Below are positions 1 through 40,880 of a stretch of 40,880 bases of DNA, one piece after another (positions within the stretch are counted from its first letter, which is position 1; every line of letters begins with the position of its first letter). Source of the DNA: Terriglobales bacterium. Lineage in GTDB: Bacteria > Acidobacteriota > Terriglobia > Terriglobales > Acidobacteriaceae. The notes below the pieces were generated by a model. That model was not told the origin of the DNA. It made no database searches and was given only the letters and a program-made list of their open reading frames with translations. The position numbers were made by a program, and so were the translations under genes. The stretch is from the NCBI GenBank assembly GCA_025934735.1, contig JAICWP010000032.1, positions 1 to 40,880 on the forward strand, in the 5' to 3' direction.

Positions 1-88
1 CCCCTAATTTCGTGTGAACCGCATACGCAATGAACCCACAGACGCCAAGCACCGAAATCGCGGCGAAGACCGCAAGACAGCGGTTCAT
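1..88 (-). CDS. Partial CDS, N-terminus of a membrane or secreted protein
   Basis: An open frame on the minus strand starts with ATG at 88 and runs off the window edge. The 29 visible residues begin MNRCLAVFAAISVLGVCGF, a short basic start followed by a hydrophobic helix, so this is a signal anchor or signal peptide. A weak purine-rich stretch (AGAGAG) lies about 9 bases upstream. The protein family cannot be told from this fragment. The 250 bases between this start and the next gene hold nothing I can name. Confidence 0.45.
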   Translation of the reverse strand, partial: MNRCLAVFAAISVLGVCGFIAYAVHTKLG

Positions 89-339
89 ATACGTGCTCTC
101 TTACACCTGTAGAACGAATGACATCACAAAACTTGCTCCTAAAAACCGTTACCGAAGTTACTGTCAGTTGACGTGAACAGGCGTTATCACACTTTACAAA
201 TCCCCGCCCTGCAATGAAGTTTGTGAAGATGCGGCTTGCGTGCGCAAAATTCAGCCGCGCCTGGCGTTCCGTGTCCTGGCCTGGAGGTTCCTGGACCCGG
301 CGCCCTGGCGCGGCTGAAGCCTGCACTCCTGATTCGCTG

Positions 340-1023
340 TTACGTTAGAAAGAACTCGCGCGTTACCTTCAGCCACTCCTGCTCAGGCATATGGCTGGTG
401 AGATCGGTCATGGCTACGCCGCCGTCCTGGGCCAACGCGCCCAGTGCCGACGGCATGAGCCGCTGCAGGCGCGAGCCCGACTCTTCTGTCCACCAGCGAG
501 CCAGGGCTCCACCCAGCAGATTGCGGAAATTGGTCTTGGCATCGGGCGATTGCACTGTGACCACCCAACCCTCGCCGTAGGGATCCCGGATGGCCAATTC
601 CGGATTCTGCAACACGGCTTCGTTGATCTGGGCCACGCTGCCCTCAATGGGCGAAACCATGTCCACGGCGCTGCCGTTGCGGTGCAGGGTCCAGATCTTC
701 TGCCCCTGGCGGATCCACTGCCCGCGCTGCGGCAACGCGATGCGCTCGACCTTGCCGGCCAGCTTGGCGGCGAAGTCATCCAGTCCCACTCGTACCAGGT
801 TTGGGCTCTCATTGAGTGCCCAGGTGTGGCCGGGGTGATAGCGCAGGTTCTCCGGCACCTGGAAACCACCTACCAGGCTAGGCTGCAAGCGCGCGGGCAT
901 AAGGACTTCGCGCTGCGGAGGAGCGACTTCGAGGCTGGGCATGACCAGGACACGCTTGCGACTATAAAAGTGATCCACCAGCAGCAATGCTGCAAAAGTC
1001 AGGATTACGAGTAGGACTGTCAT
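340..1023 (-). CDS. Membrane-anchored GcvH-like (lipoyl-fold) protein lacking the lipoyl lysine
   Basis: 227 residues. Residues 2-18 form one hydrophobic helix (signal anchor). Residues about 60-158 match the glycine cleavage H-protein fold: RYHPGHTWAL, then VRVGLDDFAAKLAG, then the hairpin VDMVSPIEGSVAQIN, then DPYGEGWVVTV. In true GcvH the lipoylated lysine sits seven residues before the Ser of the S-P-x-x-G turn; here that place is Gly117, so lipoylation is not expected. The C-terminal 65 residues (WW, then TDLTSHMPEQEWLKVTREFF) are not part of GcvH. The family match is by eye and fairly sure. The role is unknown; it is probably a structural or binding domain rather than part of glycine cleavage, since no gcvT or gcvP is nearby. 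Confidence 0.75.
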   Translation of the reverse strand: MTVLLVILTFAALLLVDHFYSRKRVLVMPSLEVAPPQREVLMPARLQPSLVGGFQVPENLRYHPGHTWALNESPNLVRVGLDDFAAKLAGKVERIALPQRGQWIRQGQKIWTLHRNGSAVDMVSPIEGSVAQINEAVLQNPELAIRDPYGEGWVVTVQSPDAKTNFRNLLGGALARWWTEESGSRLQRLMPSALGALAQDGGVAMTDLTSHMPEQEWLKVTREFFLT

Positions 1024-1384
1024 TGTGCGCCTCCAGTAGCCAGCGGTGCTATTTACCGCCGCTCGGCACTTCTCATAAAGGCAATCGCAATGCCGAACTG
1101 GGGAGGATGTGCACGGTTGGCTGCACCTTGCTGACGCGGAAGAAGTTGCAGACTGAATGCGATCAGCGTTTCATTTCTGGAGCAGAAAAATGCAACGGCG
1201 ATTTGTTGCGATTCACATCAGAGATAAAGGCAGCATTCAACAAGTTTCCCAGCGCGGATCTGACAAGTGTCACATATAGCGAGGATTACCCGCAGGGAGG
1301 AAGGCTGTTGCGAATCGCCATGGCTGCTGATGCGAAACACAACTGTCTGCGACACGGGAAACTAGAAACTTGCAACTTGAGACT
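1024..1384. other. Intergenic region, no gene seen
   Basis: 361 bases between the GcvH-like gene and the end of the operon upstream of it. It should hold the promoter of the GcvH-like gene. Open frames crossing it on the plus strand are antisense to the neighbours and look non-coding. I see no clear terminator, repeat or RNA. Confidence 0.4.
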
Positions 1385-2047
1385 CTACTGTGCGGCTTTT
1401 CCCTTCACCACAATCCCGATCAGCAGCGGCTCCCCGGTCGCCATTTTCAGCTTACTGGCAAATACCCAATGCTCCTGGCCGTCATTGCTGACGGCAGGCG
1501 CGGTGTCAGAGGCGGGCTGCACCAGGTTCAGCGGCCCAGGATGATTCGTGGCTGTGGCTTTGCGGCTCAGCGCCACCAGTTGCTTGAAATCGAATGTGGC
1601 GGCAGGGTCGGGATCATCAGCCGCCCGCACCAGCAGAGCAAAATCGCGGTTATCGGCCACTCCCAGGTGGTTCCCGTCATTGGGCAGCAGTTCGTAGCGC
1701 AGCGTGTACAGACCCGGCTGCACCTCCTGGCCACGGTAATCGGTGGCCGGCTTGGTAAAGAAGATAACTCCAATCAGCGTAGATTCAGCCAGTTGGGGGA
1801 AAAGAGCGCCTTCTACATCAGATTTGCCGCTGGCCGGCACGCCGGCACGCAGCCAGATTTTGCACCACTCGCTCCCGTCATCGAGCAGAACGCGGTAGCC
1901 GGCTGGCTCCAGCGCCTTTTTCAGTGCATCCGAGGCTGCCGGATCGGTAAGCGGGCCAGTGGATTCCACTTTCCCTGCACCCGCAGCAAACAGCAGCGGC
2001 GGAATCAACAAGATCAGGCCGACAAGCGCGAGGGTACGATGGCGCAA
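1385..2047 (-). CDS. Secreted hypothetical protein
   Basis: 220 residues. A signal peptide is clear: MRHRTLALVGLILLIPPLLF followed by AAGAG, with cleavage near residue 23. The mature part has strand-rich segments such as GYRVLLDDGSEWCKIWLRAG, TLIGVIFFTKPATDYRGQ and QPGLYTLRYELLPNDGNHLG, followed by a stretch on a relative ending EHWVFASKL. The pattern suggests a beta-sandwich envelope protein of a type common in Acidobacteriota; I do not recognise a named family with confidence. It follows the six-cysteine small protein by 12 bases, so it is probably the last gene of the molybdenum hydroxylase operon. A role in that operon is inferred from position only. Confidence 0.75.
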   Translation of the reverse strand: MRHRTLALVGLILLIPPLLFAAGAGKVESTGPLTDPAASDALKKALEPAGYRVLLDDGSEWCKIWLRAGVPASGKSDVEGALFPQLAESTLIGVIFFTKPATDYRGQEVQPGLYTLRYELLPNDGNHLGVADNRDFALLVRAADDPDPAATFDFKQLVALSRKATATNHPGPLNLVQPASDTAPAVSNDGQEHWVFASKLKMATGEPLLIGIVVKGKAAQ

Positions 2048-2059
2048 GAGTTCCTCCCA

Positions 2060-2296
2060 CTAGCCTCGACACTGCCCGCTACCGTGGCACTTGCGCAGAG
2101 GAAACGAGCAGGCGTGCGGCTCGGCAATGCGGCCATCCGGGCCGATGCAGGTCTGGGTGTAAACGCACCAGAAGTTGCCGTCATTGGAGCGCTGCACCGT
2201 GGGATCAGGTTCGGAATCGTAGAACTGCCGCTTCCAGCGCAGCCCCGGGCACAGGCTGGGATTCTCCGTGTTGAACCGCTCCTGCTCGCTGATCAT
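2060..2296 (-). CDS. Small six-cysteine protein of the Mo-hydroxylase operon
   Basis: 78 residues with no signal peptide. It overlaps the end of the FAD-subunit gene by four bases (ATGA type), which supports translational coupling and the chosen start. Six cysteines are at 16, 44, 50, 63, 70 and 76, the last five in the C-terminal half (FWCVYTQTCIGPDG, HACSFPLRKCHGSGQC). The spacing does not fit a standard ferredoxin. It could be a small Fe-S or zinc protein or a chaperone for the complex. I do not recognise the family; its position suggests a function linked to the molybdenum hydroxylase. Confidence 0.7.
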   Translation of the reverse strand: MISEQERFNTENPSLCPGLRWKRQFYDSEPDPTVQRSNDGNFWCVYTQTCIGPDGRIAEPHACSFPLRKCHGSGQCRG

Positions 2297-3294
2297 GCCG
2301 CGCCTCCCTCAGCCTTGCCCTGCGCCGCTTGCAGAATGGCACGCTTCACCGCCACCCGCGCCAGCTGGACTTTGTAGCGGTTACGGCTCAGCGGCTTGGC
2401 CTGGCTGACGGCGGCCTCGCCTGCCGCCTGGGCCGTCTGCTCCGTGACGGTTTTGCCTACCAGCGCCTGCGCCGCTTCCTCAGAGACCCACGGCACCGGC
2501 GCCACGTAGCCCATTACCACCTTCGCCGAGCGCACCGTGTTCCCGTTCATCTGCAGGGCGACGGCAGCCAGCACCAGCGGCCAATCGAACGATTCCTTCT
2601 GCCGCACTTCGTAGTGAGCGTACCTGCCCGCCGCCGGAGGTGGCAGGAAGACGTCCGTCACGATCTCATTGGGCCGCAGGTCGTGCTCGCGTTCGCTTTC
2701 CGTCCTGGGAATGACGAAGAATTTCTCCAGCGCCACTTCGCGGGCACCCTTCGGTCCAGCGATGCGAATGCGCGCGCCATACGCAATCATGGCCGGCACA
2801 ATGCTGGAGGGGCTGACGAACAGCGCCGCGCCATCATTGCCCAGAATGGCGTGATAGCGGTTGTCACCTTCTTCCACCAGCGACTTGCCTTCTGGAGTTT
2901 TAGGCGTGAGGCCAAAGCCGGAGCGGAAATACCAGCAGCGCGGCCGCTGGCAGATATTGCCGCCGAGAGTAGCCATATTGCGGATCTGCTGGCTGGCAGC
3001 CTCCACCACCGCGTCTCCGAACGCGGGATAGTGTTGCCGCACCAACGGGTGGTCGGCCAGTTCTCCCAACGATGTCAGAGCGCCGATCTGCATTCCGCGC
3101 GGCCCAAAGCGCACCCCGTGCAGCTCGCGTATGTCCTTGATGTTGACCACGCGCTTGGGCGCTACCACGTCATCTTTCATCAGGCTGAGCAGGTCAGTGC
3201 CGCCGGCCAGCACCGCGGACTGATCCCAGCTGCCCGCCAGCAACTCCACCGCCTGCTGGCGCGTTGTCGGACTGGTGTATTCGAAAGCTCGCAT
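2293..3294 (-). CDS. Molybdenum hydroxylase FAD-binding subunit (CoxM/XdhB/PaoB-like)
   Basis: 333 residues, the medium subunit that passes electrons from the Fe-S centres to an acceptor through FAD. The PCMH-type FAD motifs are seen: LAGGTDLLSLMKDD near residues 30-43 and ATLGGNICQRPRCWYFR near 108-124. The C-terminal CO dehydrogenase flavoprotein domain runs from about 215 to 325. The CQRPRCWYFR segment resembles the region of E. coli PaoB (YagS) that carries an extra 4Fe-4S cluster, but further cysteines are not seen, so that cluster is probably absent. The gene touches the Mo-subunit gene (shared base at 3294) and overlaps the small cysteine protein by four bases. Confidence 0.93.
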   Translation of the reverse strand: MRAFEYTSPTTRQQAVELLAGSWDQSAVLAGGTDLLSLMKDDVVAPKRVVNIKDIRELHGVRFGPRGMQIGALTSLGELADHPLVRQHYPAFGDAVVEAASQQIRNMATLGGNICQRPRCWYFRSGFGLTPKTPEGKSLVEEGDNRYHAILGNDGAALFVSPSSIVPAMIAYGARIRIAGPKGAREVALEKFFVIPRTESEREHDLRPNEIVTDVFLPPPAAGRYAHYEVRQKESFDWPLVLAAVALQMNGNTVRSAKVVMGYVAPVPWVSEEAAQALVGKTVTEQTAQAAGEAAVSQAKPLSRNRYKVQLARVAVKRAILQAAQGKAEGGAA

Positions 3295-5657
3295 CAGGCA
3301 CCTGCCTTTTGTTGCTGTTCCAACGCCGCCAGCACCCGGTCCGGGGTGAGCGGCAGGAAGGGCACGCGCACGCCGATGGCATTGGCCACCGCGTTGGAAA
3401 TCGCAGCGCCGGGAGAGATGACCGGCGGCTCGCCCAGGCCGATCACGCCCCGGTTTTCATTAAGCGGGTCGGTCATCATGTGCACCATCAGTTCGGGGAT
3501 ATCGCGCAGGCCCGCCAGGCGGTAGAACTCCATGTTGGGATTCAGCATGCGCCCGGTCACTGGATCCAGCACCTTCTCCTCATAGAGCGCGTAGCTGATG
3601 CCCATGATGAGCGCGCCGTAGCACTGGCTCTCCGCCGTCTTCAGGTTGATGACCAGGCCGCAGTCCTGAACCGCCACCATCTTGTTCACTTTGACGATGC
3701 CGGTTTCTGTGTCCACGGAAACGTCTGCCATGCCCACGCCGCCGACGCCGCTGTTGATCAGGTTGCCGGGCCCGGGATTCTTGCCGGTCACGCTAAGCGG
3801 CATGGCGCCCAGCTTGGCGCAGGCTTGCTTCCAGCTCAAGCTGCGGCTGGGCTCGCTTTTCACCCGCACCGTGCCGTCCCTGGCTTCCAGGTCCGCCGGC
3901 TGAGCCTTGAGCGCCGGCGCCACCTTGGCAAACAACTGGTCGAGAGCCATGAGAGCGGCGCGGCGAGTGGACGAACTGACGCCGCCGATGGTGGTACTGC
4001 CGCCGGAGCCGCCGTCGGGCGGGTACATGGTGTCGCCGATGTTCAGGGTGATGGCGTTCATCGGGATTCCCAGTGAGTCTGCGGCCACGATCAGGATGGC
4101 GGTCCGCGTGCCCGTGCCCAGGTCCTGCGAGCCCATCTTGATGTCCACTGAGCCATCGGGATGGATGCTCAGGAGGCAGTTGCTGGCATGTCCGCGCCCG
4201 CCCCAGGTGTGCATGGAAAGTCCCACGCCCCGCTTAATCGGACCCTCGCTCTTATCGCCGCGCGGGTGCCACTTCTGCTTCCAACCCATCAGTTCGGCGG
4301 CGAGCGGCAGCTCCTCCTTGTAGATGGGAGCGCGCGGGCCGGTCATGTCCAGGTTCTTGGCGAAGAATTCCACCGGGTCCATGTTGAGCTTGTGGGCCAG
4401 GTCGTCAAGCGCGCACATGGTAATGACCGCGGCCTGCGGGTGATTAGGAGCACGCCAGGCGCGCGCCGGCCCCTGATTGGTACGCACCGCCGTGTGCTGC
4501 TTTCGCTGGTTGGGTATTTCGAAAACGTAGGGCAGCGGCGGCGAACCCGCGCCCGCCGGCCCGCCTGTGCCCCAGGAGTCCGACTGCCAAGCCACCAGCG
4601 TGCCGTCGCCCTTGGCGGCCACTTTCACCCGGGCGTAGGCGGAGGGCCGCGCGCCTGCGGTCATCAACTCGGAATCGCGCTCCAGCATGTACTTCACCGG
4701 CTTGCCCCCGGCGCTCTTAGAAAGTTGTGCCGTGGCAATGCCCCAGCGGTCGGGCGAAAACTTGCTGCCGAAGCCGCCGCCGATGTGATCCTGGTGAGCG
4801 CGCACATTGCCCGCGGGAATCTTGAGCGCTTGCGCGTACTGATCGGGAAGACCGGAGACGCCCTGCGTGGAGCAATGCACCAACAGGTGATCGGAGCTGG
4901 GCCATTCTGCCGCCGAACCATGGGTTTCCAGGCAACAGTGGGTGATGACGGGCGCGCCGTACACTCCCTCCGACGTGACCTCGGCAGAGGCGAAGCCCTT
5001 ATCCGGATCACCCTGCGTTTGTGCCGCCATCTTCTGATAAGGCGAGCGCGGCTGGCTGGCCGCTTCGGGATGGTAAGCAGCGGCTTTGAGCGCGTTAATC
5101 ACAGCGTCGGAAACGCCATAGCCTTTCAGTTCCTTGGTCATGTCATCCGTGACCTGGAAGGTCACGCCGCGTTTCTGCAAGTCGCTGATGACTTGCGCGT
5201 CGGGCACCTGGTTGCCGAGAGCATTCTCCAGGTCATCTTCGGTCATCGGTCCGGCGGGACCCTCGCCTGCGCCGGCCGGAGGTTCCGCATCCGAAACGTT
5301 GTGCGGCAGGACTTCGTATTTCACCTGGATGGCGCGAATGGCATCTTCGGCCGTAGGTTCGTCCACGGCGGCGACAGCCACAATGTCGTCCCCCTGCCAG
5401 AGGACCTCGGTGCCCGGCTTCTGCACGATCTGCACCGCTTTGATGCCCGCCATTTTTTCTGCCGCGCTGGTATCAATGCTGGTGACGCGGGCGTGAGCAT
5501 GGGGACAGCGCAACACCTTGCCGAAGAGCAGGCCTTTGGGGTTGTAGTCGTAGCTGTACTTGGCGTGCCCGGAAACCTTCACCGCGCCGTCTACGCGCGA
5601 GATGCGCTTGCCAATCAGCGTGCGTTCCGCCGGCGCCGGCCATTTGTATTCCGCCAT
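3294..5657 (-). CDS. Molybdenum hydroxylase large (molybdopterin-binding) subunit with an inserted helical domain
   Basis: 787 residues; the catalytic subunit of a xanthine dehydrogenase/aldehyde oxidase-type enzyme. The a/b hammerhead domain is at about 14-118. Cofactor motifs include HIGGGFGSKF, NQGPARAWRAPNHPQ, MGSQDLGTGTRT and GSGGSTTIGG. The conserved catalytic glutamate is in GLGEPP (Glu743). Between the hammerhead and the Mo-binding part there is an insert of about 90 residues (about 125-218) not usual in the family. It contains ISDLQKRGVTFQVTDDMTKE and then LKGYGVSDAVINALKAAA, which resembles a short helical module seen in other Acidobacteriota proteins. Substrate unknown; purines or aldehydes are both possible. 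The 2Fe-2S gene lies 4 bases upstream. Confidence 0.93.
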   Translation of the reverse strand: MAEYKWPAPAERTLIGKRISRVDGAVKVSGHAKYSYDYNPKGLLFGKVLRCPHAHARVTSIDTSAAEKMAGIKAVQIVQKPGTEVLWQGDDIVAVAAVDEPTAEDAIRAIQVKYEVLPHNVSDAEPPAGAGEGPAGPMTEDDLENALGNQVPDAQVISDLQKRGVTFQVTDDMTKELKGYGVSDAVINALKAAAYHPEAASQPRSPYQKMAAQTQGDPDKGFASAEVTSEGVYGAPVITHCCLETHGSAAEWPSSDHLLVHCSTQGVSGLPDQYAQALKIPAGNVRAHQDHIGGGFGSKFSPDRWGIATAQLSKSAGGKPVKYMLERDSELMTAGARPSAYARVKVAAKGDGTLVAWQSDSWGTGGPAGAGSPPLPYVFEIPNQRKQHTAVRTNQGPARAWRAPNHPQAAVITMCALDDLAHKLNMDPVEFFAKNLDMTGPRAPIYKEELPLAAELMGWKQKWHPRGDKSEGPIKRGVGLSMHTWGGRGHASNCLLSIHPDGSVDIKMGSQDLGTGTRTAILIVAADSLGIPMNAITLNIGDTMYPPDGGSGGSTTIGGVSSSTRRAALMALDQLFAKVAPALKAQPADLEARDGTVRVKSEPSRSLSWKQACAKLGAMPLSVTGKNPGPGNLINSGVGGVGMADVSVDTETGIVKVNKMVAVQDCGLVINLKTAESQCYGALIMGISYALYEEKVLDPVTGRMLNPNMEFYRLAGLRDIPELMVHMMTDPLNENRGVIGLGEPPVISPGAAISNAVANAIGVRVPFLPLTPDRVLAALEQQQKAGA

Positions 5658-5661
5658 GAGC

Positions 5662-6273
5662 TTACGCTCCCTTCGTGCCGGACATCTGCGCGATCACTTC
5701 GCGGATGCCCTTGTAGGTGCCGCAGCGGCACAGGTTGCCGTTCAGGTGGTAGCGGATCTGCTCCTCGGTGGCGTGCGGGTGCTGGTCGAGAAATGACTTG
5801 CAGGCCATCACAAATCCCGGCGTGCAGAAGCCGCATTGCTGCGCATCGTGCTGCACAAAAGCCGCCTGAATCGGGTGCAGCTTGCCGCCCTGGGAGAGCG
5901 ACTCGATGGTAGTGATGGGCTGGTGCTGGGCTTCGATGGCCAGCACGGTGCAGGCGTACACCGGCTTGTTGTTCAGCAGCACCGTGCAGGCGCCGCACTC
6001 GGCGCGGTCGCACACCCGCTTGGAGCCGGTGAGATCGAACTGGTCGCGCAGGGCGTCCAGCAACGTGACCCGCGGCTCCAATTGAGCGCTGTACCTTTTG
6101 CCGTTAATGGTGAAGCTCATCGGCGCTTTGCCGGGACCGTAGACGGGCACTTTTTCGCCCGCCGCTTCCACCATCTGCGGCGCGACCAGCGGCACCGCCG
6201 CGGCAATGCCGGAAATTTTCAGGAATTCTCTTCGCGAAACCCCGGAGGAAGTTTTCTCGTCATCATCAGCCAT
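5662..6273 (-). CDS. Molybdenum hydroxylase 2Fe-2S subunit with Tat signal (CoxS/PaoA-like)
   Basis: 203 residues, first gene of the operon. The N-terminus carries a twin-arginine signal, SRREFLKISGIAAAVPLVAP (residues 13-32). The plant-type ferredoxin domain follows, with CDRAECGACTVLLNNKPVYAC for the first 2Fe-2S cluster (quoted in two parts: CDRAECGACTV and PVYAC). The second cluster is in CGFCTPGF and NGNLCRCGTY. Neither the Mo nor the FAD subunit has its own signal, so the assembled complex is probably carried across the membrane with this subunit, as known for PaoABC. This places the enzyme in the periplasm. Confidence 0.93.
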   Translation of the reverse strand: MADDDEKTSSGVSRREFLKISGIAAAVPLVAPQMVEAAGEKVPVYGPGKAPMSFTINGKRYSAQLEPRVTLLDALRDQFDLTGSKRVCDRAECGACTVLLNNKPVYACTVLAIEAQHQPITTIESLSQGGKLHPIQAAFVQHDAQQCGFCTPGFVMACKSFLDQHPHATEEQIRYHLNGNLCRCGTYKGIREVIAQMSGTKGA

Positions 6274-6719
6274 TACTGGCCTCCGCTAACGTATGCAACC
6301 AGCGGCTTGGGGCCGCCTGGGATGAAGGGTTGTGATTGGTTGCGGAACGTTGACAATTAGGCGGCGCGCGCCGCCTGGATTCCCGTGGGCAGAGCAGTAT
6401 ACAACTCCGCGCTGCTTCTTGTCCGGCAGCTACCTTCCCGAACACCTTCTTCGCCGGCGAAACACGCGGATCAGCTCAGAAAGGCCCGGCATCATCCTAG
6501 CGGCCTGCAGGCCCGAGGGATCTCGGGTGTAGTGCGCCAACTTCAACGCGAAAAATATAGCTTCTTCGGTCGGCTCACCTCCTAAGGCGCCGTTCGCGCT
6601 CACTCAGGAAGACGCCTCATACGATTGGCATAATGCATTTACAAACCCCAGCCCGCCCTTCCCTTTCGCCTCTCTTTGGCGGAAAATAGATAGAACACCT
6701 CAGGGGTGAGGAGTAGCCC
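6274..6719. other. Intergenic region between divergent genes, no gene seen
   Basis: 446 bases between the divergently read Mo-hydroxylase operon and the DUF1326 gene, so it should hold both promoters. Two short overlapping plus-strand frames (6332-6532 and 6385-6585) are rich in Arg and Pro with no family-like features and no good ribosome site; I treat them as chance. A GAGGAG ribosome site for the next gene is at about 6707-6712. Confidence 0.4.
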
Positions 6720-7394
6720 ATGAAATCTCGTCTATTTGCAATGCTTGCAATTTCCATGCTGGTGCTGGCGGGCAGCGCCGTGGCCGCCGACCAGATCAGC
6801 GGCGATTACATTGAAACCCGCAGCGCCGATGTTTGGACCGGGCCCTGCTTCGCCAACGGCGAAGTCGGCCTGAACGGCCAGGAAGCTATCCTGGCATGGC
6901 ACGTGCAGCGCGGCGCCTGGAACAATGTCAGCCTGGCTGGCCACAGCGTCGTGGCGGTGGTGCGCGCCAACGCTACCCTGGGCGATCCCTATGCCGATCC
7001 CTATCCCGCCAAGGCCATCCTGATTGTGGATGATGCAGCCACTCCGCAGCAGCAGGCCGCGCTCAGCGCCTTTGCCCGTCACATGGGCGGCAAGCTGCTG
7101 GCCAATGTGGAACGCGTGGTCGCCGCGCCGGTGGACTTCGCGGTATTGCGCGACCATGAGCACCACGGCGCCGCCTTCTTGCGCGCCGGCAGCTTTGTGA
7201 CCGTGCAGACCCGCGGCCTCAATGACAAGGATCATTTCTGCGGAAATGAGCACACCTATTACCCGCCGCTCACCGAAACCGCGCATGCTATGCCGGTGGT
7301 GGCCATGACGGACAGGTACCAGGGCGGCGACCTGGGCGAGTCCTGGGAACTCCACGACAAGCGCAGCGCCTTCGTCGGCACCTTCGCCCGCTAA
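6720..7394 (+). CDS. Secreted DUF1326-like protein
   Basis: 224 residues. The signal peptide MKSRLFAMLAISMLVLAGSA is cleaved near VAA (residues 21-23). The mature protein starts SGDYIETRSADVWTGPCFAN, which fits the DUF1326 family, where the N-terminus carries a strand and a conserved Cys. Later segments include LIVDDAATPQQQAALSAFAR and, near the end, KDHFCGNEHTYYPPL. The function of DUF1326 is unknown. The start is supported by GAGGAG about 8 bases upstream. It appears to be a single-gene unit: a hairpin terminator follows at 7415. Confidence 0.8.
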   Translation: MKSRLFAMLAISMLVLAGSAVAADQISGDYIETRSADVWTGPCFANGEVGLNGQEAILAWHVQRGAWNNVSLAGHSVVAVVRANATLGDPYADPYPAKAILIVDDAATPQQQAALSAFARHMGGKLLANVERVVAAPVDFAVLRDHEHHGAAFLRAGSFVTVQTRGLNDKDHFCGNEHTYYPPLTETAHAMPVVAMTDRYQGGDLGESWELHDKRSAFVGTFAR

Positions 7395-7414
7395 ACCTCC
7401 TTACCAATGCGCAG

Positions 7415-7452
7415 GCGCGGAACTCCCCCAAGCTCCGCGCTTTACCTTTTCC
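7415..7452 (+). terminator. Probable intrinsic terminator after the DUF1326 gene
   Basis: GCGCGGA (7415-7421) can pair with TCCGCGC (7434-7440) around a 12-base loop, followed by the broken T-tract TTTACCTTTT. It starts 20 bases after the stop codon. The stem is short and the T-tract is interrupted, so confidence is moderate. Confidence 0.5.
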
Positions 7453-7580
7453 GTAACTCTCCAGAGCAAGATCAAGTTCCCCAGGGATGAACGTACGAGC
7501 AACCCATTGAACATTCACAAAAGGGCCGCTGTCTCCTGAGTCCTGCCTTCTGGTTTTCTCATCTTGTAAACTAAGGACTT

Positions 7581-10079
<2,499 letters not shown>

Positions 10080-10120
10080 TTCTCAGTTTCTAGGTGCTCA
10101 GGTCTCCGCAGTAAAAAACC

Positions 10121-11062
10121 ATGCGCGACACTCCTAAGAACGCCACTTACCTCTACCTGCTGCTGACGCTGGCATTCAGCGCGGTGTTTTGGGCACTGAT
10201 CATCTGGTCGGGCCACCTGGATATGGGCTTCGGCCTGATGGTGGTGGGGCTGATGTGGTGTCCGGCGCTGGCAGCGGTTGTGAGCTGCCGATTGTTGGGA
10301 CGAAGCGTACGCTCCATGGCCTGGCGCTGGCCGAACAATAAATACATGGTTGCGGCCTATTTTGTGCCGCTCGCCTATGCCGCCATCGCTTATAGCGCGG
10401 TGTGGGGCTCGCGGCTGGGCGGCTGGAATGCTGGGTTCGTCAGCCTGGTGGCCCAGCGTTTCGGGCTGCGGGGCATGCCCGCCTGGGGCTCGCTCGCGCT
10501 GTACATTTTCTTTCTCGCCACTGCTGGCATGATTCCCAGCCTTGCGCACGCGCTGGGCGAAGAGATTGGCTGGCGTGGCTTCCTGGTTCCCGAGCTGGCC
10601 AGGCAGATGTCATTTACAAAATTGAGTTTGCTGAGCGGGGTAATCTGGGCGGCCTGGCACAGTCCGCTGCTGCTATTCGCCGACTATAACTCCGGGACAA
10701 ACCGGTGGTACGCGCTGGGCTGCTTTAGCGTAATGGTGGTTTCCATCAGCTTCGTGTTTGCCTGGATGAGGCTGAAGTCGGGCAGCTTGTGGCCGGCGGC
10801 GCTGCTCCATGCGAGCCATAATCTCTTTGTGCAGGGCATCTTCGATAACTTGATGCGCAATACCGGCCGCACCCCGTGGTTCACCACGGAATTCGGGGCC
10901 GCCCTGGCTCTGACGTGCGCAGCCTTCGCCGCATATTTTTGGACGCGCCGCCGCGAACTCCCGGCGGTTGGCGAAAACGCCTCAGCCCACGCGGCCGTCG
11001 TCGCTAGCGGCTCGAGCCCGGCGGCGGCCACAAACAGCCGGGCGGGCCTGCTCGGCATCTGA
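10121..11062 (+). CDS. CPBP-family intramembrane metalloprotease
   Basis: 313 residues, seven or eight predicted membrane helices. The CPBP (CAAX protease and bacteriocin-processing) motifs are present: GEEIGWRGFLVPEL (motif 1, EExxxR), WAAWHSPLLLF (motif 2, with the metal-binding His) and LLHASHNLF (motif 3). Members cleave peptides within the membrane; roles range from prenyl-protein processing to self-immunity against bacteriocins. The last 40 residues are Ala-rich and probably disordered. No SD-like site stands out before the ATG. It lies about 40 bases after sucA but is probably unrelated to it. Confidence 0.88.
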   Translation: MRDTPKNATYLYLLLTLAFSAVFWALIIWSGHLDMGFGLMVVGLMWCPALAAVVSCRLLGRSVRSMAWRWPNNKYMVAAYFVPLAYAAIAYSAVWGSRLGGWNAGFVSLVAQRFGLRGMPAWGSLALYIFFLATAGMIPSLAHALGEEIGWRGFLVPELARQMSFTKLSLLSGVIWAAWHSPLLLFADYNSGTNRWYALGCFSVMVVSISFVFAWMRLKSGSLWPAALLHASHNLFVQGIFDNLMRNTGRTPWFTTEFGAALALTCAAFAAYFWTRRRELPAVGENASAHAAVVASGSSPAAATNSRAGLLGI

Positions 11063-11140
11063 ATTCGGGGTACTCAGAATAGCCCATCTGGGGTGATAGA
11101 CTCTTTTGCGAATTTGCGTATTACCCCTCGAGGAGAAAGC

Positions 11141-11440
11141 ATGACCAAAAAAATGCGCGTTTCCACCGCCATTCTCGCGGCGGTGCTGTTGTGCGGCATC
11201 AGCTTGGCCCAGCGGCCAGTGGTGGACATCAGCCCCAAGGTCCATCCCAACCTGGCCGAGGCACAGCGTCTTATCGTTCAGGCTAACGACTACATAGCGA
11301 GAGCGCAAAAAGACAACCGAGGCGACATGCGAGACCACGCGGAAAAAGCCCGGGCGCTTCTCGCTCAGGCTAATCAGGAACTAAAGGCTGCGGCAGAGGC
11401 TGCCAACGCCGCCAATGCTGGCAAAAAGAAGCGCAGGTAA
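11141..11440 (+). CDS. Small secreted helical protein
   Basis: 99 residues from ATG 11141, chosen because GAGGAG lies 6 bases upstream and the protein then starts with a clean signal peptide, KKMRVSTAILAAVLLCGISL. A longer GTG start at 11093 would bury that signal. The mature part is one Ala/Glu/Lys-rich helical stretch (NLAEAQRLIVQANDYIARAQ, then repeats such as EKARALLAQANQELKAAAE) and ends in a basic tail GKKKRR. Likely a small periplasmic coiled-coil protein; function unknown. Confidence 0.75.
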   Translation: MTKKMRVSTAILAAVLLCGISLAQRPVVDISPKVHPNLAEAQRLIVQANDYIARAQKDNRGDMRDHAEKARALLAQANQELKAAAEAANAANAGKKKRR

Positions 11441-11549
11441 TGAAGGTGTCTGGGCCAGTGCCCCTGGTGCTGACGATCAGTTCTACAAACTACGGATTGC
11501 AGTACCCGTCAGCACACTCGCACTGGCCTGGTCGCTTTGTTAAAAGCGC

Positions 11550-11981
11550 CTAGGCGGCGATCTTATGGACTTTCGCTTCGGGACGGGTACGGGAATAGCG
11601 GCCTACGCTAGCATCCACCGAGGCATCGCGCAGGGCCATGTTAATGCGCTCCACACACTCGGTGACCAGGCGTGAAGCTTCAGGATTGCCGGAGTGATTG
11701 ACCGCCACGCACAGGGGGAAAACCGCGTTGCGCACGTGGTGGTTCACCTCAGCCAAAACAGCGGCGCGTTCGGCGGCAAACAGATAGTGCTGCTCTTCCT
11801 GCTTGAGTTGCAGGGCCAGAGTAAAAATGATGGTCAGCAGGCCGGCGATGGAACCGGCAATCACCAGATGAGCGAGCAGGTGGTCGAAGCGGACAAAGGA
11901 AAGGTCCAAGCCGATGGTTACGCCAGACACCATGAGCCCACAAAGCAGGGCCAGCAGAATCTTGCGTCGCGTTGCTCTCAT
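11550..11981 (-). CDS. Two-helix membrane protein with a histidine-kinase-like H-box but no ATPase domain
   Basis: 143 residues. Two membrane helices (about 9-28 and 35-58) are followed by a charged helix and then LAEVNHHVRNAVFPLCVAVN (about 77-96). This resembles the H-box helix of histidine kinases of the kind H-H-x-R/K-N. After about 40 more residues the protein ends, with no N, G1, F or G2 box of a HATPase domain. It could be a phosphotransfer-type or decoy protein, a truncated kinase, or an unrelated helical hairpin. No receiver gene is adjacent; the lone receiver at 12417-12779 is close by. Confidence 0.65.
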   Translation of the reverse strand: MRATRRKILLALLCGLMVSGVTIGLDLSFVRFDHLLAHLVIAGSIAGLLTIIFTLALQLKQEEQHYLFAAERAAVLAEVNHHVRNAVFPLCVAVNHSGNPEASRLVTECVERINMALRDASVDASVGRYSRTRPEAKVHKIAA

Positions 11982-12147
11982 GCAACCCCCTCACCAGGTA
12001 AAACGTTCATTATAAGCCCAAGTGGCTGAGCCCTTTGCCTCTACACTCGTCCGCTTTAATCGCTTGATACGGCAAACCTTAGCACCCCTGTGCCATTCCT
12101 ATCTGAGTACAAAGAAGGTACTCTGCCTCCCAATCGGAGAGGCGACC

Positions 12148-12402
12148 ATGAAAGCAGGAGAAACGGTTCAACAAACCGGGCTCTACCGGGTTAGCCACGC
12201 GGGCCACCGTCCAACTCATGAGGCCATCCTGTGGGAAGGTGAATTTTTCCCGACCTGCCGCACGTGTGGGAACGGTGCTGGCTTCGAATTTCTGCGGTCC
12301 ATCCCACAAGCCGACGAATTTGAGCACGTCGGCTACGACGGCGACTTCCTGGATTCGGTTCTGGCCGCTTGGGATCACGATTCTTCCCGCCTATCTGCCT
12401 AA
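12148..12402 (+). CDS. Small CxxC protein (zinc-ribbon-like), conserved type
   Basis: 84 residues from ATG 12148. This start has GGAGAGG 6 bases upstream; the longer frame from 12022 adds an unlikely leader. The sequence has GLYRVSHAGHRPTHEAILWE followed by FPTCRTCGNGAGFEFLRS: a His-containing strand, then a single CxxC knuckle. Similar short proteins are common in Acidobacteriota. It may bind zinc through the two Cys and His residues. Function unknown. It converges on the receiver gene, with 14 bases between stop codons. Confidence 0.75.
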   Translation: MKAGETVQQTGLYRVSHAGHRPTHEAILWEGEFFPTCRTCGNGAGFEFLRSIPQADEFEHVGYDGDFLDSVLAAWDHDSSRLSA

Positions 12403-12416
12403 GGCGCAGCTACACA

Positions 12417-12779
12417 TTAGTCGCGCTTCTTGCGCAACAGTTGCTCGATCCTTCGCAACAGCACGTCAGGACTGCGCGTTTTACTTACCCACCCATCCAC
12501 CAGGCCGGTTAGATCCGCCGGAAAACTGGAACTAAAAGAGATAGCCACCAGACGCGGGCTGGGATGCGTTTTTCTAATTTCGGCGGCCACCCGCCGCGCC
12601 TCCGCCGCGCTGTAGTCCAGCAGCACAAGATCAATGTTCTCGGCCCGCAGCAGTTCTTCAGCAGCGTCCTCGCCCGCCGCCGTGAGCACCCGGTAGCCCT
12701 CATGTTCCAACAGCAACTGGCGCACGTGCAGCACCACCGGCTCATCGCTCACGCACAGGATGGTTTTGGGAGTGGCGAT
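12417..12779 (-). CDS. Stand-alone response-regulator receiver domain protein, possible ATC start
   Basis: About 120 residues, one CheY-like receiver domain without an output domain. The fold starts at TPKTILCVSDEPVVLHVRQL (acidic pair Asp-Glu), the phosphoacceptor Asp is in IDLVLLDYSAAEA, the Ser/Thr switch in VAISFSSSF and the Lys in GWVSKTRSPDVLLRRI. No in-frame ATG is available. A strong GGAGG (12786-12790) sits six bases before an in-frame ATC (12779), which is the best-placed start. In-frame GTG, TTG or CTG codons further upstream (to 12842) are the alternative. It lies just downstream of the MNIO partner gene and could be cotranscribed with it. Confidence 0.8.
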   Translation of the reverse strand: MATPKTILCVSDEPVVLHVRQLLLEHEGYRVLTAAGEDAAEELLRAENIDLVLLDYSAAEARRVAAEIRKTHPSPRLVAISFSSSFPADLTGLVDGWVSKTRSPDVLLRRIEQLLRKKRD

Positions 12780-12865
12780 CGTTAACCTCCGTCGATTCCA
12801 TAACTTACATGTCAGCCTACACACCTGCCCCAAGCCTCGCAAGGACGAGCCCCAGAAGTTTTGGC

Positions 12866-13612
12866 CTATTTTTCAGACGAAGTGAGCACGGCGCCGATTT
12901 GCGCCAGCGCTGCCAGGCTCTGCTCTACCCGGGAGGCGGGAAGCGACACCGCCTGGGCAATGGCGGCCGGATTGCTCTGGCCGTCCACCGCATGGAAAAC
13001 CGCGACAATAGTGTCGTCCACCCCCACCACGTAGATGCGGCCATGTGGCGTGCGCGAGAAGAGCAGCGTGATCTCCTGGCGCAAGTCGTCGTTGATAGCC
13101 TCTTCCGCTTTCAAACGAAGCAAGAGATCCGGCAGATTCCAGGAGAAGCGGCGGCACCGGGCGCTGGCAGCCGCCTGGGGAACCTGGCATGCAGTTCCGT
13201 TTTCACTGGTAGCGGCTTGCAGGAAAAACGCGCGTTCGTATTCCAGCAGGTCGCTCCACCCGGGCCCGGGAACGGCGGAACCGTTCAGGAAACTGACTAC
13301 CAATTCGCCCACGCGCTCTGCCGCGGCCAGGGAACCAAGCGCGCAGTCATTCAGGAAAGCATCGAACTCCGGCGCATCCACGATGGACTCCGCGGCGGGG
13401 CCAACGCGGCGGGAGTAGCGGAAAGAGCGGGCCAGGCGGTCGCGATAATAGCGGCGTGCCAGGAAACGTGCAAATTTTCCTGCGCGCTGTGCCTGTTCCG
13501 GCGAGAGCGGCAGGGAGTGTGCGGCAGTGCGGCGCAACTCCGCGTCGGAAAGATAAGTGATCAAGGCGTCCTGCAGGTCACGGTCTGAGCGAATTGTGAT
13601 CGGTTGCTTCAT
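12866..13612 (-). CDS. Probable MNIO partner protein (RiPP recognition/partner subunit)
   Basis: 248 residues, starting 21 bases after the DUF692 gene, so the two are almost certainly cotranscribed. The N-terminal half is helical (DLQDALITYLSDAELRRTAA; LARRYYRDRLARSF; FDAFLNDCALGS). It is followed by SDLLEYERAFF, which resembles the conserved L-x-x-Y-E element of MNIO partner proteins (HvfC/BufC/TglI-type). The C-terminal 90 residues look like a winged-helix or PqqD-like unit: TIVAVFHAVDGQSNPAAIAQ, then SLPASRVEQSLAALAQIG. Such partners bind the precursor peptide and bring it to the oxidase. The family call rests on architecture and context rather than on a clear motif. Confidence 0.7.
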   Translation of the reverse strand: MKQPITIRSDRDLQDALITYLSDAELRRTAAHSLPLSPEQAQRAGKFARFLARRYYRDRLARSFRYSRRVGPAAESIVDAPEFDAFLNDCALGSLAAAERVGELVVSFLNGSAVPGPGWSDLLEYERAFFLQAATSENGTACQVPQAAASARCRRFSWNLPDLLLRLKAEEAINDDLRQEITLLFSRTPHGRIYVVGVDDTIVAVFHAVDGQSNPAAIAQAVSLPASRVEQSLAALAQIGAVLTSSEK

Positions 13613-13633
13613 GCCGAGCCACCACTCTGCAGG

Positions 13634-14446
13634 TCACACCTGAAAAGCGGAACGCGTGGCCTCCACGGCACGCAGGAGCACGTCCATGGTTAGGCTGGGT
13701 GCAAAGGCGTCAAAGGTAATGGCGCGCAGCCCGGGCGCGCGCTCGGCCACCCACAGCGCTAAGTTGAGAATTTCCTGCGTGGGCTGCGTGGGCGCAATCC
13801 ATGGCCCTTCCAGGTCTCGGTCCTGTTCCACTCCCGCCACATGCAACTCCACCACTTTGTCCAGAGGGAAATCCGCCAGATATTCGCGGGGCGAGCGTCC
13901 GGAGTAATGCGCCGCCAGCCAGATGTGCGGCAGGTCGAGCAGCAGGCTGCAACCGGTCTGATCAAAAAAGCGCCGCAGGAATTCCGCTTCCGTCATCTGC
14001 GCGTAATCGAGCGCAAAGAAACCAGGAATGTTCTCCATCACAAGGGGCGCCGTCACCGCGTCGCGCAGCACGCAGGCATTGGCCACAAAGCGGCTCAGGA
14101 ACTCTTCCGTGTAAAGCGGGGGGAAAACGTAATCCAAAGTGCGGCCGCCGTCCTGGGTGTGCAGGCACTGAAAATGTTCGGCCACCCAGGGGCCGCGATA
14201 CATCTCCTGCAAATTCCGCGCTCGCGCCAGCGCAGGTTCGCTGAGCGGGTCCGAAAGCTGTCCCAGGTAATCGTGCAGCAGCAGGGGAAAGCGGTCACGA
14301 ATGCAGGGAAATGCAAGATCGTCGCGGGCTGGAGGATCGGCCATGGACAAGTGGTCCACCACGCCGGCGGATTGCAGCAGCGACTCCGCTAAGTGCGGAT
14401 TGTAGAAAGCGCCGACCGAGAGCCGGCCTTCCACCATCGTGGGCAT
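13634..14446 (-). CDS. DUF692 / multinuclear non-haem iron oxidase (MNIO), RiPP-modifying enzyme
   Basis: 270 residues, TIM-barrel DUF692 family. MNIOs (MbnB, TglH, ChrH and others) use two or three iron ions and O2 to rework Cys (or Asp/Asn) in ribosomal peptides. Family elements seen: LLLHDYLGQLSDPL (His58), PWVAEHFQC (Glu90, His91), PLVMENIPGFF (Glu138, Asn139), TGCSLLLDLPHIWLAAHY (Asp171, His174) and VVELHVAGV (Glu200, His202). Two usual late motifs differ: the Asp-Thr-His segment reads GPWIAPTQP, and the usual Glu-Trp-Asp reads Thr-Phe-Asp (244-246). The ATG follows a T-rich stretch and has no SD, so translation may start weakly. It lies 83 bases after the peptide gene. Confidence 0.88.
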   Translation of the reverse strand: MPTMVEGRLSVGAFYNPHLAESLLQSAGVVDHLSMADPPARDDLAFPCIRDRFPLLLHDYLGQLSDPLSEPALARARNLQEMYRGPWVAEHFQCLHTQDGGRTLDYVFPPLYTEEFLSRFVANACVLRDAVTAPLVMENIPGFFALDYAQMTEAEFLRRFFDQTGCSLLLDLPHIWLAAHYSGRSPREYLADFPLDKVVELHVAGVEQDRDLEGPWIAPTQPTQEILNLALWVAERAPGLRAITFDAFAPSLTMDVLLRAVEATRSAFQV

Positions 14447-14513
14447 AGAAAGAAGAAAAAGCCTGCGGCCGCCGGCGGGTGCTTACCAGCAATATCAGCC
14501 GCCCGCCGCAGGC
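14447..14513 (-). terminator. GC-rich hairpin with T-tract between peptide gene and MNIO gene (attenuating terminator)
   Basis: On the minus strand GCCTGCGG (14506-14513) pairs with CCGCAGGC (14461-14468), and the neighbouring GC-rich bases can lengthen the stem. It is followed by TTTTTCTTCTTTCT (14447-14460), which ends exactly at the MNIO start codon. This has the form of an intrinsic terminator inside an operon. In RiPP operons such a site commonly keeps the precursor transcript abundant while letting a fraction through to the enzymes. Confidence 0.65.
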
Positions 14514-14529
14514 GCCTCAATACGGGAAT

Positions 14530-14661
14530 CTAGTGGCAGGTGGGCGCGACTTCAGCCGCTTCCACCAGCTTGAATTCGGCATGGCAGGTGGGGCTGACTT
14601 CGGCGGTCTCTACCAGTTTAAAGTTGGCATGACAGGTGGGGCTGATTTCGCTGGTTTCAAC
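14530..14661 (-). repeat. 2.75 tandem 48-base units inside the peptide gene
   Basis: Units occupy 14614-14661, 14566-14613 and 14530-14565 (last one cut by the stop codon). Differences between units are mostly at third codon positions (TGT/TGC, TTT/TTC, AAA/AAG, CAT/CAC). So the peptide, not the DNA, is being conserved, which supports a translated and selected gene. Confidence 0.85.
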
Positions 14662-14670
14662 AATCTTCAT
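14530..14670 (-). CDS. Three-repeat Pro-Thr-Cys-His peptide, candidate RiPP precursor
   Basis: 46 residues, read directly from the sequence. ATG at 14668-14670 has a near-perfect AGGAGG (14676-14681) five bases upstream; the stop is TAG at 14530-14532. After MKIV the peptide is two full 16-residue units and a shortened third: ETSEISPTCHANFKLV, ETAEVSPTCHAEFKLV, EAAEVAPTCH. Cys-His pairs are at 13/14, 29/30 and 45/46, so the peptide ends in Cys-His. There is no separate leader peptide: the whole protein is repeat. It is the first gene before an MNIO gene and its partner, and MNIOs act on Cys in short peptides, so this is very probably their substrate. The product is unknown. Metal binding or a thiol-derived heterocycle are reasonable guesses. 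Confidence 0.88.
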   Translation of the reverse strand: MKIVETSEISPTCHANFKLVETAEVSPTCHAEFKLVEAAEVAPTCH

Positions 14671-14788
14671 CACATCCTCCTGTGAGCGCATTGCGGCTCA
14701 CTGTCACTAGATGCAGAAAGCGAGAAAGAGTAGCACGCGCGGAGCAGTTTTTTTGCACCGCAACCGGAGAGGGCGCATCTGCAAGTAT

Positions 14789-15727
14789 ATGGAAAGCGGG
14801 CAGAAACTGGCCATTGACGTGCTTCTGCGCGAATCCCAGATTGCGGAGCAGTTGCAGCAGGCTTTCGGACGCCGCTTTCTGGACGAAAAATTCTTTTACT
14901 GGCTGCCGCCTTCGGTGCAGGCCTGGGTGGAGCTCACGCGCTCGGCGGAATATCGCAATTCCAACCGCGCGCTGCAGGTCCTGAGTGCTAACGCGAACAG
15001 CTTCGTGCGCATGTGGCCGGAGGCGCAGTGCCTGTGCAGCCTGGGGTGCGGCGAAGGCAGCAAAGACCGCATTCTGCTGCGCGCCTACGCCGAAGCGGAC
15101 AAGGCGCTCGACTATGTCGCCGCGGATTTCAGCCAGGCGCTTTTGGAGTTGGCGCTGACCGGTGTCGACTCCACGGTGCGCTCGCGGCGCGGAGTTAAAT
15201 TCGACGTATCCGACGATGCCCACCTGCAGGCGCTCAGCCAGGGCGGCCCGGCAACCATCTATGCCGTGCTGGGCAACACTCTAGGCGCGTTCGGCCCACT
15301 GCATTTTCCCGCCCGTCTGCGGGAAATCATGGGGACGGGTGACCGCGCCCTTTTTGACGGCGAAGTATTCGATGAAGCCACCACGCTCCAGGGTTACGAC
15401 AATCCCACCAACCGCCGTTTCGCTTTCGCGCCACTGGCCGGTATGGGCCTCACCGAACGTGATGGCAAGCTGCACTTCGAGTTGCGGCGCGGCAGCGGCG
15501 GCGTCCACGAAGTCACTAAATTCTTTGTCGCTGCGCACGATTTGGAAGTGCGAGTGGCCGGGTCGGTCCTGCACCTGCGGACCGGCGAGGAGATTCTCAT
15601 GAGCAGCTCCATCAAATACGATGAAGATGCGTTTTATCCGCTCATCGAAAATGGCGGCTTCATGATCGAACTGGCCGCCAAAAGCGAAGACGGGAAGTTC
15701 CTGCTCGCCGGCACACGGCCGCGCTAG
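14789..15727 (+). CDS. EgtD-like histidine-specific SAM-dependent methyltransferase
   Basis: 312 residues from ATG 14789; a frame from 14711 would add 26 basic residues that look unlike the family. The fold is that of Methyltransf_33/EgtD, which trimethylates the alpha-amino group of L-His to hercynine. The family N-terminus FLDEKFFYWLPPSVQAWVEL is present, then SAM motif I CSLGCGEGSKDRI (83-95), DYVAADFSQALLELAL (108-123), IYAVLGNTLGAFGPLHFPAR (157-176) and a C-terminal SSSIKYDEDAF followed by ENGGFMIEL. The C-terminal His-binding Glu of EgtD, usually in a T-E-x-S-x-K-Y/F segment, is Ser here by eye, so free His may not be the substrate. It is divergent from the PTCH-peptide operon, sharing about 118 bases of upstream DNA. 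Confidence 0.85.
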   Translation: MESGQKLAIDVLLRESQIAEQLQQAFGRRFLDEKFFYWLPPSVQAWVELTRSAEYRNSNRALQVLSANANSFVRMWPEAQCLCSLGCGEGSKDRILLRAYAEADKALDYVAADFSQALLELALTGVDSTVRSRRGVKFDVSDDAHLQALSQGGPATIYAVLGNTLGAFGPLHFPARLREIMGTGDRALFDGEVFDEATTLQGYDNPTNRRFAFAPLAGMGLTERDGKLHFELRRGSGGVHEVTKFFVAAHDLEVRVAGSVLHLRTGEEILMSSSIKYDEDAFYPLIENGGFMIELAAKSEDGKFLLAGTRPR

Positions 15728-15812
15728 TTAACCGCGGAGACACAGCGGCACATAGAGTTCTGAAGAAGGAATAGGACATTCGCCGTGTCTCAGTGTCTCT
15801 GTGGCTAATTAA
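15727..15812. repeat. Imperfect inverted repeat between convergent genes
   Basis: The arms TTAACCGCGGAGACACAGCG (15728-15747) and, on the other strand, TTAGCCACAGAGACACTGAG (about 15790-15809) face each other across about 45 bases. The element lies exactly between the convergent stop codons of the EgtD-like and arsM genes and overlaps the arsM stop. It is the CCGCAGAGACACAGAG type of intergenic element common in acidobacterial genomes. It can form a long hairpin and may serve as a two-way terminator. Confidence 0.6.
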
Positions 15813-16612
15813 CGTTTCCGCCCGTGGAGCTTGGCGGAGACCACCGCCCGGGCCGCTTCCGCGAGCGGCGAAGTGCCGCAGCAACCGCCGCCGGGCTGCG
15901 ACAGCTCCAGTCCATAGGCCTCGCCCAGTTTTTTCGAGCCCGTGATCTGCGGGATGGCCAGGTCGTCGAACCCGGCTTCCATCGCCATGCTCAGGTAATC
16001 GGTGAGCAAGCTGGCGCCCGCGATGCAGCCCACATAGGCTTCCACATCGCGCGTCACTTCGGCTGGCAATGGCCGCAACAGCACCAGGTCGCTCACGGCG
16101 AAGCTGCCCCCGGGCTTGAGCACGCGATAAATTTCGCGGAACACGGCAGGCTTATTGGTGCTCAGGTTAATGACGCAGTTGCTGATCACCAGGTCCACGG
16201 AGCTGTCGTCCACGGGAAGCGTCTCGATCGAGCCTTTGCGGAACTCGACGTTCGTAGCGCCCAGTTCGGCGGCATTCTTGTGGGCCAACTGCAGCATCGG
16301 GTCGGTCATATCTACGCCAATCACCTGTCCCTGCGGGCCAACTTTGCGCCACGCCAGAAAAGCATCGAAACCGGCGCCGCTACCCAGGTCAAGCACGGTC
16401 ATCCCCGGCTCAATGGCGGCCAGGGCCAGGGGATTGCCGCATCCCAGGCCAAGATTCGCCTGGCCGGCGACTTTGAGCTCTTCGGAGGAGTATCCAATGA
16501 TGCGGGCGACATCGGCCACATCGCCGCTGCCGCAACCACACCGTTTGCCTTCGGCTATTTCGGAGTAGTGCTGGCGCACGCTCTCCAGGATGGTGGACTC
16601 AGTGTTGGCCAT
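15809..16612 (-). CDS. arsM: Arsenite S-adenosylmethionine methyltransferase
   Basis: 267 residues from ATG 16612, chosen because GAGGAAG lies 5 bases upstream; a longer frame starts at 16654. ArsM methylates As(III) with SAM. Seen: SAM motif VLDLGSGAGFDAFL (73-86), NLGLGCGNPLAL with Cys58, LVISNCVINLS with Cys146 and YVGCIAGASL with Cys196. These match the three conserved arsenic-binding cysteines of the family. Extra Cys pairs are at 25/27 (RCGCGSGD) and in a C-terminal GGGCCGTSP. The start overlaps the end of the MarR-type regulator gene by 14 bases, so the two are cotranscribed. Confidence 0.92.
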   Translation of the reverse strand: MANTESTILESVRQHYSEIAEGKRCGCGSGDVADVARIIGYSSEELKVAGQANLGLGCGNPLALAAIEPGMTVLDLGSGAGFDAFLAWRKVGPQGQVIGVDMTDPMLQLAHKNAAELGATNVEFRKGSIETLPVDDSSVDLVISNCVINLSTNKPAVFREIYRVLKPGGSFAVSDLVLLRPLPAEVTRDVEAYVGCIAGASLLTDYLSMAMEAGFDDLAIPQITGSKKLGEAYGLELSQPGGGCCGTSPLAEAARAVVSAKLHGRKR

Positions 16613-17132
16613 GGTTCTTCCTCTTTTCTGCGGCGCGCGTTGGGCGCCGGTCAAGGCTGCAGGTGAATGACATATCCGCTCCCTCGCCCTGGACCTGGCA
16701 GCAGCCGCCGGGCTCCAGCGCCTGGTTAAGCAGGCGCACGGCGGCCAGCAACTGCGGCTGCAAGCCGGGGGGGAACGCAGAGAGAATGGTACGGGTGCGC
16801 TCTAGCATGAGCTGGTCAATTTTTCCGCGCACCTGCCGGCCATGCTGGGTGATGGCCACGCTGGCAGCGCGTCCATCCTTGGCGGCGCCGCGGACGCGTT
16901 TCACCAGTTGCCGCGCTTCCAGCTTCTCCAACACACGGGTCAGGGCGCTGGGAGAGATGCCGGCAGTGGTGGCCAGGTCTGAAAGGCGCGCGCCCTCGCC
17001 GGCCGACAGAGTGCGCAGAATGCCGCATTGCCGGGTGGTCAGGCCCTCGCAGCACACTTCATCCGGACCCACGCGGCCTAGCAGGCGGGAAAGGCGTTCG
17101 AGTTCTTGCGACCAGTGTTGCAGATCCTGCAT
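16599..17132 (-). CDS. Cysteine-rich MarR-family regulator of arsM
   Basis: 177 residues. The winged helix-turn-helix is at about 45-110: GARLSDLATTAGISPSALTR, then VLEKLEARQLVKRVRG and a wing KDGRAASVAITQHGR. Cysteines cluster at 27/28/36 (EVCCEGLTTRQCGIL) and at 144/145/158 (GGCCQVQGEG, then FTC), outside the DNA-binding part. They could bind As(III) or another soft metal. The gene is 20 bases downstream of a perfect palindrome that is its likely operator, which suggests autoregulation of marR-arsM. Sensing of arsenite is inferred from arsM and the cysteines. Confidence 0.88.
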   Translation of the reverse strand: MQDLQHWSQELERLSRLLGRVGPDEVCCEGLTTRQCGILRTLSAGEGARLSDLATTAGISPSALTRVLEKLEARQLVKRVRGAAKDGRAASVAITQHGRQVRGKIDQLMLERTRTILSAFPPGLQPQLLAAVRLLNQALEPGGCCQVQGEGADMSFTCSLDRRPTRAAEKRKNHGQH

Positions 17133-17151
17133 GGCCCGACTCTAGTCCATG

Positions 17152-17174
17152 TAGTTGCATTCGTCAAGCAACTA
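17152..17174. promoter_or_regulatory. Palindromic operator upstream of marR-arsM
   Basis: TAGTTGC (17152-17158), nine bases, then GCAACTA (17168-17174): a perfect 7+7 inverted repeat 20 bases before the regulator's start codon. Size and place fit a MarR-family dimer site. Confidence 0.72.
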
Positions 17175-17261
17175 ATATTCCCGAGCTTTTTCAGATCCTT
17201 GAGCTTGGTTTCCTTCGTCTTACCAGAATGCAATGAAGGTCGGCCACGGAGGAAGAAACCC

Positions 17262-17837
17262 ATGACATCTCGCAGCTTGCACAAAGAGCGGCCGAGTTGG
17301 GGCAAAGGGGCGGCTGCGGGAGCAGTTGGCGGACTGGTGGGATCCTGGACCATGAACCAGTTCCAAGCGCTGCTGAGTCAGGCCACAAAGAAACCAGCCG
17401 AGCAGTCGGAGGTGAAACCTCAGCAGCAGGCGGCGAGAGAAGAAGATGGTGATGCCACGCAGAAGGTCGCCTCACGCCTTGCCCGCGCGGCGCTGGGCCG
17501 GGGATTAACAAGACAGGAGAGAGCTGTTGCCGGACCTATTGTGCATTATGCGTTTGGCTCTCTCAGCGGCGGTGTATATGGAGCAGCCGCGGAATTTTCT
17601 CCGCGCATCAGCAAGGGGTTCGGCCTGCCTTTTGCCGCCGTGCTCTGGGTGGCAGCGGACGAAGCTGCAGTGCCGGCCCTGGGGCTCTCGCGCCCGGCAC
17701 TGGACTACCCATTGTCCAGTCATCTTTCTGCGCTGGCCGCCCATGCCGTTTATGGCATAACCACGGAACTGGTGCGCCGGGTCCTGCGAAGCACCCTGGT
17801 AGGCAGGGGAGTTACCGGGCGCACATTGTTCCGGTGA
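17262..17837 (+). CDS. DUF1440 (YagU-like) membrane protein
   Basis: 191 residues from ATG 17262, with GGAGG 9 bases upstream; the longer frame from 17106 reads through the marR promoter. The DUF1440 pattern is clear: GAAAGAVGGLVGSWTMNQFQ, then a variable charged stretch, then ERAVAGPIVHYAFGSLSGGV and YGAAAEFSPRISKGFG, ADEAAVPALGLSRPALDYPL and HAVYGITTELVRR. The family consists of inner-membrane proteins of unknown function. It reads away from the marR operator and could be influenced by it. Confidence 0.85.
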   Translation: MTSRSLHKERPSWGKGAAAGAVGGLVGSWTMNQFQALLSQATKKPAEQSEVKPQQQAAREEDGDATQKVASRLARAALGRGLTRQERAVAGPIVHYAFGSLSGGVYGAAAEFSPRISKGFGLPFAAVLWVAADEAAVPALGLSRPALDYPLSSHLSALAAHAVYGITTELVRRVLRSTLVGRGVTGRTLFR

Positions 17838-18007
17838 CCTTTTGTCCCCGTGCGAGTCTAACGTTCAAGATGGCAGGGTTAAGTCTTTACAAAATATTGC
17901 GAACCGTTCCCCGCCACCCCGCGTATCTATAGGGACTAAAGAGCCAGGCACGCGCTTTAAGGTTGCCATGGGAAGGCACAGGCGCCATCAGTGAAAGAGG
18001 GGGTTGT

Positions 18008-18517
18008 ATGGCTGCGAGTCAGGATGCCAGCATCCGCTTAAGCGGCGGAGAGGTATACGTGCAGGAAGTGCTTCGCACTGCCCATCAGGAATTACTTGCT
18101 CTGCTGCAGCAACGCGCCGACCTTATGAAGCGCATAGGCACGGTAAAGCAGACCATCGTGGGGTTGGCTAACATGTTCGGCGACGACGTGCTGGATGACG
18201 AACTGCTGACCCTGGTGGATCGCAAGCCCAATGGCCGCCAGCCCGGATTTACTCGTGCCTGTCGTGCGGTGTTGATCGAGTCCAAAAACCCGCTTACGGG
18301 GCGCGAAGTCGTCTCCCAAATGCAGGAGCGATTCGCGGCCGTGCTGGTCAACCATAAGGATCCGCTGGCTTCGGTCACGACGGTGCTGAATCGCCTGGTG
18401 GCTTATGGCGAAGCGCGCTCGGAAGTGAACCAGGGCGGCAAGCGCATGTGGGAGTGGATCGCGGACCGGGAAAACGGGTCTCATCCAGAACCCGTTCAGC
18501 CCTTGGCGGGCGTTTAG
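18008..18517 (+). CDS. Hypothetical protein, helical with winged-helix-like C-terminal half
   Basis: 169 residues from ATG 18008, chosen for the GAGGGGG about 5 bases upstream. Residues about 15-60 form an amphipathic helix (QEVLRTAHQELLALLQQRAD, then LMKRIGTVKQTIVGLANMFG). The C-terminal half is compact and helix-turn-helix-like: LTGREVVSQMQERFAAVLVN, ASVTTVLNRLVAYGEARSEV, then GGKRMWEWI, which reads as the wing. Such proteins are common in Acidobacteriota and may be small DNA-binding proteins. Function not known. Confidence 0.75.
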   Translation: MAASQDASIRLSGGEVYVQEVLRTAHQELLALLQQRADLMKRIGTVKQTIVGLANMFGDDVLDDELLTLVDRKPNGRQPGFTRACRAVLIESKNPLTGREVVSQMQERFAAVLVNHKDPLASVTTVLNRLVAYGEARSEVNQGGKRMWEWIADRENGSHPEPVQPLAGV

Positions 18518-18544
18518 GCCAGATAACACAGCCTCAGTTTTACG

Positions 18545-20068
18545 CTAACGCGCGAGGTAGAGGCGCACCTGAAGGTTGCCGGAAAAATCGCTTACGCCGG
18601 CAGGTGTGTACTTGCTTCCCAGATATTGTTCGATTGTCATGGTGGTGGAATCCGCTTCGCCATCCTTAAGCTGGTTGTGCGCCAGCACTAGCCAGACGCG
18701 CCCATAATGACCGGGAATCCCCGGCAATGGTGCGTTTTTGGCGTTGGCCAGAAAATCCAGGTAAGACAATCTGCCTGCTTCGCCGTATGCGGGAAAGATA
18801 ACGTGCACAGCACGGCGCTCCGCCTGCGCAGCAGCATAATATTCGAACGGCATGCGTGCCTGGGCGGAGTGAAAAAGAATGCCGTCGCCCGGGTGTGAGT
18901 TCGTCAAAATGTATGCTGTTGCGCCGCGCCAGTCTTCCCTGGCGAGATCGAAGTCGGCGCGGTAGTACGCCCAGGTGCCGCGCACAGATAGCGCGAGCAT
19001 GATGACCAACACAATCGTTGCCAGCCAGCGCGCACGTAGGCGCGCTAGCCCAGCGGAAGCCAGCAGTACCAGCGGGGCCACGCAGGTGAGCAGATAACGC
19101 GGCAGGAACACCGGCCGGATCAGCGAAAATACCAGCGTGATTGCCACCGGTACAAACAACCAGCTCAGCAGGAAAAGATTGGGCCATGATTCAAGAGACA
19201 AGTGCCGGCCGCGGGCCCATCCGCCTGAAGCAAGCGCAACCACGCAACAACCGACGTAGAGAATCAGCAGCGGATTGCCGCCATTGCCCGCCAGATCGAG
19301 CACGAAGCGGTGCAGTTCCGCGAAACCAGGCCGGGCTATCCAACTGAGGGGCCCGGTACCGCGGGACGCGATGAACACCGCCAGGGGAAGAAACAGCAGC
19401 CCGATTATTTTCAGCCTGCGACGAAATTCAGCCTGCAACCGCTCATCCGCCTCCAGGAAATAAAACGCCGTCCACTGCGCCAGTACCACCAGCACAGAAA
19501 AGAAATGACTGTAGATGGCCAGCAGGCTGAAAGTGATGTAGCCGGCCCAGCGCCGCCGCGTGGGTTCCTCAACCGCAGCCAGAAACAACAGGGACGACAG
19601 CGCGGTGAGCAGCACGTACAGGCTGTAGCTGCGAGCTTCCTGCGCATAACGAACCTGCCAGGCATGAACGCTGAAGAGCGCCGCAGCGAGCAGGCCGGCG
19701 GTGGAACTGAACAGGCGCTTGCCGAGCAGATAGATGACCGGAATAGCGGCCACTGAGAGCAGCGCCGACAGAGCGCGGACGAAGTAGTCGCCACTGCCGA
19801 AATCGAGCCAGACGCGCAGCAGGCCGTAGTAAAGGGCCATATTGGCTTCGCGCCGCCAGAGGATGTGCAGCAGGTTGGCGATGTCAAGCTTGGCCAGCGT
19901 AACGCTCACACCTTCGTCCAGCCAGAAGCTTTTGTTTGCGAGATGAAGAAAGCGGAGCGCGGCGCCCGCGGCCGTAATCGTCAGCAGCAGGGGAATTGCC
20001 AAACGCGGCGAGAGTTGGCGACGGCTCTGCCGGATTAATTCAGGGGATGGAGCGGCAACCGACCGCAT
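18545..20068 (-). CDS. GT39/PMT-like membrane glycosyltransferase (ArnT-type fold)
   Basis: 507 residues with about 11 membrane helices. The first periplasmic loop holds KSFWLDEGVSVTLAK (Asp51-Glu52), the catalytic acidic motif of GT-C enzymes that use polyprenyl-phosphate sugars. Long hydrophobic segments follow (VRALSALLSVAAIPVIYLLG; LLAAALFSVHAWQVRYAQEA), with the Q-E-x-R motif typical of the family. The soluble C-terminal part (about 385-507) ends in SDFSGNLQVRLYLAR. Acceptor and sugar cannot be told. It converges on the preceding hypothetical gene. Confidence 0.88.
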   Translation of the reverse strand: MRSVAAPSPELIRQSRRQLSPRLAIPLLLTITAAGAALRFLHLANKSFWLDEGVSVTLAKLDIANLLHILWRREANMALYYGLLRVWLDFGSGDYFVRALSALLSVAAIPVIYLLGKRLFSSTAGLLAAALFSVHAWQVRYAQEARSYSLYVLLTALSSLLFLAAVEEPTRRRWAGYITFSLLAIYSHFFSVLVVLAQWTAFYFLEADERLQAEFRRRLKIIGLLFLPLAVFIASRGTGPLSWIARPGFAELHRFVLDLAGNGGNPLLILYVGCCVVALASGGWARGRHLSLESWPNLFLLSWLFVPVAITLVFSLIRPVFLPRYLLTCVAPLVLLASAGLARLRARWLATIVLVIMLALSVRGTWAYYRADFDLAREDWRGATAYILTNSHPGDGILFHSAQARMPFEYYAAAQAERRAVHVIFPAYGEAGRLSYLDFLANAKNAPLPGIPGHYGRVWLVLAHNQLKDGEADSTTMTIEQYLGSKYTPAGVSDFSGNLQVRLYLAR

Positions 20069-20207
20069 GTGGGGTCATTTTACGCTTGACGGCCAGAATT
20101 TCATCGTCGCTGATTTGCGCGGATAATGCGGGGCCCTCTGAAGATGCCCCTATGCTGAAGCGCTCAGGCCTGAAGCATCCCGCGTGCGGTTGATCCGCGA
20201 CGAGAAG

Positions 20208-21200
20208 TCAGCCGCCGATGTGGACCATGGTGCGCGAGGGAGCCACGAAATCGGACTCCCCAATGTGGTGGCGGGCTTCCTTCCGTCCGATGACACCCAC
20301 AATGAATTCGCGCAACTGCTCGTTGGTGGCGCCGCGGCGCATCACTCCGGCAAGATCATGGTCCCAAATGGAGAACAGGCAGGTCCGGATTTTGCCGTCG
20401 GAGGTGAGGCGCACTCGGCTGCAGTGGCCGCAGAAAGGATGGGAAACGGGGGCGATAATGCCTATTTCGCCCACACCATCGTCGAAACAGTAGCGGCGCG
20501 CCGTCTCGCTGGGATGGCGCGGAATTTCCACCATCGGGCGGAACGCAGCCATGCGCTGGAGAATTTCCTCCAGACGGACCACGATTTCCGGCGACCAGAC
20601 GCGGTCCTCTTCCAATGGCATGAATTCGATGAAGCGCACCACCACATCTTCGTCGCGGGCGAAGCGACCGAAGGCGGGAATCTGGTCGTCATTGAAGCCG
20701 CGCAGGAGCACGCAGTTGACCTTCACCGGCTTAAGACCAGCGCGGCTGGCGGCGCGAATACCCGCCAGCACCTCCTGGAATCCATTGGGCACGCGGGTAA
20801 TGCGGGCGAAGGTCTGCGGGTCCACGGCGTCCATGCTGACCGTGACGCGATTGAGGCCGGCATCCTTTAGCGGTTGCGCCAGGTCCGCCAGCAGGTGGCC
20901 GTTAGTGGTGATGGCCAAGTCCAGCGGCTCGCCGTCGTGGGTCCGCAGTTTTGCCAACTCGCGCACGAACTCCACCACGCCCTTGCGCAGCAGCGGTTCG
21001 CCGCCGGTGATGCGCACCTTCCGGATGCCCAGCTCCGTGAAGATGCGCGCCATCCGCAGGTAGTCGGCCCACGGCAGCTCGGCGTAAATGGCGCCGTCAT
21101 TTCCGGTGCGGCAGTAAACACACTTGTAATTGCACCGGTCCGTCACCGAGATGCGCAGGTCGGTAATAGCGCGCCCGAATTTGTCAATAAGAACAGCCAT
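20208..21200 (-). CDS. moaA: GTP 3',8-cyclase, molybdenum cofactor biosynthesis
   Basis: 330 residues from ATG 21200, which gives the usual MoaA length; the open frame runs 84 codons further upstream but that part has no family similarity. A radical-SAM enzyme that starts molybdopterin synthesis from GTP. The N-terminal cluster motif is DRCNYKCVYC (Cys23, Cys27, Cys30). The C-terminal cluster is HPFCGHCSRVRLTSDGKIRT followed by C-L-F-S. RITGGEPLLRKGV is the SAM-contacting GGEP motif. The protein ends in Gly-Gly, as needed for MoaA activity. No clear SD is seen. It provides cofactor for enzymes such as the Mo hydroxylase at 2.3-6.3 kb. Confidence 0.93.
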   Translation of the reverse strand: MAVLIDKFGRAITDLRISVTDRCNYKCVYCRTGNDGAIYAELPWADYLRMARIFTELGIRKVRITGGEPLLRKGVVEFVRELAKLRTHDGEPLDLAITTNGHLLADLAQPLKDAGLNRVTVSMDAVDPQTFARITRVPNGFQEVLAGIRAASRAGLKPVKVNCVLLRGFNDDQIPAFGRFARDEDVVVRFIEFMPLEEDRVWSPEIVVRLEEILQRMAAFRPMVEIPRHPSETARRYCFDDGVGEIGIIAPVSHPFCGHCSRVRLTSDGKIRTCLFSIWDHDLAGVMRRGATNEQLREFIVGVIGRKEARHHIGESDFVAPSRTMVHIGG

Positions 21201-21540
21201 TAGCAAGTAGTAGTTGGCAATTAGCCAGCCACGCGCTCTGATCTCAAACTGGTCTGCAGGGAAAGGCGAACGAGGCGGGACGACAAACCCGGAGATCGTT
21301 TCCTTTCCAAGCGCTCCTCGCGAAGCACGGGAGGCGCGGGCGTTTCCACCAGCACCCTCGGCCCTCTTGTTGCTAAGAAGGGCCTCGCCGGCGCTGCCAG
21401 GGTATGCCCACAGGCAGCGGCGGTCGGAAACAACTACAAGATTATAATCCAACCGGGCAAACCAGGTTGCCTGGGTTCATATTTTCACCGCCGAGACGCG
21501 GAAGACGCCGAGAAACCGCGATCTGCTATCGTGGAATATC
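21201..21540. other. Divergent intergenic region and long moaA leader
   Basis: 340 bases between moaA and the small plus-strand membrane protein. The open frame upstream of moaA on the minus strand (to 21452) has no protein-like features and is probably leader. The leader holds GC-rich segments that can fold, including GCCTCCCGT. I considered a Moco riboswitch but could not build the rest of its structure. An inverted-repeat element occupies 21482-21514. Confidence 0.35.
21482..21514 (+). repeat. Left copy of a 33-base intergenic repeat
   Basis: Starts TTTTCACCGCCGAGACGCGG and ends CGCCGAGAA. It matches the reverse complement of 22391-22423 at 27 of 33 positions by hand alignment. It is of the CACCGCAGAGACGCAGAG type common in Acidobacteriota. 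Confidence 0.7.
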
Positions 21541-21747
21541 ATGAAGTTGCTCTGGCTGGCATTAGCGTGCACTATTGTGGCACTCGTGATGCGATTCGGG
21601 CACATCGCAGAGAATCAGCTTGTCACGTACCGCACGGACGAATCCGTCTACGCTATGGCTTTCAATACCGTTGCCTTCTGGCTTCTGCTGGCGATCGCAG
21701 CTCTGTTAGGGGTGGCGCAAGCAGTTCAGCGGGTGCGAGCACGCTGA
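21541..21747 (+). CDS. Small two-helix membrane protein
   Basis: 68 residues. One hydrophobic helix at the start (KLLWLALACTIVALVMRFG) and a second near the end (AFNTVAFWLLLAIAALLGVA), joined by a polar stretch HIAENQLVTYRTDESVY; basic tail RVRAR. It lies 26 bases before the broken tag gene on the same strand. No family recognised. Length and helix layout suggest a genuine small membrane protein, but there is no strong ribosome site. Confidence 0.55.
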   Translation: MKLLWLALACTIVALVMRFGHIAENQLVTYRTDESVYAMAFNTVAFWLLLAIAALLGVAQAVQRVRAR

Positions 21748-21772
21748 CGACTTCCTTCTACCGAGCGCAATC

Positions 21773-22346
21773 ATGGAACTGAAACGCTGCTGGTGGGCGC
21801 AGAACCCGCTTTCCATCCGCTACCATGACGAGGAGTGGGGCGTGCCCTCGCACGATGACCGCCACCTGTTCGAAATGATCGTGCTGGAAGGCGCGCAGGC
21901 GGGCCTGAGCTGGGACACGATCCTAAAAAAACGCGAGAACTACCGGCGCGCGTTCGCCAACTTTGAGGTTCAGAAAGTAGCCAGATTTGACGGCAATAAA
22001 GTGAAGCGACTGCTGGCCGGACGAGGGCATCGTACGCAATCGCTTGAAGGTTGAATCCGCCATTCAGAATGCCCGCGCCGTGCGCGCAATCCAGAAAGAG
22101 TTCGGCAGCTTCGACACCTTTCTTTGGCAGTTTGCTCCAGGGCAGCGGGAGCAGGCGCTCACTTCACCCAAGCAGGTGCCGGCGCGTACCCCGGATTCCG
22201 ACCGCCTAAGCAAAGAACTGCAAAAGCGGGGGTTGCGATTTGTGGGTTCTACCATCTGCTATGCCTTCATGCAGGCCGTAGGCATGGTGAACGACCATGT
22301 GAGGGAGTGCTTCCGATACAAGGAAATTTGTCCTCCGATTCGCTGA
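21773..22346 (+). pseudogene. tag: 3-methyladenine DNA glycosylase I, frameshifted
   Basis: The first part (21773 to about 22018) reads CWWAQNPLSIRYHDEEWGVP, FEMIVLEGAQAGLSWDTILK, KRENYRRAF, which is clearly Tag. At about 22019-22020 the frame is lost. The next frame continues with DEGIVRNRLKVESAIQNARA and LQKRGLRFVGSTICYAFMQA, then GMVNDHV, again clearly Tag. Removing one G from the GGCCGG run restores a single protein of about 190 residues, close to the normal length. Zinc-binding Cys (CWW) and His residues of the family are otherwise kept. This is either a recent single-base insertion or a sequencing error. Confidence 0.85.
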
Positions 22347-22390
22347 GGACGCCGTGATGGTCCTGTTGGACAGGTTCTAGCCTGGAAGAA

Positions 22391-22423
22391 TTCTCGGCGA
22401 ACTCGGCGCCTCTGCGGTGAAAA
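22391..22423 (-). repeat. Right copy of the 33-base intergenic repeat, inverted
   Basis: Read on the minus strand it starts TTTTCACCGCAGAGGCGCCG and ends CGCCGAGAA. Together with 21482-21514 it brackets the small membrane protein and the broken tag gene in opposite orientation. Confidence 0.7.
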
Positions 22424-22433
22424 GGTTTTGCCG

Positions 22434-24158
22434 TCACATCCCATCGTAATTGGGCCCACCGCCGCCTTCGGGCGGAACCCAGGTGATGATCTGGTAGGGG
22501 TCCATGATGTCGCACGTTTTGCAGTGCACGCAGTTGGAAGGATTCAGGCTGATGCGCTTGCCTGAGGACACATCTGCGGCTTCCACCATCTCATAAACAT
22601 TGGCGGGGCAGAAATGCTGGCAGGGGTTGCCATACTCCTGCACGCACCGGACATTGCAGATCTGGGTATCGTGAATCACAAGGTGAGCGGGCTGGTCTTC
22701 CTCGTGCTTGGTGCCGGAGTGGTAGAGGTCGGTGAGCTTGTCGAAGGTAAGCTTGCCGTCGCCTTTGGCATTGTCCAGCAGATGAGCCTCGTCGCCGCCA
22801 TCGGGCGGCAACTGCGCCAGCTTCTTCATTCGGGCGTGGCCGGAACTGGCGGCATAGCGGGCGTGCAGTCCGCGGCCACCGGTGAACTGCTGCAGTCCGG
22901 CGTGAACCATGCCGTGCCAGAAGCCGTGTTCGAATCCTTGGTGGAAGTTGCGCACCTTCCACAGCTCGGTTTTGATCCAGCTGTTCTCCACGCGCTGCTG
23001 GTAGGACGAAAGCGCCGGCGCGGAGAAATCGTTTTTCAGCAGGCAGTCGAATGCGGTCTCAGCGGCGAGCATGCCGCTCTTGATGGCCAGGTGAATGCCC
23101 TTGAGGCGCTGCGAGTTGAGGAACCCGGCGGAGTCGCCCAGGATCATCCAGCCATTCCCGCTGACTGGAGGGACCGCCCACCACCCGCCATAGGGCAGTG
23201 ACTTGGCGCCATAACGGATCATCTTGCCGCCTTCCAGCAGCTTGCGGATGAGGGGATGGCGCTTGAACTCCTGCAGCACGCGCTGCGGATCGAGCCGGGG
23301 ATCGGGGTAGTCCAGTCCGGTGACGAAGCCCAGCGAAACAATGTTGTCCTTGCCGCCGTACACCCAGGCGCCGCCGTATTCCTTGGAAGTGAGCGGCCAG
23401 CCCATGGTGTATATAACCTGCCCCGGGACGATGCGCCCGGCGGGCACTTCCCACAATTCTTTCACGCCTTGGCCGTAGGTCTGGGGATTGCGGTCGCGGT
23501 CCAACTGAAAACGTCCGATAAGCTGCTTGGTCAGCGAGCCCCGCGTGCCCTCGGCCAGAACGACGACCTTGGACTTCAGGTCATAGCCGGGCTCAAAATT
23601 GGATTTGGGCTGGTTCTGCTTGTCCACGCCTTTGTCGTCGGTGCGCACCCCGATGACGCGCTCGCCTTCCACCAGCAGTTCCGAGCCGGCAAAGCCAGTG
23701 AATACGGTGATGCCCGTTTCTTCCACTTTTCCGCCGAGCCATTTCACGAAACGGTTGAGCGAAATCACGTAATTGCCGTGGTCGCGCAGAGGCGGCGGCG
23801 TGACGGGCAGCTTGAATTGCGAGCCGCGCGTAAGAAAGTAAACTGCTTCGCGGCTGACTTCCGCCTCGATGGGCGCTTCTTTCTCAAAGCCGGGCAGCAG
23901 CTCACGCATGGAGCGCGGGTCCAGCAATGCGCCGGAAAGGCAGTGCTGGCCGATTTCGCGCGCCTTCTCCAGCACGTAGATATTCTCCTTGCTGAGCTGG
24001 GCATCGGAATGGGAGGCGTTGTGCGCGTCAATGAGCTGCGACAGTCGCAAGGCGCAGGCCATGCCCGCGGGCCCGCCGCCGACGATCACAACGTCGGCTT
24101 CCATTTGCGGGCGTTCAATGCCAGGGAGAGGTTGGCGGAAGATGAGCATTTCGCTCAC
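22434..24158 (-). CDS. Electron transfer flavoprotein-ubiquinone oxidoreductase
   Basis: 574 residues. ETF-QO takes electrons from reduced ETF and gives them to membrane quinone. The FAD motif DVVIVGGGPAGMACALRLSQ (23-42) starts the protein. The C-terminal 4Fe-4S ferredoxin-like domain shows NPCQHFCPANVYE and NPSNCVHCKTCDIMDPYQII. The closing stretch GGGGPNYDGM is typical of the family. The monotopic quinone-binding middle domain includes GYDLKSKVVVLAEGTRGSLT. The start overlaps the end of etfA by 4 bases, so they are translationally coupled. Confidence 0.95.
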   Translation of the reverse strand: MSEMLIFRQPLPGIERPQMEADVVIVGGGPAGMACALRLSQLIDAHNASHSDAQLSKENIYVLEKAREIGQHCLSGALLDPRSMRELLPGFEKEAPIEAEVSREAVYFLTRGSQFKLPVTPPPLRDHGNYVISLNRFVKWLGGKVEETGITVFTGFAGSELLVEGERVIGVRTDDKGVDKQNQPKSNFEPGYDLKSKVVVLAEGTRGSLTKQLIGRFQLDRDRNPQTYGQGVKELWEVPAGRIVPGQVIYTMGWPLTSKEYGGAWVYGGKDNIVSLGFVTGLDYPDPRLDPQRVLQEFKRHPLIRKLLEGGKMIRYGAKSLPYGGWWAVPPVSGNGWMILGDSAGFLNSQRLKGIHLAIKSGMLAAETAFDCLLKNDFSAPALSSYQQRVENSWIKTELWKVRNFHQGFEHGFWHGMVHAGLQQFTGGRGLHARYAASSGHARMKKLAQLPPDGGDEAHLLDNAKGDGKLTFDKLTDLYHSGTKHEEDQPAHLVIHDTQICNVRCVQEYGNPCQHFCPANVYEMVEAADVSSGKRISLNPSNCVHCKTCDIMDPYQIITWVPPEGGGGPNYDGM

Positions 24159-25147
24159 GCCCCCTTAGCCTTCTTCACTTCCTCAATCAGCGGGGGAACA
24201 ATTTCAAAGAGGTTGCCGACCGCGGCGTAGTCGGCGATTTCGAAGATGGGCGCCTCGGCATCCTTGTTGATGGCCACGATGGTACGCGAACCTTTCATGC
24301 CCACAATGTGCTGGATGGCGCCGCTGATACCCAAAGCCAAGTAAAGCTTAGGCGCAACCGTCTGACCCGAAGAGCCTATCTGGCGGTCCATGGGCAGCCA
24401 GCCGGCGTCGCAGATGGGCCTGGAAGCGGCAATTTCGCCGCCCAGAGCCTCGGCAAGCTGCTTGGCCAGTTCGATGTTCTTCTGCTCCTTAATGCCGCGG
24501 CCCACAGCCACGATGATCTCGGCCTGCGTGAGGTCCACCGCCTGCTTGGCTTCCTTGAAGGTCTCGTGCGGCTTGTTCCGGACCACGCCGTCGGGAACAT
24601 CGGCCTGCACGGTTTCGATCGGCGCGGCGGCAGCGCCGGCTTCCACCTTGTCACCGCGGAAGGCGCCATTCTGGAAAGTTACGAACCAGGTAGGCTCTCC
24701 GCTGAAGGAAACGTCGGCGGCAAATTTGCCCTGGAACATCTGGCGAGTAAACAGCAGCCGGCCGCCTTCATGCTTGTAGCCGACGCAGTCGCTGATCAGC
24801 ACGCGGCCGAGAGCGGTGGCCAGCTTGGGAGCAAAATCGCGCACCTGATAGGTATGCGGCATCAACACCAGCCGAGGCTTGCGGGCAGACAGAAACTGCT
24901 TCAGCGCGTGCGCGAAACCGTCTGGCGTGTAGGGGTCAAGTTTGGCCGACTCGACTGCATACACTTTGCCCACCTTCTTGCCCGCGACCTCGCCCGCGAT
25001 GCTGCCGATGTTGCTGCCGACCACCGCGGCCTCCAGCGGCCACCCCGTCTGCGCGGCAATGGCCTGCCCCGCGGTAAGCGTCTCCCATGAGACGCGGTTC
25101 AGCTTGCCTTCGCGCTGCTCCACTACAACCAGGATGGTGTCAGCCAT
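24155..25147 (-). CDS. etfA: Electron transfer flavoprotein alpha subunit
   Basis: 330 residues. The N-terminal domain starts [20 protein letters not shown]. The FAD-binding C-terminal domain has [20 protein letters not shown] and then the signature [20 protein letters not shown] followed by [20 protein letters not shown]. EtfA carries the FAD of the soluble ETF dimer that collects electrons from acyl-CoA and related dehydrogenases. It sits between the small membrane protein gene (73 bases upstream) and the ETF-QO gene. Confidence 0.95.
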
Positions 25148-25220
25148 AGAAAGTGATTTCTTGCTCCAGTTTCAAAAACACAACACCGCCGCGAGCGGCG
25201 CATCTCGCCCGGATGAGCCG

Positions 25221-25490
25221 CTATCGCCGCACCGTCTCTTCCAGCATGCGCTCCCCGACGGCACGTTTGTGGTTGCCGAACCAGAGCAGGAACAGGGCTA
25301 CAATGCCGGTTCCCACTACCCACCAGAACCAGAACATGGAACCGCCGCGGAAACCCACCCAAATCCATACTCCGACCAGGGAATCGAAAACGATAATCTG
25401 CCAGCCGATGGTGAGCAGGATGGCGCCAAATCGCTGCGTATCCATGGCCTCGTCGCCGCGGTCTTTGTAGCCCTTAACAAAGTAGCCCAT
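25221..25490 (-). CDS. Small membrane protein inside the ETF operon
   Basis: 89 residues, or 74 from an inner ATG (MDTQRFGAIL). Two hydrophobic helices: FGAILLTIGWQIIVFDSLVG and FWFWWVVGTGIVALFLLWFG, joined by VWIWVGFRGGS. The tail NHKRAVGERMLEETVRR is charged. It lies between etfB (75 bases) and etfA (73 bases) on the same strand, so it is likely cotranscribed. I do not know the family. Position suggests a link with the membrane end of the ETF pathway. Confidence 0.72.
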   Translation of the reverse strand: MGYFVKGYKDRGDEAMDTQRFGAILLTIGWQIIVFDSLVGVWIWVGFRGGSMFWFWWVVGTGIVALFLLWFGNHKRAVGERMLEETVRR

Positions 25491-25565
25491 AGTCTCCTCG
25501 TACCGCGCTGACGCGGATGTCCGCTGTCTCGCGTTGCTTAAACCTTGTCCGCACTCCCTAAGACC

Positions 25566-26336
25566 TCACAGCACGCGCACTTCGTTGCGCAGCTTTTCGG
25601 TCAATTTCTTTGCGATCTCGCCCGCACTGCCCTGCAGCACCTCGGTATTTTTAGTCTTTTGCGGCACGTAGAGGCGCTCAAGCTTGAGCAGGTTGGGAGA
25701 AAGCGCATCCTGCACCTCGGCCAGCGCTACCTTGCGCAGCGGCTTGTTCTTGGCCTGCTTGATGCCGATGAGCGTGGCGTAGCGCAGTTTGTTAATGCCG
25801 GACTGAATGGTCAGCACCGCGGGCAGCGGCATGTCCACAAACTGGAAGTAACCGGCCTCCAGTTCGCGCTTCACCCTGATACCGCCATCCGCCTTTTCGA
25901 TCTGCATGATGATGGTGGCGTGCGGCCAGCCCAGCAGTTCGGCCAGGATTACCCCGGTCTGCGCATAGCCGTAGTCATCGGACTGCAACCCGGTGAAGAT
26001 CAGGTCGAACTTCTCATCTTTGATGGCGGCGGCAAAGGCGCGGGCAGTGTTGATGGCGTCCAGGCCCACAAAAGCAGGATCTTCCAGGTGAATGGCACGG
26101 TCGGCACCCTTGGCCAGCGCCTCGCGCAGCACCTGCTGGGAGCGCGCCGGGCCGGCGGTGATCACCACCACTTCACCGCCGTGTTTCTCCTTTTGCCGCA
26201 GCGCCTCTTCCAAGGCATAAGCGTCGGGCTCGTTGACCTCGTAGGAAACGTCTTCCCGAATCCAGGTGCCGGACTCGTTCAGCTTGAGCGGCGCATCCTT
26301 CTGCGGCACCTGCTTCATGCAGACCAGGATCTTCAA
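25566..26336 (-). CDS. etfB: Electron transfer flavoprotein beta subunit
   Basis: 256 residues, the AMP-binding partner of EtfA. Starts KILVCMKQVPQKDAPLKLNE, then EVNEPDAYALEEALRQKEKH. Family motifs: FDLIFTGLQSDDYGYAQTGV with ILAELLGWPHAT, and later LPAVLTIQSGINKLRYATLI. First gene of an etfB, small membrane protein, etfA, ETF-QO series on the minus strand. A promoter is expected in the 197 bases between here and the next gene; that stretch shows nothing I can name. Confidence 0.95.
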   Translation of the reverse strand: MKILVCMKQVPQKDAPLKLNESGTWIREDVSYEVNEPDAYALEEALRQKEKHGGEVVVITAGPARSQQVLREALAKGADRAIHLEDPAFVGLDAINTARAFAAAIKDEKFDLIFTGLQSDDYGYAQTGVILAELLGWPHATIIMQIEKADGGIRVKRELEAGYFQFVDMPLPAVLTIQSGINKLRYATLIGIKQAKNKPLRKVALAEVQDALSPNLLKLERLYVPQKTKNTEVLQGSAGEIAKKLTEKLRNEVRVL

Positions 26337-26533
26337 TGCTCACCTCGACTTAGCTTGCACTGCGGAGGCACCCCAGCGCATATTGCGTCTGCGCGGCCGG
26401 GGAAACTTGTCAGTATAAATTACGTGAGATGCTTTTGAGAAACACCGGGCTGGAATTGTTCCTGATGAATTCCCGTAATGGCCCAGGGCGCCGAGGTGTC
26501 ATAGCGCCAACATGAGGGATTGCAGACGACGGT

Positions 26534-26815
26534 TTATTCCATGAACACCACGGACTGGATGCCGGAAATATCGAAGCGCTTGCGGCAACGAGGGTTCTTG
26601 CAGGCAGTCATATCGTCGCGGCGCAGCATGTAGGAACGCAGCTTGGCGTAGCGGGCGCGGTCACGCTCATCGGCTCCGCGGGGTATCTGCGCCTTCTTGG
26701 TGCGCACGAACCAGCCCAGCTCGTACTCGCCAGCCTGGCGGCAATGAGGGCAGTTCAACGTGGCCGGCTTCATCTCCAGCTTCTCATCAAAAAAAGCGCG
26801 TTCATCGAGTGCCAT
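26534..26815 (-). CDS. Small two-knuckle zinc-finger-like protein
   Basis: 93 residues. Two cysteine pairs, LNCPHCRQAGEYELGWFVRT (CxxC near 22-25) and ACKNPRCRKRFDISGIQSVV (Cys-x4-Cys near 71-76), frame a basic helical segment (RDRARYAKLRSYMLRRDD). This layout fits a zinc-ribbon fold with an inserted helix. No known family is evident; it could be a nucleic-acid-binding or adaptor protein. It is divergent from the 54-residue basic protein next to it. Confidence 0.75.
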   Translation of the reverse strand: MALDERAFFDEKLEMKPATLNCPHCRQAGEYELGWFVRTKKAQIPRGADERDRARYAKLRSYMLRRDDMTACKNPRCRKRFDISGIQSVVFME

Positions 26816-26877
26816 GGCTTTCGATTATTGCATAATTGCGGGTAGCGCCGGAGGGTGCCCGGTGAAAGGCGTAACCC

Positions 26878-27042
26878 ATGCCAAAAAAGAAACGTCGCAA
26901 ATTTCGCGCGGTGCAGGCCGTGAAAGCGGCGGCCCGGGAACACATTGGCACTCCGCCGCCCACCCGGCGCGACCCACAACGCAAAAAGCCCTCGGAGCAG
27001 AAGCACAAGCCCACTCTGGGCGACATCTTGTCGGAGGAGTAG
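26878..27042 (+). CDS. 54-residue basic protein
   Basis: Read directly: ATG 26878, TAG at 27040-27042. It begins MPKKKRRKFRAVQAVKAAAR, continues EHIGTPPPTRRDPQRKKPSE and closes with KPTLGDILSEE. The start is very basic, the middle Pro/Arg-rich and the end acidic. Upstream is GTGAAAGG, a weak ribosome site. Third positions are strongly G/C and the frame lacks chance features. Longer open frames on the opposite strand here are Cys/Arg/Gly-rich and look like shadows. Probably nucleic-acid or ribosome associated; function unknown. Confidence 0.65.
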   Translation: MPKKKRRKFRAVQAVKAAAREHIGTPPPTRRDPQRKKPSEQKHKPTLGDILSEE

Positions 27043-27197
27043 CTCCCCCTCCGCAGCTCGCTCCTTTGCACCAGCAGCCGTGCGGCAACTCGGTCGTGAG
27101 CCACAAAGGACAACCTCCCCTTGCTCACGAACTTCTTAATCTTTAGCCCCGGACGTGTCCCCTATCCACAATTTTTTCATGACAGGAGGAGAGAAGC

Positions 27198-27692
27198 ATG
27201 AAACTGGAATCGTTACGCGAACTGCTTATCACCGAACTGCAGGACCTTTATTCCGCCGAGAAGATGATCATCAAGGCCTTGCCTAAGATGATGGAGAAGA
27301 CTTCCTCGCCCGACCTGCGCCGCGCATTGGATCAGCACTTGCAGGAAACTGAGGGTCAGGTCCGCCGCCTGGACCAGATTTTTGATCAACTCCCCAAGGT
27401 GGACCGGGACGATGAGAAGTGCAAAGGCATGGAAGGCGTGATCAAGGAAGGCGAGGAAATGATCAAAAAGGACGCCGAACCCGAAGTGCGCGATGCCGCC
27501 ATCATCTCCGCCGCTCAGCGGGTGGAGCACTATGAGATGGCGGGCTACGGCACGGTTCGCACCTACGCCCGGCTGCTGGGCCATAGCGATTGGGCGCAGT
27601 TGCTGCAGCAAACCCTGGACGAAGAAAAAGAAGCCGACCGCATCTTAAACGGTCTGTCCGAGCGCATTAACCTGGAGGCCAAGGCGGCTTAG
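27198..27692 (+). CDS. DUF892 (YciE/YciF-like) ferritin-like protein
   Basis: 164 residues, four-helix bundle. Helix 1 ELLITELQDLYSAEKMIIKA carries Glu and Tyr/Glu ligands. Helix 2 is RRALDQHLQETEGQVRRLDQ, helix 3 RDAAIISAAQRVEHYEMAGY and helix 4 LLQQTLDEEKEADRILNGLS. The E-x6-Y, E-x2-H and E-H-Y-E residues are the expected di-iron ligands. YciE/F-type proteins are linked with stress response. GGAGGAGAG lies 5-6 bases before the ATG, a very strong site. A strong terminator follows. Confidence 0.92.
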   Translation: MKLESLRELLITELQDLYSAEKMIIKALPKMMEKTSSPDLRRALDQHLQETEGQVRRLDQIFDQLPKVDRDDEKCKGMEGVIKEGEEMIKKDAEPEVRDAAIISAAQRVEHYEMAGYGTVRTYARLLGHSDWAQLLQQTLDEEKEADRILNGLSERINLEAKAA

Positions 27693-27715
27693 TTGGATCC
27701 AGCGCGAAAAACAAA

Positions 27716-27743
27716 GGGCGGGTCAAAGTGACCCGCCCTTTTT
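27716..27743. terminator. Strong bidirectional intrinsic terminator
   Basis: GGGCGGGTCA (27716-27725) pairs perfectly with TGACCCGCCC (27729-27738) around AAG, followed by TTTTT on the plus strand. On the minus strand the same stem is followed by TTTGTTTTT. It therefore ends both the DUF892 gene and the convergent secreted-protein gene at 27758. Confidence 0.92.
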
Positions 27744-27757
27744 ATTGGCTAAGACGT

Positions 27758-28648
27758 CTATTTGAAATTCCCGCCGTCAATGCAGCCATCCTGTCCGCTG
27801 GAATTGGGATAACCGGTGCTGGCGTTGTAGGCCCGGTTGGACCAGTTGCCCTGAATCTTCCAGATAGTGCCGTTGCTGAAGGTGAGATCACGGCTGCCGA
27901 AGGTCCAGGCGCACTTGTCCCCGTTCTCTGCTCCCGAACTGTCGTACCAGCCCGCTCCGCGCGGGTCGGTGCGCGCTTCCGAGAGCTCATGCCCGGAAAC
28001 GTTGGCCAAGGCCGACAAACCCTGCGGGTGGCCGGTGACCGTGTCCTGCGGGTCGCAGCCCGGGTCGTTATCCAGGTTGAAGAAGAAAGCAAACTGTACC
28101 GGTGTGCCGCCACAGGTGCCGTAGCTGTGCCAGGCGCAATAACCGGCATGGCCGCGGGGTGTGTCCACGTAGACGGCGTAGTAGCCATTGGATACAGGGC
28201 TGGGTATTACCTTGCAGACTTCCGCTAGAATGGCGGAAGTTTTAGGAGCACGGCTCGGGGCGGCGGTGGTGTCCACGAAGTGACCGCCGTAGGAGATGGT
28301 GCTGGTCACTTGGCCGTTGGTGCCCGTGTACTCGTCGCAGGTGGCCGCATACGTAGAACTACCCACGCCGTTGTACCAGCTATCCACGCCGGTCACTTTG
28401 TAATTGGTAGTGGTCCAGCTGGTGCCCCAGAAGATGCTGGCGGTGACGGCGGTGGGCATTATAGCGCCACTATGCCAGGTCATGTCGGGAGAGCTGGAAG
28501 CATTGTTAGGCGGACGCACGCCACGCGCCCAGTGAACCCCCAGGTAGGGCGGTTCCGGCTTGCCCTTTTGGCCCTGAGCATCTTGGGCTAACGCAAAGCT
28601 GGACAGCAGAATCAACATGGCAGCACACAAAGGCAGGAACTTTTTCAT
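27758..28648 (-). CDS. Secreted HExxE protein, putative metal-dependent hydrolase
   Basis: 296 residues from ATG 28648 (GGAG about 8 bases upstream), which puts the signal peptide MKKFLPLCAAMLILLSSFAL at the start; a longer frame from 28714 is unlikely. The mature part is rich in Gly, Ser, Tyr and Trp. The middle has LANVSGHELSEARTDPRGAG followed by WYDSSGAENGDKCAW. The HELSE-x2-T-D-P...W-Y-D...E-x-G-D-x-C pattern recalls a zinc-site motif seen in plant EXORDIUM-like and some secreted bacterial proteins. Several Cys probably form disulfides. Catalytic activity is a guess; location outside the cytoplasm is firm. Confidence 0.82.
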   Translation of the reverse strand: MKKFLPLCAAMLILLSSFALAQDAQGQKGKPEPPYLGVHWARGVRPPNNASSSPDMTWHSGAIMPTAVTASIFWGTSWTTTNYKVTGVDSWYNGVGSSTYAATCDEYTGTNGQVTSTISYGGHFVDTTAAPSRAPKTSAILAEVCKVIPSPVSNGYYAVYVDTPRGHAGYCAWHSYGTCGGTPVQFAFFFNLDNDPGCDPQDTVTGHPQGLSALANVSGHELSEARTDPRGAGWYDSSGAENGDKCAWTFGSRDLTFSNGTIWKIQGNWSNRAYNASTGYPNSSGQDGCIDGGNFK

Positions 28649-28801
28649 TCGGATCTCCTGAGGAACTGATAGGCCGCTCACCCTTACCCCTGGGTGAAGG
28701 CAGCTGAAAGGCACAAAGTGGGCGTTAGTCTAGCATGGGTTTGCGGCAGAAAAACCGGAAAAGAGTACACCTGTGGCAAGGTACCTTTGGTAGGAACGCC
28801 C

Positions 28802-29110
28802 CTAATCGAGGTCGCCCAGGAGGGCGAAGTGGTTGCCGGAAATGAAGCGGATCTTGACCACCCGCCCATCCTGCAGGCGCAGGCGCGGGTTCTGCGATTC
28901 GGGCACGCTGACTAGGGCGGCATGGTCGGCGTCCATGACTCCCCAGGCTTGCGAGCGCAGCACCGGGGGTAGCGGCGAGCGTTCTTCGAGGCGGCGCTGC
29001 ATGTCAATGGAGTAGGAGACCTTCATGCTCCCCTGCCCGCCCAGCAGATAGCCGGTGCCCTGCAGGGTGACGTAGGATGCGCCGCCAAACCGATGATCGC
29101 CCAGGGACAT
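28802..29110 (-). CDS. Hypothetical protein
   Basis: 102 residues, no signal peptide. The sequence GTGYLLGGQGSMKVSYSIDM, VLRSQAWGVMDADHAALVSV and LRLQDGRVVKIRFISGNHFA shows alternating strands that suggest a small beta-barrel or beta-sandwich. The C-terminus FALLGDLD is compact. It could be a small binding-domain protein. I do not recognise it. It is divergent from the sulfatase-TPR gene across 226 bases that hold nothing else I can name. Confidence 0.7.
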   Translation of the reverse strand: MSLGDHRFGGASYVTLQGTGYLLGGQGSMKVSYSIDMQRRLEERSPLPPVLRSQAWGVMDADHAALVSVPESQNPRLRLQDGRVVKIRFISGNHFALLGDLD

Positions 29111-29336
29111 GCCTTGCCTCCGCTGGTGGAAAATTATAGCGCGATTTTGCGATTCATTTCACACATCTTCGAATATGTACCAAGCGCAAAAATGCGTAAC
29201 GACCCGAAAAGCGACGAAATGGCCCGCACTCTCTGCCGCGGGAATGAAAAGTTGCCGCCACTCCGCGCCAATCTGGGCGGGCTGATAAGTCGAGAGGGCC
29301 CGACGCAGTGTAAAATTGCTTGATTCGCGGGTTTCG

Positions 29337-31349
29337 ATGGAGCTTAGGGTCCTCACATTCTTACCCAAATTGTTGGTACTCCTGCTTCTCGTGGCCGGCA
29401 GTTCCCTAGCGAGCCTGGCAGAGCCGGTCAATGTAATCCTCATTACGCTGGACACTACGCGGGCTGACCGTGCCGGCTTCTTGGGTTCGAATCGCGGGCT
29501 GACGCCGAACTTGGACGCCGTGGCGCGCCGGGCTGCGGTATTTACCCACGCCTACTCACAAGTTCCCCTGACCACGCCCTCGCACGCAACCATCCTGACG
29601 GGAACATATCCCCAGTTCAACCAGGTGCGCGATCTGGGATCGCCACTGGGCAAGGATCTGCCCTACCTCCCCGAAATTCTGCACCGGCACGGCTATCACA
29701 CCGCGGCCTTTGTTGGATCGCAAGTGCTGGATCCAAAGAGTGCGTCAGCCCCTGGATTTGACCGCGGATTTGACACCTACGATGCGCCCTTTCACGTTCG
29801 TCGGCCCGGCGAGGATCGCTATCACAGCATCGAACGCCGAGGAATGGCGGTTGTTGACCACGCTATGGCGTGGCTCAACCGGCATCCACGCGGGCCCTTT
29901 TTCCTTTGGCTGCACTTCTACGACCCGCATGATCCCTACGACCCGCCGCCACCCTTTAACGCCCGTTACGCCGCCTCGCCCTACGACGGGGAAATTGCCT
30001 ACGTGGACTCTGCACTGGGGACCTTGCTGACAGCTCTGCGCAAAAATGGCCTCTACCAGCAGACCCTCTTTGTCGTGGTAGCCGACCATGGAGAGGCTTT
30101 TGGGGAGCACGGTGAGCTGAGCCACGGCCTGTTTCTTTATGACGATACCCTGCACGTGCCCTTGCTTATTAAGCTACCGGGCGCGCGTACGGTTCACCAA
30201 GTGATTGAGAGCCGCGTCGGTTTGGTGGATATAGCACCCACGCTCCTCCAGCAGCTCGGCATTGCTCCGCCGCCATCCATGCAGGGCGCCTCTTTGCTGC
30301 CGCTGATGAGGGCGACCGATGCCGACGTCCGTTCCAGCGCAAGCTCACCCCCAACTCCCCCCCGCTCCGACCGCCCCGAATATGCCGAGACTGACTACCC
30401 TCATCGCGCCTTCGGCTGGAGTTCCTTGCGGTCCTGGCGGGCGGGAAAGTACTTGTACATTGATGCTCCGCACCCCGAACTGTACGACGAATCGGCCGAT
30501 CCGCAGGACGCGCGCAACCTGGTCAAAACTGCCCCTGCCGTGGCGCACGCGATGGCCGCGCAGTTGCAGGATTTCCGGCGTAAAACCACCCGCGCCGGCG
30601 GGGCACAAGTTGCCATGACTCCTAAAGAGGCCGCCCAGTTGCAATCCTTGGGCTATGTGGCCAACGCTTCCACCCAGCCGGAGAAGGGCGGAAATGAAAG
30701 GGGCGCCGATCCTAAAGAAAAGGTTGGGATCTCAAACGCGCTGCATAAGGCGTTGCTCGAGGCTGATGACCAGCACTACCGCGAAGCGATCCCGCTGCTT
30801 GAACAGGTGCTCCAGGCCGAGCCCGATATCGCCCTCGCCAACCTGCAATTAGGCCGCGCCTGGAACAGTCTGGAAGAGTACGGCAAAGCTTTACCCTGGT
30901 TGCGGAAGGCAGTCGAGCTCACACCAAAATCGGTCGAGGCGCACTATGAGTTGGGAGCGGCGCTGGGCGAGACGGGCGATTGGGAGGGATCCGCAAAACA
31001 GATGCAGGCTGCGCTGGCCGAGGATCCGAATTCCGACGAGCTGCATTTCTATCTAGGTTCCGCTTACGAAGAGAGCGACCGGACTGCCGATGCCATGAAG
31101 GAGTACCAGGCTGCGCTGCGACTTAATCCGGACAATTACAGGGCCAACCTGCTGCTGGGACGCCTCCTTGCCATGCAGAATCAGGCGAACCAGGCTTTGC
31201 CGTACCTGGAAAAAGCGGTACAACTGCAGCCCCAGTCGGCGGACGCCCACAAGTTTCTGGGCAATGTCTATACCGCGCTGGGTGACGAAACGAAGGCGAA
31301 GCATGAGGAAGCCGAGGCGCAGCGGCTCCAGATGCTGGACCACCCCTAA
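29337..31349 (+). CDS. Sulfatase-fold (alkaline phosphatase superfamily) protein with C-terminal TPRs
   Basis: 670 residues from ATG 29337. Signal peptide LLVLLLLVAGSSLASLAEP. The hydrolase domain covers about 30-360: VILITLDTTRADRAGFLGS with metal Asp residues, PLTTPSHATILTG, HFYDPHDPYDPPPPF and VVVADHGEAFGEHGELSHG. The place of the catalytic Cys/Ser of sulfatases (C-x-P-S-R) is Thr79 (T-T-P-S-H), so it is not a formylglycine sulfatase; a phosphatase or phosphotransferase is more likely. From about 455 onwards there are five or six TPR units (ANLQLGRAWNSLEEYGKALP; AHYELGAALGETGDWEGSAK; LHFYLGSAYEESDRTADAMK). The domain pairing is common in Acidobacteriota. Confidence 0.9.
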   Translation: MELRVLTFLPKLLVLLLLVAGSSLASLAEPVNVILITLDTTRADRAGFLGSNRGLTPNLDAVARRAAVFTHAYSQVPLTTPSHATILTGTYPQFNQVRDLGSPLGKDLPYLPEILHRHGYHTAAFVGSQVLDPKSASAPGFDRGFDTYDAPFHVRRPGEDRYHSIERRGMAVVDHAMAWLNRHPRGPFFLWLHFYDPHDPYDPPPPFNARYAASPYDGEIAYVDSALGTLLTALRKNGLYQQTLFVVVADHGEAFGEHGELSHGLFLYDDTLHVPLLIKLPGARTVHQVIESRVGLVDIAPTLLQQLGIAPPPSMQGASLLPLMRATDADVRSSASSPPTPPRSDRPEYAETDYPHRAFGWSSLRSWRAGKYLYIDAPHPELYDESADPQDARNLVKTAPAVAHAMAAQLQDFRRKTTRAGGAQVAMTPKEAAQLQSLGYVANASTQPEKGGNERGADPKEKVGISNALHKALLEADDQHYREAIPLLEQVLQAEPDIALANLQLGRAWNSLEEYGKALPWLRKAVELTPKSVEAHYELGAALGETGDWEGSAKQMQAALAEDPNSDELHFYLGSAYEESDRTADAMKEYQAALRLNPDNYRANLLLGRLLAMQNQANQALPYLEKAVQLQPQSADAHKFLGNVYTALGDETKAKHEEAEAQRLQMLDHP

Positions 31350-31434
31350 GGGCCGCTTAAGAGCAGCGCAGCCCGTTAGTCCTCTGTGATTCCTGTTAAC
31401 TAAAGAGATAAGATTACCCACCCCGAGGTGCGTT

Positions 31435-31776
31435 GTGAAAAGCCTTGTATGCCTTCCCTGCGTAATTCTCCTGAGTTGCTTGGCGCTGGCTCAAAGCTCC
31501 TCACCCCCTCCGGGCTATGCCATTCCTCCAGGCTACGGTGAAGCCGACAGGCAAGAGCAGGAACTAGAAAAAGCAACAGCTCCGCACATGCGTCAGGCGC
31601 CTCGGCCGAGCTTCGCAGAAATGCAGCGGAATGCCAACGAACTGGCCAGTTTGTCCCGGACTATTCCCCCGGACATTGAGCTGACAGCGAAAGGGCTGCT
31701 GGCCAAAGACCTGGCCAGCCGGCTCAAGAAAATCGAGAAGCTGGCGAAGCAATTGCGCAACGAACTGCACCAATAG
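31435..31776 (+). CDS. Small secreted hypothetical protein
   Basis: 113 residues from GTG 31435, with GAGGTG about 6 bases upstream. Signal peptide KSLVCLPCVILLSCLALAQS. A Pro/Tyr/Gly-rich segment follows (PPPGYAIPPGYGEADRQEQE), then a helical C-terminal region (EMQRNANELASLSRTIPPDI; LASRLKKIEKLAKQLRNELH). It resembles other short periplasmic acidobacterial proteins. Function unknown. It follows the sulfatase-TPR gene by 85 bases and may be in the same unit. Confidence 0.72.
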   Translation: MKSLVCLPCVILLSCLALAQSSSPPPGYAIPPGYGEADRQEQELEKATAPHMRQAPRPSFAEMQRNANELASLSRTIPPDIELTAKGLLAKDLASRLKKIEKLAKQLRNELHQ

Positions 31777-31854
31777 CCACCGGCCGCTGGCGAGCCTAGG
31801 GCGCATCCGCTTCCTGACGATTCTTTTGCCGCTGCGGCTGCAATGAACACGCTC

Positions 31855-31896
31855 AAATAAAACCGCCAGTCCGGAGTTGCCTCCGAGACTGGCGGT
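31855..31896 (-). terminator. Intrinsic terminator of the Oar-like receptor gene
   Basis: CCGCCAGTC (31863-31871) pairs with GACTGGCGG (31887-31895), with an inner CGGAG/CTCCG stem. Read on the minus strand it is followed by TTTTATTT. It lies 25 bases after the receptor stop codon. Confidence 0.85.
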
Positions 31897-31920
31897 CAGC
31901 GTTTGGAGCCGGATAGCGGC

Positions 31921-34900
31921 TTAGAAGGTCACCTTCAACCCGAATTCGATCTGACGGGGGGTGCCCTGCGAGTTCAGTCCAGTACCTGCGCCGGCCCGGT
32001 TGGTGAAGTGGCCGGCATAGTCGGTGCCGTTGATTGAACCCGTCCCTCCGTTAAGAGCCCCGGAGAGCATGCTGCCCGGGAGGTCGAAATTAGCAAAGTT
32101 CAGCAGGTTGTAGAAGCCAACGCTGGGGCGCACCGTCAGCCTCTCTTTAATGGTGTAGTTCCAGGACAAGGTCAGGTCGAACGCACGCAGCCAGTCGAGG
32201 TTAACCTGTCCCGCAGGAGCAAGGGCGAGTGGAGCGCCACCGTTGATGGTCGCACCCAGCGCTTGCATTTGTGCCAGGGTAAACAAGCCGCTGCTGATCA
32301 GCGTCTGGCCCGCCGGGGTGACCTGGTTGACCGTGCCATTGAAAGCGTTGATCAGATTGTTCAGGCTGCTGGCATTCACTCCACGATCGAAGCTGCCCAC
32401 ATGCGTCCCGGGAAGCGGGTCTTGCGCGGTTCCGTCACCGGTAAAGTCGGTGCGGAAAATCTCGCCCGCGCCGATGAAGGTATTGGAAACCGTGGGCGTA
32501 GTGGATAGCGGACTATAGAAATGGGAAATGAGGCTGAATTCGAATCCGCCGGGCATCTGAGCGTAGCCACCAAAGGATACTTGGTGGGTGCGGTCCAGCA
32601 CGGAGGGTCCGAAAAAGCGGTTCGGTGCCGAATTGTCCATGGCGGGAACGATGAAGTCTTGATCGCCGCTGCTGGCCGTCACCGAGCGGCCAGCTCCCAC
32701 AGCACCACCGGAGTTCTCAAAGCGGGAGAGAGCGTACGATACCTGGAAGTTCAGGGCGCGCACTCCCCGGAAAGGCCGGTTGACATTCTCGGTCCACTTT
32801 ACCTGCAGACCGTTGTACACCGACCGCCCGATTGGCTCCAGGAAGGGCAGAGGCGGAGCAGCTGGGTTGAGACCACCGAACGCGCAGGGATGTCCCAGCG
32901 CTACAAGACAACTAGAACCGCCCATGTCGGCTGAGGAGCCTAGCCCATTGCCCGCGAAATCCGCAATCGCTAATGGACGTGGGTTACCCTGGGAGTCCAC
33001 GAATGCTCCAGTAATGGGACTAGCATTGGGACAAGGAGCATTGATGCCGGCCTGAATCGAAGCCACTCCGCAAGCAGTGAGCGTGTCGGCGATCGCCGCC
33101 TGTGCGCCCCCCTTGTTGAAGTAACGGACATCGCCCGCGTGGTTCACGTCTACACCGAGTAGGAAATGGGTCTGGACGTTGCGAATGTAATCCGCGCTGA
33201 TCACCATGCCCGGCCGTAGCTCGCGCTGGATGCCGATGTTCATCTGCACCGAACGGGGAGAGCGATAATTGGGATCAAAATTAGAGATGCTGCTGTTGAA
33301 GAAACACCCGATGCCCTGCGGACACTGGGTCAGGAGGGTTTGGATGTAGTTAGGATTGGGAGCCTGGAGGTCAACCGGGGTCATGGCCTGCCACTGCTTC
33401 TGAAGCCCTACTATCGCACTGGCGGCATTCCCAATCAGGGGTGGACCAGCCGAGGTGCCACAAACGCTGGGACCAGCCAGAAGTTGGCCGCCAGGAACCG
33501 GCAACCCCGAAGCTTGACCGGGAGCCGCACAAGGCGGTGCGGTAATCAGGAATGCGCCCGTTGCTTCGCGCCCCGGAGCGTCGAACAGCACATTGTTCCA
33601 GATGGCGTTCTCATAAAACAAGCCGATACCGCCGCGGATCGAGGTCTTGCCCGCGCCCGTTGGATCCCAGGCAAAACCCAATTGCGGGGCCAGATTGGTG
33701 TTGGGTTGTTTGACAGGATTGCCCAAGCCGGGGAACAACTGATTCAGAGCCGGAATGGCTGCCAGATGGCTGTCGGTACGGCCGGTATCCCGCTGGTAGC
33801 GCAAGCCGTAGGTAAGCGTGAAGTTGGGCTTTATCTTCCATGAATCGCCCAGGTAAGTCAGGATGCGATTGTCCGGTCCCAAGCCACCGGCCGGGAACTG
33901 GAAAGAGGGCTGCGTGGTTGAAAATCCCAACCCATTGCCCATGATGATGTTGTCGGCAGGATAGTTCAGGGGGTTGGCCGAGCCTCCAGGGAAGGGGCCG
34001 CTGGCCGCGGCGGCAATTTCCCCACTGTCGCCGTTGACTATGATAAGGGGCGCATTCTTGAAAAAGGATGCAAACCCGCCACCCTGGATGTGGTTGTAGG
34101 AAATTCCAAAGCGGATGATGTGCGAGCCTAGCGGTTTGCTGCCGTCGTACCTGAGCTGGTGATTGCTCTGCGGAGTGCTCTGCGGAGCCAGCAGGTTGGG
34201 CCCGGCAATCAAGCCGGTGCTTCCCATGATGATTTCCAGGCCAGTGTTGGCAAAAGGCAAGGTCGCACTGCCGGTGGTGGCATCCACGATCTGGTTCTGG
34301 AACTTCAGATACGAGAAGCGGATCGCATGCGTGAAGCTGCCGGTGGTGAAATCCACTCCCACAACATGGTCGCGGGTAATGTTCGAGGTGTCGTACAGCG
34401 AGTAGCCGTAACCGAAATTCGCCCCCAGGACGCTCTTGTAGTAGGTGTAGCGATAGAACGCGTGGGCATTCTTTGATAACTGATAATCCACCTTGCCCAG
34501 GAGACTGCCACTACGAAAAGGAGCAGGGAAGGTGCCGGAGAACTGCTGAAAAGGATCGGAGATGGGAACCGGAACCTGAGAATGTTGTACCGTGCGCTCG
34601 CCGTCCGCAAAGAAGAACAACTTATCCTTCATGACGGGACCGCCGAAGCGGCCGCCGTACTGGCTGCGTTGGAAGGGGGCATCGAATCCCGGAGGCGCCG
34701 GCAGTTTGGCGGCCGTGGAACTGTCACGGAAACCGCCAAAGGCTTCCCCGTGATACTGGTTGGTCCCAGAGCGGGTGGTGACATTGACCGCGCCCGAGGA
34801 AGTCAGTTCGCTGGACATATCCAGGCTGGACTGGCTGATCTGAAATTCCTGAATGGCGCTGGCGGGAATATCGGTGGTTGTGGTACCTACCGTCTCGTCT

Positions 34901-35535
34901 GATACATCCACGCCATCTACTTCAATACGGGCGGTGCGGCCGAAACGGCCGCCGAACGAAATCGAGGAGTAGCCCGCTTTCGTGGGATCGAAGTTCTGCC
35001 CGTCCTGGATCTGCACGCCGGGCTCAAGCTGAGCCAGGTCAAGAAAGTTGCGGCCGTTGACCGGCAGGTTTTCGATCTGCTGCGCGTTCAAAACGCCCTG
35101 CACAGTCGGCTGCTCGGTATTGACCTGGACCTCGGAGGCCTGCACTTCAACCACCTGGCTCTCCTGGCCCACCTGCAATTTCGCATTAGCGGTTGATGTG
35201 TTGCCAACCTGCACAGTTACAGGCACGCTAACGCTGCTGAACCCCTTGGCTCCGATTTGAACCTTGTAGTTGCCGGGGACAACCGCGCCAGAGGTATATG
35301 CGCCGGAGGAATTGGTCTTGGTGCTGATCGTCTGACCGGTAGCGACGTTGACAACGGACACAGTCGCGCCGCTCACCACGGCGCCGCTGGGATCCGTGAC
35401 CGTGCCGACGATGCTGCCTGTACTCACCGTCGTCTGCGCCAGCAACGGGAAGCTGAAAAGAAGAAGCCCTGCGAATGCCAGCAGCCAGCAGCTAAATCGG
35501 CCCAGTTTGCAGCATAACGTTTGTTGAGAGTACAT
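31921..35535 (-). CDS. Oar-like TonB-dependent receptor with carboxypeptidase-regulatory-like domain
   Basis: 1204 residues. Signal peptide with a hydrophobic run LLAFAGLLLFSFPLLAQ. Next is a CarboxypepD_reg-like Ig domain (about 40-115: GSIVGTVTDPSGAVVSGATV; TNSSGAYTSGAVVPGNYKVQ), then a plug domain (about 135-250: IENLPVNGRNFLDLAQLEPG; IRVDGVDV-like IEVDGVDVSDETVG). A large outer-membrane beta-barrel makes up the rest and closes with the terminal Phe of LKVTF. Such receptors are highly multiplied in Acidobacteriota and probably import glycans, peptides or siderophores. The substrate cannot be told. No SusD-like or ECF-sigma gene is adjacent. Confidence 0.95.
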   Translation of the reverse strand: MYSQQTLCCKLGRFSCWLLAFAGLLLFSFPLLAQTTVSTGSIVGTVTDPSGAVVSGATVSVVNVATGQTISTKTNSSGAYTSGAVVPGNYKVQIGAKGFSSVSVPVTVQVGNTSTANAKLQVGQESQVVEVQASEVQVNTEQPTVQGVLNAQQIENLPVNGRNFLDLAQLEPGVQIQDGQNFDPTKAGYSSISFGGRFGRTARIEVDGVDVSDETVGTTTTDIPASAIQEFQISQSSLDMSSELTSSGAVNVTTRSGTNQYHGEAFGGFRDSSTAAKLPAPPGFDAPFQRSQYGGRFGGPVMKDKLFFFADGERTVQHSQVPVPISDPFQQFSGTFPAPFRSGSLLGKVDYQLSKNAHAFYRYTYYKSVLGANFGYGYSLYDTSNITRDHVVGVDFTTGSFTHAIRFSYLKFQNQIVDATTGSATLPFANTGLEIIMGSTGLIAGPNLLAPQSTPQSNHQLRYDGSKPLGSHIIRFGISYNHIQGGGFASFFKNAPLIIVNGDSGEIAAAASGPFPGGSANPLNYPADNIIMGNGLGFSTTQPSFQFPAGGLGPDNRILTYLGDSWKIKPNFTLTYGLRYQRDTGRTDSHLAAIPALNQLFPGLGNPVKQPNTNLAPQLGFAWDPTGAGKTSIRGGIGLFYENAIWNNVLFDAPGREATGAFLITAPPCAAPGQASGLPVPGGQLLAGPSVCGTSAGPPLIGNAASAIVGLQKQWQAMTPVDLQAPNPNYIQTLLTQCPQGIGCFFNSSISNFDPNYRSPRSVQMNIGIQRELRPGMVISADYIRNVQTHFLLGVDVNHAGDVRYFNKGGAQAAIADTLTACGVASIQAGINAPCPNASPITGAFVDSQGNPRPLAIADFAGNGLGSSADMGGSSCLVALGHPCAFGGLNPAAPPLPFLEPIGRSVYNGLQVKWTENVNRPFRGVRALNFQVSYALSRFENSGGAVGAGRSVTASSGDQDFIVPAMDNSAPNRFFGPSVLDRTHQVSFGGYAQMPGGFEFSLISHFYSPLSTTPTVSNTFIGAGEIFRTDFTGDGTAQDPLPGTHVGSFDRGVNASSLNNLINAFNGTVNQVTPAGQTLISSGLFTLAQMQALGATINGGAPLALAPAGQVNLDWLRAFDLTLSWNYTIKERLTVRPSVGFYNLLNFANFDLPGSMLSGALNGGTGSINGTDYAGHFTNRAGAGTGLNSQGTPRQIEFGLKVTF

Positions 35536-36065
35536 CCTCCCACCTACCTTTCCTCAATTGAGTCACGTACGAGAGGCCCCAGAACCTTGGGAAGTTCAAT
35601 GGGCCCAGACTTAGAAAATTGCCAACCGCTAAACAGTCAAAGACTTGAACTACTGTTCAGCAACATGGCTGCCAACTGAGAGTACCCATCAGTTGTTATT
35701 GCTTTCAAACAGATACAGCGATAACAGTCTGTGGGAATCTGTCGTTGCGGAGATTTTCGTATGAAATTCCATAACAACGGTTCAATCTCCAGAATATGGA
35801 AGCAAACCCGGGTTCTATGTCGTGTTCCGAGAAAACAAGCGGCATCCCCGGAACGGAACACTTATTTTGCGGGATCACTGCACCAAGCCGGCCGGGCGCC
35901 GTCCGCGCCTAAGGCATTAATCGGGCAGATTCAGGGTGGAATCCATCATTACGTTTGTAATCTTTTGCGGTAACCTCAAAGCCGTTACCTTTACCCAACC
36001 ATTTAGCCCACATCTGTCCCTGGCCGGCACACCGGTGCTGGATTTGTGACATGAGGAGCACAGCA
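35536..36065. other. Divergent intergenic region with a small palindrome
   Basis: 530 bases between the Oar-like receptor and the OmpA-like gene. It should hold both promoters and the receptor leader. TGAAC (35646-35650), four bases, GTTCA (35655-35659) is a perfect inverted repeat of LexA-box-like form. The short plus frame at 35731-35973 looks like chance. No RNA gene recognised. Confidence 0.4.
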
Positions 36066-37817
36066 ATGAAGAGATTCCCCGTTTTCATGAGCGTGTTGTT
36101 GTTGGCGGCTTGCGCCGTGGCCCAACAGGACTCAGCGCAACCGCAGCCGGACTCCGGGCAACCATCGGCTGCCCAGGCCACCGGCGCCCAGACGGCCCAG
36201 GGCCAGAATTCGATGAAGGTTGAGCCCATGGAGGAGACGCCGGTGTTCCGCGTCAACGTGGTCTCACGCACCACCAAGGCGGTCAACTACCGCCATCGCG
36301 GCGGTTCCACGTCTGTGGATTTCAAGGGTACCGATTTGATGCCGCTGGCCAAGGGCAAAGCCAAGGTGGACAGCAAGTCCGGCCGCCTGCAGATTGACGC
36401 GCAGTTCGAGCGCCTGATGCCGGCTACAAAATTCGGCCCTGAATACCTCACCTACGTGCTGTGGGCGATCACGCCCGAGGGCCGCCCGGTCAATCTGGGC
36501 GAAGTGCTGCTGGACAATGGCAAGGCGAAGCTCGACGTCACCACCGACCTGCAGGCCTTCGGCATGATTGTGACCGCGGAGCCTTACTTCGCCGTCACCT
36601 ATCCCAGCAACCTAGTGGTGGTGGAGAACATGATCAAGTACGAGACCAAGGGCTGGGAAGAACCCATTGATGCCAAGTTTGACTCACTGGAAGGCGGCCA
36701 GTACACCATTGACGTGAAGGCTGCCGACCTGCCGGCCACCAATGCCAAGCCCAACACCCCGCTGGAATTGCTGGAAGCGCGCAACGCGCTGGCTATCGCC
36801 AGGGCCGCCGGAGCTGACCAGTATGCCGGCGACAGCATGGCCAAAGCTCAGGATTTCCTGGCCCGCGCCGAGGACTATCTCAAACGCAAGCAGGGGCTGA
36901 CCCCGATCGGCACCGTGGCTCGCGGCGCCACCGAAATGGCGGAGGATGCCCGCGTTCTCACACTGAAAACCAAGGAGCAGGAGCGGGTGGCAGCGGAAAA
37001 ACGTGCCTTGCAGGAGAAGACTGCCAAGGCTCAGGCCGAAGCCCAGGCGGAAGCCGAGCGCGCCGCCAAGTCCAAGGCAGAAGCCGAGGAACAGCAACGA
37101 TTGCGGCAGCAGGCGGACGCCGACCGTGCTGCGGCAGAGAAGGATAAGGCGGAAGCCGAGCAGATGCGGCAGCAGGCAGAAGCCGCCCGCGCCCAGGCCG
37201 AAGCCGCCCGCGCCTCCGCCTTAGCCGCGCAGCAACAGGCTCAGGCCGACGCCGAAAAAGCCCGCCAGGCTGCCGAGGAGGCTATCCGGCAGAAAGAAGA
37301 AGTTCGCCAGCGCCTGCTCAGCCAGCTCAACCAGGTGCTGGAAACCAAGGACACGCCGCGCGGGCTGGTGGTCAGCATGCCGGACGTGCTTTTCTCCACC
37401 AACCAGTACGCCTTGAAGTCCGGCGCCCGCGAGAGCCTGGCCCGGATTGCCGGCATCATTCTGGCTTACCCCGACCTGCGTTTGGAAGTTGAAGGCCACA
37501 CCGACAGCACGGGCAGCGAGGCCTATAACCAGATCCTTTCGGAAAAACGCGCCGGTACGGTGCGCGACTACCTGGTGGACAAGGGCGTGGACCTGAACAC
37601 GGTAGTGGCGCGCGGAATGGGCGAGTCCGATCCGGTCGCGCCCAACGACTCGGCGGCGGGCCGCAAGCTCAACCGCCGGGTGGAGCTGATCGTTTCCGGC
37701 GAAGTGATCGGAACCAAGATCGGGGGCTCATCGGAGATGGTGAATGCACCCAACGCGCAGCCGCCTGCACCGCAAGCCCAGACGCCGGCTGCCGCACCCA
37801 CCATCCCTCAGCAGTAA
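36066..37817 (+). CDS. OmpA-family outer-membrane lipoprotein with coiled coil
   Basis: 583 residues from ATG 36066, GAGGAG about 9 bases upstream. The N-terminus MKRFPVFMSVLLLAACAVAQ has a lipobox (Leu-Ala-Ala-Cys16), so it is probably a lipoprotein. About 50-240 is strand-rich (TSVDFKGTDLMPLAKGKAKV; FGPEYLTYVLWAITPEGRPV). A long Ala/Glu/Gln/Lys/Arg coiled coil spans roughly 300-430. The C-terminal OmpA-like domain (about 440-560) has the peptidoglycan-binding VEGHTDSTGSEAYNQILSEK and GRKLNRRVELIVSG. It should tie the outer membrane to the cell wall. A strong terminator follows, so it is a single-gene unit. Confidence 0.93.
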   Translation: MKRFPVFMSVLLLAACAVAQQDSAQPQPDSGQPSAAQATGAQTAQGQNSMKVEPMEETPVFRVNVVSRTTKAVNYRHRGGSTSVDFKGTDLMPLAKGKAKVDSKSGRLQIDAQFERLMPATKFGPEYLTYVLWAITPEGRPVNLGEVLLDNGKAKLDVTTDLQAFGMIVTAEPYFAVTYPSNLVVVENMIKYETKGWEEPIDAKFDSLEGGQYTIDVKAADLPATNAKPNTPLELLEARNALAIARAAGADQYAGDSMAKAQDFLARAEDYLKRKQGLTPIGTVARGATEMAEDARVLTLKTKEQERVAAEKRALQEKTAKAQAEAQAEAERAAKSKAEAEEQQRLRQQADADRAAAEKDKAEAEQMRQQAEAARAQAEAARASALAAQQQAQADAEKARQAAEEAIRQKEEVRQRLLSQLNQVLETKDTPRGLVVSMPDVLFSTNQYALKSGARESLARIAGIILAYPDLRLEVEGHTDSTGSEAYNQILSEKRAGTVRDYLVDKGVDLNTVVARGMGESDPVAPNDSAAGRKLNRRVELIVSGEVIGTKIGGSSEMVNAPNAQPPAPQAQTPAAAPTIPQQ

Positions 37818-37837
37818 TCAAGGTTTGTTCGGCCGAA

Positions 37838-37884
37838 AGAAGTGCGCGGGCCAGGACGCGAGTCCTGGACCCGCTGCTTCTTTT
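37838..37884 (+). terminator. Strong intrinsic terminator after the OmpA-like gene
   Basis: A nearly perfect hairpin: AGAAG...GCGGG-x-CCAGGAC pairs with GTCCTGG-x-CCCGC...CTTCT around GCGA, followed by TTTT. It starts about 20 bases after the stop codon. Confidence 0.88.
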
Positions 37885-37977
37885 AACAGCAGTTCCATAA
37901 CAGCAGTTTCAATTTTCAAACTTCCTCCAGCACCTGCAAACCACTTCAAGCCCGTCATCCTGCAACACACTTCAGAA

Positions 37978-38040
37978 CTGTCATCCTGAGCGCAGCAGGC
38001 CGGTTCGCTTGCGAACCGGTCAGCGGAGTCGAAGGACCCC
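37978..38040 (+). repeat. Intergenic TCATCCTGAGCG...AGTCGAAGGACC element
   Basis: The element starts GTCATCCTGAGCGCAGCAGG, contains the hairpin CCGGTTCGC/GCGAACCGG and ends CGGAGTCGAAGGACCCC. This frame (TCATCCTGAG...CGAAGGACC) is a widespread acidobacterial interspersed repeat. A second partial TCATCCTG lies about 23 bases earlier. It is non-coding and lies between convergent genes. Confidence 0.65.
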
Positions 38041-38108
38041 GCGTTTGGCCGGACGCTTTAGGGCGGCTCCAGGGAGTTCTCCCAAACTTTCCGCAAGATG
38101 TCGAAATC

Positions 38109-38903
38109 TCAAGACTGTTTCGTTTCGCATCCGGGACACTGGCTATAATAAGCGTTGCCTTTGTAATCCAGCTCTTTCAATCCGGAGTTTGAAGTGTAGT
38201 ACCCGCGAATAGCCTCGCGGCGCAGCAGGTCGTAGAAGCGGCGCAACGGCGTCTCCTGAGGCGCCTGGCTGATTTCGCGGACCACGTCGGACTGTTCGGA
38301 AGCTGAAACTTGCAGGAAGGGGCGTCCCAGCTTTTCCTGCGTACGCTCTTCCAGCGCGCCCAGGCCGGCATGAACGATGGCCTGGGAATCGCTGGTCTCC
38401 AGTTCGACCACCTGCGCTTCCCCGTAGTAAGCCACCGCCAGTGCGCGGTGCAACGGATCGAGGCGCCGGGCAGCCTGGCGGACGCCGGCCGCGCTATGGA
38501 GGCGCAGGTCCACCCATTCTGTGCTTTCAGCCAGCGCCGCCGAATCCACCTTGCCCAGCAGGATCTCCACCACGCGGCTCACTACCCGAAATTCTTCGGG
38601 CGAAAAGAACTGCGGCTCGTAGGGACCTTGCCGCGCCTGCACGTAATCGGTCTCGCTGCCCGGCGGAATCACCGGCAATGCCCGCGATGACAGGGCATGA
38701 ATCAGGTGCTTGGGCGAGGGCTCGTACAGCCCGGGCGGCAGCGAGGTTGCCGCCTGCTGCTCGAGCCAACTGCGGGCGGTCGCCATCCGCGGCGCCAGTC
38801 CGGCCACCCCCGCCAGCGCCGTGAACTCGCCCAGCCGCAGCAGCCACTCGCGGCGGGTCAACCCATCCCGAGGCTCTTCCGCCACCGCCTTGTCATCATC
38901 CAT
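38109..38903 (-). CDS. Gluconate 2-dehydrogenase subunit 3-like protein with Tat signal
   Basis: 264 residues from ATG 38903, two bases after the stop of the GMC gene; a longer frame overlaps that gene and is unlikely. The N-terminus carries a Tat-type signal LTRREWLLRLGEFTALAGVA. The body fits the gluconate 2-dehydrogenase subunit 3 family: FFSPEEFRVVSRVVEILLGK, then DSAALAESTEWVDLRLHSAA and later FYDLLRREAIRGYYTSNSGL. The tail QCPGCETKQ holds a CxxC. This small subunit is needed to export and mature the flavin subunit, which has no signal of its own. Confidence 0.88.
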   Translation of the reverse strand: MDDDKAVAEEPRDGLTRREWLLRLGEFTALAGVAGLAPRMATARSWLEQQAATSLPPGLYEPSPKHLIHALSSRALPVIPPGSETDYVQARQGPYEPQFFSPEEFRVVSRVVEILLGKVDSAALAESTEWVDLRLHSAAGVRQAARRLDPLHRALAVAYYGEAQVVELETSDSQAIVHAGLGALEERTQEKLGRPFLQVSASEQSDVVREISQAPQETPLRRFYDLLRREAIRGYYTSNSGLKELDYKGNAYYSQCPGCETKQS

Positions 38904-38905
38904 GC

Positions 38906-40597
38906 TCAAACTTCCCCTCGCCGCGACGCTTCCGCAATGTATTCCCCCACCCGCGCTGAAATGGCCATGATGGTCAGGGTGGGCTCGTAGCAGCCCTGCG
39001 TCACGAACACGGCGCCATCGCTCACAAACAGGTTGCGGACTCCGTGCACGCTGCAATTGCGGTCCACCACGCTCGTTCTGGGATCGTTGCCCATGCGCGC
39101 GGTACCGCACTCGTGAATGTTCTTGCCAAAAACGCTGAGCGCCTCGCCGGGCGGGGTGACCTCGCTCAGTTTCATCTCATCCAGCACGGCGCTCACGTCC
39201 GCCCGCATTGCTTTGGCCATGGCGTGTTCGTTCTCGCCGTAGCTGGAAACGATGTGCAGCACCGGAATGCCCCACGCATCTTTTTTGTGAGGATCCAGAG
39301 TGACGTAGTTGTCCTTGCGCGGCAGGCACTCGCCCTGGGCGCCGATGCCGAAGTAATAGGGAATGTCGGCGCGCACGCGCTGCCGCCAGGCGTCGCCGAA
39401 TTCGGGCAGCAGAAAGGCGTGGCCGTAGAGTTCCTGGCTGCCATCGCCGTCGAAGCGGTAGCCGCGCAGAAAACTCGAATTGCGGTTCGTCCCCACGTTG
39501 GCGTACTTGGGAATGATGAACCCGCAGGGACGGCCCACCGGTTCGCGTTTGGAGGAGCGCAGGCTGGGCATCATGCCGCCGCCTCCCTCGATGGTGAAAT
39601 GATCCATCAGGTAACGGCCGAGCACGCCTTCCTGGTTGCCCACCCCATGTGGGAACTGCGGCGAGCGCGAGTTGAGCAGGATGCGGGTGGATTCCAGCGC
39701 CGCCGCCGCCAGCACCACCACGCGCCCGTAGGCCTCGCGTCCCTGGTGCGTGCTGCGGTCAATGTAGTGCACGCCTTCAGCCTGGCCATGCCGGTTCATG
39801 AGCACATGGCTCACTACCGCATCGCTTACCAGCGTGAGCTTGCCGGTGCGCGCCGCCGCCGGCAGCGTCACCGAAGGACTATTGAAGTAGGAAGCGGTGA
39901 AGCAGCCTCGCTGGCACTGATCGCAGTAGTGGCAAGCCGGTCGCCCGCGATGGGGCACGGTGAGCACGGCCACGCGGTCGGGCATTACCCTCCAGCCGAA
40001 CTTCCACCCGATCACCTGTTGCGCCTGCACCGCCCCGCAGGAAAGCGCCATGGGCGGCAGGAACTGGCCGTCAGGAAATTGCGCCAGGCCTTCGCGCGAG
40101 CCGCTCACCCCAATGAAGTTCTCTACCCGGTCGTAATAGGGCTCGAGTTCCTTGTAGCTAATAGGCCAGTCTTCGCCGTAGCCATCGCGGCTGGCGGCCT
40201 TGAACTCATTGTCGCTGTAGCGGTAACTCTCGCGCGCCCAGCAGAACGTCTTGCCGCCCACCTGCCGTCCGCGAATCCACATGAAGGGCTTGTCGGCGGG
40301 AAAGGTGTAAGGGTGTTCGTGGTCGTTGATGAAGAACTGGTGGCTGTATTCGTCGCAGGCGTAGCACAGGCGCTGCACGGGCTGGTTTTCCAGCAGGCGC
40401 TGCTGGTCGCCAAAGCCACGGTACTTGAGCTGGTAGGGCCAGACGTGCTCGGTGAAATCGCGGGTTGGCACCCGGGGCGGCCCCGCCTCCAGCATCAGCA
40501 CGCTGAGGCCGCGCTCGGCAACTTCTTTCGCCACCCAGCCGCCGCTGGCTCCGGAACCGACTATCAGGACGTCATAAACATTGCGTCGCGCAGGCAT
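38906..40597 (-). CDS. GMC oxidoreductase, gluconate 2-dehydrogenase-like flavoprotein subunit
   Basis: 563 residues from ATG 40597; a GTG at 40609 is the alternative. FAD-binding motif DVLIVGSGASGGWVAKEVAE near the N-terminus, then GLSVLMLEAGPPRVPTRDF. FCWARESYRYSDNEFKAASR follows the first domain. A Cys-rich loop CHYCDQCQRGCF (about 225-236) is typical of these dehydrogenases. C-terminal catalytic region: IHECGTARMGNDPRTSVVDR and GCYEPTLTIMAISARVGEYI. It oxidises a sugar, sugar acid or alcohol in the periplasm. The substrate is not clear. A cytochrome c subunit, the usual third partner, is not in view, but the window ends close by. Confidence 0.92.
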   Translation of the reverse strand: MPARRNVYDVLIVGSGASGGWVAKEVAERGLSVLMLEAGPPRVPTRDFTEHVWPYQLKYRGFGDQQRLLENQPVQRLCYACDEYSHQFFINDHEHPYTFPADKPFMWIRGRQVGGKTFCWARESYRYSDNEFKAASRDGYGEDWPISYKELEPYYDRVENFIGVSGSREGLAQFPDGQFLPPMALSCGAVQAQQVIGWKFGWRVMPDRVAVLTVPHRGRPACHYCDQCQRGCFTASYFNSPSVTLPAAARTGKLTLVSDAVVSHVLMNRHGQAEGVHYIDRSTHQGREAYGRVVVLAAAALESTRILLNSRSPQFPHGVGNQEGVLGRYLMDHFTIEGGGGMMPSLRSSKREPVGRPCGFIIPKYANVGTNRNSSFLRGYRFDGDGSQELYGHAFLLPEFGDAWRQRVRADIPYYFGIGAQGECLPRKDNYVTLDPHKKDAWGIPVLHIVSSYGENEHAMAKAMRADVSAVLDEMKLSEVTPPGEALSVFGKNIHECGTARMGNDPRTSVVDRNCSVHGVRNLFVSDGAVFVTQGCYEPTLTIMAISARVGEYIAEASRRGEV

Positions 40598-40811
40598 GAT
40601 AGGAAACACGACAGTTTACCCCAGCTGCAACGGTCCGGAGGTACCGCCGCTCTTCATCTCCGCAAACCCTCTCTTCGCCCCCTTGTCTGGGCGGTTTCTT
40701 ACGGTGACCGCTTGAGGCACACACCAACTAGTGAGAAGGCGATTTATCACCAACCGTTCGAATGCCTCGCGGAATTGCAGCATCACCGGCCATGCTGGCG
40801 CGGCTGGACGA

Positions 40812-40880
40812 TTACGCTTCACCTCGAACAATCTTGCCGGATGCAGTCTCGTTCGGATAGTTGAAGAAGAGCTGATTGCC
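40812..40880 (-). CDS. Partial CDS, possible C-terminus of an upstream gene
   Basis: From the window edge an open frame on the minus strand reads GNQLFFNYPNETASGKIVRG, then E-A and a TAA stop at 40812-40814. The composition is protein-like, and the gene would lie just upstream of the GMC dehydrogenase on the same strand. Too short to identify. The 200 bases between it and the GMC gene hold no clear feature. Confidence 0.35.
   Translation of the reverse strand, partial: GNQLFFNYPNETASGKIVRGEA

Follow-up and report, generated by a model that had tools for sequence, protein, structure and literature searches.

A 46-residue peptide encoded in the window, the 40,880-nucleotide stretch of DNA from a Terriglobales bacterium that was analysed here, is almost certainly the precursor for the MNIO enzyme encoded beside it. 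The best overall explanation, to which we assign a probability of about 0.55, is a RiPP precursor built of recognition-plus-core units that would be acted on by the MNIO, its partner protein and an EgtD-like methyltransferase. Sequence comparison provides the basis for this reading: a conserved repeat unit that changes in copy number, linkage of the unit to the MNIO, partner and EgtD-like genes and, in a sister clade, a TGA codon at the Cys position together with a hairpin and a tRNA-Sec gene. Combined, the Cys-His or Sec-His unit and its enzymes point to an undescribed sulfur/selenium-histidine natural product pathway. The original prediction, made from the DNA alone, is supported in part; it recognised the repeat peptide and the MNIO gene but missed the conserved EgtD-like gene, the betaine-type importer of the relatives and the Sec form. 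The features of the window on which the analysis rests are the following.

12866..13612, minus strand: MNIO partner of 248 aa (PME type 2 / ApyI- and TglI-/NGO1945-like), RRE-bearing by fold, 21 nt past the MNIO gene
13634..14446, minus strand: MNIO of 270 aa (DUF692/PF05114, Pfam match), 83 nt downstream of the precursor gene and on the same strand
14530..14670, minus strand: precursor peptide gene encoding MKIVETSEISPTCHANFKLVETAEVSPTCHAEFKLVEAAEVAPTCH, 46 codons plus TAG, start ATG at 14670
14629..14664, minus strand: precursor unit 1, IVETSEISPTCH, codons TGT CAT
14581..14616, minus strand: precursor unit 2, LVETAEVSPTCH, codons TGC CAT
14533..14568, minus strand: precursor unit 3, LVEAAEVAPTCH, codons TGC CAC, then the stop TAG
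14676..14681, minus strand: AGGAGG ribosome-binding site, from sequence, 5 nt 5' of the precursor ATG
14711..15727, plus strand: EgtD-like SAM-dependent N-methyltransferase (PF10017), divergent from the precursor, its open frame beginning 41 nt beyond the precursor ATG

The peptide consists of three V-E-x-x-E-[VI]-x-P-T-C-H units and two AxFK spacers, with no leader, and its frame, coordinates and sequence are as first described. Three ETxExxPTCH units had been predicted and three units are present, but the third reads EAAEVAPTCH and lacks the ET start. When shifted by 16 residues the peptide matches itself at 23 of 30 positions, whereas the mean best score among 20,000 shuffles is 5.1 and none reached 23. 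The AGGAGG site that had been proposed is found in place, and GGAG-type sites also lie 5' of many of the homologous precursors. Neither a signal peptide nor a hydrophobic N-terminus is seen by eye in the 46 residues, and the peptide is single-copy in its own genome. Membership of a known precursor family was rejected, as no Pfam or NCBIfam profile matches the 46-residue peptide above its cut-off; three Pfam zinc-finger matches, the best with E 0.036, are sub-threshold.

The expectation that codon differences between units are mostly silent holds in raw counts for units 2 and 3 (7.7 silent and 3.3 non-silent changes) but not for units 1 and 2 (4.5 and 6.5) or units 1 and 3 (6.2 and 9.8). Calculated per site, silent change exceeds non-silent change in all three pairs of units (pS 0.52-0.77, pN 0.10-0.30) and also between orthologues, with pS 0.51 and pN 0.10 among nine three-unit peptides (36 pairs) and pS 0.27 and pN 0.05 among twelve two-unit peptides, which supports the proposal that the peptide is under selection, here at the protein level. 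Units 2 and 3 differ at 0.77 of their silent sites, indicating that the units of the window are old.

The MNIO scores 98.6 bits against PF05114 (cut-off 25), and no second PF05114 match at E 0.001 is present in the same genome. TglH is described, in the available part of PMC10880893, as binding iron through His71, His107, Glu151, Asp184 and His216, with Asn187, Asp229 and His231 as third-iron ligands. Five of the six Fe1/Fe2 ligands are kept in the window enzyme as H58, H91, E138, D171 and H202 (TglH H71, H107, E151, D184 and H216) and are invariant in 24 of 24 aligned rows, the alignment covering 24 of the 42 MNIO sequences and leaving the counterpart of TglH E258 unplaced. The Fe3 ligands N187, D229 and H231 correspond to His, Pro and Ile. 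Foldseek comparison of the predicted partner structure (mean pLDDT 92.7) gave TglI (8hi7/8hci, E 4e-6) and then NGO1945 (3dee, E 1.6e-3) as top matches, with VIA Z of 12.4-12.9 and rmsd of 4.5-9.3. As its predicted fold best matches TglI and NGO1945, the protein is assigned to the RRE-bearing kind of MNIO partner; no DUF2063 match is detected at E 1. The partner alignment comprises 25 of 40 sequences. Directly after the partner gene lies a single-domain response regulator (12417-12842, minus strand), for which a search of 32 other loci gave no match.

Homologous loci were collected by scanning genome contigs with the MNIO as query, giving 29 loci, 27 of which contain a visible peptide; with the window and L063-L065 from three more genomes, 31 peptide-bearing Cys loci result (L and G labels are our own for loci and genomes). 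L031, L032 and L035 come from genomes that are also labelled G067, G117 and G003, and each of these enters the counts once. The two loci with an MNIO but no visible peptide, L055 and L057, are excluded from the 31; L057 begins at a contig end, and upstream of the L055 MNIO only the end of an aldo-keto reductase (AKR) gene is recognisable. Unit number differs among the Cys loci, with three units in 11 Acidobacteriota, two in 19 Gemmatimonadota and four in one Gemmatimonadaceae, and the unit consensus is [ILV]-V-E-x-x-E-[VL]-x-P-[TS]-C-H. Across the 75 units of the 31 loci Pro and His are kept in all and Cys in 74, encoded by both TGT and TGC for Cys and both CAT and CAC for His. The exception is the first unit of L065, where Ser (PTSH, codon AGT) replaces Cys, and one unit may be decaying there. 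Apparent frameshifts or partial deletions affect the assembled MNIO genes of L058 and L059, in which the peptide is intact. Counting units in homologues had been suggested as a check, and since unit number varies (2, 3, 4) and the P-x-C-H unit is kept, the peptide is interpreted as a multi-unit precursor which adjoins the MNIO gene and, in the window, carries no separate leader. Among 200 relatives, the peptide (E < 1e-15) is found in 7, the MNIO in 8 and an EgtD-like gene (at least 40% identity) in the same 8. The eighth MNIO genome, G136, contains the Sec form, so that a small precursor accompanies the MNIO in all eight.

Upstream of the MNIO in G136 the frame reads MEDDKKMIDLLPEEALVERESLVPT-TGA-CAC-TAA, placing TGA exactly at the Cys of PTCH. 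The MNIO is present in 6 of 40 genomes of the same order (76-100% identity), and all six, G136 included, have the same TGA arrangement. Searching the phylum (396 genomes) yielded, besides the window's own, three further genomes, from other families, whose MNIO is 53-59% identical to that of the window, and all three show the TGA. Thus all nine loci of this sister MNIO clade encode one unit, LVPT-TGA-CAC-stop, next to an intact MNIO, and are represented by the following feature.

L077:9326-9444, minus strand, with L114-L121: Sec-form precursor loci, PT-TGA-CAC-stop plus downstream hairpin

The original prediction had named a broken frame beside an intact MNIO gene as the observation that would count against it, and in form this is what the 9/9 sister-clade loci present, an in-frame TGA at the Cys; we read this TGA, however, as Sec and not as a dead frame. 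CAC follows the TGA in 9/9, and the subsequent stop is TAA in six, TAG in two and TGA in one, variation indicating that it is kept as a stop and not as letters. The last 12 codons change more at silent than at non-silent sites (pS 0.49, pN 0.21), and, with start codons assigned by eye, about 7-16 extra residues precede the unit in the Sec forms.

A hairpin with the core CCGGCU-5 nt-[AG]GC[CU]GG lies 3' of the TGA. Its 10-pair structure has 90% of cells paired, compared with 82.7% after shuffling and 0 of 500 shuffles as high, and structures slid along the alignment pair only 17-48%. Three pairs are changed on both sides, each in one sequence; the 6-bp upper stem is paired in all rows, and the 4-bp lower stem is unpaired in about two of the eight distinct rows. 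A model of the hairpin finds the nine Sec loci at 32-46 bits, these being its own training set, and its best other match in 42 sources scores 16.5 bits. Folded as single sequences, 7/9 loci give the hairpin as their best structure, G351 does so in part and G217 does not, and the G136 z-score is -2.2 or -1.2 depending on the stretch. An Rfam search of the nine Sec loci returned no SECIS family match and nothing else relevant.

ARAGORN confirms a tRNA-Sec (anticodon UCA) in 8/9 Sec-form genomes; none was found in G225, which is 66% complete, and neither SelA nor SelB was recognised by eye in three short tRNA-Sec flanks. The tRNA is also found in 24 of the 26 genomes reached by the loci (4 Acidobacteriota and 22 Gemmatimonadota, the L055 and L057 genomes among the Gemmatimonadota), in G000, in 5/6 other f1 Cys genomes and in 5/7 genomes that lack this MNIO. 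The Sec reading requires this tRNA, but its occurrence in genomes without the MNIO means that it is no distinguishing mark of the Sec form. Loss of Sec decoding as the cause of the Cys forms was rejected, as the window genome and most of the tested Cys genomes have tRNA-Sec. The homologous Cys, the conserved hairpin, CAC with a varying stop and the tRNA-Sec in 8/9 genomes combined suggest that the TGA of the sister-clade precursors is very probably read as selenocysteine. In the MNIO tree, a branch with 100/100 support separates Sec rows from Cys rows. The tree covers 36 of 42 loci, six Acidobacteriota Cys rows without the exact string GAFYNP being left out, and, being midpoint-rooted, the tree fits either direction of the Sec/Cys change.

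The EgtD-like protein scores 72.7 bits against PF10017 (cut-off 23), its homology beginning near 14789-14807, and no other PF10017 match at E 0.001 is detected in the same genome. Such a gene accompanies the peptide in 38 of 40 loci (11/11 Acidobacteriota Cys, 19/20 Gemmatimonadota and 8/9 Sec loci), both misses falling at contig ends; these and the other neighbour counts record a match within the locus and do not require adjacency. The strand of this gene differs between the two forms: where found, the gene runs opposite to the peptide in the window and the other Cys loci and shares the MNIO strand in all eight Sec loci, directly after the partner gene in seven. Its distance from the peptide reaches about 1.7 kb in L035. 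An ordinary ergothioneine operon was rejected, as the protein reaches 62.5 bits against the ergothioneine EgtD equivalog cut-off of 290.9, and the best EgtB match in the own genome is 81.6 bits against a cut-off of 360. At the positions aligned with Glu282 and Asn166 of EgtD, the window protein has Ser and Ala, respectively. In the relatives inspected, the first of these positions is occupied by Ser, Asn or, in one case, Gly, and the second by Ala, Ile or Val. Judged by these replacements, the substrate of the EgtD-like enzyme may be other than free histidine. Four Acidobacteriota genomes among the 200 relatives that lack this MNIO have EgtD-like genes at 33-36% identity (L096-L099), a sister methyltransferase, and a fifth has one at 26% identity. 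An arsenite methyltransferase (arsM) gene with a MarR-type regulator (15809-17132, minus strand) adjoins the EgtD-like gene in the window, and an arsM relative (46%) is also near the cluster in L054.

Importer genes accompany the cluster in many relatives. At 50% identity or more, the importer ATPase has a match in 15/20 and the permease in 16/20 Gemmatimonadota loci, those in L044 being several kb from EgtD. Among the Sec loci the corresponding counts are 7/9 and 6/9, the misses falling at contig ends, and at this identity neither gene is present in any of the 11 window-type loci. Five of six f5 loci (L077, L117, L119, L120, L121) encode peptide, MNIO, partner, EgtD-like protein and ABC ATPase on one strand, followed by the permease where the contig continues. 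The L118 contig ends inside the EgtD-like gene and that of L116 soon after it; EgtD-like, ATPase, permease and binding-protein genes precede the peptide in L114. Binding-protein frames are present in L114, L117, L037 and L115; the two scanned match OpuAC (PF04069, 187-206 bits), and the L117 protein is related to the OpuBC, ProX and EgtUC structures. All four read GSKNF by eye, and the F of this motif, which probably corresponds to Gly244 of EgtU, would place Phe there instead of Gly. PMC9732360 describes Phe in place of Gly244 in the glycine-betaine protein AfProX.

Other neighbours differ between clades. An aldo-keto reductase is encoded between peptide and MNIO in 18/20 Gemmatimonadota loci (e.g. 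L037:4857-5981). The C-terminal 70 aa of the three AKRs scanned score below cut-off as PqqD-like (17.1-21.8 versus 23.4 bits), and the enzyme is perhaps a ketoreductase which binds the precursor itself; the best 50 Foldseek matches to the AKR structure model cover its aldo-keto reductase part, and the alignment comprises 9 of 21 sequences. Between the MNIO and partner genes of L037 lies an LssY_C-domain protein (6783-7976; PF14067, 135 bits), and in eight further Gemmatimonadota loci an interval of about 1.2 kb separates these two genes. No protease gene was noted among the neighbour genes inspected.

We propose that each repeat unit would consist of a recognition stretch and a core. The MNIO and its RRE-bearing partner would engage each unit by way of its V-E-x-x-[E/S/N]-[L/V] stretch, with the partner presenting the unit; a recognition site within every unit is plausible, nearly all units, the single-unit Sec form included, having V-E-x-x-x-[LV]-x ahead of the core. 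The MNIO would oxidise the Cys, or Sec in the sister clade, beside the invariant His, proteolysis would free a His-derived product, and the EgtD-like enzyme would then N-methylate an amine of that product to give an S- or Se-containing, probably betaine-type small product. At many loci outside the window's family the quaternary-amine ABC importer would take up this product or a relative. We infer the modification itself, Cys/Sec-His as its site, the order of the steps, the proteolytic release and the identity of the product. The interchange of S and Se at one residue beside an invariant His, the EgtD relative and the frequent betaine importer suggest, tentatively, a thio- or seleno-histidine betaine as the product. 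A more specific and equally speculative route is ribosomal: the MNIO might transfer the S or Se of Cys or Sec to the neighbouring His while this is still part of the peptide, and the modified His, once excised, might be trimethylated by the EgtD-like enzyme to ergothioneine, selenoneine or an isomer without EgtB or the selenoneine pathway enzymes SenA and SenB. On this route, two to four Cys cores would have taken the place of a single Sec core in the Gemmatimonadota and in one family of Acidobacteriota, unless the exchange ran the other way.

The main alternative is a metallophore or metal-buffer peptide, a short leaderless cousin of the bufferins and oxazolins, in which the MNIO makes a Thr-Cys thiooxazole (a selenooxazole in the Sec form) that forms repeated Cu/Zn sites with the His, the EgtD-like enzyme N-methylating the peptide or an accessory amine. 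We regard it as a conceivable but doubtful reading. According to the accessible sections of PMC12452194, copper is chelated by bufferins, and the number of repeated Cys motifs varies among the EGKCG/oxazolin precursors of MNIOs; unit number varies here too, and a His beside the Cys would suit metal binding. Chemistry of this kind has precedent in the radical SAM enzyme SbtM, which makes a thiooxazole from Cys and, as reported in the available part of PMC11002830, also removes four hydrogens from a Sec substrate. However, the precursor has no signal peptide by eye and the partner no DUF2063 match, a single Sec core would seem a poor metal buffer, and the conserved EgtD-like gene and the betaine importer are left unexplained.

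Two narrower objections concern parts of the proposed pathway. The TGA loci might be dead or truncated precursors ending in VPT, with the Cys repeat peptides as the only substrates, as TGA is a stop in the standard code and the putative SECIS hairpin is not the best single-sequence fold in G217. This is very improbable in view of the identical TGA-CAC-stop arrangement with its differing stops in 9/9 loci, the conserved hairpin with pairs changed on both sides, the excess of silent change over the last 12 codons and the tRNA-Sec in 8/9 genomes, as well as the presence of both MNIO and partner in 9/9 loci and of the EgtD-like gene in 8/9. That the EgtD-like gene is an unrelated neighbour, the pathway comprising MNIO and partner only, is an unlikely proposition of a similar kind: the opposite strand in the window and Cys loci, the related genes standing alone in 4/200 relatives and the distance in L035 would fit it, but the gene is kept in 38/40 loci of two phyla, joins the MNIO strand in every Sec locus where it is found, next after the partner in seven, and has no PF10017 paralogue at E 0.001 in the own genome. 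There is a strong likelihood that the EgtD-like enzyme belongs to the peptide pathway.

If correct, the proposed pathway would represent a family of MNIO RiPPs whose natural substrate includes selenocysteine, and its genes would constitute a natural experiment in which one Sec core is set against two to four Cys cores. MNIO chemistry would be linked to a methyltransferase of the EgtD type and, among many relatives, to a betaine importer as well. The pathway would also provide a small expressible system, a peptide and three enzymes with a Cys form that needs no Sec machinery, for the handling of S versus Se by an iron oxidase, and the same system could show whether thio- or selenohistidines form on a ribosomal template. 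MNIO RiPPs are already known, as is a Sec-containing RiPP precursor for the radical SAM enzyme SbtM (PMC11002830, available part). None of the adjamnio families described in the available part of the MNIO landscape paper (PMC12452194) equals the Cys/Sec-His repeat family, and among the open-licence PMC papers listed for MNIO with EgtD, selenocysteine, selenoneine or ergothioneine, no title or abstract describes it.

The closest NCBIfam profiles are those of the aminopyruvatide system (ApyA/ApyH/ApyI), with ApyH best for the MNIO (100.5 bits, cut-off 400) and ApyI best for the partner (22 bits, cut-off 200). Both systems combine an MNIO, an RRE-bearing partner and a small precursor, but the window peptide ends in His, having no C-terminal Asp, and is distinguished by repeated Cys/Sec-His units and an EgtD-like gene. 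The pearlins (TglA, TglHI; 3-thiaglutamate) share the MNIO with a TglI-like partner, a Cys target and, perhaps, a small amino-acid product that is set free from a peptide; here, in contrast, the Cys is genetically encoded, followed by His and repeated. Sec likewise looks native here, whereas the Sec analogue of TglA-Cys that inhibits TglHI is synthetic (PMC9016710, available part). Bufferins and EGKCG oxazolins are also MNIO substrates, the oxazolin type with repeated Cys motifs of varying number, but their signal peptides and mostly DUF2063 partners are not seen here. The SbtM thio(seleno)oxazole RiPPs resemble the Sec form in having a natural TGA/Sec precursor with an insertion element directly downstream and in the processing of both Cys and Sec substrates, but SbtM is a radical SAM enzyme and not an MNIO, and the available part of PMC11002830 describes neither an EgtD-like gene nor a PT(C/U)H repeat. 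Within the ergothioneine and selenoneine pathways, an EgtD-family methyltransferase and the joining of S or Se with histidine are the points of likeness, and the importer of the relatives is of the class that includes the ergothioneine importer EgtU; in the system proposed here, unlike those pathways, the S or Se would come from a ribosomal peptide.
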